Shown here piece after piece: positions 1 through 64,000 of a DNA stretch of 64,000 bases. The notes under the pieces are model-generated. The model worked only from the letters and a program-made list of their open reading frames with translations, did not search any database and was not told the DNA's origin. The DNA comes from Owenia fusiformis (taxonomy: Eukaryota > Annelida > Polychaeta > Sabellida > Oweniidae), in the NCBI GenBank assembly GCA_903813345.2, contig CAIIXF020000011.1:32170166-32234165 (forward strand). Direction: 5' to 3'. How positions within the stretch are numbered: position 1 is the first letter of the stretch; each line of letters opens with the position of its first letter. The position numbers and the translations under genes were made by a program.

Positions 1-146
1 AGGGGATAAACCCCATATCTAGAACCCCTCTATGCCACATGTGATGACAAAGTTAAGTCAACAAGAAAAATATTTTCATTATCTTCCAAATACTCTTATA
101 TTCATAAAATAATATTTAATATATAAACAATCATGCATACATGGTA

Positions 147-534
147 CAGTCAGTACAATATGTATAGGCTTCGATACAATATGTATATGATTCAGTACAA
201 TATGTATAGGATTCAGTACAATATGTATAGGATTCAGTACAATATGTATAGGATTCGATACAATATGTATAGAATCAGTACAAAATGTATGGGATTCGAT
301 ACAATATGTGTAGGATTCAGTACAATATGTATAGGATTCGATACAATATGTGTAGGATTCAGTACAATATGTATAGGATTCGATACAATATGTGTAGGAT
401 TCAGTACAATATGTATAGGATTCGATACGATATGTGTAGGATTCAGTACAATATGTATAGGATTCGATACGATATGTGTAGGATTCAGTACAATATGTAT
501 AGGATTCGATACAATATGTATAGGATTCAGATTA
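147..534. repeat. 21-bp minisatellite with 42-bp higher-order period
   Basis: Tandem units of about 21 bp, of the form ACAATATGTATAGGATTCAGT, run through this block. From about 300 on, two unit types alternate (TATAGGATTCGAT and TGTAGGATTCAGT), giving a 42-bp higher-order repeat. The period is a multiple of three, so long open frames appear on both strands. Those are repeat artefacts, not genes. Confidence 0.9.
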
Positions 535-2204
535 CAAATGTTTGTTATAACTAGATCAAACCTGTAGGCTACAGTCAAAATGACAAAATATATATTTCTA
601 TATAGAAATTATTCATTTGTAAATATATTTCTGACATTTTGATAGGGTATAAACAATTCCAAATATGGAAAATCATCTCTCACAAACTCCATATGCCAAA
701 CACCATCCACAAAAAAGTTGGAAACTATAACAATATGTCACCACTTCTGATGGTGACACAAAAATCCAATAGGATACAATGTTGGACAGTTAAGGACTTT
801 TAGCTGCTCAAGTTTTAGACTCTGCTCCCAGTTGGCATAAACATGGTTATGATAAATACATCATAAGCACAATTGCCAATAAGGGAAAGACATGAAGAAA
901 GAAATGAAACAAGTCATCTTTTATAAACAAATTGAATAATTTTGTGTGTTTAAAAACACGGAATTACAAATAATCCAAACATGGACAGCTAACTCCCTTA
1001 AAAGTTAAAGTTACTTGTTTGATACCATCTTCAAACAACTCACTAAAACATAATTAAAGCACATATCAATCTATTTTAGCTTATACTAATGAGTATCATT
1101 ACTATGGCAATGTGAATACAATTTGTATCTGTTTTCCGATTAAAAAAATACAAAATTTGTCCAAATCATCTGAGAACAAAATACTAATAATACAAAATAC
1201 CAAACCTTGCCTTTCTCATGAGAGTTCATTCATTTAACATAAAAAATGCTCTAGTGAAAACAATAACAACAAAATATTCAAAATGAACTAAAATGACATC
1301 ATATTCATGAGTAATATCAATATTTAATGTTACACTTATAATACACAACTTACCAAATACATTGGTATCTTTACAACGTCACAGTAAAACCTGTGAATAG
1401 TGACACTTTTGGAGCCATAAACAGTAGACTGTAGATATAGGTGGTCACTACAGATGTCAATGGAGTATGTTCTGGGAGATAGTGTTCATTTGGGACAGAG
1501 AGAGGTGTTCACTAAGACAGAGTATGCTATAGTTTGTGCAGTAGACATTACATTCATATCGCAGCACTATATTCGTCATACCATATTTATCCTTAATATC
1601 ATAAGAATCTAATAATATATTCAATCGTTTGAGTGTAATATGGGAAATATTTACACAACGAAGTTTGTAAGTGAGAAAACACCTTTTCAAGGGAACAATA
1701 TTTTACAATTCACAAAAAATCTATTTGTATATGTATTTGTTCTATGCTATTTGGCATATACCTGGTATACTGTTCAAATTAGTTTTTCAATGAAACATGA
1801 CTTTTGAAAAGTGTAAAATGCAGATTACATTTGTGTAATACTTATCTGAAATGGCTAGTAATTATGAAAATATATTGCATTTTAGGACAATGTCTTTCTC
1901 CTGTATAAGAAGAAAGATTAGCTGAGAGCTCAAGCTCCCAGATAATTAGATCATGCACTAACAAATCAACAGGTGTTCTCTCCCAACTACAGATATCTCT
2001 TACTAAAAAATTGTTCCTAAATAAGCATATCACAACACTACCTTGTTGATCTCTCAACTAATTATTTCATGAACTTTACACTTAACACTTAAGATATACT
2101 CCTTAAACATGACATATGTTTCCACAATACCAGAGTATAAAAATGAGAAAATTTTGATTGACAAGATATGACAATTGAATTCCTCATAATGAACAAATGG
2201 TCTT
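535..2204. other. 3' flank of the anoctamin gene, no gene seen
   Basis: AT-rich sequence downstream of the anoctamin stop codon (minus strand). I see no coding exon. A MITE-like fragment begins near 1380. I did not find a canonical AATAAA on the minus strand between the stop codon and about position 1000, so the 3' end of the transcript is unplaced. A short GTCACC/GGTGAC hairpin lies near 738-757. Confidence 0.5.
1380..1525. mobile_element. probable fragment of the CAGTAAAACCTGT MITE family
   Basis: The stretch begins CACAGTAAAACCTGTGAATAG, the terminal sequence shared with the MITE copies near 41.6, 45.0, 60.4 and 62.7 kb. A second recognisable terminus is missing; GGTGTTCACTAAGACAG near 1504 may be its decayed remnant. 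The boundary is approximate. Confidence 0.35.
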
Positions 2205-2318
2205 CTTTGTACACGTATGCAATATATACATCATTTTTAGCATTTCCCTGCCCTTCGTCGATCTTATCTTTCTCTATGGTATAAATAGCTAGGGCATTGT
2301 TTTCATCATGAGGTGAAA
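2205..2318 (-). pseudogene. degenerate second copy of the anoctamin terminal exon
   Basis: On the minus strand this block reads ENNALAIYTIEKDKI and then AKNDV. The real last exon just upstream (2373-2552) reads [13 protein letters not shown] and then LKNDV. The nucleotide match continues on both sides (CACCTCATGATGA against CACCTGATGATGC), so this is a diverged local duplication of the C-terminal tail-coding segment. The helix-coding part is missing. It lies downstream of the stop codon, so it would be 3' UTR or an unused alternative end. The frame is still open. Confidence 0.6.
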
Positions 2319-2372
2319 TCCTAAAAATTCCTGATTTACCAAAACTTAATGAAACTACCCACATGGGGTACA

Positions 2373-2552
2373 TTAGTCTTGTTTATGCACATCATTCTTC
2401 AGTCTTTCCCGCTCTTCTTTGCTCTTATCCTTTTCTGTGGTATAGATGGCCTCCTTGGCTAGGTAGTTTTCTCGTAGCATCATCAGGTGTACGTCAGCTG
2501 GGATATCTGGGATCATGTACCCGATGACCCATGTTAACAGGAAGATTGCGTG
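2373..2552 (-). CDS. anoctamin terminal exon (helix 10, C-terminal tail, stop)
   Basis: Acceptor TTTTTCAG precedes CACGCAATC. The exon encodes [18 protein letters not shown], typical of the anoctamin last helix and its IPD(I/L)P motif, followed by the conserved REN-YLAKEA segment, a Lys/Glu-rich tail and TAA at 2375-2373. It is 180 bp in phase 0. Confidence 0.92.
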   Translation of the reverse strand, partial: HAIFLLTWVIGYMIPDIPADVHLMMLRENYLAKEAIYTTEKDKSKEERERLKNDVHKQD

Positions 2553-5500
2553 CTGAAAAAATATCGATTGATTTGGTCAAAAATGATTTTGATTTTGAAT
2601 TGAAAAATAAATATTGCACATGATGAAGTTATTCAAAGAATTTATTCTAGGATATTCAACGACGTGAAGAGTTCAAAGGTCCAAAAGTATTTGTTCTGTT
2701 TTTAATATGGGCTAAACCAATCAAATTTCTTTACTTACTTCAAAAACTATGACAAATGCCAGCCGAGCTGCAAAGATATACCAGTATGTCAGAGTGTGTT
2801 CATACTTGGGGTCGATACCTGGAGGATTCCTAAAGTCTCGATAACTGAAAACAAAATATATCACAGGCATTAACCTCAAATGAAATAAATATTGAGTGGG
2901 ATATTAAAAATCATAATATATCTGCTGCTAAAAAGAATGCAAATTTCTTAATGCCAAGTCCAATGCTCATTACCATGGTGACAATATGTAATATTTTGAT
3001 AAATGTAAATAAGGAACAATACAGTTAGGAAATTATGTTTTTGTACAATTATGAGACCATGGAAAGCCTTACTTCATAAAATGTTAAGCTCCTGTTCCAC
3101 TATGGGTAGGTACCTCCAACCAATCAGATTGCATATTTACGATAAAAACCACGCAGGCGACAATGATAATATGGCACATGCACAAGAGTAAATAAAAAAC
3201 ATGCTATTTACCTGCACTCTGTAACAATGGTGTTATTAAATTCAGGTGACCTAGCTGAGTCGTGGTTGGGATCTGGTCTGCTAGAATTCTCAAAGTCATT
3301 CACGTCAAATTTACTGAGAGTCCATCGCATGTACCCAGTAAGATCTTGGTGGCCATCATTGGGGGAGAAGCGGTATACCATTTTTGGGATGAAATCTGAT
3401 GTATAAGCGATGATAAAAGCCTGAAAATGTATATAACATAACTGTTACTCAGTTTGTAAATGTCATTCACTGTGATACACAACATCCCAAATGTCCCACA
3501 ATTTGAGGTAATTCATAAGTTATTTTACTAAATTTGTTGTCTCTATGTTTGGTGTAGGAGATTGTATTCAGTCATTTTCCCAGAATTTTTCTCATGGAAA
3601 TTTCACTCTTAATATATATATAATACAGATTTTCAACTGAGTGGCATGGTAATTTTCAAATTTTCAGTAAAATAAGTGCAGCATCTGCTTGTTTTTCCTG
3701 TTCACTTATGGACAGTGTGCTACATAAGAATATGTCTAGACACACATGACCTGGACCAGCTTCTTTTTTCAGCATGTATTGGAAAATAGCATTCTGCACC
3801 CTGTATATTAACTATGTGAGTTCCAAAAAATTTTGTCAGCTCGGACAGACCCATATGGTGTTATTTGACAGTATAGGTTGGCACACAAGACACTTTATAA
3901 ATGTCCATCAAGTTCCCTAAATCATTGCACACAATGCATAAGGAGTAAAATTTGACAAAGATGATGTGAGAGTCATTAATGAATGTTATGTACTCACATT
4001 TGTTATGACAGCTATGAATGTGATACCCTGGAGTATTCCAAACCATATACCTGAAATAAAAAATATGTAAAAATGAACTATTGTGAATCAGACAAAGCAA
4101 TCAAATATGTAAGGTGTAGGTAGGTTGGACAAAAATACTGAATTTCTGAATATATACTGAATTAACATTGCAAAATGCTTTTTGTGCATTCAAAATTTTG
4201 CATGTTGTACTATTTCATGTTCTACTATTTCCTCTCGTATTTCAGTGAGTACAATTCCACATACCAATATCCTGTGCCTTCATGGCAGGAGGACGTCTCC
4301 ATTCACACACAAACTTGAAGGCATCTAGTCGTATCTCAATGATGTTGTTAATGAGGGCAAACAATGGGGCCAATGGAAAGGCAGCCACAAATATGGTCAC
4401 AAACCCATACTGGATAACTGGAACAACAAAGCTGATTACAAATATCTAACATAAACAATTTTCATGAACAGAATTTATTAGAATATAGCAAACACAGAAA
4501 AGAGTACCCTTGACAATATACTCCAGACTATGTCTAAAATAACACTGTTTTGTAATATTTTTCTTTTCCAAAATAGAATCTTCAAATGGTACCAAAATAG
4601 AATCTTCAATGGTACCATGAAAGTGTCCAACAAAAGAGTTTCCTTATTCAAAAAGAGCCAGTAGGTTATAGCGAACAATTCCGGACAATTATACAAGATT
4701 GATTTGTAATATTGAATGGATCTAAAAGATATGTCTGTCAAATAACTTAGGTGGCTTTTTCAATTAAATAGTTTCCAAAGCTTAGTACATTTAAAAACAC
4801 CCATTTCAAAGTGCTCACCCATTTCTAAGTACTCCTCAAATAATCCCATAGGTGGCGATGCAGTAAGATCATGGTCCCGCTCCCAGCGTGTGTAGATGTT
4901 GTCTTCTTGTTTTTCTGCCTTTTTGGCGCCTCTTGCAGAGCACCAATTTTTGATCTTACTGAAATATTCAATTATTTTATTATGAATCCAGGATCCATTT
5001 TTCAACAAAGACTAGAGATTTTATAATGAGATAATCTTTAGAGACTTATTGTTTGTCATATAAGTAGGGACATTTTTTACACTTTTAGAATGATCTTTAG
5101 ACTTTGAACTAACATCTTATAAACAAGGCATTAACATGCAAAATGTCACCACCATTTGTTACATACACCAACCGCTGATCGCCAACCATGACAAAATGTC
5201 ACCATTTTTGTTGGTGACATAACAATTAAAAGGAAGACTTTACTTACGGTATCATGATCTCCTTAAAATTGTTAAATGCCTGCTTGCCCACCATCACTAT
5301 AGCTAGCTGTATACATAGCTCAATTAGACAACCTGCAGGGTCACACTGTAATACAGAATATTAAACATGTTCATTATTAAACATTCTTAAATATTTAGGC
5401 ATTTGTTTATTTAAAAAATGAAACAATATATTACCAACAAATGAATGAATAAATAAGTTCTGGATTTAAATTACGGAGATATAGACTTGATATAGTTGGG

Positions 5501-8500
5501 TTTTAATGAGACTTGTCTGAAGAAGTTTGTGTTTAGAATTAGTTTTAAAAAATATCTAAATAGTAATATATATCAAATTGCATATGCCTTAACAAAAAAG
5601 ATGAAAATCAGATAATTGAACATATCTCAAATAAATTGAATAATGCCAATTCTTTTCACACTTTGGTGCACTATACGAATAAAAGCATGATAAACTATGG
5701 TGTAAATTAAACACAAAGTGCTTCATCTAAAATGCTACATATGCATAAGTGTCCTGAATCTACTATGTATTCTCCCTCAATCTACAAGATAAGCTCCCTC
5801 GACAAAAGATATACTTCCTCAATATAAAAGGTGTTCTCATAACATTGACTACAAATATGCATTAAGCCCAAAGGCTCTAAGAAAGTCCATGATAAAGAAG
5901 ATAAAGAAGAATATTCTGGCATGATGTTCTATGAAAATACATTTCACATGTAGGCGTGACAGATTAAAATATAAAGCTCATAAGTGGGCATGATAATCAA
6001 ATGAAAAGTATACAATAAAGTAAGCATGATATTCGAAAGGAACATACATGTTTTAAAAAAACTGTAACCGAAACCAATGGACCAATCAGAGATGAAATGT
6101 TACAGCATAAAAAATGACACTATTTCAAAAGAAATACAAAAGATATGCTAACTTGGCCAAGTCAAAATCAGTTACTTAAAGGCACTTATTCTTAATAAAT
6201 GTGCATTTGAGGTCATGAAGTGCAAATTTATAATAATCATACTGCATATGGAGCGGATGAATGTATGGGCCAGGGATGTAAGAGACAAAGGTTAGGAAAA
6301 CATTGAAGTAATAACACAATCATTTAAAGTAATAAAATATGTCTTTAAGAATAACAAATAAAATTGCTTTAAATAAAAAATAAAAGTATATAAGATCAAT
6401 CAAAGTGATTCTAACAAGAATGAAAAAAAGTTTGATTTTTAGTTTTTACTACAAATACAAAATAAAGTAACTACTGTATAAAAATCTATACTATATATCC
6501 TAAATAAAATTGAACTACAGTTGGGGACATAAATAAATGACAGGTGGATTTGCTGAAGTGAGGATTTCCCATGTTAAAAATAAGAGAATTTACAAGAGGC
6601 CATAAATCAGTGGATGAGATTATACAAAATGTAAAATATACAAATTTTAAGGGATATGTATCTAGACAATATTGGAAATTATGGGCTTTCAGACCACCAT
6701 AATTAGGAAATGGTGATCGAAAATCGACCTGTCATTTATTTTTGTCCCCAACTTTACAAAACTTCTAAAATAAAACACAAAAACTGATTGATTTGGTTAG
6801 TGTTAGGTTGTTAGTGTACATTCAGTTTTGCATGCAGGGTATATATACTACATGCAGGATACTTCATATCAAAAAGTGCAGGAAAAATGCAAAATTGCAG
6901 GAGAAATAGAAATTACAAATGCAGGGTGGTCCAACTAAGAGGCAGGTACATGTATGAGGTCACAAACAGTCTGTGATGAAAGACATTATCGAATTTTGAG
7001 GAAACATCAAAATATACTAGATATAGTATACAGATAATTCAATATGTATCATTTTACAGTATACAAACTAAACAAAATAAAAAAATCTTTAGTAAGAAAA
7101 ATAGCATTATTGAAAGTTCCTCTTCTTTTTTAATAGAATGTTGATTTCAAAATGGTTGAAGGAGGAACCAGAATATTGTATCAAAATGTATGTATGTATA
7201 CATAGAGTCACAATATACATAGACTTGTTTATGACTAAAAACCTCAAAAACGATAATGTCTTTCTTATTCTAAATATTGTCCTACAAAGCAATTGGTTAA
7301 AATCTCGCTCCCTCTGAAGAGAACCAGATTTTGTCCAATGCCAACTATAACACTGCTCAAATTCATGTGTTATACTTATTCATACAAAACAAAGCAAGCA
7401 TAATGACCTCTTCTTGACGATAGATAAAAGTTCGATCGTAGAATCCTGGGCGTCCCACAAAGCTGCGATAGCAAGAAAGTCATATTTACCTTATAAAGTC
7501 ATTAAATATAAGAGCTGCGCTTTTGCAGAGCAAATGTTCAAGTTGACTTCCAGTTCATCGCTAGTATACATTGAAACAAGACAATGCTCTCCAAATTCAA
7601 AAATGATATTGAAAAGTGACAAAAAAGACCCAGAAAGCAATTATGGCCCATGATTGATATATAATGTCTATAAAAGAGTTTTTATGAATTTTAACATTGA
7701 TAAGATTACATTTGTGAAGAGAGAGCAATGGTTCTGAAGTTTCGATGTTTTGATATAGTCTTGCCTCAAGTACAGGTTTGGATATACAGTCTTGAAGCAA
7801 GGCTAGTTTTGATATACTGGAAGTGCATTTACATTTTGGCAGGTTTAACACATTATTATTTAATTGTTCACCACCCTTTGTTTATTCATCCTCATACGAG
7901 TTTGATCTCCAGTGTTTTGCATCCCAATTTATGACACATCATCAAAATCAAAGTAGGCTAATAGAGTTTTAATGAGAATATTTGTGTTTTTATGTGGTTG
8001 ATGCTGTTTGGCTTTGGTTCCAGTATGTCAGACATTTAGTGGAATATTTAAGAAGGGGGCATATTTCTGTAGCTCAATATTTCTATCTTTTGAATATGTT
8101 TAAGCTAACAAAATATTTTTTATAATCTAAAATTGGTACATATTGTTTTGGGCTTATGATCTTCAAGTCGCAAAACTATCGGAGTAAACGATGGGGATAA
8201 TTCCATCAAAATGAGGTTTCAAAAATAAAATAGTTCTATGGACGGACAAATGAAAAAACATTAATTTAGCACAGTTCATGTTAGTGGAGCAACTACATTG
8301 GATGGATTTATACACTTAAACATGTGTAAATGAACACCAAAAATGTGAATAGTTTTTGGATGCCCCATTGACTCCCATGTTACCAGTATGAATACCTCTC
8401 AATGTGACAATTTTCAATCAGGACAACCAGTACAGGCTTCACTGTATAAAACATAGAAAGTCACGTCTCTCATTTTAAAATCCAATTACACGTAATTACT

Positions 8501-11500
8501 CCATTGGTGTATGAGTGTATGATATAGGTATATTAAACAAATAGGGTATGATATGACAACGATGATGTTGTAAACTGGGATTAAAGCACTAGATTTCATT
8601 CTCAAGCAATACTATAGATGATATGATTCCATGGATATGGCTAAACAAAAGTCTGGTGAATGATAAGAAAATATTCCATATACTGTTTTTTCTCTCAATT
8701 TATATTAATAATGATCGATAAAAATCAATAAATATGATATAAATGTATTTCTAAGAATTTGTTATTTTAATTTTTATTTTCTCAAACAGAAAATAATTTC
8801 AGGTTTCAGTATATGAAAAATTTCATAAAAACAAGGAAAATTATGAATCACCAATTATTAATGCTGAAACTTCCAGAAAACGTCCACATGCATCAAACAA
8901 ATTGTAATATATAACCAAAGGGGCTTCTTAACTCATGCAGTATTTTACGGCTTCAGCAGCTCTTAACTAACTTCATATCATATAAATTAACCCCCAGGCA
9001 TTTCCTAAAACTGTAGCAAGATCCAGATCCTTTCAGGGGCCCATTTCTTAACTTTCTCAAAATGTTTCAGAAATGGGTCCCAGACTGGCAAAGCTTCTAC
9101 CTGAATTATCATATATTTCTCTTCCGCTAAATGGATGTAATTCCAATCAGATCCTGGGTATTCATAAAAGCTGTAAAATTCAAAGCATGTTACCATTTTT
9201 TGGGTGGTTATACACACCCGTGAAAATTGAAAACACTTGTACGTTAAACAACTTCTTTGTTTCCAGACAGACACTGCCACATAGGCATCAAAGCCATCTC
9301 CTTAAATTGAAGAACTTCTAAAATATAAAAGAATTATAATTAACATTTTATCAATCTAAGAAATCAGCTCTAAAAATCACCTTTATGTAGCATTTGATGT
9401 CTTCTGGTTGTTTGTTATTTAAAGTTAGTTTGTTTAGTTTATTTGTTTTAATAGAGGTCCCATACTGTCTTAGAATTGAGACAACCCCATATAAATCATT
9501 GTATGATATTATCAATTAATTAGGTATGTTTCTCTCTGCATGTGCTTTTGTATCAGTGAATCTGTTTTGGAACACCTCCACCCACGGTCTAGCTGCTACA
9601 AGCTCAGCAATAAAAATGGGAAATCCATGGAGTAAAATTCCCTCAAAGCAATCTATTCCCAAATTATTATGGGCTATACTCAAAAGATTAATACTTGGTT
9701 GCTAAACATTGATTATCGAATAATATCTCTCTGAAGGTCACATAAAAATTCAAGATACGAAAATTGCTGTGTTTTTTATCAATTGGCTCATAAGTAGGAA
9801 GTTGACAGCGTCTTGATAAATACTGATTAATGATCATCCACATGTTATTTGGCATGTAATGTATTTGAGATTATACTCAATAAAAGCAAGTTTTATTACT
9901 AAGTTGTTTGGGTCTAAAGATCATTCTAAAAATACACAACATTTGTTTTTCAATCACTTTAGATTGTTTGAATTAATATCAGATTGGGACTGTTATGAAC
10001 TGAATCGCAAAATAGAAGTAGTACATGTATGTGAATAATAAAAAATAAAATATGGGAAATTCTGTTCAACAGTGGAGAATGACCATAGGGACATTCGGTG
10101 GAGGCCAGAAAAATGAGACAGCCCATTCATCACCAATCATGAAATCTCCGAGACAACTGGCATTGATGCTACGGCTCATAAAAGTGTTACTTGTTAGAGC
10201 AGGAGTGGAGCAGAATCCTGGTCCATTGACAAATGAGAAAGCAGGTGACTATACAACATTTTGTTTAAATTCTAATTTTTTAATCAAAGTCCCCATGCAA
10301 AGTTTGAACATTTTTCATCCCCAAAATAACTTGTCAAGAGATTTTTTTAAAGTTGTTGACATTTGTAAAATTTTTTATATTCATATAGCTGAAGAATTCT
10401 TTAGAATTATCTTCACACTTTGGATCTTCATCTTTGGGTGTCTAATGCAAATGCTCCAATTATCCACGCCACACAGCTTGGTGTTTTAATTGCTGAAGTA
10501 ATCTGTCCTTCAAACTTCCTAATGTTCACCTCCAAACAAGTCCCAATGGAATCCTCATGGATTATAGCAAATGGGGTTGCCTCTAGAAAGACACCCTCAT
10601 AAGCCAATCAGCTTAACTGAAGTCCCAAAAGGTCTCTTTTTTGTCAAAATTAGGCAAAATGTGCCAAAATATCAATGAAGCAATAAATGAATGGCTCATT
10701 ATTCAGACAGGTAGAGAAGACCTGAAGGAACTCATTGAATCAGTAATACAAAATGCTAACATCGGATTGTTCTTCGATTCACTAAAGCTAATATAAGATA
10801 TCACAAGATACATTTCATTGAAAAATGTTCCAACATCTCACGGCACATCCTATATTCAAAATTGTGTAATACTGTACAGTTTGTTCGAAGGAGAGCAAGC
10901 AAATGTCTCTTAAAGTGAAAAAAACCATATATCAGTATATTAATATACATTAATGAACTTGTTTTGATTAAATATTAACTCACATTCATATTTTATAGTC
11001 AAACTATACTTTCTATCAAATGGCGTTAATGACACTGAGAAAGCACAAAGGGCAACATTTTGAAAAAACATAAGTCCTGCTAAATCAGCATTTCTGTTTA
11101 TCTGTTGACATATGCAGAAGTATGTGAAGTACAATTTAATGAGAAACTAACCATTAAGCATTAAATGTTCATCTTTCAGAGGTAACAAAAGAAATGTATG
11201 AACTTGGTTGCAAAATAAAAGCATGTGACCAACACACTGAGTTGAAAGAACAGGCAGACCTCATGCGCCAACTTGGACAAGAGTATATCAAATCAGCAGA
11301 GACATCTGATATCTGGTATGAACACTACATTTGGTCCTGTGCCTTATATAATGCAGCCAAATGTCGAATAAAGAAACTGATTAGAAAACAAACTGATGGC
11401 ACAAACACAGCTCTTGAGCATGACTTGGAACACATTGACAAACAGCTCCAGCTTATAGAAAGCAACTTTGTAGAGAAGTGTTGGGCCACAAAACATTGCG

Positions 11501-14500
11501 AACTATCAACAAAAACCACAACACAGAAGTACAACAATATACTTGAAAATATACGAGAGTACTCGAACACAACCGTAAATGACATAATTGAGAAATACAT
11601 GGTAGTTGATGATGTGACCACAGAAATGAAAGAGGAAGATGAAGACAACACAATAAAGCACAGCAAGGTGTTTTATAATGGACTTACACAACAGCTTTTA
11701 GATTTTTATAAATCTATCATCAATGATTGTATTTCTGTTTTAGGACATCCCGATTGTAAGTTTGCATTCTTAGCACTAGGTTCCCTATCCCGAAAAGAGG
11801 TCACTGCTTATTCAGATGTTGAGTGGGCAATACTGTTTGATCCCTTAGATAAACCGGTAGATCAAATCAAAACACAACTGCGCATGATAGCCTATTACAT
11901 GCATTTGAAAGTGCTTAACTTGGGGGAAACATTGTTGAACTGCTTAGACATACCTGTTCTGACAGATTATAACAAACACCTACCCCTTGACATGAAAGAC
12001 AATGACTTTTATGACAAAGCAACCACCAGGGGAGTTTCTTTCGATGGGACACAACCTTGGGCTAGCAAGACAGCTATTGGCAGGAAATCAGGAGTAGATC
12101 CCAATAAACCTCCCAGACTTGAACTAATCATGACTGTTGATGAGATGAGCAAGCTTCAGTTCACAGATGAATCAATCAAAGAGGGCTATCACCTTAGTGA
12201 CGTTCTTATGACATCAACACTCATAACTGGAGAATTTAACTTATGGAAGGAGTACAATGAAAAAGTACATTCCATATTATCATCCCCATCCAAAACTAAT
12301 CCAGATGTCACTATAGGTAGAGAACGGGCAATAAGAACACTGAAGAAAGATTTAGAAAAATACAGTGAAAACCCTCTGTCATCAGAATCATTCACTCAGA
12401 AAATGCATACAAAACATGATATATACAGATTTGCTACAATCACAATAAATATCCTGAAACTCATGCATGGTTGCTCATCATTTGCGCCCCTAGATGTGCT
12501 AGAGGAATTGCAAGGGAAGGGAATCATAACTGAAGGGGCAACTAAAGATCTACAAATCATGGTTTGTAGTGTCATTAATCTTAGACACATGGTCTATGGA
12601 AGGTATAAGCAACAAAAGGAATTCATATCATTCTTACCAAGTGACTGTCATGATGACGAAACAACAGAAGTGATGCCGGTCAGAAGTTTTACTGCCATTC
12701 TAAGATTTTTTAACACATTCATGCCCTGGTGTGAATTCCTCAGATTAAACTTGGAAGTAAGTAACACCTGGGAATATAGCAAGACATACCTCGAAGGAAA
12801 CAATGAAGTGAAAGCAAAATTATATAAAAACATTTTCTTCTTCAAGAGGGCATTGCATGCTTATGAAACAGAGTTAAAGGCACTTGAAAACCATGAAGGA
12901 GGAGAGCAAGAGTTGAAAACAGTTTCCATACAGACTGAAATAGGTTCTCTGTATTTGTCACAAGGCTGCTACTCAGATGCAGTGCAGCATTATAAAAATA
13001 GCCTGAAAATAAGCAGAAAAATCAATGATGAAATATGGGTCTCTGTATCACTTAACAACATGGGCCATCTGTATCATAAAATGGGAGATCAGATGAAAGC
13101 ACTGGAATATCATCAAGAAAGTCTGAAAATGTATAGACTAATCCACATAGACAGTCCTAACATACTGGTTGCTAAGTTACTTAACAACATAGGCCTTGTG
13201 TATAAGAGCCTGGGAGATCTGACTAGAGCTCTGAAATACTATCAAGAAAGTCTGACAATGAGAACACTTATCCACGAAGACAGTCCCCACCCAGATGTGG
13301 CTAAGTCACTTAATAATATAGGCCTTGTGTATAGTGATCTGGCAAATCTGACTAAAGCACTGAAATATCTTAAAGATAGTGTGACAATGTATAGGCTAAT
13401 CTACAAAGACAGTCCCAACCCAGATGTTGCTTCTTTACTTAACAACATAGGCTATGTGTATAAAAAACTAGGAGATCTGACTAAATCACTGAAATACCAC
13501 CAAGAAAGCCTGAAAATGTATAGACTAATCCACAAATACAATCCCCACCCAGATGTTGTTAAGCCACTTAGTAACATAGGCAATGTATATAACGATATGG
13601 GAGATCTGACTAAAGCACTGGAATATCATCAAGAAAGTCTGGGAATGTCTAGACTAATCTACAAAGACAATCCCCATCCAGATGTTGCTATGTCACTTAA
13701 TAACATAGGCAAAGTGTATAATGACATGGGTGATCTGTCTAAAGCATTCAGATATCATCAAGAAAGTCTGACAATGTATAGACTTATCCACGAAGACAGT
13801 CCCCACCTAGATGTTGCTACTTCACTTAATAACATAGGCCATGTGTATCATAAAATGGGAGATCAGAAAAAAGCATTGGAATATCATCAAGAAAGTCTGA
13901 AAATGTCTAGACTAATCTACAAAGACAACCCCCATCCAGATGTTGCTACGTCACTTAACAACATAGGCAATGTGTATCAAAAAATGGGAAATCAGATGAA
14001 AGCACTGGAATATCATCAAGAAAGTCTGACAATGTACAGACTAATCTACAAAGATAGTCCTCACATACATGTTGCTATTTCACTTAACAACATAGGCAGT
14101 GTGTATTATGACATGGGAGATATGACTAAAGCACTTGAACATCATCAAGAAAGTTTAACAATGAGAAGACAAATCTACAAAGACAACCCCCATCCAGATG
14201 TTGCTACATCATTGATGAAAACAGGTATTACACATGAGGGAATGGGTAAGCACACAGAAGCTTTGTCTTATTACTTTGAAGCTCTAAACATTGCTCATCA
14301 GTACGGAGGGGATTCACACCCTGATTACATTAAAGCATTGGAATTGATTGATGAGTGTAAGGAATGAAACCTATGTTTCTGCACTCTTATATGACACTGA
14401 CTTAAACATGATCATATGAACAATCCAGGACTCCTAACAGAAAAGGAAGTCTTATATTTTGAAATGTTACTGAAATTCTTGGCTAAAGTCTTATTTCAAT

Positions 14501-17500
14501 ATTAAGTAAACAATTCAGAAACTACTCAACCAAATTTTATGATCACCATTTTGTTCACCATTTTTAGAGATTAAAACCCACTCCCAATCTCCAAGTTCAT
14601 TTGTGCAAAGCCATATTAGGTAATGTACCCAGTCCATATAACTCCATTGATACTATGTCAGTTATAAACCCATACTGTTTGACACTAGACTGGGAATAAA
14701 TTAGAAACAAATCTGAGGACACACACTTGTTTTTTCACTTTTTCATCATTTAAGAGATGGAGGTCCACTCTAATCTTACAGTTCCTCTGCACCAACTGGA
14801 TCATACATGTATTAAGTAAGGTAGCCAAGGCATACACATAGGCTCCTATGTTGGTACCCATATGGCTCGACTGACACTGACAGACCAATCTGACAGCCTA
14901 GAGATCTAAAACTTGAATGAGTTTGTCACAAATAGAACAGGCTTATTCTATGTAGCTAGAACTGGTATCTAAGTGTCTACTTGTGGGTCAGACTGAAGTT
15001 ATGATCTATATTCGTAAAAATAATTTACGAAAGGACAATGTTTTTGCTTCACTCTTCCATTGATAACACTACCATTCATATTTTTCAGTCAGCCTCTCTA
15101 CTTTAATAGGAGGGATATATCTCTCAATCTTCTGATGTGTTCTTAGGAAGACTAAATCTTTTAAAGCTATTGGTCTTCCTCTCTTTAAACAAACTATGCC
15201 ATTTCTTTATATGTTATCAATGAACGAGTAGTCCTATTATAAGGGTTAGGCAATCCTGTTCATTGAGCTCAGTGACCTCTTTATTGGGAGTTATGTACGC
15301 AAACATACCAAGTTTAAGTTGTGGGAAGTAGGTTCCTCAGTAATGGACAGATCCTTTTACCATAGACATATATGATGTATACTTGTAACTTATAATGTGT
15401 TATTGTAAACTTGTAATTTCAAGGAAGATTGAAGCACAACTTGGATGTCACAAAACACTGATTAATGTTATAGAATTTGATTAATTCAAAATTATTTTGT
15501 GTAGTGTATAATTTTGAGATTTAATCAGTGTAGTAATTTTGACACATTTAGTTCAATATTAAAAAAAAATATGCGTAAAATGATTAAGAGCTGTGGCTCA
15601 AGAGAAAAGTGTTTTGCAGATACGTATTAATATTTATACTGTACAATAAACAAAAGTGTAGCCAGTATCTATTAGATGAGTCATTTATACACAGTTAAAA
15701 AGGGGCCTGCTTGTGACAAGATCATAAAGATGGTCTTGCATGAAGTTCTAATGAATAACTGTAAAACATGTTCATTTTTCTTAGATGTTATTTCAAAAAT
15801 GTTATGTGTAACAAATCAACCATTTTATCTTAGATATGGAGAAATTCTGGAATCAAGAATTAATAATGACTCAAAAAATCTCAAAAATAACTTAATTTAT
15901 AAGTTTTATGCTTAAATGAAATGTTTTACAGTTTCTCCCGGGACTTTATGTAAGACTACAAAAGATTCACTTGCACCAAGTCCTTGAATTACATCCTCAT
16001 TTTAGCAAATACATTGAATAAAACAGAGGAAGCTTCACAGACTTGATGCATGACTATTTTGTATTATGTAAAATATTATGAGTGTTATCAGTATTACGCA
16101 TAACCCCCTACTCCACCATTTCCGCATGTTTCTACCTGTTCAAGTCCAAATCTTCCATTTGCTCCTGTTCCAAAGTCTATATAGTTACCAGAAGCACCAG
16201 GGTAGATGACAAAACTAAATTGAAATATATATGTATACTGTATATGAAAATTACACAAAAATACATTTTTGGAATAAATCTGAATCATAATATTTTATGA
16301 TTTCTGTGGAACAAAGTTTTATGTTGATATGTTGAATATGGTGCTTGTTCCTGTAAATCAATGTACTGTAAAAATGTTGGTTAATAAAGATATGAATATT
16401 ACATCAATATCAATTTATTTACTTGTTATATATTAAATCAATGTATTCATTATTTTGTTGAATCATAATTAAACAGAGAGAGAGAGAGAGATGTAAAAAT
16501 TATGAATATGTTTGGGTGAGATTGTTTTACCCCATTGTGCGAAACCTATCTATTATTTCTCTGAATATTCTAATTATGTTTCAACTCCTGTTACAATACA
16601 TAAGCTGAAAGCATTAATGAAATGACATGTATATTAGGTCTCATATATGTATGCTGTTTACATGTATGCATGCTGTTTACATGTATGCTGTTTACATGGT
16701 TGCAACATCACCTGTTCTCTGGAATATTTATCCTTGTCAAATATCATATAATTCGGATAATCACTTGGCCATGAAAAGAAGCTGCAATATTAAATGCTTA
16801 TCAATATCAAGAATAGCTGATCACAATATACATGTCACAATATCCATTATAACAGAAATTTGATTGGAGATAACAGATCTCCATGTCATATTGTCATCTG
16901 ATTGGTATCAAAATACGTAATAATCAAATATAATTGATTCAATTTTTCACAGAACAATTTCAAAAATTACAGGAATGAAGACTGTTATGTCTATCTCTAA
17001 TTGTATAAGTTGCATATCAATATGAATTCAAAATATTTTAGGGTTATTTAGGAATCGAATTACAGCTATCAATTAGCCCTTTAACAAAATGAATGCTTAC
17101 GGCTATTTGCAGTTCAAATCTTATAAATAAAATTCCATATATAAAATGTGTTGACGTACCTGCCCTTGAAGAAAGCGATATAAAATATGGTGGCGTAGAA
17201 GTTAACAAATTGAAAGCAGAACATCTTTATAGTGAAGCTGTTTTCAAATTCTGTGTCTGTTCTTGGTCGCTCTAAGTTGGTCAATGCTAAGGCAACTTGG
17301 TAGTATATCTGAAAATGTATTATTACATGTTTTGTATATCTATTTCATTTCTCAAACTTGTTTTCTAGTGTCTTGAAACTCTTTCCCCTATTCCAGATTC
17401 AGAATGTCTGTCATTATTAATAGCAATTATAAATGCACAGAGAATGCAAAACCTTGTAGAGTTGAGGTGTATAGGGGAATGGGGGGGGGGGAGGGGGTGG

Positions 17501-20500
17501 TGACAAGGGCTTGATGCAAGAATACACTGTATTTTCAATTTTAGTTTAGAATTTAAAACCCTGGTTAAAAAAGACATAATAACATATTACATATCTATTC
17601 TTGCACCTCTGAGTACCATTGCTACAAAAAGTGATTGTTAAATAAATAAATATTTATCCAAGATGCACTTACTTTGTTCAGCAACATAATGATGATCAAG
17701 TTAATACAGGCTGCTGTTGCCGTGGTAGCGAGTTTGGCATTTTCCTGAATATACCTATATGGTTGTGCGTAGAATACTGCGACAATGACAATACGGTACA
17801 CAATCACTCCAAGTAGAGCTGCCAATACAAGGCAAATCTGAAAATATATTGAATTTCGATTTTTGGAAAATCAACATTTTTGAGGGAAATACTGGTCTAT
17901 GGCAGACCCTTGTCAGGAATGATATTTAATAACTTATATCTCTTTACTTAACTGTAAACAAACTAAGTTTACTAAATTATTTAAATTAATGCATACGAGG
18001 GTTGATCCAAAAGTTCTACACTGTTGAATTGATAAGAACTCATACTGACACAAGGTTAACATTTGAATGTTGGCCCGAAATGCAATTTCAGATTCACCTC
18101 TTTCATCAAAAAATTTACGAAGCTGCTTCCTTATAAAAATAGATACATGTATGTGCTACTAAAATATGATGCATTTTTACTCCCTCTCCTAAAGCATCTT
18201 TTTGGGATTATTTTGATATCATAATATGTTGACTTTAACATATAGGGGTTCACCTACCATGAAACATATAACAAGGAGTGATGTAAATCTACGACATCCT
18301 TTACTGTAGAATGGCAAATATGGTTCTTCAATCTTGGTTACTGGGTTTACTTTTGTACGAGTCACCTTGGCTTCAAACTCTGGACGAACATGCTGAAAAC
18401 ATGAGAAATAGTTACGTTTTGTTCATCTCTCCCTGTGGTTGTAAATGTTTGTGTTGACTGGTACATTCACTTGGTAGTATTTCACATACTTGTTTACCAG
18501 TTTGATTTTCAATCAGTCATATAAAAACTTTATACCTTGGGAATCCAAAATGAGTATTTAATTTATTGAGTATTTAATTTATTGAATACTTCATTTATTG
18601 AGTATTTCGCTGAACTCAAAGCTTGACATATTAAGGTAATGTTCTAAATCCAGTCACCTTCCAACGGTTGACCCAGACTTCAAAATCTGGTCAAGCTTTA
18701 ATTTTATTTAATATTTAAGAGCCTCTTTAATGGTATGGTATGCTTTTTGCAAATATTTCTTTCAGCATCCTACACATTCTATTCTTTAGTGCTTCTTTAA
18801 ATGTTGATTACCAGGGCAATAGTTTTCTAAAATCATACCTCTTCAAACTCATAGTCTGCCACATCCCAATCATATTCAATCTCAGCCTGTTTCCTCTTCC
18901 AGAACTCCAGAAACACAGTTGCTGCAAATACATTATATTCTATTATATGTGAATTCTTTTGTTTTGTAATTATAACATAATTATAAAGAAGTTCAGGGAT
19001 GTAAACCACATGAAATTCTATTTGCAAAATCCATGTTTTATATGTACCAGAGCTTATCTCTGGATGAATGGAGGTGCAATGAAAAATACTTTTAATGTAT
19101 TCTGTATTAATAATAATAAAAATTGAGTATAGAGGGAGTTAATAGCTGCTGAAGGGGTTAAATAATAAATCCATTAGAGAGAGGGTTAATAACTTCTGAG
19201 GGGGGTTCTCTTTAACCAAATAAGTATTTAACTATATTATGTATACCAATCATATTTTTGCCAACACTGTTATTGTATTTGGCATATAGGCTAGCTATGC
19301 GGTTCGGTTCGTTGGGTAGACACAATATGCAGTGATGTTTAAATGGTCATACATCAGGGAATATATCAGTAAGTCCCATTATCTAGTAAGGTCAAAAGAC
19401 CACTACATTAAACTGTAATATGTTTTCATGAGCAACTTATTCAAGATGGAAGCACTAGAGTCCATGAATCTACTACCATCAAATAACACAACATATATGG
19501 GGCTTGTAAAATAATACAATATAAGAACAGATTCTTTACAAAACAGATACTTCATCAGATGCTTCATGAACTATGGAAACAGATTAAAATATAATAGAGA
19601 AAAAATTAGTTCAACTGTGATATATAGGATGAAAATATTAACTGACTCTTTTCAATCAGGACACAGACCTGATACACTCACCAAAACAGTAAGTGAATCC
19701 TAAAAAACTGGATTATATAGACATAGTAAAAATATAAAGCAGCATTGTATAATCATACAGTACAAGACAATTTTCTAAACATGCAGAGCAAATATTTGAA
19801 CATTTCGGTATCAGTGCTATACTTGATCTGTATTTATTCAGAGCACATGGTCAAAGCCAGGAAAAATGTCTTATTCATTCTATCTGATGATCTCAGGCCT
19901 GAGATAAAAGCACTTTATGACAAGGCTAGCCCATACCAAATGAATCCTTCTATCTACACACCAAACCTTGATGAATTTTCAAAACACAGCGTCGTGTTTA
20001 GAAAAGCCTATGTACAGGTGGCGCTATGTTCCCCGAGTAGGACATCATTTTTAACAGGGCGTCGTCCAGATACAACAAAAGTCTATAATTTGAAAGATCA
20101 TTTCAGAAATGTCGGTGGAAATTTTACAACCATTCCACAGTACTTTAAAGAGCATGGATATCGTTCAATAGGAATGGGAAAGATTTTCCATCATCAAACC
20201 AAAGATGGTGGTGACATTCTATCATGGTCCCATGACGAGCCATACTTCACTCCAAAAAGACGCCCATCATTCTGGGAAACTGTGAGAACTGAAAAATCAT
20301 GGATTGCGATAAATGAAACAACAGAACTCGAACACCCGTTACACGATGATCGATCAACTGATTATGCAATAGGTTGCCTCAGAAGGTTAGCGCCAAAAGC
20401 TCTATCAGGTGAAGAAAATTTTATTCTGTCTGTTGGATTTGCCCTTCCACACCTGCCCTTCATTTTCCCAAGGAGGTTCCTTAGGCATTATCCTATGGAC

Positions 20501-23500
20501 AATATCAGTATGCCAACTAACCCTTATCTCCCTAAAAACATGCCTCCATATAGTATCAATCTTGGATGGGAGTTTATGGAATATGCTGACATTGCAGCAC
20601 TACCGGATAATCCTAACAGCCGAAATAAGAAGCAATATAATAATAAAAAAATCCATGAATTAAGAAGAGCTTATTTCGCATCAATAAGTTATGTTGATTC
20701 CCTTTTTGGACATTTAATACAAGAACTCAAAGATTTAGGTCTGAGTGAAAATACCATTGTGCTATTTGCCGGAGATCATGGGTATCATTTATATGAGCAT
20801 GCAATTTGGGGAAAACTTACAGATTACGAGATTGCCACCAGGGCTCCATTAATGATTCACGTCCCAGGCATTACAGATAACCACAAAGGGTTTATCTCGG
20901 ACCACTTAGTAGAATTCACTGACATCTATCCTACACTTGTTGAACTAGCTGGCCTCCAAACTATCCCTCAATGTCCAGAGAATTCCACTAATGTCAAAGT
21001 ATGCTCGGAGGGAAGTAGTCTCGTCCCAATAATAAACAACCCAATGGTTAAAAGTAAACCAAGGGTATTCAGCCAATACTTGAGACAGTATAGGAGACAA
21101 TATATAATGGGATACAGTATGCGTACTAGACGCTATCGTTACACAGAATGGATCGAGTTTATATCAAAACCAGCAAATACACCAATGTGGAATTCAGTTA
21201 AATGGAGAGAAATGCATGATCATTTAAATGACCCCGAGGAGAACATTAACCTTGCGAAAAAGCCAGAATACGCAGAAATAGTTGAGCGACTTAGCAGGCG
21301 CCTCAGAAATGGCTGGAGAGCTGTAAGGCAACAAAGTGGCGCGAACATAGAAAATGATATTACTGTTGATGAAAAGGATATAAACAATATTAAACAGCCT
21401 AATATCAATGATGATGAGAGTGTTACAAATGATGAAAATGATGTATTAGTACACACATTGCCCATGATGTCACGAGAACATGTCATTTTAATAGCCTTAG
21501 CAGGGGCTTTTTGCTTTTTTCAATTCATATTTTTCAGAAAACTATTCTTTAATTACAAAAGGAAGAATCATCATACCCCATTAAAAGATGATTTAGAAAA
21601 AATGTAAATATAAATTTTGTTATTAAACCAATAATACTTTAGGATTTTTATTTCACAAATTAATATCTTGATCAAAAATTAAAAGATTTGACACTCCTCA
21701 AAAAATTGTAGATTCCACTGTAGACAAAGGAATGAGTGCCTAACAAACCTTTGCCTGAGACAACAATGTCAAGTGTACTTACATAATAGAAATAATAAAC
21801 AAATAAACAGTATTCAAAAAGTATTTTACTTATTTCAATAAATATTATCTACAGTATTTGTCTTTAATTTGGCAAGTGTTTTAAATTGGCAAATTTTGGC
21901 GAGATAATAAACTCCTGGGGGGTTGACTGTTATGAGAATGCCCTCGAAATTATGACTTTTGAGGTATGGCAATTGTCAGATTTTTCCACTTTCTGGTATG
22001 AGAATGGTCATGGAAAAAATGTTACCTCTCACTTTTGGTATGGCATTGGTTTAGTTGTCATAAATATCCTTAATTTGAGGTTGTTTTATATCATTTTCCT
22101 CAAAGATCTGCCTTCTACCTGAGGCTTTAGACATTTTGAATGCCCTTGGTCTTATATTTGGATATTTGGTATAGCATTGGACCTATATTTGGACATTTGG
22201 TATGACATTGGTGGCCTTATATTTGGACATTTGGTATGGCTTTTGGGTGTTTTTGGATTGTATGGGAACACATTTAAATGTGACAGATTGGTATGGGAGC
22301 ATGTTGATACATGTATCTGAGGGTTCAGCCTAGGACCCCTGTAGAATTTTGTATACAGTGAACCCCCCAGGAATAAACTCCTGGATTGTATAATTCATGG
22401 CAAAAATATGACCCTGGATTTTTTTCTACCTACATGTACTGACCTCAGTCCATTTCAAAAATCAGTGTCTTAACAATGATCAGGAAAATCTGTGGCCATC
22501 ATCTTGGTCTTTTCCCCTAATTATATTGGTTATATTTTATAACAGTTAAATATGTTGTTGTAAACAATAGCAGACTTCTAATTCACATGACACACACCTA
22601 TTCCTACTTTGTATTTCATTGAATTATAGTGTATCAATATGTTGAATATCAATATCCTGATCCCTTTTTTCAAAGGCTTTTCAACAGTGCATTGTAATAA
22701 GATCTTTACATTTGTCATTTGACCCTGGACTTCAATTACAAAACTAGGTAAAATTAGAAATATATCATGGATAGTATAACCCTTAAGACAAGAGGATAAT
22801 TGAATATGATCAATAGAATTATGAAATCCTTGTGTGAGCAAAAGGCTTAAGTAATACTTCATTGACACATTTCTTAAAGGCCCCATATGAAGTTTGAAAA
22901 TAATTAGTTTAATCATTCAAATATTATTTTTCATGACTTGAAAAACCATTTGAGAATTCTTTTTTGAAATATGTCTTTTGAAAAGAAGTTGTTGATCTCA
23001 TGATTTTCAAACATTTGGATTTCCCGCCATTGAGGAAACAAAAGTTTAGATTTTCAGATCATCAAATACATTACTAAAGATTGTATAACTTATCATTTAC
23101 TCTACTATGTAGATAAGATCAGGAAAACATCACATTATTTCATTTAATCTACACTTTTATGCACATATAAACTTTTAAAGCACTTGTGATGTCACAACAA
23201 TACTCTGTGATGTAACACAGGTGGCAAAATATTTTTCAAAAATTGTCACTTTTTTCTTGAACATATATCTTATAATATGCCAAACTTTCAAAATAAAGCA
23301 ATATTGTTGGCCTATTTAGGTAGAATATAAGTTTTTATCATGTTTTAAATATTTATGTCACATTGGATTCAATGAGAACTAAAATTTAAAAAAAGCTTTT
23401 TACTCTGAACAACTTACTTACTTCTTGCATATTTTCAATAAATTTTCTTAATATTTAACACAAAATAGGCTAGGACGTATGTAATGCATTGTTGTAAATT

Positions 23501-26500
23501 ATTACTCAACAATTAATGTGTGTGACAACGAAGTTTGTTTATAAAAAGTCTTCAAAAATCAATTTTAAAAAAATTGTCAAAAATTTGGTATTTTCAGAAC
23601 AAAATTGTCTTATGACTCTTTGTCATCACAATGACAAATGTGTCGCTAGACTGTACAAAAAAAATGAACTAAACAAAACCAATCTGGCTACAAAATAAAA
23701 ACAAAAATACATATAAAGTCAAGTCATGTAAAAGTAGAACAAAATGTAAATAAATACAGGTACCAGTGTGATGTATCATCTGCACAATAGCAAATTATAT
23801 AAAGACTTTGCTAAACATAAAATCATTTAAGAATTTTATGAGACATTAGCTTTTTCAATATAACATCAGGCCTACAATTATATTACCTAAGGGTGTCATA
23901 CCAGTTTTCTTACAATTGTATTTTCTTTACAAGCAAATCATAACAAAATGTTCCCTATCTTCTATAGCACTACAAAGATTACATTAAAGTTCCTTGACAA
24001 GTTTTGGCTTTGGCTTTAAATGAGGTCCAAGTTGAACTAGAAAAAAACACCAAACAAATCATATTTTCCTTTTAGAAAAATCTTGAAAAACTTTCTTTGG
24101 CAGAGGTCCTATTGTCCTAATGCCCCTGTATAGGATGAAATTAGAACCAAATCTGTATGCTGATATTTGAGTTGTGATATTTGAGAATACATTTACAAGA
24201 AATATGGTAGCCATTTTCAATTGAGTGGCCATACTGAGAAATCATTCTCGATTGATGAGCGGCTAGATTAACAGACAGATGGATGGATGGCTTCTCTAAT
24301 CTCTATATCCCTCCTAACCTATGTTGGGTGGGATGAAATTCCGATAAATATACATCCGGCTTGACTTGAGACACATTTTATATAACAGTGACTAAACAAA
24401 TAACCTATTTTGATTGGATTTGTTCTCACCTTGGCAACCATAACAGAATATTGTGGAGAATCGAGATCCTATGTTATAGATCAATATTAATTAAGTAATA
24501 GGGGCTTATAAAGCATGATGTAAGACAGTTTACAATAGATTATGCCGCTTGGAAATGAATTCTTTTAAAAGTCACTACAGATAAGACATGCCTTTGAGTT
24601 AAAAATAATTTTATAGTTTTTGCATGTTATGTAATCAGAAATAAATCATTCAACATGGGAAAAATAACACAAAGTTTGGTCAAAATCATTTTCACAACAA
24701 TTTGTATTTCAATAACAGAGTGCTCAAGTTCTACTTATATAGGAAAACTGTTCAACATAGCAAAAAATGAGGAATTCATACCTGACAACATAATACCAGA
24801 AGTTGGACATTTAAGAAACATCGTAACTTCTTCAGTTATGGACTGTAATGAAGAATGTGTTAAACATTCAAAATGCACTCAAACAAATGTTGAACAACTG
24901 ACGGCAACAACATGGAATTGTGATTTGTTTGGTTTGGGAAGAGGGGCTAAAATAAGCAGTCCAGGCCATCTTCATTATTTCGTGCCAATGAGTGGTGAGT
25001 GATGGGTTTGATTAGTTATTTTAGTGCATTCAATCTACATTGAATCTAAAACCTTTTTCCAAAAGGAAATGCTTCAGTTACAAATATTATTTATTCATTG
25101 TTTCATTTTAAGTTTTTGTGATGCCATTTTTTAAATTTCTATTTAAATAATATACCATCAGTTTTGAAAATCAATTTGTTCACTTTATGATCAATTATCT
25201 ATTGCACATTATGATAAATTTTTCATGAAATTTACACCAATCTTCAACAAAGGAATAAAAAATTAAACTCCCGCCAAAATCCCAAATGTATGTTTGTTAC
25301 TCAATGATTTTGGTGTTGTATATTTGTGCAGAATGTCCAGGGGTTTTTCTCACAACCATCCACAGTGGCTCATCATACTGTATCAGCCATGAAACTTTGA
25401 CTTGGACAGATGCAGAGATGAAATGCCTTGAATATGGCGCAACTCTCGCCACCATAGAGGATTCAAGTGAACAAGCAGACTTGGTGGCCTACTTACTGAA
25501 TAATGCCCAGCGTAAGACTTTAGATCACTTTAAATTGAAAGTCCACTTTAGTAATTTATTCAGTGAGAAATTTACAATGAGCAAATGTATCAAATCAGAA
25601 CATGGCAACATAGTTCTCAGACTTGGGGTGTCAGATTCATTCACCACATAACAAAAGAAAGTCATTTGAAAAGTCATAGTCTGCTGATACACAAGATATC
25701 AAACAAATGTTGAACACCTATTTTATTAAACTGGATATTGCCGATTTGGCTTTCACTTTCTATTTCGAAATTTTTTAAGCATGATACTTCTTTTATATGT
25801 CACTGTGGTGTCCTAGATTGTGACATGTCATAAATTGTGTGCATGTTTGTATATATCTTTTTTATAAATGAATGACATTCTTCCAAATTATACTGATAAT
25901 CAGCACTTTAATTCAGAGGTAAAAAAAACTAACCCCGGAGTCACTTTTATTTTTAGCAAGTATGAGTTACAATATTGGCCTTAGTGACAGAGCAGAGCCA
26001 GAGGTCTGGGTGTGGTCGGGAACAGGAACAACAGCAACATATTTCAGTTGGGGTGGCGCTGACCCTCAGGTTGCAAACAATGAACGTTGTGTTACTATGT
26101 GCTCTCATCGTAGTTACAAATGGTGTGACGTGCAGTGTTCATCTTTATTAGGTTATATTTGTGAACGCTAAACAGCTTAAGAGATGACCATGATGAAAGT
26201 TTCAAATGGTGTGACATGGTAGATGTGACATAAGTTCAGATTTATGTGTGCACATGTAACAGAAGGCATATGCTGAAAAAGTTCAAGATTGCTTTGGGAT
26301 GTGTAATATGAATTACAATTATATATATATATAACTTTTATTGACATATAGTATCATAACATGATTACATTAGTCAGAACTATGGTAGACTACATATCTA
26401 AACTACAAAACACCAACTAAACTAAAAATACAAAAAATATATAAAAATATATAAGGTAACAATAATAGTGTGGTGCACACACAATGCATTATGACCATGC

Positions 26501-29500
26501 TAAATTCTTAAATGAATGGTAAATGAATTTGCCAATATGTCTTTGCAAGGTTACATTTTTACTAGAAATAAGATTGACAAATAAATTTTCACTTTGTAAA
26601 TCCAAGTTAGGTAAAATTTCACGGGCTTTTGTATATAATATTTGCCTATTCTCATCATTTTTTGTACAAGCTAAAAAGAAATGACATTCATCCTCTACAT
26701 CTTTACAAATATTACATACTCTTTCCTCTAAAGGTTTTGGTTTTGGCTTTGTATGTCTTCCAGTCTCAATTGCTAACTGATGAGAACTCATTCTAAATCT
26801 ACTTGTAGCCAATCTATACTTTTTATTATTGATGTGACACAATGTATATTTAAGGGTCTTATTTGTGAACAAAATGACAGCAATATAATAGACCACCAGA
26901 AATATAAATACACTGTAGCGTGAAATCTACTCTTAACCTGTGTATTGTTTATTTGTGAATGCTTAATTGCAGCAACAGATATTACCAGAGATATGAATGG
27001 AGTACATATATTTTTTGAACCGACTCTTAATCATGTCTGTCTCTCTGACAGATTTTACACATATTTTGTAAAGTATATTTTGACAAATGCTGTCCTACTC
27101 TATATGTCTGTGATCTACTTACCCCATAAAGCCATGAATGCAGCGAAGAAAACAGTGGAGGGATTATCAAACAAATAGGTGGCTCTGCTGTATAAACAGG
27201 AAGTGGATAGCTTCCAGTAGTAGCATCGTTTATCACACAGCGGGCACATTGTGATGTTCCCTGCACCACTTTTGTCACATATATCTTCACTGTAAACACA
27301 ATTAAAGGGAGAATAAGCTTTAATATAGAGATATTTTGGTTTTTGCTTACAACATTCTTTAAGATATTTTCTTTAAATCTCATAGATCAAGGCTCAAAGA
27401 TTTCCTTGTTTCTGCATATTTTTTAGAGGTGTAACTCGCGAGAAAAATCCAACTCGAGTTCAACTTGCCAAATATTTCCAAAACTCGAGTTAAACTCGAG
27501 TTCATTCATTTCGTCCAGTACATGTTGTAAACCCGGGTATACAAAATTATTGTAGCTTCTAGCGGCAAGTTTCTCTGGTTTAGTAACATCTAAAAGCTGT
27601 TTTACACGTTGGGGCCATATGAAAGTGTGGTATTCATTGCAGTTATCTCATATTTCAATCAAAAACGATCTGGTATAGACGTCGCCGCATACGGTAAGGA
27701 TGAGAGATCGCTAGAATCTAACCAAACAATATTTTAGAAAACCCAGAAAGGCCCCTCAAATTAATGAATGGTTTTCCCGGATTATCTTAATTATTTATAC
27801 TAAAGCGATCTAAAGTTTATGTAAAAGTCGTGTAAACGACGTGAGAATAAGGAGACCATTTTTATTCAATTTTAGTGACTTCTCTATTATCGCCCGCTTG
27901 AGTTCCTTCGATAGTCGATCTTTTTCTGATATTTCGTCATTCCACGATATTAGTTGAACTTTGTGAAGCTTTTAGAGTGTTTTTTAGGTGACGGGCGCTA
28001 AATATGGCGATCGTTGGTATATTTATTCCACTAATGAAGTAATGTTGCACGATCTCTGGGACCCGAATTCATTTTACATGCTTACAAGATAGGCAAAACT
28101 CGCGAGTTGACTCGAGTTATAGCTAGCTCGCGAGTTGAAATAGATTGCGAGTTTCTAGAGGACAACTCGAGGCAATGTATAGGCAGCTCTGACGAGCTGT
28201 ACTCGAGTTACTGACTCGGGAGTTACACCTCTAATATTTTTCCAATTAATGAAAAAATCAAATCAAGTATTTTCCTCTGTTTTTCAAACAGATGTGTAAA
28301 AGATACATAAATACCAATAATCTGAAACTGTATCTGCAGAAATGCATACTATTTTCTCTCTATATTAATTTTGTTTGGAGAATGGGTGGCAAAAGGGTCT
28401 TTCTAAAATATGAGAATCAGTACCACTTTTACAGAAAATCACCTTATCAAAAGTTTGGAAAACAAAGTGTGTGAGTACATACTCTTTCAATTAATCAAAT
28501 GGATTCAACTAAAATTTAGTGCAAGATGACATTTAAGTCCTAAGTTACCATGGGATGCATCTCATACCTTGGTATATTCTCCCACAGCGTTGCTATTCCA
28601 TAAATGAAGACGGCTAAACCAACTAAAGAGGCAGGAATCAACATCCCTGTGTAGAATCCAAGCCAGGCAAAATATATACCAACTTTCTCGCCAAAGTAGT
28701 TTCTGATGAGATCTAGGGGTTGATGTTTGTACCATACGCCAGGCCTGGCCCATGTCTCATACAACAACTGAAAACAAGGTATATTTAATATTTATACATA
28801 ATAGGTGGGACATAAGAATTTGTTTGACAAATCGAAAGAAAGACAGAAATATATCAAAAAAAGAAGATTTTGGGAGTAAAAGTCTCACGTATGAAACAGT
28901 GATACTGACGAAGAATTCCAATATTTTCTTTAATATTAACACAAGATCAATAAAAGAAACTCCAGCTTCTTTTTTAGTAATAATACTTTCATGAATAGCA
29001 TCGTTTATCCAAAATATCAAATACAAAAAGCAGTATTGATAATTACACTTAACATCTCATATTATAATAATTCTATAAGTAATAGAAAATATATAAAACT
29101 GCTTAGTCAGATTATCCTACGACCTACATTGATTACCAATAATTTGATCATTTATATATAACATATAATTACAAGTCTGATGTTGTTTATATCGATACAA
29201 ATTCAATAACTTCTTCATTCAGGGTCTGATTTTCTTGCAATTTAATACAAAATTATTGTACAATTTAGAATTTAAATTAAGCATAATTTTCCAATTACAA
29301 TGAAGTTTGCGTGACAAGGACATTACCTCATTAAGTTTCAAACAATCATTTTCTTTCAATCATTTGCCTGTCATTAGCTTGCATGTTTAAAAACTCATTT
29401 GTATTCAAAGGACTTATACCGCACAAAATTTCAATTTTGATCTTAAACTAGATGTTCTGTGTTACACACAGACTTCATAAGATGGAATAAGGGGAATAGG

Positions 29501-32500
29501 ATCTGTAATTGTGTAATATAAATGTTCAAAGAATTTTTTTTGTATATTTAGAGGTTATGTCACTATCGTTGCATATACAATGTATGCCCGAGGGTTTCAG
29601 TGATATATGGCCCGACCTTGGGAGGGACATTGATCATTGAGAACCGAGGGCATATGTGCAACGATAGTGACATAAACGATTTATAACATACCTATGATGA
29701 TCTAGTCTGGTCAGAGAGTACCCTTTTCTTATCTAATTGACTAGCAATGGTTCGGAAATGATGATTTATTCCCATGTTTGTATCTTACAATTTGACCTAG
29801 GCCTAATGTATGACGTAGTCCCAGCGCTTGACCAATCAGAAATTAGCAGGCACGGGCTATTCAAAAGTTATATTGGCCCGCTGTCTTGTGAACAGTTTAC
29901 ACTATACATCATCATAGGTATGTTATAATATATATTATATCATTTTGCTGTCCATTCACCAGATTATCAAATTCCTTGCATGGTCTATTCAATATACATT
30001 TTTACAGCAGACTAGCTCAGACTAGCATGTTTACCACTACCTATCATGAACTCCAAGTTTGTGATTAGCTTACATATACAGATTTCACTTACATGTCTGT
30101 CATTAGCAGCCCCATTGGTCAATATGGAGTGTTCACTGGTGAATTTGCCGTCATGTAATGGAAAGTGGGCAGTATAGGCGCCATTACTGACCAGTTTATC
30201 AATTCCTGAAATCAGATAATGAAGCAATTAATTTCAATCTAACCCACAAAACAATTCATTACATGTATATATAAACAACAGAGGAATATGAAACCCAATC
30301 ATTTCAAGTCACAGGAATCAAAAATGCAATTCTTAATATATTCCCCTGGAATGTTTTAACATGACATTAACATGCAAAATGGGATATTTTTGTTGAAATT
30401 TTTTGACACGAAGGTGAGATGTGTTGCTGTATTTCTCTGAAATTCTTTGAAAATCGATGGGCTGCGATTTGATTTGGCTATGGGTCTGTAACTATTCTAT
30501 ATTCATACCTATCTTATCTCTTGCTGGTTCATACTTGGTTCTCAACAGCACCTCATAGACCATACGCGACCTCTGTGCATTTGTGAAGAATGTGTCCTTG
30601 TTGTTAATTATAAAGCTGAAACATATCAAAATAGATATCACACAATCTTTTACAAGAAATCTTTGTCCTTTAGGTAAGAAAATAGTGCCATTGGATTAAA
30701 TGGGAAGGATAAATGCTGTAATAGTTACTATAGCAACAAAGAAAGGTTATAAGTTGGTCTTACATTATATGAAGAATTATTTGAACCATGGAAACATTGA
30801 GAAGAATAAATTGGATTATTACATACTAAAAAATATCAGAACATGTGAAAAACACTATCATTATTGTGACTATATCATTATTGTATATAGAAGTACTATT
30901 ATTATGAAAAGAAATATCAATATTGGAAATATAAAAAGAAGTATTACTATTATTGTAAATAGAAGTATAATTATTGTACATATTAAAAGTACCATAATTT
31001 TAAAAACAGGTATCATTATCATAAATGTAAGTCAGGTTATCGTAAACAGAAGAAACTATTAACATTATTATAAATAGATGTATAATTATTGTATTAAATA
31101 GAAGTATCATTATTGTAAATGGAAATAACATTACGTACTGTAAACAGAAGAATCATCACTTATTTTTTAAATATCAATAAAAAAACAAAGTCAAAAATCA
31201 AATCAGGTTTCAATTGATAATTCATCCCCAAAAATTGTAGATGTATGCATGTATTGATTATAATTATTTGGAATTTTTCAAAGTTTTTCACTGGAATATT
31301 TTTTAGAGTTTTCTTTATCCACTTTATTAGGGGAATCATCATTTGTATTGTTATATTTTTACAGAAAATTGATATGATTGTATTGTTTGTTGAAAAGATT
31401 ACACATGAGACACACATTCATTGATACACAAACACAAATAACAATGTCACACAAAATCGATATGACAAAAGTCCAACTACATGTACCACAAACTAGTCTT
31501 ACATAAAGGTCACACATACTGTTTATCAAACAATACGACGCACACCATAACATACCATACCACAAGAAAATAAAACTACAATTCATTTACTCTTAAAATG
31601 TTATGCTGGTCATACAAATTCCAGATACTGTATCCTCCTTTTTGAATTAATTTTCTTGCATGTACTTTCAGTACATTTGTAATATAGCCTTATACAAAGT
31701 AATTTTCATTTCCATAACTCTCTAAAATGTGAAACATTGCCTGATTTTCACATATTAGTTTAGAGTATCTATTTATGGAGTAAAACATCATTATTCTATT
31801 ACACTCTTTGCTACCATATTTTGGATTTTAAAAGATGACCACCATAACACCTTACACTTTACCATTACTAAAGGGACCTTATATAAGAGGATATGGGATT
31901 TGTAGGATATGGGTATAATATGGTAAGGAAGGGAATTAGAAGCTGGTCTGTGAAATGATCTAGAAGATGACAAGATTAAGAAATAAAAAATATATGAATT
32001 GTAAATTTAAAAATAAATTATCACATGCAATGGGAGGTGGATTAAATAAAGTAGCTATATATTAGGATTTATATTAAAGGTCAGAGAAGCAGGGTAAAAG
32101 GTCAGCGAGAATGCATATTCTGTATATGACAATATAAAGCACTTACAATCCACTGCAACATGAAAAGAAGAACATAAAATAGCAATTATAATAAATGTAG
32201 AATATTAGTTAGGATGACAAGTTAGAGTTCATTGGCATTAAAATACAATCATGAGTCTACTAGAAGCTATCTAGAATCCCATGATACAATGCAGATACAC
32301 AGACAATAGTCACAGACAATAGTCACTTTCTATAGTAGCTTACACAATAAGACACTAGTGACATCTATTCAGTCTTTGTAACTTTTACTTTAGTAAGGCT
32401 AGGGTAAGTGATATAAAAGTTTAGCATTTATTGCACTATTTTTTCTTATTTTCAAAACCCTTAAAAGTGATGAGGGATGCCCGATTTTTTCTTATTTTTT

Positions 32501-35500
32501 GGTAATCCGAGTGGAAATGTTAAAGGAAAAGGCCATCACAACAAAAATTACACTTGTATCTTCAAAATAACAAACAGAGCTCATACATTATTTTGGTGTG
32601 ATGTCCTTTTTCTCAATTGTTATTGCTAGATTTGGTCCCGTCACTTCTTCAGAGTGCTAGCAGATTTCATTTGAGCTTGTAGGATGTGGTCCGAACGTGA
32701 AGTGTAATGTGTGAAGCAAGTGCTTGGAGGAAAGGGGTCGACTGCCTTGACAAGAAATGAATTAATGGCAAAGCAAATATGGACTGCAGTCCAGTGAACA
32801 TTTGCTCTGATTGGCTTAGAGGTTTTCAATGGATTCTTAATGGTAATCTCTGACCAAGTGGTTTGAAATACGGGTCTTTATACTTAGGGAAGTAATTGAA
32901 AATACTTGGTGAGGACTCCAATAGATCCAGGTCTATATATGAAAAAATCAAAAAATCACTTCATATTTCTGCCATTTTCTGATGATAACATGATGAACTG
33001 TATCAACAATTTGGAGCAGGGTAAAATCTAACAATCTCCCATGGATCAGTTATATGAAAAATAGATAAAAACGCTTAATGTGCAGCCAATTTTCTTTGCT
33101 GAATTATACAAATCCGGGAGGTTCAGAAGGATGCGGGTGGTAATGCTGAACTGTCATATTACTTACCCTGGCCTTATTTTACACATAGCTGACAGAAATC
33201 TACAATTGGTAGAATATACAGGTTCTGTGTAACGCAAAGGAAACTGAATGACCGAAAGGAAAAACAAGAACCCTAGTAATCCTCCAATCGTATAACATAA
33301 AAATTGCTTTTTGACAATGAACTAAAACATGAATTCAAAGCCAATGTTCTTGCAAAGTAAATATATCTATGGTTAAAGGCCGATTTTAGGAATTTTGAAA
33401 TTAAAATTAGTCCAATAATGAAGGACTCCTTTGGAGACCATGATTTGTCTTCAAATGAACAATAATACCTCAATGCATGCACTTGAACCCTGTAGCATGT
33501 TTTACTCCATTTTGCAATTTTTTCGATTTCAACAACCTCTATTTTGAAATGTAACATAGACAGAATGAAAAAAATCAACGAAGTGAATCCTATTAGGAAG
33601 ACTGTCACTAAATTGCTTACTATTTACTGAAATAAAAAATTGGTATGATATAAAATGTAAATTTGATTCAGTAATAACCTTCAATATTAGGACATAACAA
33701 TTAAATGCCTTTAGTTACTACTAATGTTAATTGATAAATCTAAAGCATTCTACATGAGGTGCATTGTCAGGAGGGCATAGTATTTGCCCATAGATAAAGG
33801 TAAGACTACTATACAATGTACATTATGCTTGTAACACTCAAGCAGAAAAATATATAACATAAGCATTGTTGTTAGCTTTGGATAAGATATTTTAGTCAAG
33901 CAGTTGAGGTGTTTTTTTATCTCATAATCAAGTGTGAAATTCAAAATTAAAAGTTAAAAATGATTGAATAAATTGAAGAGAAAGGAGAGCCCAATGAAAA
34001 GCACAATACTTCTGGGCAATCCTCTTCAAGATAAACTTCAAATAAAAAAGACTAAATAAAATAAAATTTCAATGTATAGTATGACAAAACTCTAAAGTGA
34101 CTTGTATTATAAATTTAATACAGTACATACATGTTCTCTCTGCTCCTGTTAAATGGTGCAGTAAAGTAGTTCGGCTCAGCTGGGACTATATCTTCGCTCC
34201 AGTCAAGTGGATTGTGACACTTATTGAAACAGCTCGTAAAGTCTATATCCATGTCATTCTCCTATAAAATAACAAAGACAAGAAAATAAGATTGATAAAT
34301 AAAATATATAAACAAAGAAAATGTATGTTAAACACATTAGAAAGGCGGTTTTATCAAAGTAGAAAGACAAGAACTACATAGCGTATTAAGTGAAAGTTAT
34401 AGTGAAATTAAAACATGAAAAATCATTCTATTTCATTATAATGTAGTTAACTAAAATCAGTTTTAATACAGATACAGAACAAAAAGTGAAGTGCAGCTTC
34501 GAAGCTGGTGTAAGATGCTCAAGAAAGATGAAATTATAAGAAAGTACAAAGTACCGTGATTATGAACCAGTAATTACCAGTGTGGACTAGTGTTCACCAG
34601 TAAATACTAGAACACACTGGTATTTGCTAGTTTGAAGAATCAGTATACTCCAACATGAACCAAATTTCATATATTTCTTCATGATTGATCATTATAGTGC
34701 GGTTGCGTTTTTCAATATCTGCCCCTTGCCCTTTCTAATAAGAATAAGAACAACATACTTTGCTTGATGATACTTAGTACTAATTAAGAAATTAGATGCG
34801 AAGCAGTGTTCTTAAGATTGCAGTATTCTACATAGTGACTATTTTCAGTGGATATAAGATCTTAAATACAATCATTTCAATTACCCATCACTGTAATCAT
34901 AAAATAATGAAAATTCCCTGAAATGCAGCATTTACACAGCATCAACCAATATGCATGGGGAATGGGCAATTGGCATGCAGGCAGGCTACGTTTTAGTGAG
35001 TGCTCTGATAATGCAACTCACACACTTTTTTTAGTCAAGGCTTGCAACACACTCATTCAACTTAATCTATGGCTTACCCTTACCATGCCTTTCAAACAAA
35101 GCTTGTTGTATTCCCTCATTAATTAATTCAATATTGTGTCTTGTGTTCTTGCGTTAAAATGTTGTCCCTTGCATTCCAATAGGGAACTGCTTGGTAATGA
35201 AATTATACTTATCAAACAAACTGGATATCAACCTTCCACCATAAAACCCCAAAAAGTGTAAATATGCCAGAATGACAAGGAATGTAGAAAAGCTATGATA
35301 TCATTCAAGAAATGAAATAAAACCTTCATATCTGAAACCATAAGTCCCTTTCCCCATCGGATAACAGAACTTAAATATGGGACTGTATTGTAAGACATAG
35401 AAGTGATGTGGGGGATATATTACCACACTATGAGGGAGGAGGGAAATGACAGAAACCCCAATGGGTCTAAGATCTAAAAGTCAGGCCCCTGATCCAAATG

Positions 35501-38500
35501 TCCCTGCCTGACCCTAACTGGTCATTTCTACTCCTCTTACATACTGTAGGACGGTATTAGCACTTAGTATTAATTTGAACTCACAGTAATATCCATTTCC
35601 TGCAACAGATCACAATGCAAGGGGTTAAAAGCATTAAGTACATATGCTTATTTCCACCAGTTTCTCTTTATTGAATGAACTGCCTTATTTCCATTTCACA
35701 CTTCGGAGTTTTGATGTGATTTCCATATGTACAACCAGATACATATGATGGTATGTTATACATATGTTATTATATGTCTCTGGTACATGGTATATGCATG
35801 TTTTATTTGATTGAAATAAAGATAAATCTTCAAACAAAAAATATGCAATAAAATTATTAATCAATAATAATTAAATTAAGCAATTAGTATTGTACACATC
35901 ACGTACACGTAAATGGCTTTGCCTCCTGAGCAGTTGAAGGATAACTCAAAATATATTTTACTTAAAAATGGCAGACCACTGGTGAAAATCCAATGAATAG
36001 GTTTAAGTCATATCAGTAAAAGGGGTTAATTGAAGATTTATTCAGTTCTTTTAATCCTGGAATAACTTATTCATTGAAGTAATGTGTACAAAAAGAAGTG
36101 TTAAATAAAAGCAGAAACATAAAATAACTATACAAGAAAATACAATAATAAAGGTAAAGGAAAGTAAAAATAAAATAAACGAGCTGTGTGTATTAACATA
36201 AATATATCACCATTTGGTTTAATTACAAAAATGTAACAATAGCAACAGACATTGAAAGCCAGAGATGTCACCAAATCTGAATGCTGGTCACAAGAATGGT
36301 GGGTATGGCAATATAACATTTAATAACAGTCAACAAGGTACATGATATAAATCAGCCATAAAAATTTGAAGAAAATTCAACATCCCACTTTCCTGCAATT
36401 CCGATGACAAGATTTATCCACAGGGGCTTGTCTCGAGGCGTCGGGCAAGCCCTCCGATGAATCTACTGCTTATAATAGTATTAAGGGTGGTCGGTTTTGA
36501 TGCTACCTGAAATTTGTAGAAAATGATTGTTAGATATATCAAGTAAAAATATATGGAATCCTTTCAATAATCGACATGCTGATTCAAACAACACTATAGA
36601 GTAAACTTACCTAAAATGGTAGCAATCCATCCACTAGTTGCTGAGATGTGTGAAGAACATGTAAGGAAGTGATTAAATTTAATTGAAAATGCAAAACACG
36701 ACAATTTTCACCCTCAAATTGTTAGCTCCAGAGTCGATTTCTTCCTCAAGACACGTCCACTGTTAAAAATCGGTAGTCCCTAGAGTTCTTTGTTTACTTA
36801 GGTTCATTTCCGTATATTATTTTTAACGAAGGACAGCCTATAGACTGCTATACGCAAAATAGATGCATGAAATTATGTTTCGAAACTGAAAATGTGTTCC
36901 ATGCGCAGTTGCGTTCAATCCAGCAATTTGATTAGTTCATATTATATGAACGCATGCGCAATGACCACATATTTTTCTAGATAGATGTCACTTGCGTTCA
37001 TTATTTCACACCAGTCCATTCCCATGATGCACCTAATATTGCGGGAATATTTTCCTTTAGTGATAAAACAAATTACTCTCATTTTCGAAATATGTTATCC
37101 GTTCCTTGGCAATAATCTTTCATTTGGTACCGATCCAACCGCCGAAAAGTAATTCGAATCCTTCTGAATTGTGGGAATGAAGTACTTTCATTTTTGCGCA
37201 TGCGCTGCGCATGCGCATAGAACACGGGAAAGTCGCCATTTTTCAACTTTCAGTTTCGAAACTTAATTTCATGCATCTTTTTGCGTATAGCAGTCGTTAT
37301 AGGCTGTCCTTCGTTAAAAATAACATACGGGAATGAACCTAAGGAAACAAAGAACTCTAGGAACTACCAATTTTTAACAGTGGACGTGTCTTGGGGAAGA
37401 AATCGACTCTGGAGGTAATAATTTGGCTGCAAAAAAATTCGGTACTTGCAGTGTAATCACTTCTTAACAAATTATTCAGATTTCTCAGCAACAAGTGGAT
37501 GGATTGCTACCATTTTAGGTAAGTTTACTCTTTAGTGTTGTTTGAATCAGCATGTCGATTATTGAAAGGATTCCATATATTTTTACTTGATATATCTAAC
37601 AATCATTTTCTACAAATTTCAGGTAGCATCAAAACCGACCACCCTTAATACTATTATAAGCAGTAGATTCATCGGAGGGCTTGCCCGACGCCTCGAGACA
37701 AGCCCCTGTGGATTTATCAAAACTCTTCCATGACAGTGACCACTATCACGATAATGATCATACCACCATCATAATGACTGTATGCCATCAGTGGTGAGAT
37801 AGTCAGACTACAATGATGGTTACTTAATAAACATATATTAAATTAAAAACTACTTAAAATAAAAGACTATAATATAATAAGCAAATTTTGGGATACAAGA
37901 AGAAATGCACATTTTGCAACTCAATGCAGTTAGCCAGTTTTAATAAAAAATGGGGTAGGATTAAATCTACAGTCTGATACACAGCAACAAGAAAATAACC
38001 AATGAGATTAAGGACCCTTAAAGATGGCTGTTTATTAATTCTAACTCTCACCAGTGTGTTGTTTTTCACACGTGGCCCATTTATGATTTGTACATAAATA
38101 TTGCTGTTTGAATACTTAAACTAATTTCACTTATTCAATATCAATCAGTTTCAGGTCTTAGTCATGAAAATCTTGGAGCCTTTTGAGACGAAAACAATTA
38201 AACTGAATTCTGTGCCATCTATTGGCAGTCCACGAAGCCATTACTAGGAATCTCAAATTGAAGCATTTCTTAATTGTGTATTAGACTTCTTAGATTGTTA
38301 TATATTTTGCATTGGGCTTAACTATAACACAGAAAATTCTAAAACATTCCTTGTAATATGCATTCTGTACATTTAAAGGGCCTTGGTTTTAAAGCTCTGT
38401 TGACCTTTTGGTCATGTATGAACGGACTGACAATTCCCTTTAAGGTGGTCCTAGAGACATGACTTTTAAATCAGTTTTTAAATGACATTTGTATATAGCC

Positions 38501-41500
38501 CGACATGTAAAATGTTCATTTGGCATACCTTAACATCAAACACAGATCAGTTTTTACAATATCAAAATGTGTTATAAATTACATCAAGGGTATAATGCAC
38601 ATAGGGCCTTTAAATACAAACAGTAAAGTTATATCAAACAGACATATCAAAAATTTAGTAATCAATTAATTGAAAATTTTTAATCATTGCCATGCCGATG
38701 CAAATACCTTTGTATCTTCAACAACGGTATTAAGCTGAAATTTCAAATTATGAGTAACAATATAGTCTGGAATCTTTAATCATTTGAAAATGTGATGTTT
38801 TTACAAAATAAAAGCCATAAGAAAAGTGAATAGTTGTACTTTAACACATCTAATCTTATGAAATAGACAGCTCGTAAAATAACCAAGTATAAAAATGCAA
38901 AATATATAATAAATAGTCCTTGAACTAAAACTAGAAACAACCTTTAACAATTAGAGACACTTTTGCAAATTGTGGCAATTTAGTTATGGGCTTTTTCACC
39001 ACACAAGATCGTAAAGTTATCAAAAATAAGCTCTATAATATAAATATGGAAAGTTATATTTAACACACTCATATTCTGATTTTAAGTATTGGTTAATATA
39101 AATCATATTCACCTTAAAATATATATTCACATTGAAGGAAAGCCCCCACACATACAATACAATTCTTAATTTTATATCTATAAAATTCTTTCTAAATAAA
39201 TATATTCCATATGACATAATAATCATATTCACCTCAATTGGCATTTTTATCCTCATGAGCTCTGCATATCGCGCAAGAACATCCCAGGGAGCATGAATCT
39301 TTATAAATATTGTCTTCCCGTCCTGTGAATTCTGAAATAAATATAAGTATAAATTATTTGTAATTAATAGCATGCATTCTGTTTAATTTAGGTGTTTATT
39401 TCACAATACATATTCATATTGATGAAAAAGATTTAATTTTAAGATTATGCGATAAAACGTTTTTCAATTGACTTATATATTTATCTTTTATCATGATCTA
39501 AGTTCAAATATGCACCCATATTTTCTTTATTATTCTTTCACTCATAAAAAAGATTCATTTCAATATTTGATGAAAAGTAGGGTTGGAGATTTCAAATGTA
39601 TAGCTTTTATACTTGATTGAAATAATATTCTACAAAGAATACTTTCACTCAGTAATTTGAAAAAATAATTAATTATTTCAATAAAAATAATGAAAATATC
39701 CTTAAAACAAAAATAGTAAAAAAATATAAATATAACAATGGTGTGCAAATAATTAGAAAATACAATGTAATTGTATTGCATACTAAAAACGAACAATTTG
39801 GAACAATGATAAATGTGAGTAGTCTATAGTATAATGTTAAATGTGTCATGCTACTCTAGTGCATTTTCTAAAAGTTGTTATGATAAAATATTCAACAAAT
39901 TATTTTTTCTCCTCAACCTACAATTTTTTATGGTTTGGATACATCTACATCCCCTATTAACTTTTTTACATCGGGGGGGGGGGGGGAATTAATTACTTTT
40001 ATCCAAAGACATAGTGAGACACTATCAAGATGCATAGTTACGTTGTCCTTATTTGTTTGAATTTCAATTTAGTCATTATTCTTTTGTCATAAATGACAAG
40101 TATATGTGTCAAAATATGGACTTTCAAAATGCTTTGGTAAAATGAAAATAAATAGGTCACATTGAGTTGTATTATTACCAGTTTAAAAAAATCAAGAGGA
40201 GGGTCATGCAACTAGGTGAACCTATGAACTATTTTTTAAGATCTTCAAATGTTCATATCAAGTGATATATGGTGCTTCAGAGAAATCATTTTTCACAGTA
40301 TTCACTTGCTTCATGTAACGCAAGTGCCCATATACAGCATACAGAAAAATAAAGAGACCCACATATTTTCAATTTATAGGATTAATTTACTTGATATCAT
40401 AAAAAAAATTATGATTCCTTTTCATTATTTCAAGTGTTCCTTTTAGACTCACTTCGTCGTCATCTTCGTCACTACTACTCTCGCTCTTTTTTCTTGCACG
40501 TCTGAAAAGGGACATTTTACCTCGTCCCTGTGACACTGCAATATGAGTAGATCATTCAAAAACAGAACAATATTTAAAGAAAAATCTTTATTTTTCAGCA
40601 AATAAGATGAACTATGTGAAGTATCATTATCTAATCTCATTTTTTATGGTTTGTGTTTTTAAAATTTTGCTACTTGGCATCAATGGTTATTCTGAATAAT
40701 AAGTTTTACATTTTTAAATGCATTAGTTTAAAATGTTATGAATAATTACAGTTTGAAGAATTCAATTCTTTATATCAAATGTAGCTTGTTTATAAATATT
40801 GAATAAAAATGAAATTTTGTTATCAATTTTGCATTATAATGATTTCTAGTAATGTTTAGAAGAAGACTCCATCTCATTTTGAGATTCCATTACCAGCCGC
40901 ATTATTATATTATTTTAGAACATGCAATTTTTGCTGAAAATGGCAAAAAGCATTTCCCGTAAGTGCTGATACATGACCATTAAAACCATTATAGCGTTTG
41001 CGAATAAAAAAATTTGATATCTGTGAGAAGAAATCTCTTTAAGTTTGCCAGCATTAGGTCAGCTCCACCACCTTTGAAGTTTTGTGAGCATTTTGTATAT
41101 AAGGATCTATATGACACTTACCATGAAAGTTAAAATTTATGATTTTTAGCAAGCCTCTTGTCAAAAATGGTTTAAGGATATATAAATGTACTATATCTAG
41201 TACTGAACGATTAATTGAGAACAATTTGTAACTACATGTAAAGGTACATCTTAGCTATCAATAGAAAAATTGGATAAAAAACTGATAAAAATGTGTATCA
41301 TGTGCTGAACATGATGACTATAGGGTGAACATATTACAATATTTAAAGCATGACGATTCACACGTGTTCACCGTACCTTACAGGGTGATGCCAAAGTATT
41401 GAACTTGAGATTACAAAACATGCGGTTAGATTGCATACAGCAAAAGCTAGCTTAAATATGTTAAAACAATGGAAGAAATGATATTGCCTTGTAGAGCCCC

Positions 41501-44500
41501 ATCACATGCATTTAGTAATCCCTTTATCCATGCATTGGAATAGTTAATACATAGAATATTGTACAGTAAAACCTGAGTGTATAAACACCTTACTTTGTTA
41601 AATACCTTGAAATGTGAACATTTAAATCACACTTGTAGGTGAATATAAGACTAATAATATATATTTTTATGAGTGTTTTCCTTCAACAGGTTTCTCTGTT
41701 CAATAAAGCTCTTCTCAAAAGTATGAAATTTAGGTCACTCCTTGTTGAAAATTGATTGTAACATTTTCTAACTTTTGAGAGTTGTTATATGGCCGTAAAC
41801 GTAACGGCAGCAGGGATATACATTTACTTCCTATAAATAACTTAAGGGTGGTTAAAAACCAACAAATACATATTTCCATGGTGATGAAAATACTAATACA
41901 GAGTGACCCAAAATAATATTGGATCACTATGTCAGAAACATCCATGCAGAAAATTAACAGAACAATTGATTTCTTTTTATAATAAATAAATCTCAAAAAT
42001 TACAAGAAATATAAATACATGTAAATCCAAAAATCAGTTCAATTATATTATGCATGGGTGAATTAAGTATAATATTTTCAATAAAGTGAAACAATTTTTA
42101 GTTTAAGGAAGGATCTTATAAGAAAGATACCATATATTCCCATATAACTTACCAGAACAAAAAGTCACCAGTCAAGAAAGAAAGGGGAATATAAACTTAA
42201 CTTTAAATAACATTAAATAGGAACAGTAAAATAATACAAACAGTTTCTCAAAAATAAAAACAATTTAAGTAAGCATCAATGACCATGTATAATGGAAATG
42301 TTTTTATCATTGATTCACATTCATAGAATAGGCTTTGTGATTTAACTCAAATCCCCTTTTGAAAAAAATCTTTCAAAAATAGTTTTATCTTAATTTCCCT
42401 TGATAAAGTAATTTCCTGACCATTCAACACTGCTACCCACCTAGTTACACAGACGTATCGTCAGTGTATCATGGCTGAACTACCTCCGGGATTTGAATTT
42501 GGTAAGATATTTTTATTTCTCGATTTACATCTACTTATAAGTCATGATGTGGATTATAATTTGGCTCGAAGTTATGGGAGATAGTCTAGTTTGAGAATGT
42601 GTCGATAGTTTTAGGTTTGGTATGTTAACGAAGACGCATTTCACATATTTAGTCCCTCGCTTTTGTTTCACTGACGATCGGCATTAATATTGTCAATATT
42701 ACACTGATATTGGTCGTTCGTCAGTGTAACAAAAGCGAGGGACTAAATACGTGAATTGTGTCTTCGTTAACATATAAAACCTAAAACCATCGACACATTC
42801 TCAAACTAGACTATCTTCCTTAACTTCGAGCCAAATTATTATCCACAACGTGACTTATAAGTAGGTGTAAATCGGGAAATAAAAAAATCTTACCGAAACC
42901 TAGTCCCGGAAGTAGTTCCGCCATGATACACTGACGGTACGTCTGTGTAACTAGGTAGGTAGCAGTGATTCAAGGCCTTTGTTAATTCACAAAGTCTAAG
43001 CCAGTGTAATAGTACCTGAACTGAGTAAAACATGGGTCAGTTACAAATAGGTAGCACAACATGTGTAAAGGTGAGGTTGGAGTGCCAATCTGGCTTAAAA
43101 GAATAGCACAGGAATATCCAAATTTTCTTTTATAAATCTTAAATGATAATAAATGACATCATAAGGTAGTAGCTAAAAAGTGCAAAAGAAAGGGAGATGG
43201 ACAATTTTAGTGAACGCTCCTGGTCTTTGATCCCCGTTCTCCATGTGTGTTTCTATAGTAACGGACCTTTGCTTCAATTAGTCCAGGTACACCAGATAAC
43301 ATGCATTATATATGTCACAATATAGGGGAAATATACATCAAATAAATATTAACATCACATCCTATTTTCCATTTAAACATGACAATTATGATATATATGC
43401 ATTCATATAAAACAATATTCATTCAGGGGGCATTCTTGGGTACGTTTATATTACTTAATTCTGTGATTCCTAAAATCAAAACATTCTATTCATGTCATCC
43501 AAATTGGTCTTCAAAATAGAGCCAATGTTTTGAATATAAATAGATAAACAATATACATACTTAAATTGTGTTAATTAAATTCATAAATCTGTAATTTAAA
43601 CAAGGGAAATTTAAAATTGTGTGAATCATAGACCTTTTTGCAGACCATTTTGGACTTACATAGGAACATGTCAGGAAGGAGCCTGAAGGCATGCAGATAT
43701 ACAATAAAGAATTTGATAATAGAGGTGTGAGTCACTGATTTTTTTTCATGGGGGTAAAGCAGACCCGATGATGCAATGAGCATGCTCGGCAGTATCATGA
43801 CTGTGTAACGGGGCTTAAAGTATAAGTGAGCTCGGCGGTAGGTTCAAACAACGCGGATCCTCAAAGCATGTGCTCATGGTATCATCGTGGCTTAACACCC
43901 GTGTTTTTGGTAATACACAATTCAATCCAAATTGAATATTAGTTGGGAAATTATGTAACTCAATGACTTTTGTATATATCTGATGCTCATTACACTATGA
44001 GTATTGTTGGTCCATATGGTAGTTATTTAACCAAACCAATAGAAAACTAAAATGTTGAGTAATTTTTGTGGCTGTGAGTCAGACTGAATGATACAGCATT
44101 AAAGGCTACATCAAGATATCTCAAAAAAATAAGTTTTTTGGTATTCATGTAAACATTATTTGAATTCATAAATCAGTTATGGTTGGTTTTAGACAAAAAA
44201 TTTTGAGGAATATGAATACCTCCCTCAGGATAAATCCAATATCCAGAGCCTCCAATGACATAAATTTCATATTTACTCTATATCAGGGTCCGATGCTTGG
44301 ATATATTTAATTTGAAATAGCCTCTAATTTTGTATTCAAACATGCAACTTAACTACTATCCAATAATCCAACCAATCCACAATAAGTCAACAATCAAAAA
44401 TCTCAAAAGAAACTTCGGGGTAAATATAAAATATAATCCACTTAACACAACAAATCTTTTTTTATTGTTAATCTCAGAATGCATTTTCACAGTAATTATG

Positions 44501-47500
44501 CCTTTTACATTACCTTACGATCCTCAACTTCCAATTCCAAGCCCTCATCATGAAGGTTAGCTTGAAAGGTTTCTCTCCTTTCCCTTTTCTTATCTTCACT
44601 GTTTCCAGAGCCCTCTTTATATGCGATGACGTAATCAATTTTCCGCTTTCCATCTCGGAAATACAGCTGAGAGTTTTCATCCTACAAGAAACAAAGAAAA
44701 TATTATGTACCATAATGCAACATATTTAGCAGATGGGTTATTGTAGGTTACCCACAATGCACTAGTATAAACACAAGCAGTGCACTGGTCAGTCACGCAT
44801 GCATTTTATGTCATCATTAATGTTTTTTAAACCACAACTTTCAAACAGCCCATAATCCTTTGTGCAAAAACATCAAATCAAACTCAATATTGCTTCCTAT
44901 GAAAGAGGGCCATTAATGGCAGCCAATTCTATCAAGGATTATAGGAAATTACCACTTGGGAATTAGATAATCACAAAAATATATACATGTGTCACATATA
45001 GTGTTTTAATATGCAGTACAGTAAAACCTCTATATGCAAGTAGTTCAGTGCATTAATGGTGAGCTTGTATATATCATAAAGAAAATTCATGCATCTGACA
45101 AGTAGCAATGAATTGACACAAATTAACATGCAAAACAGTGATTAACTTTGGAAGTATCCTATGATAACCAAAATATAGTATTATTTTATCATAGAGGTGA
45201 AGATCATTTGGTCGAACAGCAAGTGAATGTTCCTAACTTTGTAATAAAAGATCTTTACTCTCAAAGTTAGAATAAAAATCTGTCAAGTAGAACACGTCAA
45301 AAGTAGAACACTTTTAAGGTGCACCAAAGGTGTTCCACTTTTTACGCAGGTTGTACTATACTACACTGACACCCTAGTAGTAAATGAAACCCTCTATACC
45401 AAGGAATTCTAGTTCATAAAGTTAGTACAAGGGTACCCTTGACTGAATTCCCATTTGTTAGTTGAATACTACATAAGTAAGGTATCATTAGTTGATCCAT
45501 ATTTAGAGTACCATTAATAATGGCACTATTAGCTATGGTACCATTGGTACCATTATTATTATTATTATAGTATTTAGATCTGGTGTTAACAAGTCTTTAG
45601 ATGATGGTCATTAGAAAAAGCTTGGTTTAAGGAAGTCTATATGAATTAAATGTAGAGTACTGAATTACAGTACAAGATGTTATATACCATTGTTAGAAAA
45701 GTATATGTCATTCTTGCCATGCTTATTTCACTCCAAATTTGAAAAAAACATCTCCCATTTAGAGTGTATGTATCAACAACAAGTACATTCATTCATTCCT
45801 TGAAGATTCCACCTGATTGTTTCTTATTTTTGGATAGTTAAGCATGGCCATATCATGCATGACATATAACCCAAAGCAATAAGAATTGTTATTTTCCATA
45901 GAGGTACAGATAAAGTGTATATAGTATCTATAAGAGATGTAATGATAGTCCTGTATATAGTCCACAAACCTTCTTGTTATACCATCCCTGTGTATTGATC
46001 AAGTTGACATCACCCGTGCTTTGCTAAAATAAAGTCTCATCTGGATTAGGATTGACTAAGTATCTGAATGAAGTCAGGCTTATCTAGGTCTGAATTTGTC
46101 TAGGTTTCTAAATCAACCTAGGTCTAACTTTGGTCTGACATACTTAGGTCTGAATTTGTCTAGGTTTCTAAATCAACCTAGGTCTAACTTTGGTCTGACA
46201 TACTTAGGTCTGAATTTGTCTAGGTTTCTAAATCAACCTAGGTCTAACTTTGGTCTGACATACTTAGGTCTGAATTTGTCTAGGTTTCTAAATCAACCTA
46301 GGTCTAACTTTGGTCTGACATACTTAGGTCTGAATTTGTCTAGGTTTCTAAATCAACCTAGGTCTAACTTTGGTCTGACATACTTAGGTCTGAATTTGTC
46401 TAGGTTTCTAAATCAACCTAGGTCTAACTTTGGTCTGACATACTTAGGTCTGAATTTGTCTAGGTTTCTAAATCAACCTAGGTCTAACTTTGGTCTGACA
46501 TACTTAGGTCTGAATTTGTCTAGGTTTCTAAATCAACCTAGGTCTAACTTTGGTCTGACATACTTAGGTCTGAATTTGTCTAGGTTTCTAAATCAACCTA
46601 GGTCTAACTTTGGTCTGACATACTTAGGTCTGAATTTGTCTAGGTTTCTAAATCAACCTAGGTCTAACTTTGGTCTGACATACTTAGGTCTGAATTTGTC
46701 TAGGTTTCTAAATCAACCTAGGTCTAACTTTGGTCTGACATACTTAGGTCTGAATTTGTCTAGGTTTCTAAATCAACCTAGGTCTAACTTTGGTCTGACA
46801 TACTTAGGTCTGAATTTGTCTAGGTTTCTAAATCAACCTAGGTCTAACTTTGGTCTGACATACTTAGGTCTGAATTTGTCTAGGTTTCTAAATCAACCTA
46901 GATCTACTTTTGGTCTGACATACTTAGGTCTGAATTTTTCTAGGTTTCTAAATCAATCTAGGTCTAACTTTGGTCTATGATTCAATCAAGGTCTAGTGTT
47001 TGTCCAAATCTCTAAATCAACATGATTGTTTTTAAATTTGTCTTTGTGCCTCATTCAATCTAGGTGGAGATATCTCTGTCTGTCTATTAATCTATCAATG
47101 TTTGAATTCTTCCTGGTCTATGAATCAATCAATTAAAGTCTGAATTTGTCTGATATGTGGTAGTTGTATATTATAGTTGTATATTATAGCTCTGGAATAT
47201 AGTGAAGTGTTGTATGTGCACACTGAAATGATCAATAATAGTGTGCATCCCTGAAAATGCTGTGCATTGCTGAAAATTTGGTACTGCCCTGAAGTACTGT
47301 GTATCCCTAAAAATACTGTGCTTCCAAGACAATACTGTGCTCTCTGAAAATGCTGTGTATTGCTGAAAATAGCCTGCTTCCCTGGAAATACTGTGCCTCC
47401 AAAACAATACTGTGCTCTTCAAAAATGCTGTGCTTTTTTATAATTCTAGCAAATGCTGTGCAAAACAGTAAATGCTACAAAAAATATATAGAGATGAAAA

Positions 47501-50500
47501 CATATATAGAGATATATACATATAATGTTGAGTACATGTACAAATAATGGTAATCCTGTTAATAATAAAACATACAAAAAAAACAACTGCACATCAAAAG
47601 AAGTTGTTAATATACACATCCACATTCAACCTCAAACCCTCATCATAAGAACAACAAATATGGAACAATCTAACACACTAAAAGGCCCAATTGTCCCATC
47701 TGATATTGTTTTTATTATATCACTGTCATATTCCCAACTCTCTTATTGGTCTATATCATACATGTGACAAAAAATTAAATGACATATTCACATAATATTG
47801 TGTTAAACACATACCTATTGTTTAAAAGAACATATATTGACGAGTTCTATTCATTCTTGTCCTTAGTATGAGACATTCCCAACAAAAGAGTGGTGAATAT
47901 AGCAGTGAATAATAAAACAAATATTTTATTCTATTTTCTGTATTGCTACGAAGATGATCAATCTCGTACCAATACAAGGTTTAAATACATGTAGATTGTA
48001 TTTCATTCATGAAATAAAAGTGTCTACATTGAATTAATGGTTTAAGAATAAGTCAGAATATTTCCTCGGGATTATCTCCTAAGTAAAATGTGTTGGCCTA
48101 AGATCACACAATAAAAACATTACTGAATGATTTGAAGTGCAATCCAGGATATATTGTGCTCTCAATGTTCTTCTTGATAGACTTTGTCCCGTGCCAATAC
48201 AGAATTTCTCGAGCACAACATATCCTGTATTGCAGTATTATATTAGTTATTGACCAACCAGGATGCTAATTTAGAATTTATTTTGATTCAATTGATATTT
48301 TTTACAATAACTTGTTATTGGAACATGGAAGAATAACTGAATTGAACAAATTTTCCTCGAATGAAAACTCCATTTTATAACTTGGAAATCCATAATAAAT
48401 TGATAATGCTTTCATATACAAGATCTAAGTAGCTTTCAGTTAACTTAAAGAAAACCTAATATGTATAAAGATAGAGCATACAACACACTGATGAGCCTAA
48501 GTGAGTTTTCATCACTACTGTACCTTTCCATATGTTCTGAAGTATGATGGATTTTCAGAATATTCAGAGACAGTATGGATTGATAGATGTGAATCAGTGT
48601 CAAATCCCTGTAATGTGCAAATACAATGAAAGTAAACATATGAAATCAGATATGGTAAAATGATTTGTGATGTGAGCGTAACATAATTGTATTGTGAAAC
48701 AAATGCATGTGCTACATAAACTGTCATTTTGATATTGTTCATTTCACTGATGGGTTTAACGGTATGGCTTGTCACAAAGATCTGATTTTACCATCAATTA
48801 TACCATTTCACCATCATTTGGAGTTAATGCAGATTACCAAATTCAAATATTTAAGTTAATGACTTTAACCTTTAGCGTGCTGCCGGCGGACTCGTCCGCC
48901 GAGACTAAAATGTCTCTCACAACTGCCGGCGGACCCGTACGCCCGATTTCAAACTTTTAAAAACTTTACTTTTTCGCGCCATTCGTATTGTCCAATTAGA
49001 TTGCCCGATTTATTCAGTGCCTAACATGACTTCCTGTTGACCTAGAAATGGCGATATTTCGAAAAATAATTCTCAATTCAACAATTTAAACAGTGTTTTA
49101 GTCGTTTTTAGTGAACGAATCATACAAAATGGTGGACAAATACGATCACAACGAAAATGTGGAGGAAATAGATTACGATTTCGAGCTCTTTAGGCTCTTG
49201 GAAGCCGATAACGGTCATCGAAAATAGAAACTAGAATATTTTCTGAATTGAAAAATTGAACATTCGATCGCTGCAAATTCAGATTTGGATTCTGACCAGA
49301 CGAAGAGGCGGAGCGGCGGATTCCGGAGGAGTATTCATGGTATATTTATGCCCAGTCGTGTTAATGTACGAAAAAATTCATGAGAACATTTTTTTCATGA
49401 GCCAGGCCACTGTATCTTCCCTTTGTGAAAATTTTATCCAGATTCATTCAGTAGTTATTGAGATATTAATTATTTAGTCCAGGCATATCATTTTTTGCAC
49501 TCTTTGAAAAATAAGCCAGTTGCGTGGGATATATTTGCTGAAATAAGGCAGCATGGTAAAGGTTAAAAACATATGAAAATTGAATAAGTGAATTAAATAT
49601 AAGACACATGTTTTTCACGTTCTCTTACTCTTTTTTAAACCTGAACAATTAGTATTCAAAAATTAAAATCATTTTCACAGTTTAACATGGCGGATTTGTA
49701 TTTCAGACAAATAACTTCATGTATATATAAGATCAAGCCGATCTTCAATTTCAAAATATTTCAATTATTTCAAAGCAACATTACATAATGACATTATTGC
49801 CGATAGTTTTTGTTAAATCTGATTATGCACTGGGAAAATGTTGCTCAAAATTTGATAAAAATACAAAGTGTACAACATTCTAATCTAGGATATTCCTGAC
49901 TTTCCTTTCCATCTGTTTTTCTACTTGCAAGAAAATATGCGAACATCAGAATAAACTGGAAATGACCATATAATGATAATGAAGAATATGTAGAATGTGC
50001 AAGAACTCAAAATACTTTACAGTAAATGCAGTGAGGCTGAAAAAACTCATCTATTCATTTCATAAGCATTTAATAATCACATCTTAAAAAACATTGTAAG
50101 AATAGAAAACAAACAATCTGTCAGACTTACTATTTTCTTATTGTCTCCATTCTCTACTGAAACCTCTTCGAGACCACCCTTATCTGAAAATAATAAAAGT
50201 ATAAATTCAACCGAATTACTGATTTGTTTGTTCTCATTCAAATCTTCACATTTAATACTGTATATATTTTCAATTTCAGAAAGAATGTATATTAATGTTA
50301 TTTGTCTGTTTGAGTAAATGTTACCTAATTCACTAAGGGGAGGCATCAAAAGTTCAATGTCTGATAAGAAACTAAATAAATCTAGTTTTGAGTTGGACCC
50401 CCCCCCTCCCCCTCAAAACTAAATACAATGAAAGTTGATCGCGGACTTTTCACATGTTTTAGCGACTCAATTTAGACTTTCATGGGGCCAGTACTATAAC

Positions 50501-53500
50501 TTATTTATGATTCTTAAAACATGTGCCAACAACAATAGGCATAATATTCCATGTTGCATGCATCTTGGTGAGGAAGGCATCTGGTAAAGTCTTTATTTTT
50601 AAACCATTCCAAGGCATTTCGAGTCTAAATTGCGAAAAATTTAAATGTTGAAATTTGTCGGATAGCAAACTGAAATAGCTTTGACCCCCTCCCCCAAACT
50701 AGATTTATTTAGTTTTCTATCAGACATTGATCTTTTGATGCCTCCCCTAACAATGGAAAATGTTCAAACATTCTTTGACATGATGGTCACTACAATACTG
50801 TATATATTTTCACATTCTGAAGGAATATATATTAATGTTATTTGTCTGTTTGAGTAAATGTTACCTAATTCACTAACAATGGAAAATGTTCTAACATTAT
50901 TTGACATGGAAAATGTACAAACATTCTTTGACATGGAAAATGTTCAAACATTCTTTGACAAGATGGTCACTGGGCAAATCACATTCGGCAAATAAAAATG
51001 CAATATAATATATTTACAAGTATAGATCTGAATTCAATTTTGTTGTTTCTGAATATGAATTTCCTTATACCATTCCAACCCTAAGGAAAGGAGAATTTTT
51101 GAAGCTGTGCCTTAAACTGGGTGTTTATTAACACTTGCTCAAGAAAAACAACTTAAACAAAATGAGTATCTTATAAAAAAAAAGTAAACACCAACAAAAT
51201 AAAGAAACCAAAAGAATATAATATAACACTTCAATGAAATACTAAATAAAACATCCACACATCTACTAATGTAAAATACAAAGTAGAAGTAAATGCAACA
51301 AAAAATAAATAAAATAAATAAATAGAAAGCAACAATGTGCAATGAAGTACACATTCATATACTGTATCTAATGTATGTTACGAACCTAACAAAAATGCAC
51401 ATATACATGTTAAAGCCAATCTTGTTAAAGTAACTGCAATATCAACCAAAACCCATTTCAAGATAAGAATTTTGTCTCTTATTAAACCATAGCAAATTGT
51501 AATGATGATTCAATAATTCTTCAAATCATTTTTACTTCATCCAATATCCAGTCACCACATAACATAATTTGAAGAAAAAAACACAACATAAACATTAAAA
51601 ACAATGAAAACCAATCCCACAACACAAATCACCAAGAAGGACATTGAAGCACATTGAAGCACCTTGATAGCCTAGTAAGGCTGCACCTTGGTCTGCTGGT
51701 ACTGGACTAGGGCCTGGGGAAATACCTAAAATGGAGCAGAGTATTAAGTGTACCATGAGCAGATACAAATCACAAAGTGTTCATCAACACTGGATACATC
51801 ATCAGAGGTCTCTTTCCATGGATTCTCGGCTAAGCAATGGATTTATGCCCATGGTCCAACCATATCTAATTATCCAGATAATAAAAATAAAGTGTTTGTG
51901 TCACCTATATTGTGGATGTCATAGTCATTTGACAGAAACACTAAATAATGATGGGCTTTCCAGGTGAATTAGCATCCAACAGTTTCCTAGATGCAATTTT
52001 ATAACACAGATATTGAAAATGAAATGGTTGCTGAATGGGTTGAGTATCTTACTTATGCAATTTAGTTTTGTGGGAGTGTGTATTGGACTATAAAGCAGTG
52101 GGCCATTTGCCATATAGATATATAGATGGCAGCACATGTGTCGGTAGGGCCAGAATACCATTGATAATACATGTATAGAGAATCCTGAATGAAAGTCCCT
52201 TTCTATTTCTTTCAAGTCATTCCATTTTGATTTATGTAGAACTCCATTGGCATGATCTTGTTGACATGTGAATAGTGATTCAACATTAAAATTCTGAACC
52301 TTAAAAGAGAAAATGAACATTTAAAGTTTTTTCAACATTGTGTCAATAGGTATTTAGCTTGCCCCCTATCAGAAAACTTGAAAATCCTAGAAATTTGAAT
52401 AAAGGTAAATAACTTTGCCAATCAAAGTTGTTTCACCAGGAAATTAGAGACAGAATTTAAATATGTGATTAAATAGAAGAAAATGTTGATACTTCCACAA
52501 GTATTGTATTTGAAGCTATTTGGCAAACCCTCTATTAGATTACGCTTTTACAGTCAAACTGACTTGTCAACTGATCTAGTATTATCTATAATGATCAAAG
52601 AAATCATGACAAATCAAAAATATGAAATTCATGATCAAATCTATTTTTAAAAAAAATATGTGTAATGTGTATTTGTTTTGGCGGTTGTATAGATGGGAAT
52701 CCTCATTGGTGAAGAGCTCCATAAATCAAGATAAGTTGAACGGTTCATACCCCAATAATGTAAGAAACATTTTCTATATATTCTATTCAGGGGTGTACTC
52801 CTACGCATATATGTACCTCTTCATGTATGATTGTTAATTAAAGATTTAGTTTTTATTAATTTGAAAATTGGTGCTATGGGGAAGAAGTGATGGTCTTTAT
52901 GAAAACATAGAATAAAGCATAGAAAATGCTGAAACTTAAAAAAAACACTTCTTTATCTATATGATTGTATGTTTCAAGTCTGTCAAAATCCAAACTGGTA
53001 ACTTCAGAACGAAGCCTACACATATACATGTACATGAATATCAAAGCCGTTTAACATTCATTCTATGCAGCAAAATGTCCCAAATCCCAGTAGTATTACA
53101 TATATGTATCAAGCATATTACCAACTTCTAGGACAGGAGGCAAAGGAGAGAGGGAGGGGTGGGGTACTAATGTCCATAGTTCTATATACAATGTCTTAAG
53201 TTTAAAAAGCCAGTGTTTGAATGATGCAGTAATATGTATTTTCTACCTGAACTATTTTGTGAATAGGAGTATATAAGCAACTTTCTATGCTAAGATGGTC
53301 TTTAGCAAGTGTGATATCATGCCAATAGAAACAGGAAATGTCAATTGATTACATCTCCTATATACTATAAAATCAAATCATGTTGAATTGATCTGAACCT
53401 TTCCAATGGTGTATCAAAGTGTAAGCATGTGATTGATGCAATGAAGAAGGATGTCTGATCCCAGATTGGGAAGCCAGGGGAGAGGATGATCTCAGACATA

Positions 53501-56500
53501 CCTGCCCCACTACGCTGCCCATCTGTATCTGGGGTATATCCATGGTTATCCACACCCTTTTCTATAGACAAGTGCATAGTCAGATAATTAAATACTTGTC
53601 TCAAAGTTTTGAATGGATTCTACAAATGATCAATTTTATTGACTGATTTTAATAATTCAAAATGGCCTTGTAACATCAACCTACCTAAACTAATAAAAAA
53701 AAAACTATGTTGAATTTTGCGGGAAACTTGAGGTGTTATATGACAGCAACTGAGAAAAATGGAGATTTCATATGTAATTGTTTAATGATTATAAGAACAG
53801 ACAGTGGTAAGGAATCAATACTATAATGGGGCTGTAAAAGCTTGCCCCTAATGTCTACCAAGGGATTAATATTAGGGGTAGTGGCCAACATATATGGTAA
53901 TTTATCATTTCCAGTCAGTGTCAAGAATCCATTCAAATATCTTATAGGTATTATGTATTTCCCTGAAGATATTTCCTTTATCTAAAACCCTTAATTCTAA
54001 AGGATACTCCAGCAAACAGTAATAATGAACATTAAATATTTATGGAACCTAATGCTAGTAAATGATCACATATAATGTGCCAATCACATGGTTATCATTC
54101 TATTTCTACATTCACTCCCGCAGTATAAAGCACCATCAGATCTTCTCAAAAGTCTATAATTTAATATTTATTGCTTTTGAGTCTGTTTTTTCAATTTCAA
54201 AAATCTTTGAACCAGGGTCAAATGTACTGGCTTCATCTTACTTGCCTCTGATTTTTAAACAAAGACAGCAATAATATGACAGCCACAATTTTCATTCATT
54301 TTGATTAAAGCCCCACTATGCTCAATTTAAAATACGCAAAGAGGGCCTTTAAGATTGGGTACTACCATAGATATCCCATGTGAAACAAAATTTATAAGAA
54401 GTGCTATTTCTCATCAAACTTCAATCATGTTTTGCTCATACAGTTCTCAAAGTGGCAGAAGTACATATATCAAGAATTATGAGCAAGAGGGGTTGATTTC
54501 CTATCCTCCCACTAGGCACAAAAGGTGGGGAAAATCTATGTGATTACAATATGTAATGAACAAAGTAATTGTCAACAAAATTTAAGCAAACTTAAAGATA
54601 AAACAAAGTAAACTCAATGGAAAATAAACATATAAAGGGTGCAACTGCTGTCATACAATTATACATACTTAAGAAAATTGCCTTATAAATTTTTTGTTGA
54701 GTGTTGCTCAGGTCAGATGTTTTAAAAGTTACAGATTCATAGAGCCTTTTAATTTCAGAATTTGAGAATTGAAATACTGAAGTGCAGTTCTAGTCTTTTA
54801 TCAAACTCTTACGCATCTCACTCCTCACTACTACCATGCATTCCTTCTATTTAAGTAGTGGAGTTGTTAATGAGAGTGAGGCTTGATGCAAGATAAATCT
54901 ACACCCTCTTAAGAGTAGGAAAGTCCATGTCAACATAACAGGACCATCCAGTGCAAATGGCCATTGAGTTCATAATATACCATTGTTAGTCAAATGCCTG
55001 TTCCTTGCATTAGTCATTTGTCTTTTCCACTCAATTTTGGTTTTGAAAACATGAAGTAGAGAGTGTCTATTGCAGGAAAATTTAAAATTGTGGTGCCATG
55101 TTCTTTATGCCTGGCAAGAGCCATAAGTTAGGTAGCCCAGTGATCAACATAGTGAGAAAGAAGCCGCTTAAATAGGAATTCAAGGTAATAGGAATGTTTT
55201 TTTACATTCTAATCAATATAGAAATACCATAATGTCAGGTAGGTTGTTCAAAGTTTTGAGAGAACCCATGACTGTTTTCTTCTGGAATCATGAACCTACC
55301 TATGGGCATGTAACCAACTGGAGGCATGGATGGGTTAACGTTTGCTTCTTCCACTGGTGTAGGGCTGTCACCAATATTTGGGTAGAGTTTCTCATCTGAA
55401 GGTGGTGGTGCATCCATCCCCTCAAATCCTGTAATATAAATAACATTTTTACTTCATATACAGAGGAACACAAAAATATGACCCTCTTATTTGAGAAAAA
55501 ATTCTAAATTATGATGGAATCAATCCTTTTGATCTAAAATGGATATTGTGATTTAGAAAACGCAACTCTAACATTTTCAATAAGGGAGAAACAGCTCCAT
55601 AGAAAGTACATGTACCCTGATGAGCAAATTATAACAAAAGCAGACAACAAAGTGCTACTGAATATAACAGTCTTTAGGATTTATGCTTATAACATAATAT
55701 TGATGATGCATTCTCTTATATTCCATATACAGTGAAACCTGTAAAGAGGAATACCTCTAGAACTGGAACCCCTCTCAGAGGAATACTTTTTAGAGTTCCA
55801 ATACCAACTGAATTAAAATGAACCTCTGCACACCTTCGAAGTACAGTGGAACACCTTTTAGAGGTACCAAAGGTGTTCCACTTAAAAAGGTTTTACTATA
55901 AATTGAATTGGGTGAAGACTTTTTATCATTTATGAAAGCCTTTTGGTTTAGAATATCTTTTTATTCCACTGCTATGCCAACCTTTTCAAAATACATAATA
56001 AAAATGTTCATTCATAAAAACTGATAATTGTCATTCAAAATCAGTTCAAATACCTTAGTAAATGCAAATGAAATGATGTTAAGTGCTTGTCCATATTTCA
56101 GACTCATTTTTACTTTGTATTGTACAGTTCAAAATGCCAAAGCTCATTGACAGCAATTCTTTGAGGTGAATATTTCCATTTTGTTTATTAACCTTTTTTA
56201 TTCAGAAACCTGTTTCTGAAACATAACTTAAATTTGAACATTTTTTCTGTCTACTTTTGAACTGTTCGTGATCCTTTCTGCATAAAACTTGAAATAATTG
56301 TCAACCAGTATTTCCAACTAGTGAATAATCTAATTGAGTTCCATATACTGGTACTAATGGAAAAGCAAGCTAGGAAACTGACATCATAGTTAATTCTAGT
56401 TGTTATATTATTGCTACTGCGAAACAGAGATGTGATGAGTATTAGAATAGCAAATTAACAAAAACCCAGAAACCCCAATAGGATTTGAACCCAGGCTGTA

Positions 56501-59500
56501 CATGTACAAGTATGTATGTAGGTACCAGCAGCCAAGTTATTTCAACCATGTGATTAACTGACTTACTAACCTAAATAACCCCAGGAAACTGTCCTGAATA
56601 CAGTGACCCGCTGATTCATCTTAATATATATAACTGAGCAAAATGCCCAGTTATTTATCTTATTGGGGAAATATAAAAAATATTTGGACTGAAGCTTGGT
56701 TGCACTCTTAATTATCTTAATCAATAGACTATGAAATCAACTTAAATTGTTATGAAAACAAAATATGTACTTATTCCTAAAACAGAAATAGTGACTTGTA
56801 ACTTTACAAAGCATATAGCATAGCTTTACTATATAAGTAAATACAAAGACAATATTAATTTTACATCAAAAAGTATGATTAAGACTGCCCCTATATAACC
56901 CAAGTGACTGAACCAGCTATCCTAAAAATGAATGCATATTATTATCTAAACATGTTCTTAATATATTTTTAAGATTCTTTAAGACTATTAAATAGTTATT
57001 AACAAAGTGTGTAAACTATGAAATCAAGGACAAATTCACTATACTTGAACCAAAACAGATAAAAAAACACATAAAAACATTAACCCATTTATAAAATGCA
57101 TGGGTAAAGTAATATGTACCAGATTAGAAGTAAGTTGAAATTCCAGGTACGTATACTAAAATATGAGGTAAAATTGGTATGAAGTTAAGCATTCAGGTAA
57201 ATATGTACAGAAATATCAGAAATAAGCGAGTCATTTACGAAGAGGGAAACAAGGCAGGGTCAGGGAGATATTTTAAAGTCAGGAAGTGAACATGTCCCAG
57301 TTAATATCTTTTCATCTAGACATGGAGTTAACCTAAGCTCATCTTTGTTATTGAAAAACAAGGTTCATAACATAAAAGTGTAGAATAGAAAATATTTTCT
57401 CAAATATAGTTATCTCTTAAAACATACCACACCCTTTGTACCCTTTGCATTTGTTCGATTTTGCTTCTTAAAAGAGAGCTTCATCGTTTGTAACTAGACT
57501 CACTAACTAGGGAATGCCCTTTGCTAATATTCAATCAAATGACTGCAAAACCGAATAAGAACCTTCATAATGTTATACCTATATGAGCTGAATTTCTAAT
57601 TGCTGAGTTTCGTGGGCTAGTTGGTACACTCCCTCCTCGTGTATAGCTAAATGAACCAGCGTATGGAGTTCTCGTGAGTTGAGCACTTGGACTCCGTGGA
57701 TCACCATATTCATCAAATGGCACAAAGGATTCATCATCCTTTTTAGGTGTCTCAGGTGTTTCATTTGCATTTGCATCTCTTGCAGCTTCTTCAGCAACAC
57801 CTTCAAATCCTATATGATTCTTTGGGGGCTCGGGATCTGTCTTCGGAGGGTCTGGGTTCACTTCCTTTTCTTTACCATCTGCGTCCTTCTCAACAAGGAC
57901 CATGTTAACAGGCTTCAGTTTGAAACCATATGTACTATAGACAGACATGTTGATGTTATTTTTATATAATCCTCAATAAACAGTTGCTATATTCCTGTAT
58001 GTTTCTTAGGAAGACTATTCTAGATATATTTTGCAGCTCCTTTGTATGTAATCTTTACGACGTTTGCTATATTCTTTATATATGTAGTGAGTACTAATGT
58101 AAAACGATTCTCCAAGATCAATGTCAATGTTTTAGGCTCCAATGTTTAACCTTAAGGGCTTTAGTAATCCAGCCAGTTGCAACAAAATTTGGAACTAATG
58201 GGTGTAGTATGGTACCTTTAATGCTCTTTTCTTTGATTTTTTAAGAACTATGTTGCAGTGATAGTATTATGTTATACATAGATCAAGTTTTCTTGAAGGT
58301 TTCAGCTGCAGTTATACATAGCAGGAATGCAGTAACAACAACACTATAGTATTATGTAGTATTGTATGATGAAAGATAACTAACAGCCAAATCTGTTATG
58401 TACTCCTGTTTGGTGTGAGATGTACTATATCCACATTTACAGCATGTACTGTAGTCTAAATTCTGCTCTATATATTTTGGTATATCCAGTTAGATCCAAA
58501 AAAGAAATCTTGAAACATTTGTTTAACTTTTACTTTTATATCCATACATCCATTAACTATGCTATACTTTCCATTGGTGTATAACTTTACTTTCCAGGTG
58601 GGGCAGCACCAAAGGGAACTCCCTTTCCAACACTCATATGTTGAAGTATAAGGTCCCGTTAAGTGAACTTACTTAAATACTTTAAATATAGTACATGCCA
58701 TATGCATACAATCTACCTGAACCTATTTACCTGCCATATAAATATAGGTGGTATAGAAATACTGAATAGTTATAGGTGAATTGCTGCTCCAATAAGAAGA
58801 TTATTTTAGGCTTTAAACCAAATATGTGAAATATGTTTTCTGGGTCAATAGGTAACAATAGGTAATGTTATTACTATATGCACATGTACATGTATAATTA
58901 TCATTAACATGGCTCGTTTCACATCAATGATGCACTTAAAAATCTTTTTCGAAAAATGCACATGTATTTGTTATTCGAATTAACCTGTTAGAACAGTACC
59001 TGTTGAAATTACTATAAAACAAAAAATTAATTTTTCACTATTTTGATTATTAATGAAAAAGTATTTGATGTAAATTCTATGCTGTTCTCTCATTCAATTC
59101 AATTATGGAAGAAATTAGTTGATTTATGATTTTAGTAAAATAAGTAAAAATATGTTCTATAAAAACCATGTTTTACAGTAGGGGATACTTAACAATGCTT
59201 AAATAGTAATACATGTATATGTACCATGCCAATCAATTTGATGAATGAAACTTATAGTATAAGTACTTAACAGAAAAAGCAAACAAAAATGTCATGAGAA
59301 ATATTAACATGCTATAAAAAACACTCAATTAGTTTACATTTGAAGTAAAAATGGTCAAGGCAAAGGCATTTGTATTGACCCCCCCTCACATTCTCTCAAA
59401 CATTTATAGAACAGGCTGCTTCAGGGGTTGCAAAAACTAAAATACTTGCGAGATCGAACATAAATATATAATGAATACAGTAAACCGATGCAAACGCACA

Positions 59501-59623
59501 TACATGTACACACATACATAAATCATTAAAATCTATTTATTGTATCTATCAAAATTAATCTAAAAAGCATATGAACCTACCAATTGGTACAACTGACACA
59601 TGCCTAGTCGTAACAGCAGACAT
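2373..59623 (-). CDS. anoctamin (TMEM16) family channel/scramblase, gene span
   Basis: Anoctamins are dimeric ten-helix membrane proteins acting as calcium-activated anion channels or lipid scramblases. Exons listed separately join in frame into about 988 aa (first exon 59581-59623) or 1097 aa (first exon 57579-57948). Order of domains: proline-rich variable N terminus, anoctamin dimerisation domain ([12 protein letters not shown]), ten-helix core, short charged tail ending HKQD. All six calcium ligands known from mouse ANO1 have equivalents: NNFKE in helix 6 (N650, E654), EEYLE in helix 7 (E702, E705) and EIRLD in helix 8 (E734, D738). The spacing before NNFKE is one residue shorter than in ANO1/2 and matches the ANO4/5/6 type, so it is probably ANO4/5/6-like; the exact orthologue is uncertain. 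The introns hold three plus-strand genes and many transposons. Confidence 0.95.
2739..2844 (-). CDS. anoctamin exon, YRDF motif and helix 9
   Basis: 106 bp, donor GAA|GTAAGT, acceptor TTTCAG. Encodes YRDFRNPPG and then [17 protein letters not shown]. The first part is the conserved extracellular YRDYR-type motif of the family and the second is the ninth helix. Confidence 0.93.
3212..3420 (-). CDS. anoctamin exon, end of helix 8 and extracellular loop
   Basis: 209 bp. Starts [18 protein letters not shown], a family signature, and then runs through a hydrophilic loop with an NNT sequon to TEC, which pairs in the family with the YRDYR motif of the next exon. Donor TGCAG|GTAAAT, acceptor TTTTCAG. 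Confidence 0.93.
3998..4050 (-). CDS. anoctamin microexon, GIWFGIL segment
   Basis: A 53-bp exon encoding [18 protein letters not shown], which joins DI to AFII. Acceptor ATTTCAG, donor AAT|GTGAGT. The residues match the conserved IG-W--IL segment between helices 7 and 8 of the family. Confidence 0.92.
4265..4417 (-). CDS. anoctamin exon, helix 7 and helix 8 calcium ligands
   Basis: 153 bp. Encodes [20 protein letters not shown], then [14 protein letters not shown] and [17 protein letters not shown] carries the equivalents of mouse ANO1 E734 and D738. Acceptor TGTTCCAG, donor GATATTG|GTATGT. Confidence 0.95.
4819..4958 (-). CDS. anoctamin exon, cytosolic loop into helix 7
   Basis: 140 bp. 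Encodes [19 protein letters not shown], then WERDHDL and GLFEEYLEM. The two glutamates of EEYLE are the equivalents of mouse ANO1 E702 and E705. Acceptor TATTTCAG, donor ATGG|GTGAGC. Confidence 0.93.
5248..5345 (-). CDS. anoctamin exon, helix 6
   Basis: 98 bp. Encodes [20 protein letters not shown], then [13 protein letters not shown]. The first N and the E of NNFKE are the helix-6 calcium ligands. Donor CC|GTAAGT, acceptor GTATTACAG. The intron upstream (5346-16135) contains the 2A-NTase-TPR gene on the other strand. Confidence 0.94.
5346..6517. other. anoctamin intron, no gene seen
   Basis: AT-rich intronic sequence. I see no exon, RNA gene or clear repeat. Confidence 0.5.
6518..6754. mobile_element. 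Tc1/mariner-type MITE (237 bp)
   Basis: Inverted termini of about 26 bp: CAGTTGGGGACATAAATAAA at the left, and ATGACAGGT mirrored by ACCTGTCAT at the right, which ends GTCCCCAACTT. It is flanked by TA on both sides, the target used by the Tc1/mariner superfamily. No coding capacity. The superfamily call rests on TA and TIR style only. Confidence 0.65.
6755..8312. other. anoctamin intron, no gene supported
   Basis: Short open frames of 60-84 codons occur here on both strands, but none shows a recognisable domain, splice context or codon signature. I treat them as chance. Confidence 0.45.
8313..8444 (-). mobile_element. pogo/Tigger-like MITE copy
   Basis: 132 bp flanked by TA. The right end reads in reverse CAGTGAAGCCTGTACTGG, the left end CACTTAAACATGTGTAAATG. 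Internally it has CCATTGACTCCCATGTTA, closely matching CCATTGACTCTCATGTTA in the copy at 60413-60630, so the two are members of one family. Confidence 0.6.
8445..10051. other. intron and 5' flank of the 2A-NTase-TPR gene
   Basis: No exon or repeat recognised. The last few hundred bases are AT-rich and lead directly into the start codon at 10052; no clear TATA or initiator was recognised. Confidence 0.4.
10052..14367 (+). CDS. 2A-like peptide / nucleotidyltransferase / TPR protein
   Basis: Two exons, 10052-10244 and 11180-14367, join in phase 1 (GCAG|GTGACT donor, TCTTTCAG acceptor) to give about 1126 aa. Residues 31-58 form a leucine-rich stretch ending GVEQNPGP, a 2A-like ribosome-skipping motif (consensus D-V/I-E-x-N-P-G-P, here G for D). 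A nucleotidyltransferase motif follows near residue 265: GSLSRKE-TAYSDVE, of the DUF294/GlnD type with an acidic D-x-E pair. Residues about 640-1110 hold roughly eleven TPRs of the kinesin-light-chain style, each 43 aa, with LNNIG-VY-KMGD and ALEYHQESL as the recurrent core. If 2A works, the NTase-TPR part is released as a separate chain starting with Pro58. In other invertebrates, 2A peptides head NLR immune proteins and some retrotransposons. Substrate and role are unknown. The gene lies antisense inside an anoctamin intron. Confidence 0.85.
10142..10225 (+). other. 2A-like ribosome-skipping peptide
   Basis: Encodes [20 protein letters not shown] followed directly by GVEQNPGP. The upstream leucine-rich helix plus NPGP is the layout of viral and cellular 2A peptides; the nascent chain would be interrupted between Gly57 and Pro58. 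Canonical active 2As have Asp where this has Gly (residue 51), so efficiency may be low. In sea urchin NLR proteins such N-terminal 2As can also act as signal sequences when skipping fails, so dual targeting is possible here. Confidence 0.8.
10245..11179. other. intron of the 2A-NTase-TPR gene
   Basis: 935-bp intron with GTGACT donor and TTTCAG acceptor. Open frames that read through the donor (to 10489) lose all similarity after the splice site. No repeat recognised. Confidence 0.75.
14368..16135. other. 3' region of the 2A-NTase-TPR gene and intron
   Basis: AATAAA at 14695-14700 is a possible poly(A) signal for the TPR gene. Two blocks, about 14560-14650 and 14740-14860, share CCACTC--AATCT and neighbouring words and may be an old duplication. 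A short open frame at 15676-15915 shows no domain. Confidence 0.4.
16136..16214 (-). CDS. anoctamin exon, loop between helix 5 and helix 6
   Basis: 79 bp, acceptor TTCAATTTAG, donor GAACAG|GTAGAA. Encodes [15 protein letters not shown] then FGLEQ, corresponding to the F-G-PG-Y loop of the family that joins FFKG to the C--GGC segment. The phases fit both neighbours exactly (AG+T, then phase 0). Confidence 0.88.
16215..17159. other. anoctamin intron
   Basis: Contains an (AG)n microsatellite at about 16475-16490 and repeated ATGTATGCTGTTTAC words at 16645-16700. No exon seen. Confidence 0.5.
17160..17308 (-). CDS. anoctamin exon, helix 5
   Basis: 149 bp. Encodes [20 protein letters not shown], then [10 protein letters not shown] and [18 protein letters not shown]. 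The E-PRT--E-ENS segment and the helix are highly characteristic of the family. Donor GGGCAG|GTACGT, acceptor TTTTCAG. Confidence 0.95.
17309..17672. other. anoctamin intron with G-rich tract
   Basis: Short intron holding a G/A-rich run at about 17475-17502, including an 11-G stretch. No exon. Confidence 0.5.
17673..17837 (-). CDS. anoctamin exon, helices 3-4
   Basis: 165 bp in phase 0. Encodes [20 protein letters not shown], a cytosolic turn, and [17 protein letters not shown]. Donor AACAAA|GTAAGT, acceptor TTTTCAG. Confidence 0.93.
17996..18140. mobile_element. possible mariner-type terminus
   Basis: TACGAGGGTTGATCCAAAAG matches the general style of mariner inverted termini and follows a TA. 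No matching second end was found, so this may be a truncated element or chance. Confidence 0.25.
18258..18392 (-). CDS. anoctamin exon, RPEFEA motif into helix 3
   Basis: 135 bp in phase 0. Encodes [19 protein letters not shown], then [15 protein letters not shown] and [11 protein letters not shown](F/Y)EA and NPVTG-EPY are conserved cytosolic segments of the family. Donor ATG|GTAGGT. Confidence 0.93.
18393..18838. other. anoctamin intron with short tandem repeat
   Basis: Three to four imperfect 18-bp units of the type GAGTATTTAATTTATT lie at about 18551-18607. Nothing else seen. Confidence 0.5.
18839..18921 (-). CDS. anoctamin exon, TVFLEFWKR segment
   Basis: 83 bp. Encodes [20 protein letters not shown] then YEFEE, the most recognisable anoctamin motif (end of helix 2). 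Acceptor ATTTGCAG, donor GAAGAG|GTATGA. The intron upstream of it, 18922-27122, hosts the sulfatase and lectin genes on the plus strand. Confidence 0.96.
19781..21607 (+). CDS. iduronate-2-sulfatase-like sulfatase with C-terminal membrane anchor
   Basis: Intronless frame of about 608 aa. I start at the ATG at 19781 because the longer frame opens on TTG. Residues about 8-20 are hydrophobic (signal peptide). The sulfatase signature CSPSR is at C83, where the cysteine would become formylglycine, followed by LTGRRPDTT. The metal-site DD (36-37), GKIFH (K134, H137), PHLPF and [10 protein letters not shown] all have counterparts in human iduronate 2-sulfatase, almost residue for residue in position, as does IMGYS-RT--YRYT-W. 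Human IDS removes 2-sulfates from iduronate in heparan and dermatan sulfate in lysosomes. Unlike it, this protein has a further tail: an acidic linker and a hydrophobic helix (about 567-587) followed by basic residues, predicting a type I membrane protein. Lack of introns suggests a retrocopy. Poly(A) signal candidate 21794-21799. Confidence 0.9.
   Translation: MQSKYLNISVSVLYLICIYSEHMVKARKNVLFILSDDLRPEIKALYDKASPYQMNPSIYTPNLDEFSKHSVVFRKAYVQVALCSPSRTSFLTGRRPDTTKVYNLKDHFRNVGGNFTTIPQYFKEHGYRSIGMGKIFHHQTKDGGDILSWSHDEPYFTPKRRPSFWETVRTEKSWIAINETTELEHPLHDDRSTDYAIGCLRRLAPKALSGEENFILSVGFALPHLPFIFPRRFLRHYPMDNISMPTNPYLPKNMPPYSINLGWEFMEYADIAALPDNPNSRNKKQYNNKKIHELRRAYFASISYVDSLFGHLIQELKDLGLSENTIVLFAGDHGYHLYEHAIWGKLTDYEIATRAPLMIHVPGITDNHKGFISDHLVEFTDIYPTLVELAGLQTIPQCPENSTNVKVCSEGSSLVPIINNPMVKSKPRVFSQYLRQYRRQYIMGYSMRTRRYRYTEWIEFISKPANTPMWNSVKWREMHDHLNDPEENINLAKKPEYAEIVERLSRRLRNGWRAVRQQSGANIENDITVDEKDINNIKQPNINDDESVTNDENDVLVHTLPMMSREHVILIALAGAFCFFQFIFFRKLFFNYKRKNHHTPLKDDLEKM
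21608..21913. other. 3' flank of the sulfatase gene
   Basis: ATTAAA near 21622 and AATAAA at 21794-21799 are candidate poly(A) signals. No other feature. Confidence 0.45.
21914..22371. mobile_element. 458-bp terminal-inverted-repeat element, 8-bp TSD
   Basis: Left end CCTGGGGGGTTGACTGT is mirrored by ACAGTGAACCCCCCAGG at the right end. The flanks are AATAAACT on both sides (21906-21913 and 22372-22379), an 8-bp target duplication of the kind made by hAT and P-type transposases. The interior has degenerate repeats of TTGGTATGGCATTGG and TATATTTGGACATTTGG. Non-autonomous. Confidence 0.8.
22372..24654. other. intergenic part of an anoctamin intron
   Basis: AT-rich DNA between the sulfatase and lectin genes. 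Short frames at 22578-22916 (minus) and 23516-23698 (plus) show no domain. A small tandem GATGGATG run is near 24277. Confidence 0.45.
24655..26171 (+). CDS. secreted PAN/apple plus C-type-lectin-domain protein
   Basis: Exons 24655-24994, 25332-25511 and 25957-26171, all joined in phase 1, give about 244 aa. Residues 1-22 are a signal peptide (hydrophobic [10 protein letters not shown]). Exon 1 carries a PAN/apple-like module with spaced cysteines ([18 protein letters not shown]). Exons 2-3 carry a C-type lectin domain: [24 protein letters not shown], then [24 protein letters not shown] and YKWCDVQC ending YICER. The usual EPN/QPD sugar motif reads ADP and the WND motif reads WCD, so calcium-dependent sugar binding by the classic site is doubtful. 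Secreted lectin-like proteins of this type commonly serve in recognition or adhesion; the ligand is unknown. The gene is antisense in an anoctamin intron. Confidence 0.85.
26317..26896 (-). mobile_element. 5'-truncated non-LTR retrotransposon (LINE) 3' end
   Basis: On the minus strand the frame 26896-26489 encodes the typical C-terminal tail of a LINE reverse transcriptase: [17 protein letters not shown], then a zinc-knuckle-like [18 protein letters not shown] 3' UTR follows, ending at a (TA)n tract at 26317-26333. The polymerase domain is absent, as expected for 5' truncation. The exact 5' junction and target duplication were not found. Confidence 0.8.
27123..27289 (-). CDS. anoctamin exon, CPLCDK motif and helix 2
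   Basis: 167 bp. Encodes [20 protein letters not shown], then [10 protein letters not shown] and [27 protein letters not shown]-(S/D)(S/T)C and LFDN-(S/A)TVFFA are family hallmarks. Acceptor GTTTACAG, donor TGGG|GTAAGT. Confidence 0.95.
27424..28233. mobile_element. hAT-type non-autonomous element (810 bp), 8-bp TSD
   Basis: Termini TAGAGGTGTAACTC and GAGTTACACCTCTA are flanked by identical ATATTTTT at 27416-27423 and 28234-28241. TIR style and 8-bp duplication fit hAT. The subterminal zones are packed with palindromic ACTCGAGT and CTCGCGAG words, as expected for transposase sites. No transposase frame. Confidence 0.85.
28242..28567. other. anoctamin intron, no gene seen
   Basis: A 60-codon plus-strand frame (28292-28474) has no recognisable content. 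Nothing else. Confidence 0.5.
28568..28767 (-). CDS. anoctamin exon, helix 1
   Basis: 200 bp. Encodes [20 protein letters not shown], then [20 protein letters not shown] and [38 protein letters not shown] is the most conserved anoctamin block. Acceptor TTTTCAG, donor CCAAG|GTATGA. Confidence 0.96.
28768..29554. other. anoctamin intron, no gene seen
   Basis: AT-rich. Two overlapping short frames on opposite strands (28752-29026) look like chance. Confidence 0.45.
29555..29675. repeat. inverted repeat with 22-bp stem
   Basis: TTATGTCACTATCGTTGCA at 29555 is mirrored by TGCAACGATAGTGACATAA ending at 29675, with about 75 bp between. It lies directly beside a second inverted repeat (29681-29928). 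Confidence 0.75.
29681..29928. mobile_element. MITE-like unit with perfect 20-bp inverted ends
   Basis: TTATAACATACCTATGATGA at 29681-29700 is exactly mirrored at 29909-29928. The interior (about 208 bp) has no domain. No convincing target duplication was seen, so transposon origin is inferred only from the ends. Confidence 0.55.
30093..30205 (-). CDS. anoctamin exon, AFPLHDG-type segment
   Basis: 113 bp. Encodes [20 protein letters not shown] then [11 protein letters not shown]. This corresponds to the conserved G-L---G-Y-A-FPLHDG and RH segment just before helix 1. Donor CAT|GTAAGT, acceptor ATTTCAG. Confidence 0.94.
30509..30615 (-). CDS. anoctamin exon, [15 protein letters not shown]
   Basis: 107 bp. 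Encodes [20 protein letters not shown] then [15 protein letters not shown]. The FF-(N/S)A-RSR-VY-IL-R-KY pattern is diagnostic for anoctamins. Acceptor TGTTTCAG, donor GATAG|GTATGA. Confidence 0.94.
30616..34130. other. long anoctamin intron
   Basis: At 30855-31155 there are imperfect repeats of about 30 bp built from ATTATTGTAAATAGAAGTAT. ACAGACAATAGTCAC is duplicated in tandem near 32298-32325. Otherwise AT-rich with no supported gene; the short frames here lack domains. Confidence 0.45.
34131..34261 (-). CDS. anoctamin exon, linker after the dimerisation domain
   Basis: 131 bp starting in phase 0 and ending in phase 2. Encodes [20 protein letters not shown], then [20 protein letters not shown] and REN. 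YFTAPF--SR is a conserved anoctamin junction that leads into the next exon. Acceptor TTTTATAG, donor AACAT|GTATGT. Confidence 0.9.
34262..36410. other. anoctamin intron, no gene seen
   Basis: AT-rich. Partial repeats of ACCAGT/ACTAGT words lie at 34563-34632. No exon, RNA gene or bounded element recognised. Confidence 0.45.
36419..37710. mobile_element. 1.29-kb foldback element with 8-bp TSD
   Basis: CACAGGGGCTTGTCTCG at the left is mirrored by CGAGACAAGCCCCTGTG at the right, flanked by GATTTATC on both sides (36411-36418, 37711-37718). The two arms are nearly identical for about 240 bp, differ in a middle block, and then pair again up to about 36905 and 37230. The 8-bp duplication and CAGGGG ends suggest the hAT superfamily. 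No transposase. Each arm contains an outward-facing consensus intron (on the right, AG|GTAAGT at 37519 and ATTTCAG ending at 37622). The centre is rich in CpG and NRF1-like sites. Confidence 0.85.
37196..37216. promoter_or_regulatory. tandem NRF1-type palindromes
   Basis: Two copies of GCGCATGCGC at 37196-37205 and 37207-37216, separated by one base. This is the consensus site of NRF1, a regulator of CpG-type promoters in animals. Related half sites (ATGCGCAGTTGCG, CGCATGCGCAATG) lie at about 36901 and 36952 in the same foldback centre. Confidence 0.6.
37719..39232. other. anoctamin intron, no gene seen
   Basis: AT-rich intronic DNA with no supported exon or bounded element. Confidence 0.45.
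39233..39331 (-). CDS. anoctamin exon, [14 protein letters not shown]
   Basis: 99 bp, phase 0 at both ends. Encodes [20 protein letters not shown] then [25 protein letters not shown] is the hallmark of the anoctamin cytosolic dimerisation domain. Acceptor TATTTCAG, donor GAG|GTGAAT. Confidence 0.95.
39332..40452. other. anoctamin intron with poly-G tract
   Basis: A run of about 14 G starts near 39974. No exon. Confidence 0.5.
40453..40515 (-). CDS. candidate internal alternative first exon of the anoctamin
   Basis: ATG at 40515 opens [20 protein letters not shown] (then E), ending at donor GACGAA|GTGAGT. The 21 codons end in phase 0, which is what the next exon (39233-39331) needs. This would give an isoform of about 809 aa lacking the variable N terminus and the first half of the dimerisation domain. 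The basic-then-acidic composition is low-complexity, so the call is an inference from frame and splice signals. An upstream acceptor-like TTGCAG also exists, but that longer form does not fit phase 0. Confidence 0.5.
40516..41563. other. anoctamin intron, no gene seen
   Basis: AT-rich. Nothing supported. Confidence 0.45.
41564..41698. mobile_element. pogo/Tigger-like MITE copy (decayed right end)
   Basis: Starts CAGTAAAACCTGAGTGTA after a TA. The right end ACAGGTTTCTCTG is an imperfect mirror, and the flanking TA there is lost. Confidence 0.5.
41699..42421. other. anoctamin intron
   Basis: GGTCACTC near 41732 and GAGTGACC near 41901 form a short mirrored pair, too short to call an element. 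No exon seen. Confidence 0.4.
42428..42967. mobile_element. 540-bp foldback carrying two mirror-image first exons
   Basis: CACTGCTACCCACCTAGTTA at the left is mirrored at the right end (one mismatch), with ATTCAA flanking both sides (42422-42427, 42968-42973). The arms pair through most of their length around a centre near 42690. Each arm contains the same small exon-like unit pointing inward: ATG plus ten codons, then a GTAAGA donor. Left (plus) [10 protein letters not shown], 42471-42501; right (minus) [10 protein letters not shown], 42924-42894. Confidence 0.8.
42974..44513. other. anoctamin intron, no gene seen
   Basis: A CpG-containing patch at about 43760-43880 has no recognisable RNA fold. 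Otherwise AT-rich. Confidence 0.4.
44514..44681 (-). CDS. anoctamin exon, start of dimerisation domain
   Basis: 168 bp, phase 0 at both ends. Encodes [20 protein letters not shown] then [20 protein letters not shown] and [10 protein letters not shown]. (Y/F)FRDG-RKIDYV-(V/A)Y and R--F--NL---GLELE define the anoctamin dimerisation domain. Acceptor TTCTTGTAG, donor AAG|GTAATG. Confidence 0.95.
44682..45018. other. anoctamin intron, no gene seen
   Basis: Nothing recognised before the MITE that begins at 45019. Confidence 0.5.
45019..45358. mobile_element. pogo/Tigger-like MITE copy (340 bp)
   Basis: Starts CAGTAAAACCTCTATATGC after TA and ends GCAGGTTGTACTA before TA. Internal ACCAAAGGTGTTCCACTT is shared with the copy at 55730-55898, linking the two as a subfamily. 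Confidence 0.65.
45359..46080. other. anoctamin intron
   Basis: Includes a short (ATT)n run near 45552-45568. No exon. Confidence 0.5.
46081..46977. repeat. 60-bp tandem array, 15 copies, 12 of them identical
   Basis: The period is exactly 60 bp; twelve consecutive units from 46141 to 46860 are identical base for base. The first and last two units differ at a few sites, and decayed units continue to about 47140. Each unit has three degenerate sub-blocks starting TAGGT, at offsets 5, 21 and 39. Since 60 is divisible by 3, the array gives a 294-codon frame with a 20-aa repeat. That frame has no splice or start context and lies inside an anoctamin intron, so I treat it as an artefact. Confidence 0.95.
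47200..47480. repeat. degenerate tandem repeat, about 20-bp unit
   Basis: Roughly a dozen imperfect copies of a unit like TGAAAATACTGTGCTTCCC. Divergence is high, so this is an older array than the neighbouring 60-bp one. Confidence 0.7.
47481..48523. other. anoctamin intron
   Basis: Contains the hairpin at 48138-48234, described separately. Otherwise AT-rich and without supported genes. Confidence 0.45.
48138..48234. repeat. 97-nt hairpin, 23-bp stem
   Basis: TGCAATCCAGGATATATTGT at 48138 pairs with the mirror at 48212-48234 (21 of 23 positions), with a loop of about 51 nt. It could be a solo transposon relic or a structured RNA; nothing decides between them. Confidence 0.5.
48524..48607 (-). 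CDS. anoctamin N-terminal exon
   Basis: 84 bp, phase 0 at both ends. Encodes [20 protein letters not shown] then SYFRTYGK. Acceptor ACATTACAG, donor GGAAAG|GTACAG. It precedes the dimerisation domain, and its sequence is not family-conserved. Support is the frame, both splice sites and the phase fit; it could be skipped without a frameshift. Confidence 0.7.
48865..49566 (+). mobile_element. piggyBac-type deletion derivative (702 bp)
   Basis: TTAA at both ends (48865-48868, 49563-49566) with termini CCTTTAGCGTGCTGCC and, mirrored, CCTTTACCATGCTGCC. TTAA is the piggyBac target. The plus strand from 49130 encodes [30 protein letters not shown] and a stop, then a frame-shifted [10 protein letters not shown]. 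This is an acidic start as seen in piggyBac transposases. The catalytic core is missing. Confidence 0.8.
49567..50130. other. anoctamin intron, no gene seen
   Basis: AT-rich. Nothing recognised. Confidence 0.5.
50131..50183 (-). CDS. anoctamin N-terminal exon
   Basis: 53 bp, entering in phase 1 and leaving in phase 0. Encodes (D)[17 protein letters not shown]. Acceptor ATTTTCAG, donor AAAATA|GTAAGT. Not conserved in sequence; supported by splice sites and by converting the phase-1 cassettes upstream to the phase-0 exon downstream. Confidence 0.65.
50337..50747. mobile_element. PIF/Harbinger-like MITE (411 bp), 3-bp TSD TAA
   Basis: GGGGAGGCATCAAAAGTTCA at the left is mirrored over about 55 bp at the right end. 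TAA flanks both sides (50334-50336, 50748-50750). A nearby direct duplicate of the flank (50815-50885) reads CATTCACTAACAATGG-like sequence without the element, which proves the insertion site and the 3-bp duplication. G-rich ends with 3-bp TAA-type targets fit Harbinger. Confidence 0.85.
50790..50965. repeat. direct duplicate of the MITE flank plus 27-bp repeats
   Basis: TTAATGTTATTTGTCTGTTT and the following TAAATGTTACCTAATTCACT occur both at about 50291-50334 and 50830-50873. After the second copy, units like GGAAAATGTTCAAACATTCT recur three times, with another before it at 50754. Confidence 0.85.
50966..51662. other. anoctamin intron, no gene seen
   Basis: AT-rich. No supported exon. Confidence 0.5.
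51663..51725 (-). CDS. anoctamin N-terminal cassette exon
   Basis: 63 bp, phase 1 at both ends. Encodes (G)[20 protein letters not shown]. Acceptor CATTTTAG, donor CAAG|GTGCTT (weak). Proline-rich and non-conserved; support is the phase symmetry with its neighbours. Confidence 0.6.
51726..53501. other. anoctamin intron, no gene seen
   Basis: A 131-codon minus frame (51925-52320) and others here lack domains and splice context. Purine-rich GAGAGAGGGAGGGGTGGGG lies at about 53147. Confidence 0.4.
53502..53561 (-). CDS. anoctamin N-terminal cassette exon
   Basis: 60 bp, phase 1 at both ends. Encodes (E)[19 protein letters not shown]. Acceptor TTGTCTATAG, donor GGGCAG|GTATGT. Skipping it leaves the frame intact. 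Confidence 0.6.
53562..55299. other. anoctamin intron, no gene seen
   Basis: AT-rich. No supported exon or bounded element. Confidence 0.45.
55300..55428 (-). CDS. anoctamin N-terminal cassette exon, proline-rich
   Basis: 129 bp, phase 1 at both ends. Encodes [20 protein letters not shown], then [20 protein letters not shown] and MPI. Acceptor ATATTACAG, donor CCCATAG|GTAGGT. Its opening GFEG repeats a GFEG within the 57.6 kb exon. Confidence 0.72.
   Translation of the reverse strand, partial: DLRGWMHHHLQMRNSTQILVTALHQWKKQTLTHPCLQLVTCP
55730..55898. mobile_element. pogo/Tigger-like MITE copy (169 bp)
   Basis: Starts CAGTGAAACCTGTAAAGAGG after TA and ends AAAAAGGTTTTACTA before TA. Shares ACCAAAGGTGTTCCACTT with the 45.0 kb copy. 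Confidence 0.7.
55899..57578. other. anoctamin intron, no gene seen
   Basis: AT-rich. A tRNA-like B-box word occurs at 56481-56492 (minus GGGTTCAAATCC), but no A box pairs with it. No exon. Confidence 0.45.
57579..57948 (-). CDS. anoctamin alternative first exon A
   Basis: ATG at 57948 opens 123 codons ending at CATATAG|GTATAAC in phase 1. It begins [20 protein letters not shown], then a charged Pro/Glu/Lys-rich stretch ([14 protein letters not shown]) and a Ser/Thr/Arg-rich end ([12 protein letters not shown]). It is disordered in character with likely phosphorylation sites, as is usual for anoctamin N termini. Using this start gives about 1097 aa. Confidence 0.75.
57949..59580. other. intron / 5' region between alternative first exons
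   Basis: Would contain the promoter of first exon A just above 57948; no specific motif was recognised. No other gene. Confidence 0.4.
59581..59623 (-). CDS. anoctamin alternative first exon B (short)
   Basis: ATG at 59623 opens [14 protein letters not shown] and ends at CCAATTG|GTAGGT in phase 1, the same phase as exon A and the cassettes. Using it gives about 988 aa. The end VPIG resembles the ends MPIG and AHIG of the other 5' exons. Confidence 0.6.
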
Positions 59624-60412
59624 TTTTATAGCAATCCGATTTACTTTCTCATCCAATTTCTAAGACTCGAATATATTCAAATATATTTTCTTTATATTTA
59701 AATAAACATCCAACTTGCTATATGTCTAATTCTAAAAGACATCATCGTCTTTAAAGCAATTTATTTTTCCTTATCTAAATTCCAAGTCATTAGTCATTAT
59801 CTATCCATACCATATATATCATTCTGCTTACACTAAGGTGTGTCAAAACTGTCATACACTATTTAACATGTAAAAACTTTAAACTCAAGTATACAATGAT
59901 TTTTACATGACTCTTTAAACTCTATCACGATATTTCTTCAATATACTTAAAGTATAGGCTAATTCTACCTGATATACACAACTGAGTTTTGTTTACCCTA
60001 AATAAATTCCTCTGAAAGGTTTCACTCCTATACCTACACATACAAATGGAAATATTTACCTTAGTGAAACTTGTAGATTGGTAGAAATCATTTCAATAGT
60101 ACTGTACTCATGACGTAATACCTCCAGACTCCATCGATCTTCGCTGTATGGAACTAATTATTATATGACTCGTCCTAGAAGAATACATCTAGTTCATCCA
60201 TTAATTTTTGAATAAGGTAATATACTACTGTAATTTAATTGATCAATGTTATGCTTAATGTTTTTAACATTATGACATTTTTAAAATTGAGTACACATTT
60301 TGCCTATAGCATGTGCTGATATTAAAAATGCATGTTTGCTTAAGGATTTAAGTTTTGTAATGCAACACTGCACATTATCTTAAAATCATGTTTGATGAAA
60401 TCATATTATTTA
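59624..60412. other. 5' intron/flank, no gene seen
   Basis: AT-rich. Presumed 5' UTR and promoter of first exon B lie immediately above 59623. Confidence 0.4.
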
Positions 60413-60630
60413 CAGTAAAACCTGTATATCCGAACACATGGCTATTCCGAACACCTCTCAATCTGAACACTTTTTTCTGTCCCTTCCTTTCCTCCCATTG
60501 ACTCTCATGTTAAAAAAATCTTAAATTGTGAATCTAATGAATGCTAAAACCTCGAAATTTGAACACCTCATTGCATAGTTCGAACATTTTAGCCAGTCCC
60601 AATGGCATTAGGATTAGACAGGTTTTACTA
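60413..60630. mobile_element. pogo/Tigger-like MITE copy (218 bp, most intact)
   Basis: TA|CAGTAAAACCTGTATATCC at the left and GACAGGTTTTACTA|TA at the right. The interior keeps CCGAACAC and TTCGAACA words that recur in other copies. It ends 11 bp before the hAT element. Confidence 0.75.
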
Positions 60631-60641
60631 TACATATATAG

Positions 60642-61542
60642 TAGGGGTCCCACGATACATTATGAAACGATACGATACGTATCTCGATACTCAGGTCACA
60701 ATACGAGCAACGATACGATACATAATAGTGTAGTTGAACCGGGGGGGGGGGGGGGGGGGTGCAACACTGACGTAGCTGAGGTCGAGTTGAAAGTCTATCA
60801 CGTGCTGTTACTTGTACATTTGATTCAGATGCACTCGGCATAAAAACTATAGTCAAGTATCAAGCCTACCTGCTGTGTAGTAGAGGTCACTAGTTAGCTA
60901 TGCATATTTTGCAATTTTTTTGAAGTCCGGCGTTGCTTTCCCTTTACTGAGGTATGTTCCAAAGTACTACAGTAGATTTTCTATTGGGGGATATAAGGAT
61001 AACACAACTACCCATGTTTGATGCTGTCACAGCCATAATTCTTTCAAAACTTTCAAAACTTTCAAAAAGTTTCAATTTCTAAACTCCGGTCAACATTAAT
61101 ACTCCGAACGTAAATATTGTTCGGTTTTTTATTAGAGTTATCAATATTAGTAGGCAATTTTTTAACGCGTTCTATCCAATAAAAAGTTCAAAGATTATAT
61201 TTATTAATACTAAATTGTCAAAAAGTATATAGAATTATAAAACAAAGTACGTTGATATACGAAGACATAGAAGACACGAGTTATTTGTTTGCATTTTGAC
61301 TGTCAATCCGCTAAGCATTCTGTTCGCATTTATACAACATTTTGGGCGTGTCATGTCCAGTGAGAAACCAAACAAAAAATATGAAAACAATTTCTCAAAA
61401 AGTCAAATATACAGTAGATTTCGGCAAAATATGATGAATTTCAGGTACGTTAATACTATTTTTGGTGTATCGATATTTGAGTCTTCGTATCGTCACCAAA
61501 CGAGCCGATGCATCGATATATCGATGAATCGCGGGACCCCTA
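60642..61542. mobile_element. hAT-type non-autonomous element (901 bp), 8-bp TSD
   Basis: TAGGGGTCCC and GGGACCCCTA ends are flanked by ATATATAG on both sides (60634-60641, 61543-61550). Subterminal CGATACGATACG and CGATATATCGATG words are dense at both ends. The interior has a run of about 19 G near 60741, probably of uncertain length. Short frames have no transposase content. Confidence 0.88.
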
Positions 61543-61550
61543 ATATATAG

Positions 61551-62734
61551 GGACTATTTTTTTATTTAAGTTTTATTTTTCAAAAAACCAAAGTCAAACA
61601 ATGCCCATCTTTCTAAAATAATTGGCCTATTTTTGAAAATGAGTTCTACAAAGACACCAAAATCTACATGCAAGGAAAACTGATACAGTGAAAGTATACA
61701 TGTATCTTTAACTTTTTTACTTCTCAAGTTTACTTGTGGTCACAATGACTTAACTCGGCACATCGTAATGTAAACACACAAGATACTCTGCAGGTGATTA
61801 ATTAGGTGCAGGAAGCCGAAATAAATAGATCAATCTCATAGTCAAAAATGCATTTATGAGTTGTGCTTGTAGTATTCATACCTAAAGATGTGATTCAAAA
61901 TATGAAAACACAAAGGGCAACATCAAGAAAAAATATTAAAGTAAAATTGTAAATACACTGTATATTATCCTTATTCAAAGTGTATTTTTGATTGTTTAAC
62001 ATCTTACCATCATTCTCTCTCAATCCAACCAAGTTTTTCTCCTTTTTAACTTAATCTAATTTATAGAACTTTGGGGAGCTTCCAAACATTCCAAGATATC
62101 ATACATTTCAAATTTGGAACAAAAGTAGATGCTAAGCTAGTTATAGTTAAATTAAATCCAAAAGTAAGTTAAACAACACCAGTCACGGTTTTAAACCTGA
62201 CCAGTCATTTTTTACTATGTTCACCAAGGGTCATAAATCAGCTCACATCTAAGCACTTATCCAGATTTGAAGATTTCATCCAGAACAGAACCAGTCATAA
62301 AAAAACCAAGTAAAAACTAGCTTTGTAATTGTGCTTTTTTGAATGTACTTAGAATAAACATACTAAGTTTGTAATGAGTATGATATGCAATATAGTATAA
62401 TATAAGGACAAACTAATTGATGGAACAAAATGACAGAGCTTGTATGTAAATGCCTAGAGCATCATTCCTAAAGGAAAACATTAGTCCTATCTATTCTAGG
62501 CATTCCATTCCATTTAGTAACCTATGCATAAAATTCTCTTTAAAAATCTATGTTGTACTTAAGCTCCCTATAAAAATTATAAAATTCCTTATTCCATAGC
62601 TTTTAAAAATATAGTTTTAACAGCATTTAATTTATTCTAATTTCTCTTATTTTGTTTCATTTTAGCATACCTTGTATAAATCAGTGATATTTTATTGAGG
62701 GGGATCTAGGCTTCATATAGCTACATCAAACATA
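61551..62734. other. intron/flank, no gene seen
   Basis: AT-rich. Nothing supported. Confidence 0.45.
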
Positions 62735-62908
62735 CAGTAAAACCTGTATTAGCGAACAACGCTCAAAACTTACCATCTCAATTCAAGACACTTTTCAAGT
62801 CGAATACATAAACATTATATTGAATTCAATAATGTCAAACCCTCCAAATGTGAATAAATCTCAGTTTTGGCCCATCTTTTCATCATTCACTATAGACATG
62901 TTTCACTG
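62735..62908. mobile_element. pogo/Tigger-like MITE copy (174 bp)
   Basis: TA|CAGTAAAACCTGTATTAGC at the left, ACATGTTTCACTG|TA at the right. Same family as the copies at 8.3, 41.6, 45.0, 55.7 and 60.4 kb. Confidence 0.7.
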
Positions 62909-63629
62909 TATGTTACTGAGCCAGTGAAGGCAGCTAGCAATATAACCTTGATGCTTTATTGCATATTTTTATGTTAACCTCATTTGAACAGGGTGTGGTG
63001 ATCTAGTATAGCATTGGCAACATCTTGAAGGTTGCATATAAAGTCTAATGCAGAACTCCAAGAAATTTCTCATTTGTGATCAGAAAGAATGGGGAAGGAT
63101 AGGGGCCTTGGTGCGAGACTAACATGGGATCTGTATGCACTGTACTGATTATTTCTTGCATGAAGTCTGTGGACACCTCCCACTACTTAAACTATGGCTA
63201 TAATATGAGTTCTCATTTATCAATCAAACGGTAAAGTTGTGCCAAAATTCTCTATATCTCTACTACTACTCTGCAGGTATAAACAGTATTAACATTTAGC
63301 CTTCTCCGAATATTTCAGTAGTACACGAAAGTAGGCTTGAGTCTTATTTTCATTTTAGTCAAACTTCGGTAGATCTGCATGATGAGAAATTTTTTGCAAT
63401 TGCAATTTTGATGAAAAGACTCAATTTTCTAATTATTTATATATTTTAAAGAAAAATCAACACTCAATTAATAATCTGGGTACACTAAAGCACCTTTAAA
63501 GTGGGAATATCGATTGCCGAGTCGTATCCAATGATCCTGGGCCTATCGTAAAATGAAAGCTTTGAATATGTTGTTGCCTTTAAAAATGTATCTATTTTCC
63601 ATGTAAGCAACTAGAATTTGTGCACATAC
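62909..63629. other. intron/flank, no gene seen
   Basis: AT-rich. Nothing supported. Confidence 0.45.
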
Positions 63630-63710
63630 CTTATAACGATCGATAATGGCAAAGGAAAATCCTCTAATTCTTCGTCATAATTTCTCCTTCGACGTCAGCC
63701 ATTTTTTATT
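63630..63710 (-). other. candidate non-coding first exon with a 12-codon uORF
   Basis: A strong donor (ATAAG|GTATGT) follows a short exon-like segment on the minus strand. Its ATG at 63702 opens MADVEGEIMTKN and stops at 63664. A different frame of the same segment reads DEELEDFPLPLSIVI without a start codon. It may be the distal 5' UTR exon of the anoctamin, or the first exon of another gene whose frame is broken here by a one-base difference. Confidence 0.4.
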
Positions 63711-63740
63711 AAACCGGAAGTTTGTTCTCTGACGTCGGCG
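63690..63740. promoter_or_regulatory. CRE/ETS promoter-like cluster
   Basis: TGACGTCG-type CRE/ATF sites at 63690-63697 (minus) and 63730-63737 (plus) flank CCGGAAGT (ETS core) at 63714-63721, directly above the candidate first exon. A further CGACGTCG lies at 63915. This combination is typical of broadly active animal promoters. Confidence 0.5.
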
Positions 63741-64000
63741 CAATGTTTTTTCACTTTTATTTCAGATTACGCTTCGGATTCAACATTTAATGCTTTCTAA
63801 TATTAATTAAGTGTTTTCTATCAGAAAGATTTCATAAAAAGACTCATACTATCAGAGATTTTATCGATTCGAGCAGCCAGAAAAATTAGTTTCAATTTCA
63901 CCCGCCAGGTGTTTCGACGTCGACTTGGAAAGAATTTGAAAAATCTATGAGTGGGACTCCTTGTATGGAATTGTAGATTCTAAACGATTTGCCAGTTCTA
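63741..64000. other. upstream flank, nothing resolved
   Basis: CpG content is higher than elsewhere in the window. A divergent plus-strand gene could start here, but no frame or splice donor supports one within the window. Confidence 0.3.

Follow-up and report, generated by a model that had tools for sequence, protein, structure and literature searches.

A 2A-like leader module shared with retrotransposons lies upstream of nucleotidyltransferase–TPR genes in Owenia fusiformis

The use of 2A (StopGo) sequences by hosts is considered rare (PMC12846837). In Strongylocentrotus purpuratus, a multigene family of NLR proteins carries an N-terminal 2A in which an L-rich stretch is followed by (V/I)ExNPGP (PMC4981915), and APE-type non-LTR retrotransposons with 2A are also known (Odon 2013, as cited in PMC12846837). 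The gene described here lies in a 64,000-nucleotide stretch of the annelid Owenia fusiformis genome (the window) and shares with the sea urchin genes an N-terminal 2A of the same L-rich type on a multigene host family. The bodies differ, being NLRs (NACHT–LRR) in S. purpuratus and a DUF294 nucleotidyltransferase (NTase) with TPRs in the window. The leaders also differ: the sea urchin leader is 26 aa long and is itself the signal (PMC4981915), whereas those measured here span 54–95 aa, carry the sequence MGxSxxQWRxAIGxF and have G at p12. An earlier, sequence-only reading of this DNA had likened the leader to the 2As found at the N termini of sea urchin NLRs and non-LTR retrotransposons, and this likeness holds. 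NACHT proteins were considered as 2A partners in O. fusiformis and rejected, the nearest listed 2A site lying about 160 kb from any of seven NACHT matches, as judged by eye. The body itself resembles Neochlamydia NEX2, a large expanded family with F-box, DUF294 and TPR domains in which DUF294 is likewise mid-protein and the TPRs C-terminal; NEX2 proteins differ in being bacterial, with F-box or OTU domains and a type III secretion signal, and the available part of their description makes no mention of 2A (PMC4209131).

The features of the window gene are collected in Table 1. Its first in-frame ATG follows immediately on a TAA (10046–10048), the exon 1 donor reads GCAG/GTGACT, and the exon 2 acceptor reads TTTCAG/AGGTAAC, so that the junction from 10244 to 11180 would be in phase 1 on both sides. 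The sequence-only reading had already described an NTase–TPR body preceded by a spliced-on 2A-like leader, and the matching-phase donor and acceptor bear that description out; these signals point to splicing of exon 1 onto exon 2.

Table 1. Features of the window gene, with positions counted from the first letter of the window
Feature	Position	Strand	Remarks
Exon 1 (leader exon)	10052–10244	+	Leader of 58 aa to NPGP, then six residues and a phase-1 split codon; exon shared by paralogues
N-terminal module, consensus MGxSxxQWRxAIGxF	10052–10096	+	15 residues; alignment, dN/dS, site counts
L-rich segment 5' of 2A core	10160–10201	+	Cationic amphipathic in window gene; hydropathy, dN/dS
2A/StopGo core GVEQNPGP	10202–10225	+	Predicted skip between G57 (10220–10222) and P58 (10223–10225)
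Predicted phase-1 intron, GT...AG	10245–11179	+	Donor/acceptor survey of 28 loci
Exon 2 (NTase–TPR body in one large exon)	11180–14367	+	Stop TGA at 14365–14367
DUF294 nucleotidyltransferase match	11704–11883	+	PF03445 over aa 175–234
TPR array, 129-bp units (43 aa)	13048–14206	+	9.0 copies by TRF

The O. fusiformis genome holds 76 NTase loci, the window gene among them, of which 66 are closer and 10 are distant (body identity <37%). Leader association was counted with 100 of the 104 QWR sites; among the matches listed, a same-strand leader lies no more than 90 kb upstream at 53 of the 66 closer genes and at none of the 10 distant bodies, and within 15 kb at 44 of all 76 loci against 0 of 76 in the opposite-strand control. 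The remaining 13 closer genes lack one over this distance among these matches, and just two of them (C495 and C409) have less than 10 kb of contig upstream. For 2A sites the corresponding counts within 6 kb are 34 of 76 loci upstream on the same strand, 0 of 76 on the opposite strand and 2 of 76 downstream on the same strand. The paralogues with the same 2A-exon/NTase–TPR layout that the sequence-only reading had suggested looking for were thus found, and the N-terminal 2A leader belongs to a host multigene family. Separately, partial tandem copies of the leader occur on C8.

These counts bear on whether exon 1 might instead belong to a separate transcript or a short uORF and be unjoined to the NTase–TPR exon. 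That some paralogues would require introns of tens of kilobases is a point in its favor, but the same-strand association within 6 kb argues for joined exons, as does the survey of splice signals: a consensus-like phase-1 donor is present in 27 of the 28 loci examined, and a phase-matched acceptor precedes the body start in 26 of the 28, L006, L015 and L016 included. The two loci without such an acceptor are L010, where the body start is in another frame, and L019, where none is clear. We consider a separate transcript very improbable.

We favor a model in which the family mRNA would carry the conserved leader exon spliced in frame onto the NTase–TPR body, and in which the L-rich 2A would block formation of the peptide bond at G57–P58 during translation. 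A 57-aa leader peptide (MGNS...NPG) would be freed and the NTase–TPR product would start with proline, with a fraction of the product made unskipped. The diversified groove of the TPR solenoid would bind a target, and the NTase, of the DUF294/DrrA type, would probably attach a nucleotide to protein, in the manner of a cytosolic innate sensor or effector. The ancestral NTase–TPR gene probably took its leader exon from a non-LTR retrotransposon 5' end, after which leader and body would have multiplied together. Judged from sequence, this scheme as a whole seems to us reasonably probable.

The published StopGo/2A core is (D/G/C/N)(V/I)ExNPGP, and in that paper G is as common as D at p12 in RNA viruses and D12G is a confirmed functional variant (PMC12846837). 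GVEQNPGP satisfies this definition, and because the published core allows D/G/C/N, its Gly for Asp is no defect; an earlier concern over this substitution falls away. In its context the window leader resembles, by eye, the L-rich motif 5 of the same paper, p11 being A and p12 G, and (A/G)G at p11–p12 in the leaders generally fits that motif, which is described there without an assay (PMC12846837). Across the 498-Mb genome, VExNPGP occurs at 87 sites against 1 control match and IExNPGP at 75 sites against 5. In a subclade of seven genes the core Glu is replaced by Q or H; for E14Q, activities of 56% or 26% in other contexts are quoted (cited in PMC12846837). One leader, adjoining L076, has DPGP in place of NPGP. 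The Q/H subclade, the DPGP leader, the 13 closer genes without a leader and a window leader less hydrophobic than those of half its relatives weigh against the favored model.

The same first module together with a 2A-like core is found at twelve of the retrotransposon loci examined. L054 has endonuclease and RT in the same frame, and L051 has an endonuclease frame (both by Pfam); at L043, L109–L113 and L115–L118 endonuclease-like starts downstream were called by eye. Among the 162 E-core 2A sites in the genome, 40 lie within 15 kb of an NTase locus as its closest such site, and 20 of the 122 others were examined. Retrotransposon endonuclease-like sequence follows at 14 of these 20 (in another frame at L043), as called by Pfam for five and by eye for the remainder; four are host-type leaders (L052, L055, L056 and L057, with an NTase locus 46 kb downstream of L056) and two are unassigned fragments (L041 and L058). 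The O. fusiformis elements thus resemble APE-type non-LTR retrotransposons in having 2A ahead of the endonuclease, with the QWR module in some. Those with the module differ from the host leaders in that several hydrophobic segments separate it from the 2A in most of them (by eye), whereas the host spacer is short, and in that p14 is H in all nine of L109–L113 and L115–L118, whereas host leaders mostly read (A/G)G(V/I)E.

The shared module and core suggest that the leader is of retrotransposon origin, and we infer the direction of transfer accordingly from element to gene. In a body tree of 71 of the 76 loci, with five of the 10 distant bodies included, leaders are spread over most branches of the closer clade, and by the 15-kb criterion there are 11 leader gains or losses against a shuffled mean of 23; with 11 such changes on the tree, a single acquisition is therefore something we can only infer. 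The leader's second conserved module, the retrotransposons sharing the module and the Q/H subclade are all additions to the sequence-only reading.

The leader is built of two conserved modules, MGxSxxQWRxAIGxF and the L-rich 2A, flanking a relaxed spacer. An alignment of 19 distinct sequences from 41 rows (near-duplicates, long leaders and starts beyond the fetched stretch omitted) has 15 invariant columns, among them M1, G2, W8, R9, I12, G13 and F15 of the N-terminal module, and several synonymous codons encode the invariant leader residues. QWRxxIGxF has 104 sites against 2 control matches. Over 69 pairs, drawn from 33 loci with a recognised leader start and body and with body pS between 0.03 and 0.45, dN/dS is 0.13 in the N-terminal module, 0.70 in the spacer, 0.15 in the L-rich segment and 0.22 in the body; in 13 non-overlapping pairs the values are 0.21, 0.47, 0.23 and 0.22. 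The low dN/dS of the core segment is partly ascertained, because the core pattern located most leaders; when the 46 nearest leaders were located via the QWR module alone, (E/Q/H)xNPGP was kept in 45, among the matches listed. These comparisons indicate that both modules are under purifying selection and that the spacer is relaxed. The leader string QWRAAIG and five variants do not occur in the papers searched.

Such selection is hard to reconcile with the alternative that the leader is a relic, left to decay after exonisation of a retrotransposon 5' end, its 2A inactive and the exon of importance just as a 5' exon. A relic would account for the module and 2A-like core shared with retrotransposons, for the partial tandem copies and for the DPGP leader, but not for constraint on both modules around a relaxed spacer, nor for the survival of the core in 45 of the 46 leaders located through the first module, and we regard it as improbable. 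Somewhat unlikely, in our estimate, is dual targeting as in sea urchin NLRs, in which the unskipped product would be secretory via a hydrophobic leader and the skipped product cytoplasmic. The leader is N-terminal, there is precedent (PMC4981915), and 15 of 30 distinct leaders contain a strongly hydrophobic 15-residue stretch (KD15 of at least 2.0). However, the segment in the window leader is cationic and amphipathic (KD15 1.89, charge +3), its nearest relatives share this character (KD15 1.43–1.89 and +3 to +4 within the stretch, window included), and a conserved 15-residue module precedes the stretch, unlike the 26-aa sea urchin signals (PMC4981915). Dual targeting, an idea first raised in the sequence-only reading, is thus plausible mainly for the strongly hydrophobic paralogue leaders and poor for the window's own.

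Beyond the favored model, one may speculate, at rather less than even odds, that a retrotransposon StopGo leader has been domesticated atop an expanding NTase–TPR sensor family, that the freed peptide is itself a conserved product and that the skipping ratio is tuned among paralogues by E, Q or H at p14. If so, the NTase–TPR family in O. fusiformis would take the place of the 2A-led NLRs of sea urchins. Dozens of genes with constrained two-module leaders common to the animal's own retrotransposons form a natural panel on which the purpose of cellular skipping can be tested.

The window body matches Pfam DUF294 (PF03445) with 24.9 bits (cut-off 21; E = 2e-5). The genome contains 53 DUF294 matches at E ≤ 0.001, every one above the cut-off, and all 20 members of set A2 match at E ≤ 0.1. 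SidM_N is matched by 14 of 20 members, the window's own body not among them, and GlnD/GlnE matches to family members are weak. The motif GS...D-x-[DE], which we take to be a nucleotidyltransferase active-site signature, is retained in family bodies (G200 70/70, S201 69/70, D212 70/70, E214 69/70), with key NTase residues overall kept in 68–70 of 70. DrrA adenylylates a Rab protein. A PDB profile search returned the N-terminal adenylyltransferase of DrrA/SidM twice (PDB 3nku and 6yx5; PF20879; E = 1.4e-5 around GS...SD) plus five chance-level rows; this match spans only about 73 profile positions, and the family has DxE where DrrA has DxD. A PDB single-sequence search gave no match, and an AlphaFold2 model of the NTase from a two-row input had a pLDDT of 36.7 and yielded no fold.

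These matches to DUF294, SidM_N and DrrA structures also argue against an enzyme that would make a second messenger from nucleotides, whether cGAS/OAS-like or of another kind, and leave protein unmodified. A signature with two conserved acids (DxE) beside a sensor-like repeat domain would suit such an enzyme, as would the weak match of L103, a distant paralogue, to anti-phage Hailong HalB (E = 0.011; 15 bits against a cut-off of 190), yet we rate it as quite improbable. No cGAS, OAS or SMODS family was matched in Pfam, NCBIfam or PADLOC at the thresholds used, although this is weak evidence. Of the relationships named in the sequence-only reading, DUF294 is therefore upheld (20/20), GlnD is weak and cGAS/OAS found no match. 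The best PADLOC hit of the window body, PDC-M70A (E = 1.2e-4), was set aside, its 29 residues around the GS motif being too short for use. Among viral contigs, 12 candidate stretches included no relative; a pattern scan of GTDB genome contigs gave 28 stretches and one relative, L121, from an uncultured Chlamydiae MAG, which carries DUF294 and DUF294_C.

The window protein matches TPR_12 at 1e-102 and contains 11 TPR_10 stretches (Pfam). Repeat positions 2/9/12/13, presumably ligand contacts, were chosen from the window's own entropies and then tried on eight other genes, in which pN/pS was 1.51 against 0.39 in the remaining repeat. With the seven positions 2/5/9/12/13/33/34, which we take to be the ligand-groove set, pN/pS was 1.00 against 0.39 in the same eight genes and 0.86 against 0.85 in the window gene. 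These ratios indicate that the TPR units diversify at groove positions. A diversified groove joined to an NTase with bacterial adenylyl-/uridylyltransferase relatives therefore offers testable chemistry for an expanded candidate immune family. The window protein has about eleven TPRs against the 9.0 copies of the 129-bp unit reported by TRF, and position 31 of the repeat, outside the tested set, is likewise variable in the window.

The two-exon model of the window gene proposed by the sequence-only reading, in which a leader ending in a 2A (StopGo) core is joined in phase 1 to a nucleotidyltransferase (NTase)-TPR body, was correct in its coordinates, phase and domains. By Pfam profile, exon 2 carries a DUF294 match (PF03445, E=2e-5, above the cut-off) and 11 TPR_10 stretches.

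Coordinates of the window gene and of other features in the window
Feature	Position	Strand	Remarks
Exon 1	10052-10244	+	ATG at 10052; in-frame TAA upstream at 10046-10048; donor after 10244
Exon 2	11180-14367	+	NTase + TPR body
Sulfatase frame, single and long	19730-21607	+	PF00884, 1.9e-40
C-type lectin, weak	25259-25651	+	PF00059, E=0.005, under cut-off
Frame like Cys/His end of a retrotransposon	26489-26926	-	By eye
Minisatellite-like arrays	79-567 and 46072-46980		Yield repetitive reading frames

Paralogues with this layout, which the same reading had thought worth seeking, were found. In genome G000 (498 Mb), VExNPGP gave 87 sites against one control match and IExNPGP 75 against five. A search with the NTase part returned at least 80 matches, merged to at least 76 loci (both lower bounds), and a 2A site lay upstream on the same strand at 27, 34, 37 and 41 of 76 loci within 3, 6, 10 and 15 kb, respectively. 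No opposite-strand site was found near any of the 76 up to 30 kb, a single one appearing at 60 kb and beyond, and the same-strand downstream sites (2 loci within 6 kb, 12 within 30 kb) are expected from tandem arrays. Most leaders share one plan, namely an N-module, MG(N/I/V)(S/T)xxQWRxAIGxF, a variable spacer, a Leu-rich stretch and (A/G)G(V/I)ExNPGP, with M1, G2, W8, R9, I12, G13, F15, L46, L47, G51, E53, N55, P56, G57 and P58 invariant in 19 aligned leaders. In an independent ASCERTAINMENT, leaders were found by QWRxxIGxF, a pattern silent on the 2A, which gave 104 sites in the genome against two controls. Of these 104 sites, 100 were listed, and 46 of the 100 represent the leader closest upstream to an NTase locus, at up to 60 kb. 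An E/Q/H-xNPGP core lies no more than 700 bp away in 45 of the 46; the one that differs, next to the L076 body, has GGIEMDPGP. By both patterns, a leader lay within 90 kb of 53 of the 66 closer NTase loci (≥37% identity) and of none of the 10 distant ones, with the proviso that at distances such as 60-90 kb a leader need not be that gene's. Splice signals were read at 28 loci for which both leader and body were retrieved. Downstream of the 2A, 27 of them carry a consensus-like phase-1 donor (the exception, L020, has a weak one), and a phase-matched acceptor precedes the conserved body start in 26; in the other two, the body starts in another frame (L010) or lacks a clear acceptor (L019). None of the papers listed by the literature searches describes an NTase-TPR family led by a 2A; Rao et al. 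2025, reportedly a survey of eukaryotic 2As, may include members.

Nonsynonymous change within the leader is more frequent in the spacer than in the modules. Pooled over 69 paralogue pairs, the N-module, spacer, Leu-rich segment, core and body had dN/dS values of 0.13, 0.70, 0.15, 0.10 and 0.22, respectively. Because these pairs share branches, the estimate was repeated on 13 non-overlapping pairs, giving 0.21, 0.47, 0.23, 0.05 and 0.22, respectively; the core values are biased, since most leaders were found through the core, a bias from which the N-module and Leu-rich values are free. In the 13 pairs, nonsynonymous to synonymous changes were 57:69 in the modules versus 97:59 in the spacer (Fisher p=0.006). 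At L108 (C8:34411950-34413600), partial tandem N-module copies lie upstream of a complete leader, three of them without terminal NPGP.

The Gly of the window's GVEQNPGP, where the sequence-only reading had worried over a missing Asp, is nothing unusual: according to the available excerpts of PMC12846837, Gly is as frequent as Asp there in RNA viruses, and the core is widened to (D/G/C/N)(V/I)ExNPGP. Motif 5 of that paper, Leu-rich and ending (A/G/S)G at position 12, lies in these excerpts outside the motifs assayed; the AG of the window's leader fits this ending, as does the GG found in most related leaders. The same excerpts give His at position 14 as active in a natural context and cite E14Q at 56% or 26% in other contexts. 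Cellular 2As are also on record in sea urchin NLRs (PMC4981915 and PMC11512398, in part). In our leaders, hydropathy over a 15-residue stretch (KD15) reached 2.0 or more in 15 of 30 distinct sequences (33 loci), with the window's at 1.89 and charge +3, and the 2A core is retained in both classes. From this split in sequence properties, a secretory role common to all leaders appears unlikely.

In a tree of 71 bodies, the 41 rows with a leader within 15 kb are scattered across the greater part of the closer clade's branches. The leader label requires 11 gains or losses, compared with an average of 23 after shuffling. The simplest account is a single early acquisition, short of proof. Some losses are only apparent, because longer introns, Q/H cores and the DPGP leader went uncounted in the label; no leader was found in the small clades L089/L090, L091-L093/L095 and L096/L097. 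GG(V/I)(Q/H)xNPGP gave 17 sites in the genome and no control matches, 8 of them GV(Q/H)LNPGP on contigs C7, C33, C136 and C354. The NTase-TPR leaders there and at L104 (His at position 14), L105, L114 and L122 (Gln) read GGV(Q/H)LNPGP, with Gln or His replacing the core Glu. The tree clade without an E core comprises seven genes (L081-L085, L087, L094), six of which have a same-strand Q/H core 5 to 82 kb upstream; the remaining one, L084, is on a 15-kb contig.

Leaders also occur in retrotransposons. Twenty 2A sites at a distance from NTase loci were read, and 14 of them precede retrotransposon endonuclease-like sequence; 5 of 6 frames scanned by profile matched endonuclease and/or reverse transcriptase families. 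The N-module is common to 12 of the retrotransposon loci read, with its starting MG in L043, L051 (which lacks the final F), L110, L113, L115 and L116 and without it in L054, L109, L111, L112, L117 and L118. In L054, module, 2A, endonuclease and reverse transcriptase share one open frame; in L051, a short, host-leader-like spacer is followed by two frames, one coiled-coil and one endonuclease. Given the leader's absence from distant NTase-TPR loci and its presence in several element families, derivation from an element would be the simpler reading; that elements took the leader from host genes would be less simple. The element cores at L109-L113 and L115-L118, mostly GD(V/I)HxNPGP, have His at position 14 in all nine, with a further change in three (NDVHPHPGP in L110, NPGQ endings in L109 and L117). 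At L057 and L124 (C11:27975500-27983120), a leader with a directly repeated core (GIEKNPGPRVIETD twice) lies upstream of a TPR exon, and no NTase was seen in the stretch read.

Key residues of the NTase motif, GSLxRxExTxxSDxE, are conserved in 68-70 of 70 bodies. In a set of 20 family members, DUF294 matches all and SidM_N 14, and the profile of this set matches DrrA structures (E=1.4e-5 and 2.2e-5). A scan of 84,980 bacterial and archaeal species found a single relative, a protein carrying DUF294 and DUF294_C from a Chlamydiae MAG, and may have missed others because it relied on two short patterns. In Neochlamydia, the excerpted text of PMC4209131 describes NEX2 as 50 proteins with TPRs, most with F-box and DUF294, and a working type III secretion signal in the members tested. 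Together, these relatives suggest that the body's chemistry is more likely to be protein nucleotidylation.

The most variable positions of the window's TPR units are 9, 12, 2, 31 and 13. Positions 2, 9, 12 and 13, which we take to line the ligand groove, had pN 0.39 and pS 0.26 in 8 other genes, a ratio of 1.51 versus 0.39 for the remaining repeat, and 5 of 20000 random four-position sets attained that pN. Seven of these genes have at least three units, and in each the groove ratio exceeded that of the rest, although in L127 and L129 the rest itself came close to 1 or surpassed it. The contrast is weaker in the window gene, at 1.39 versus 0.85.
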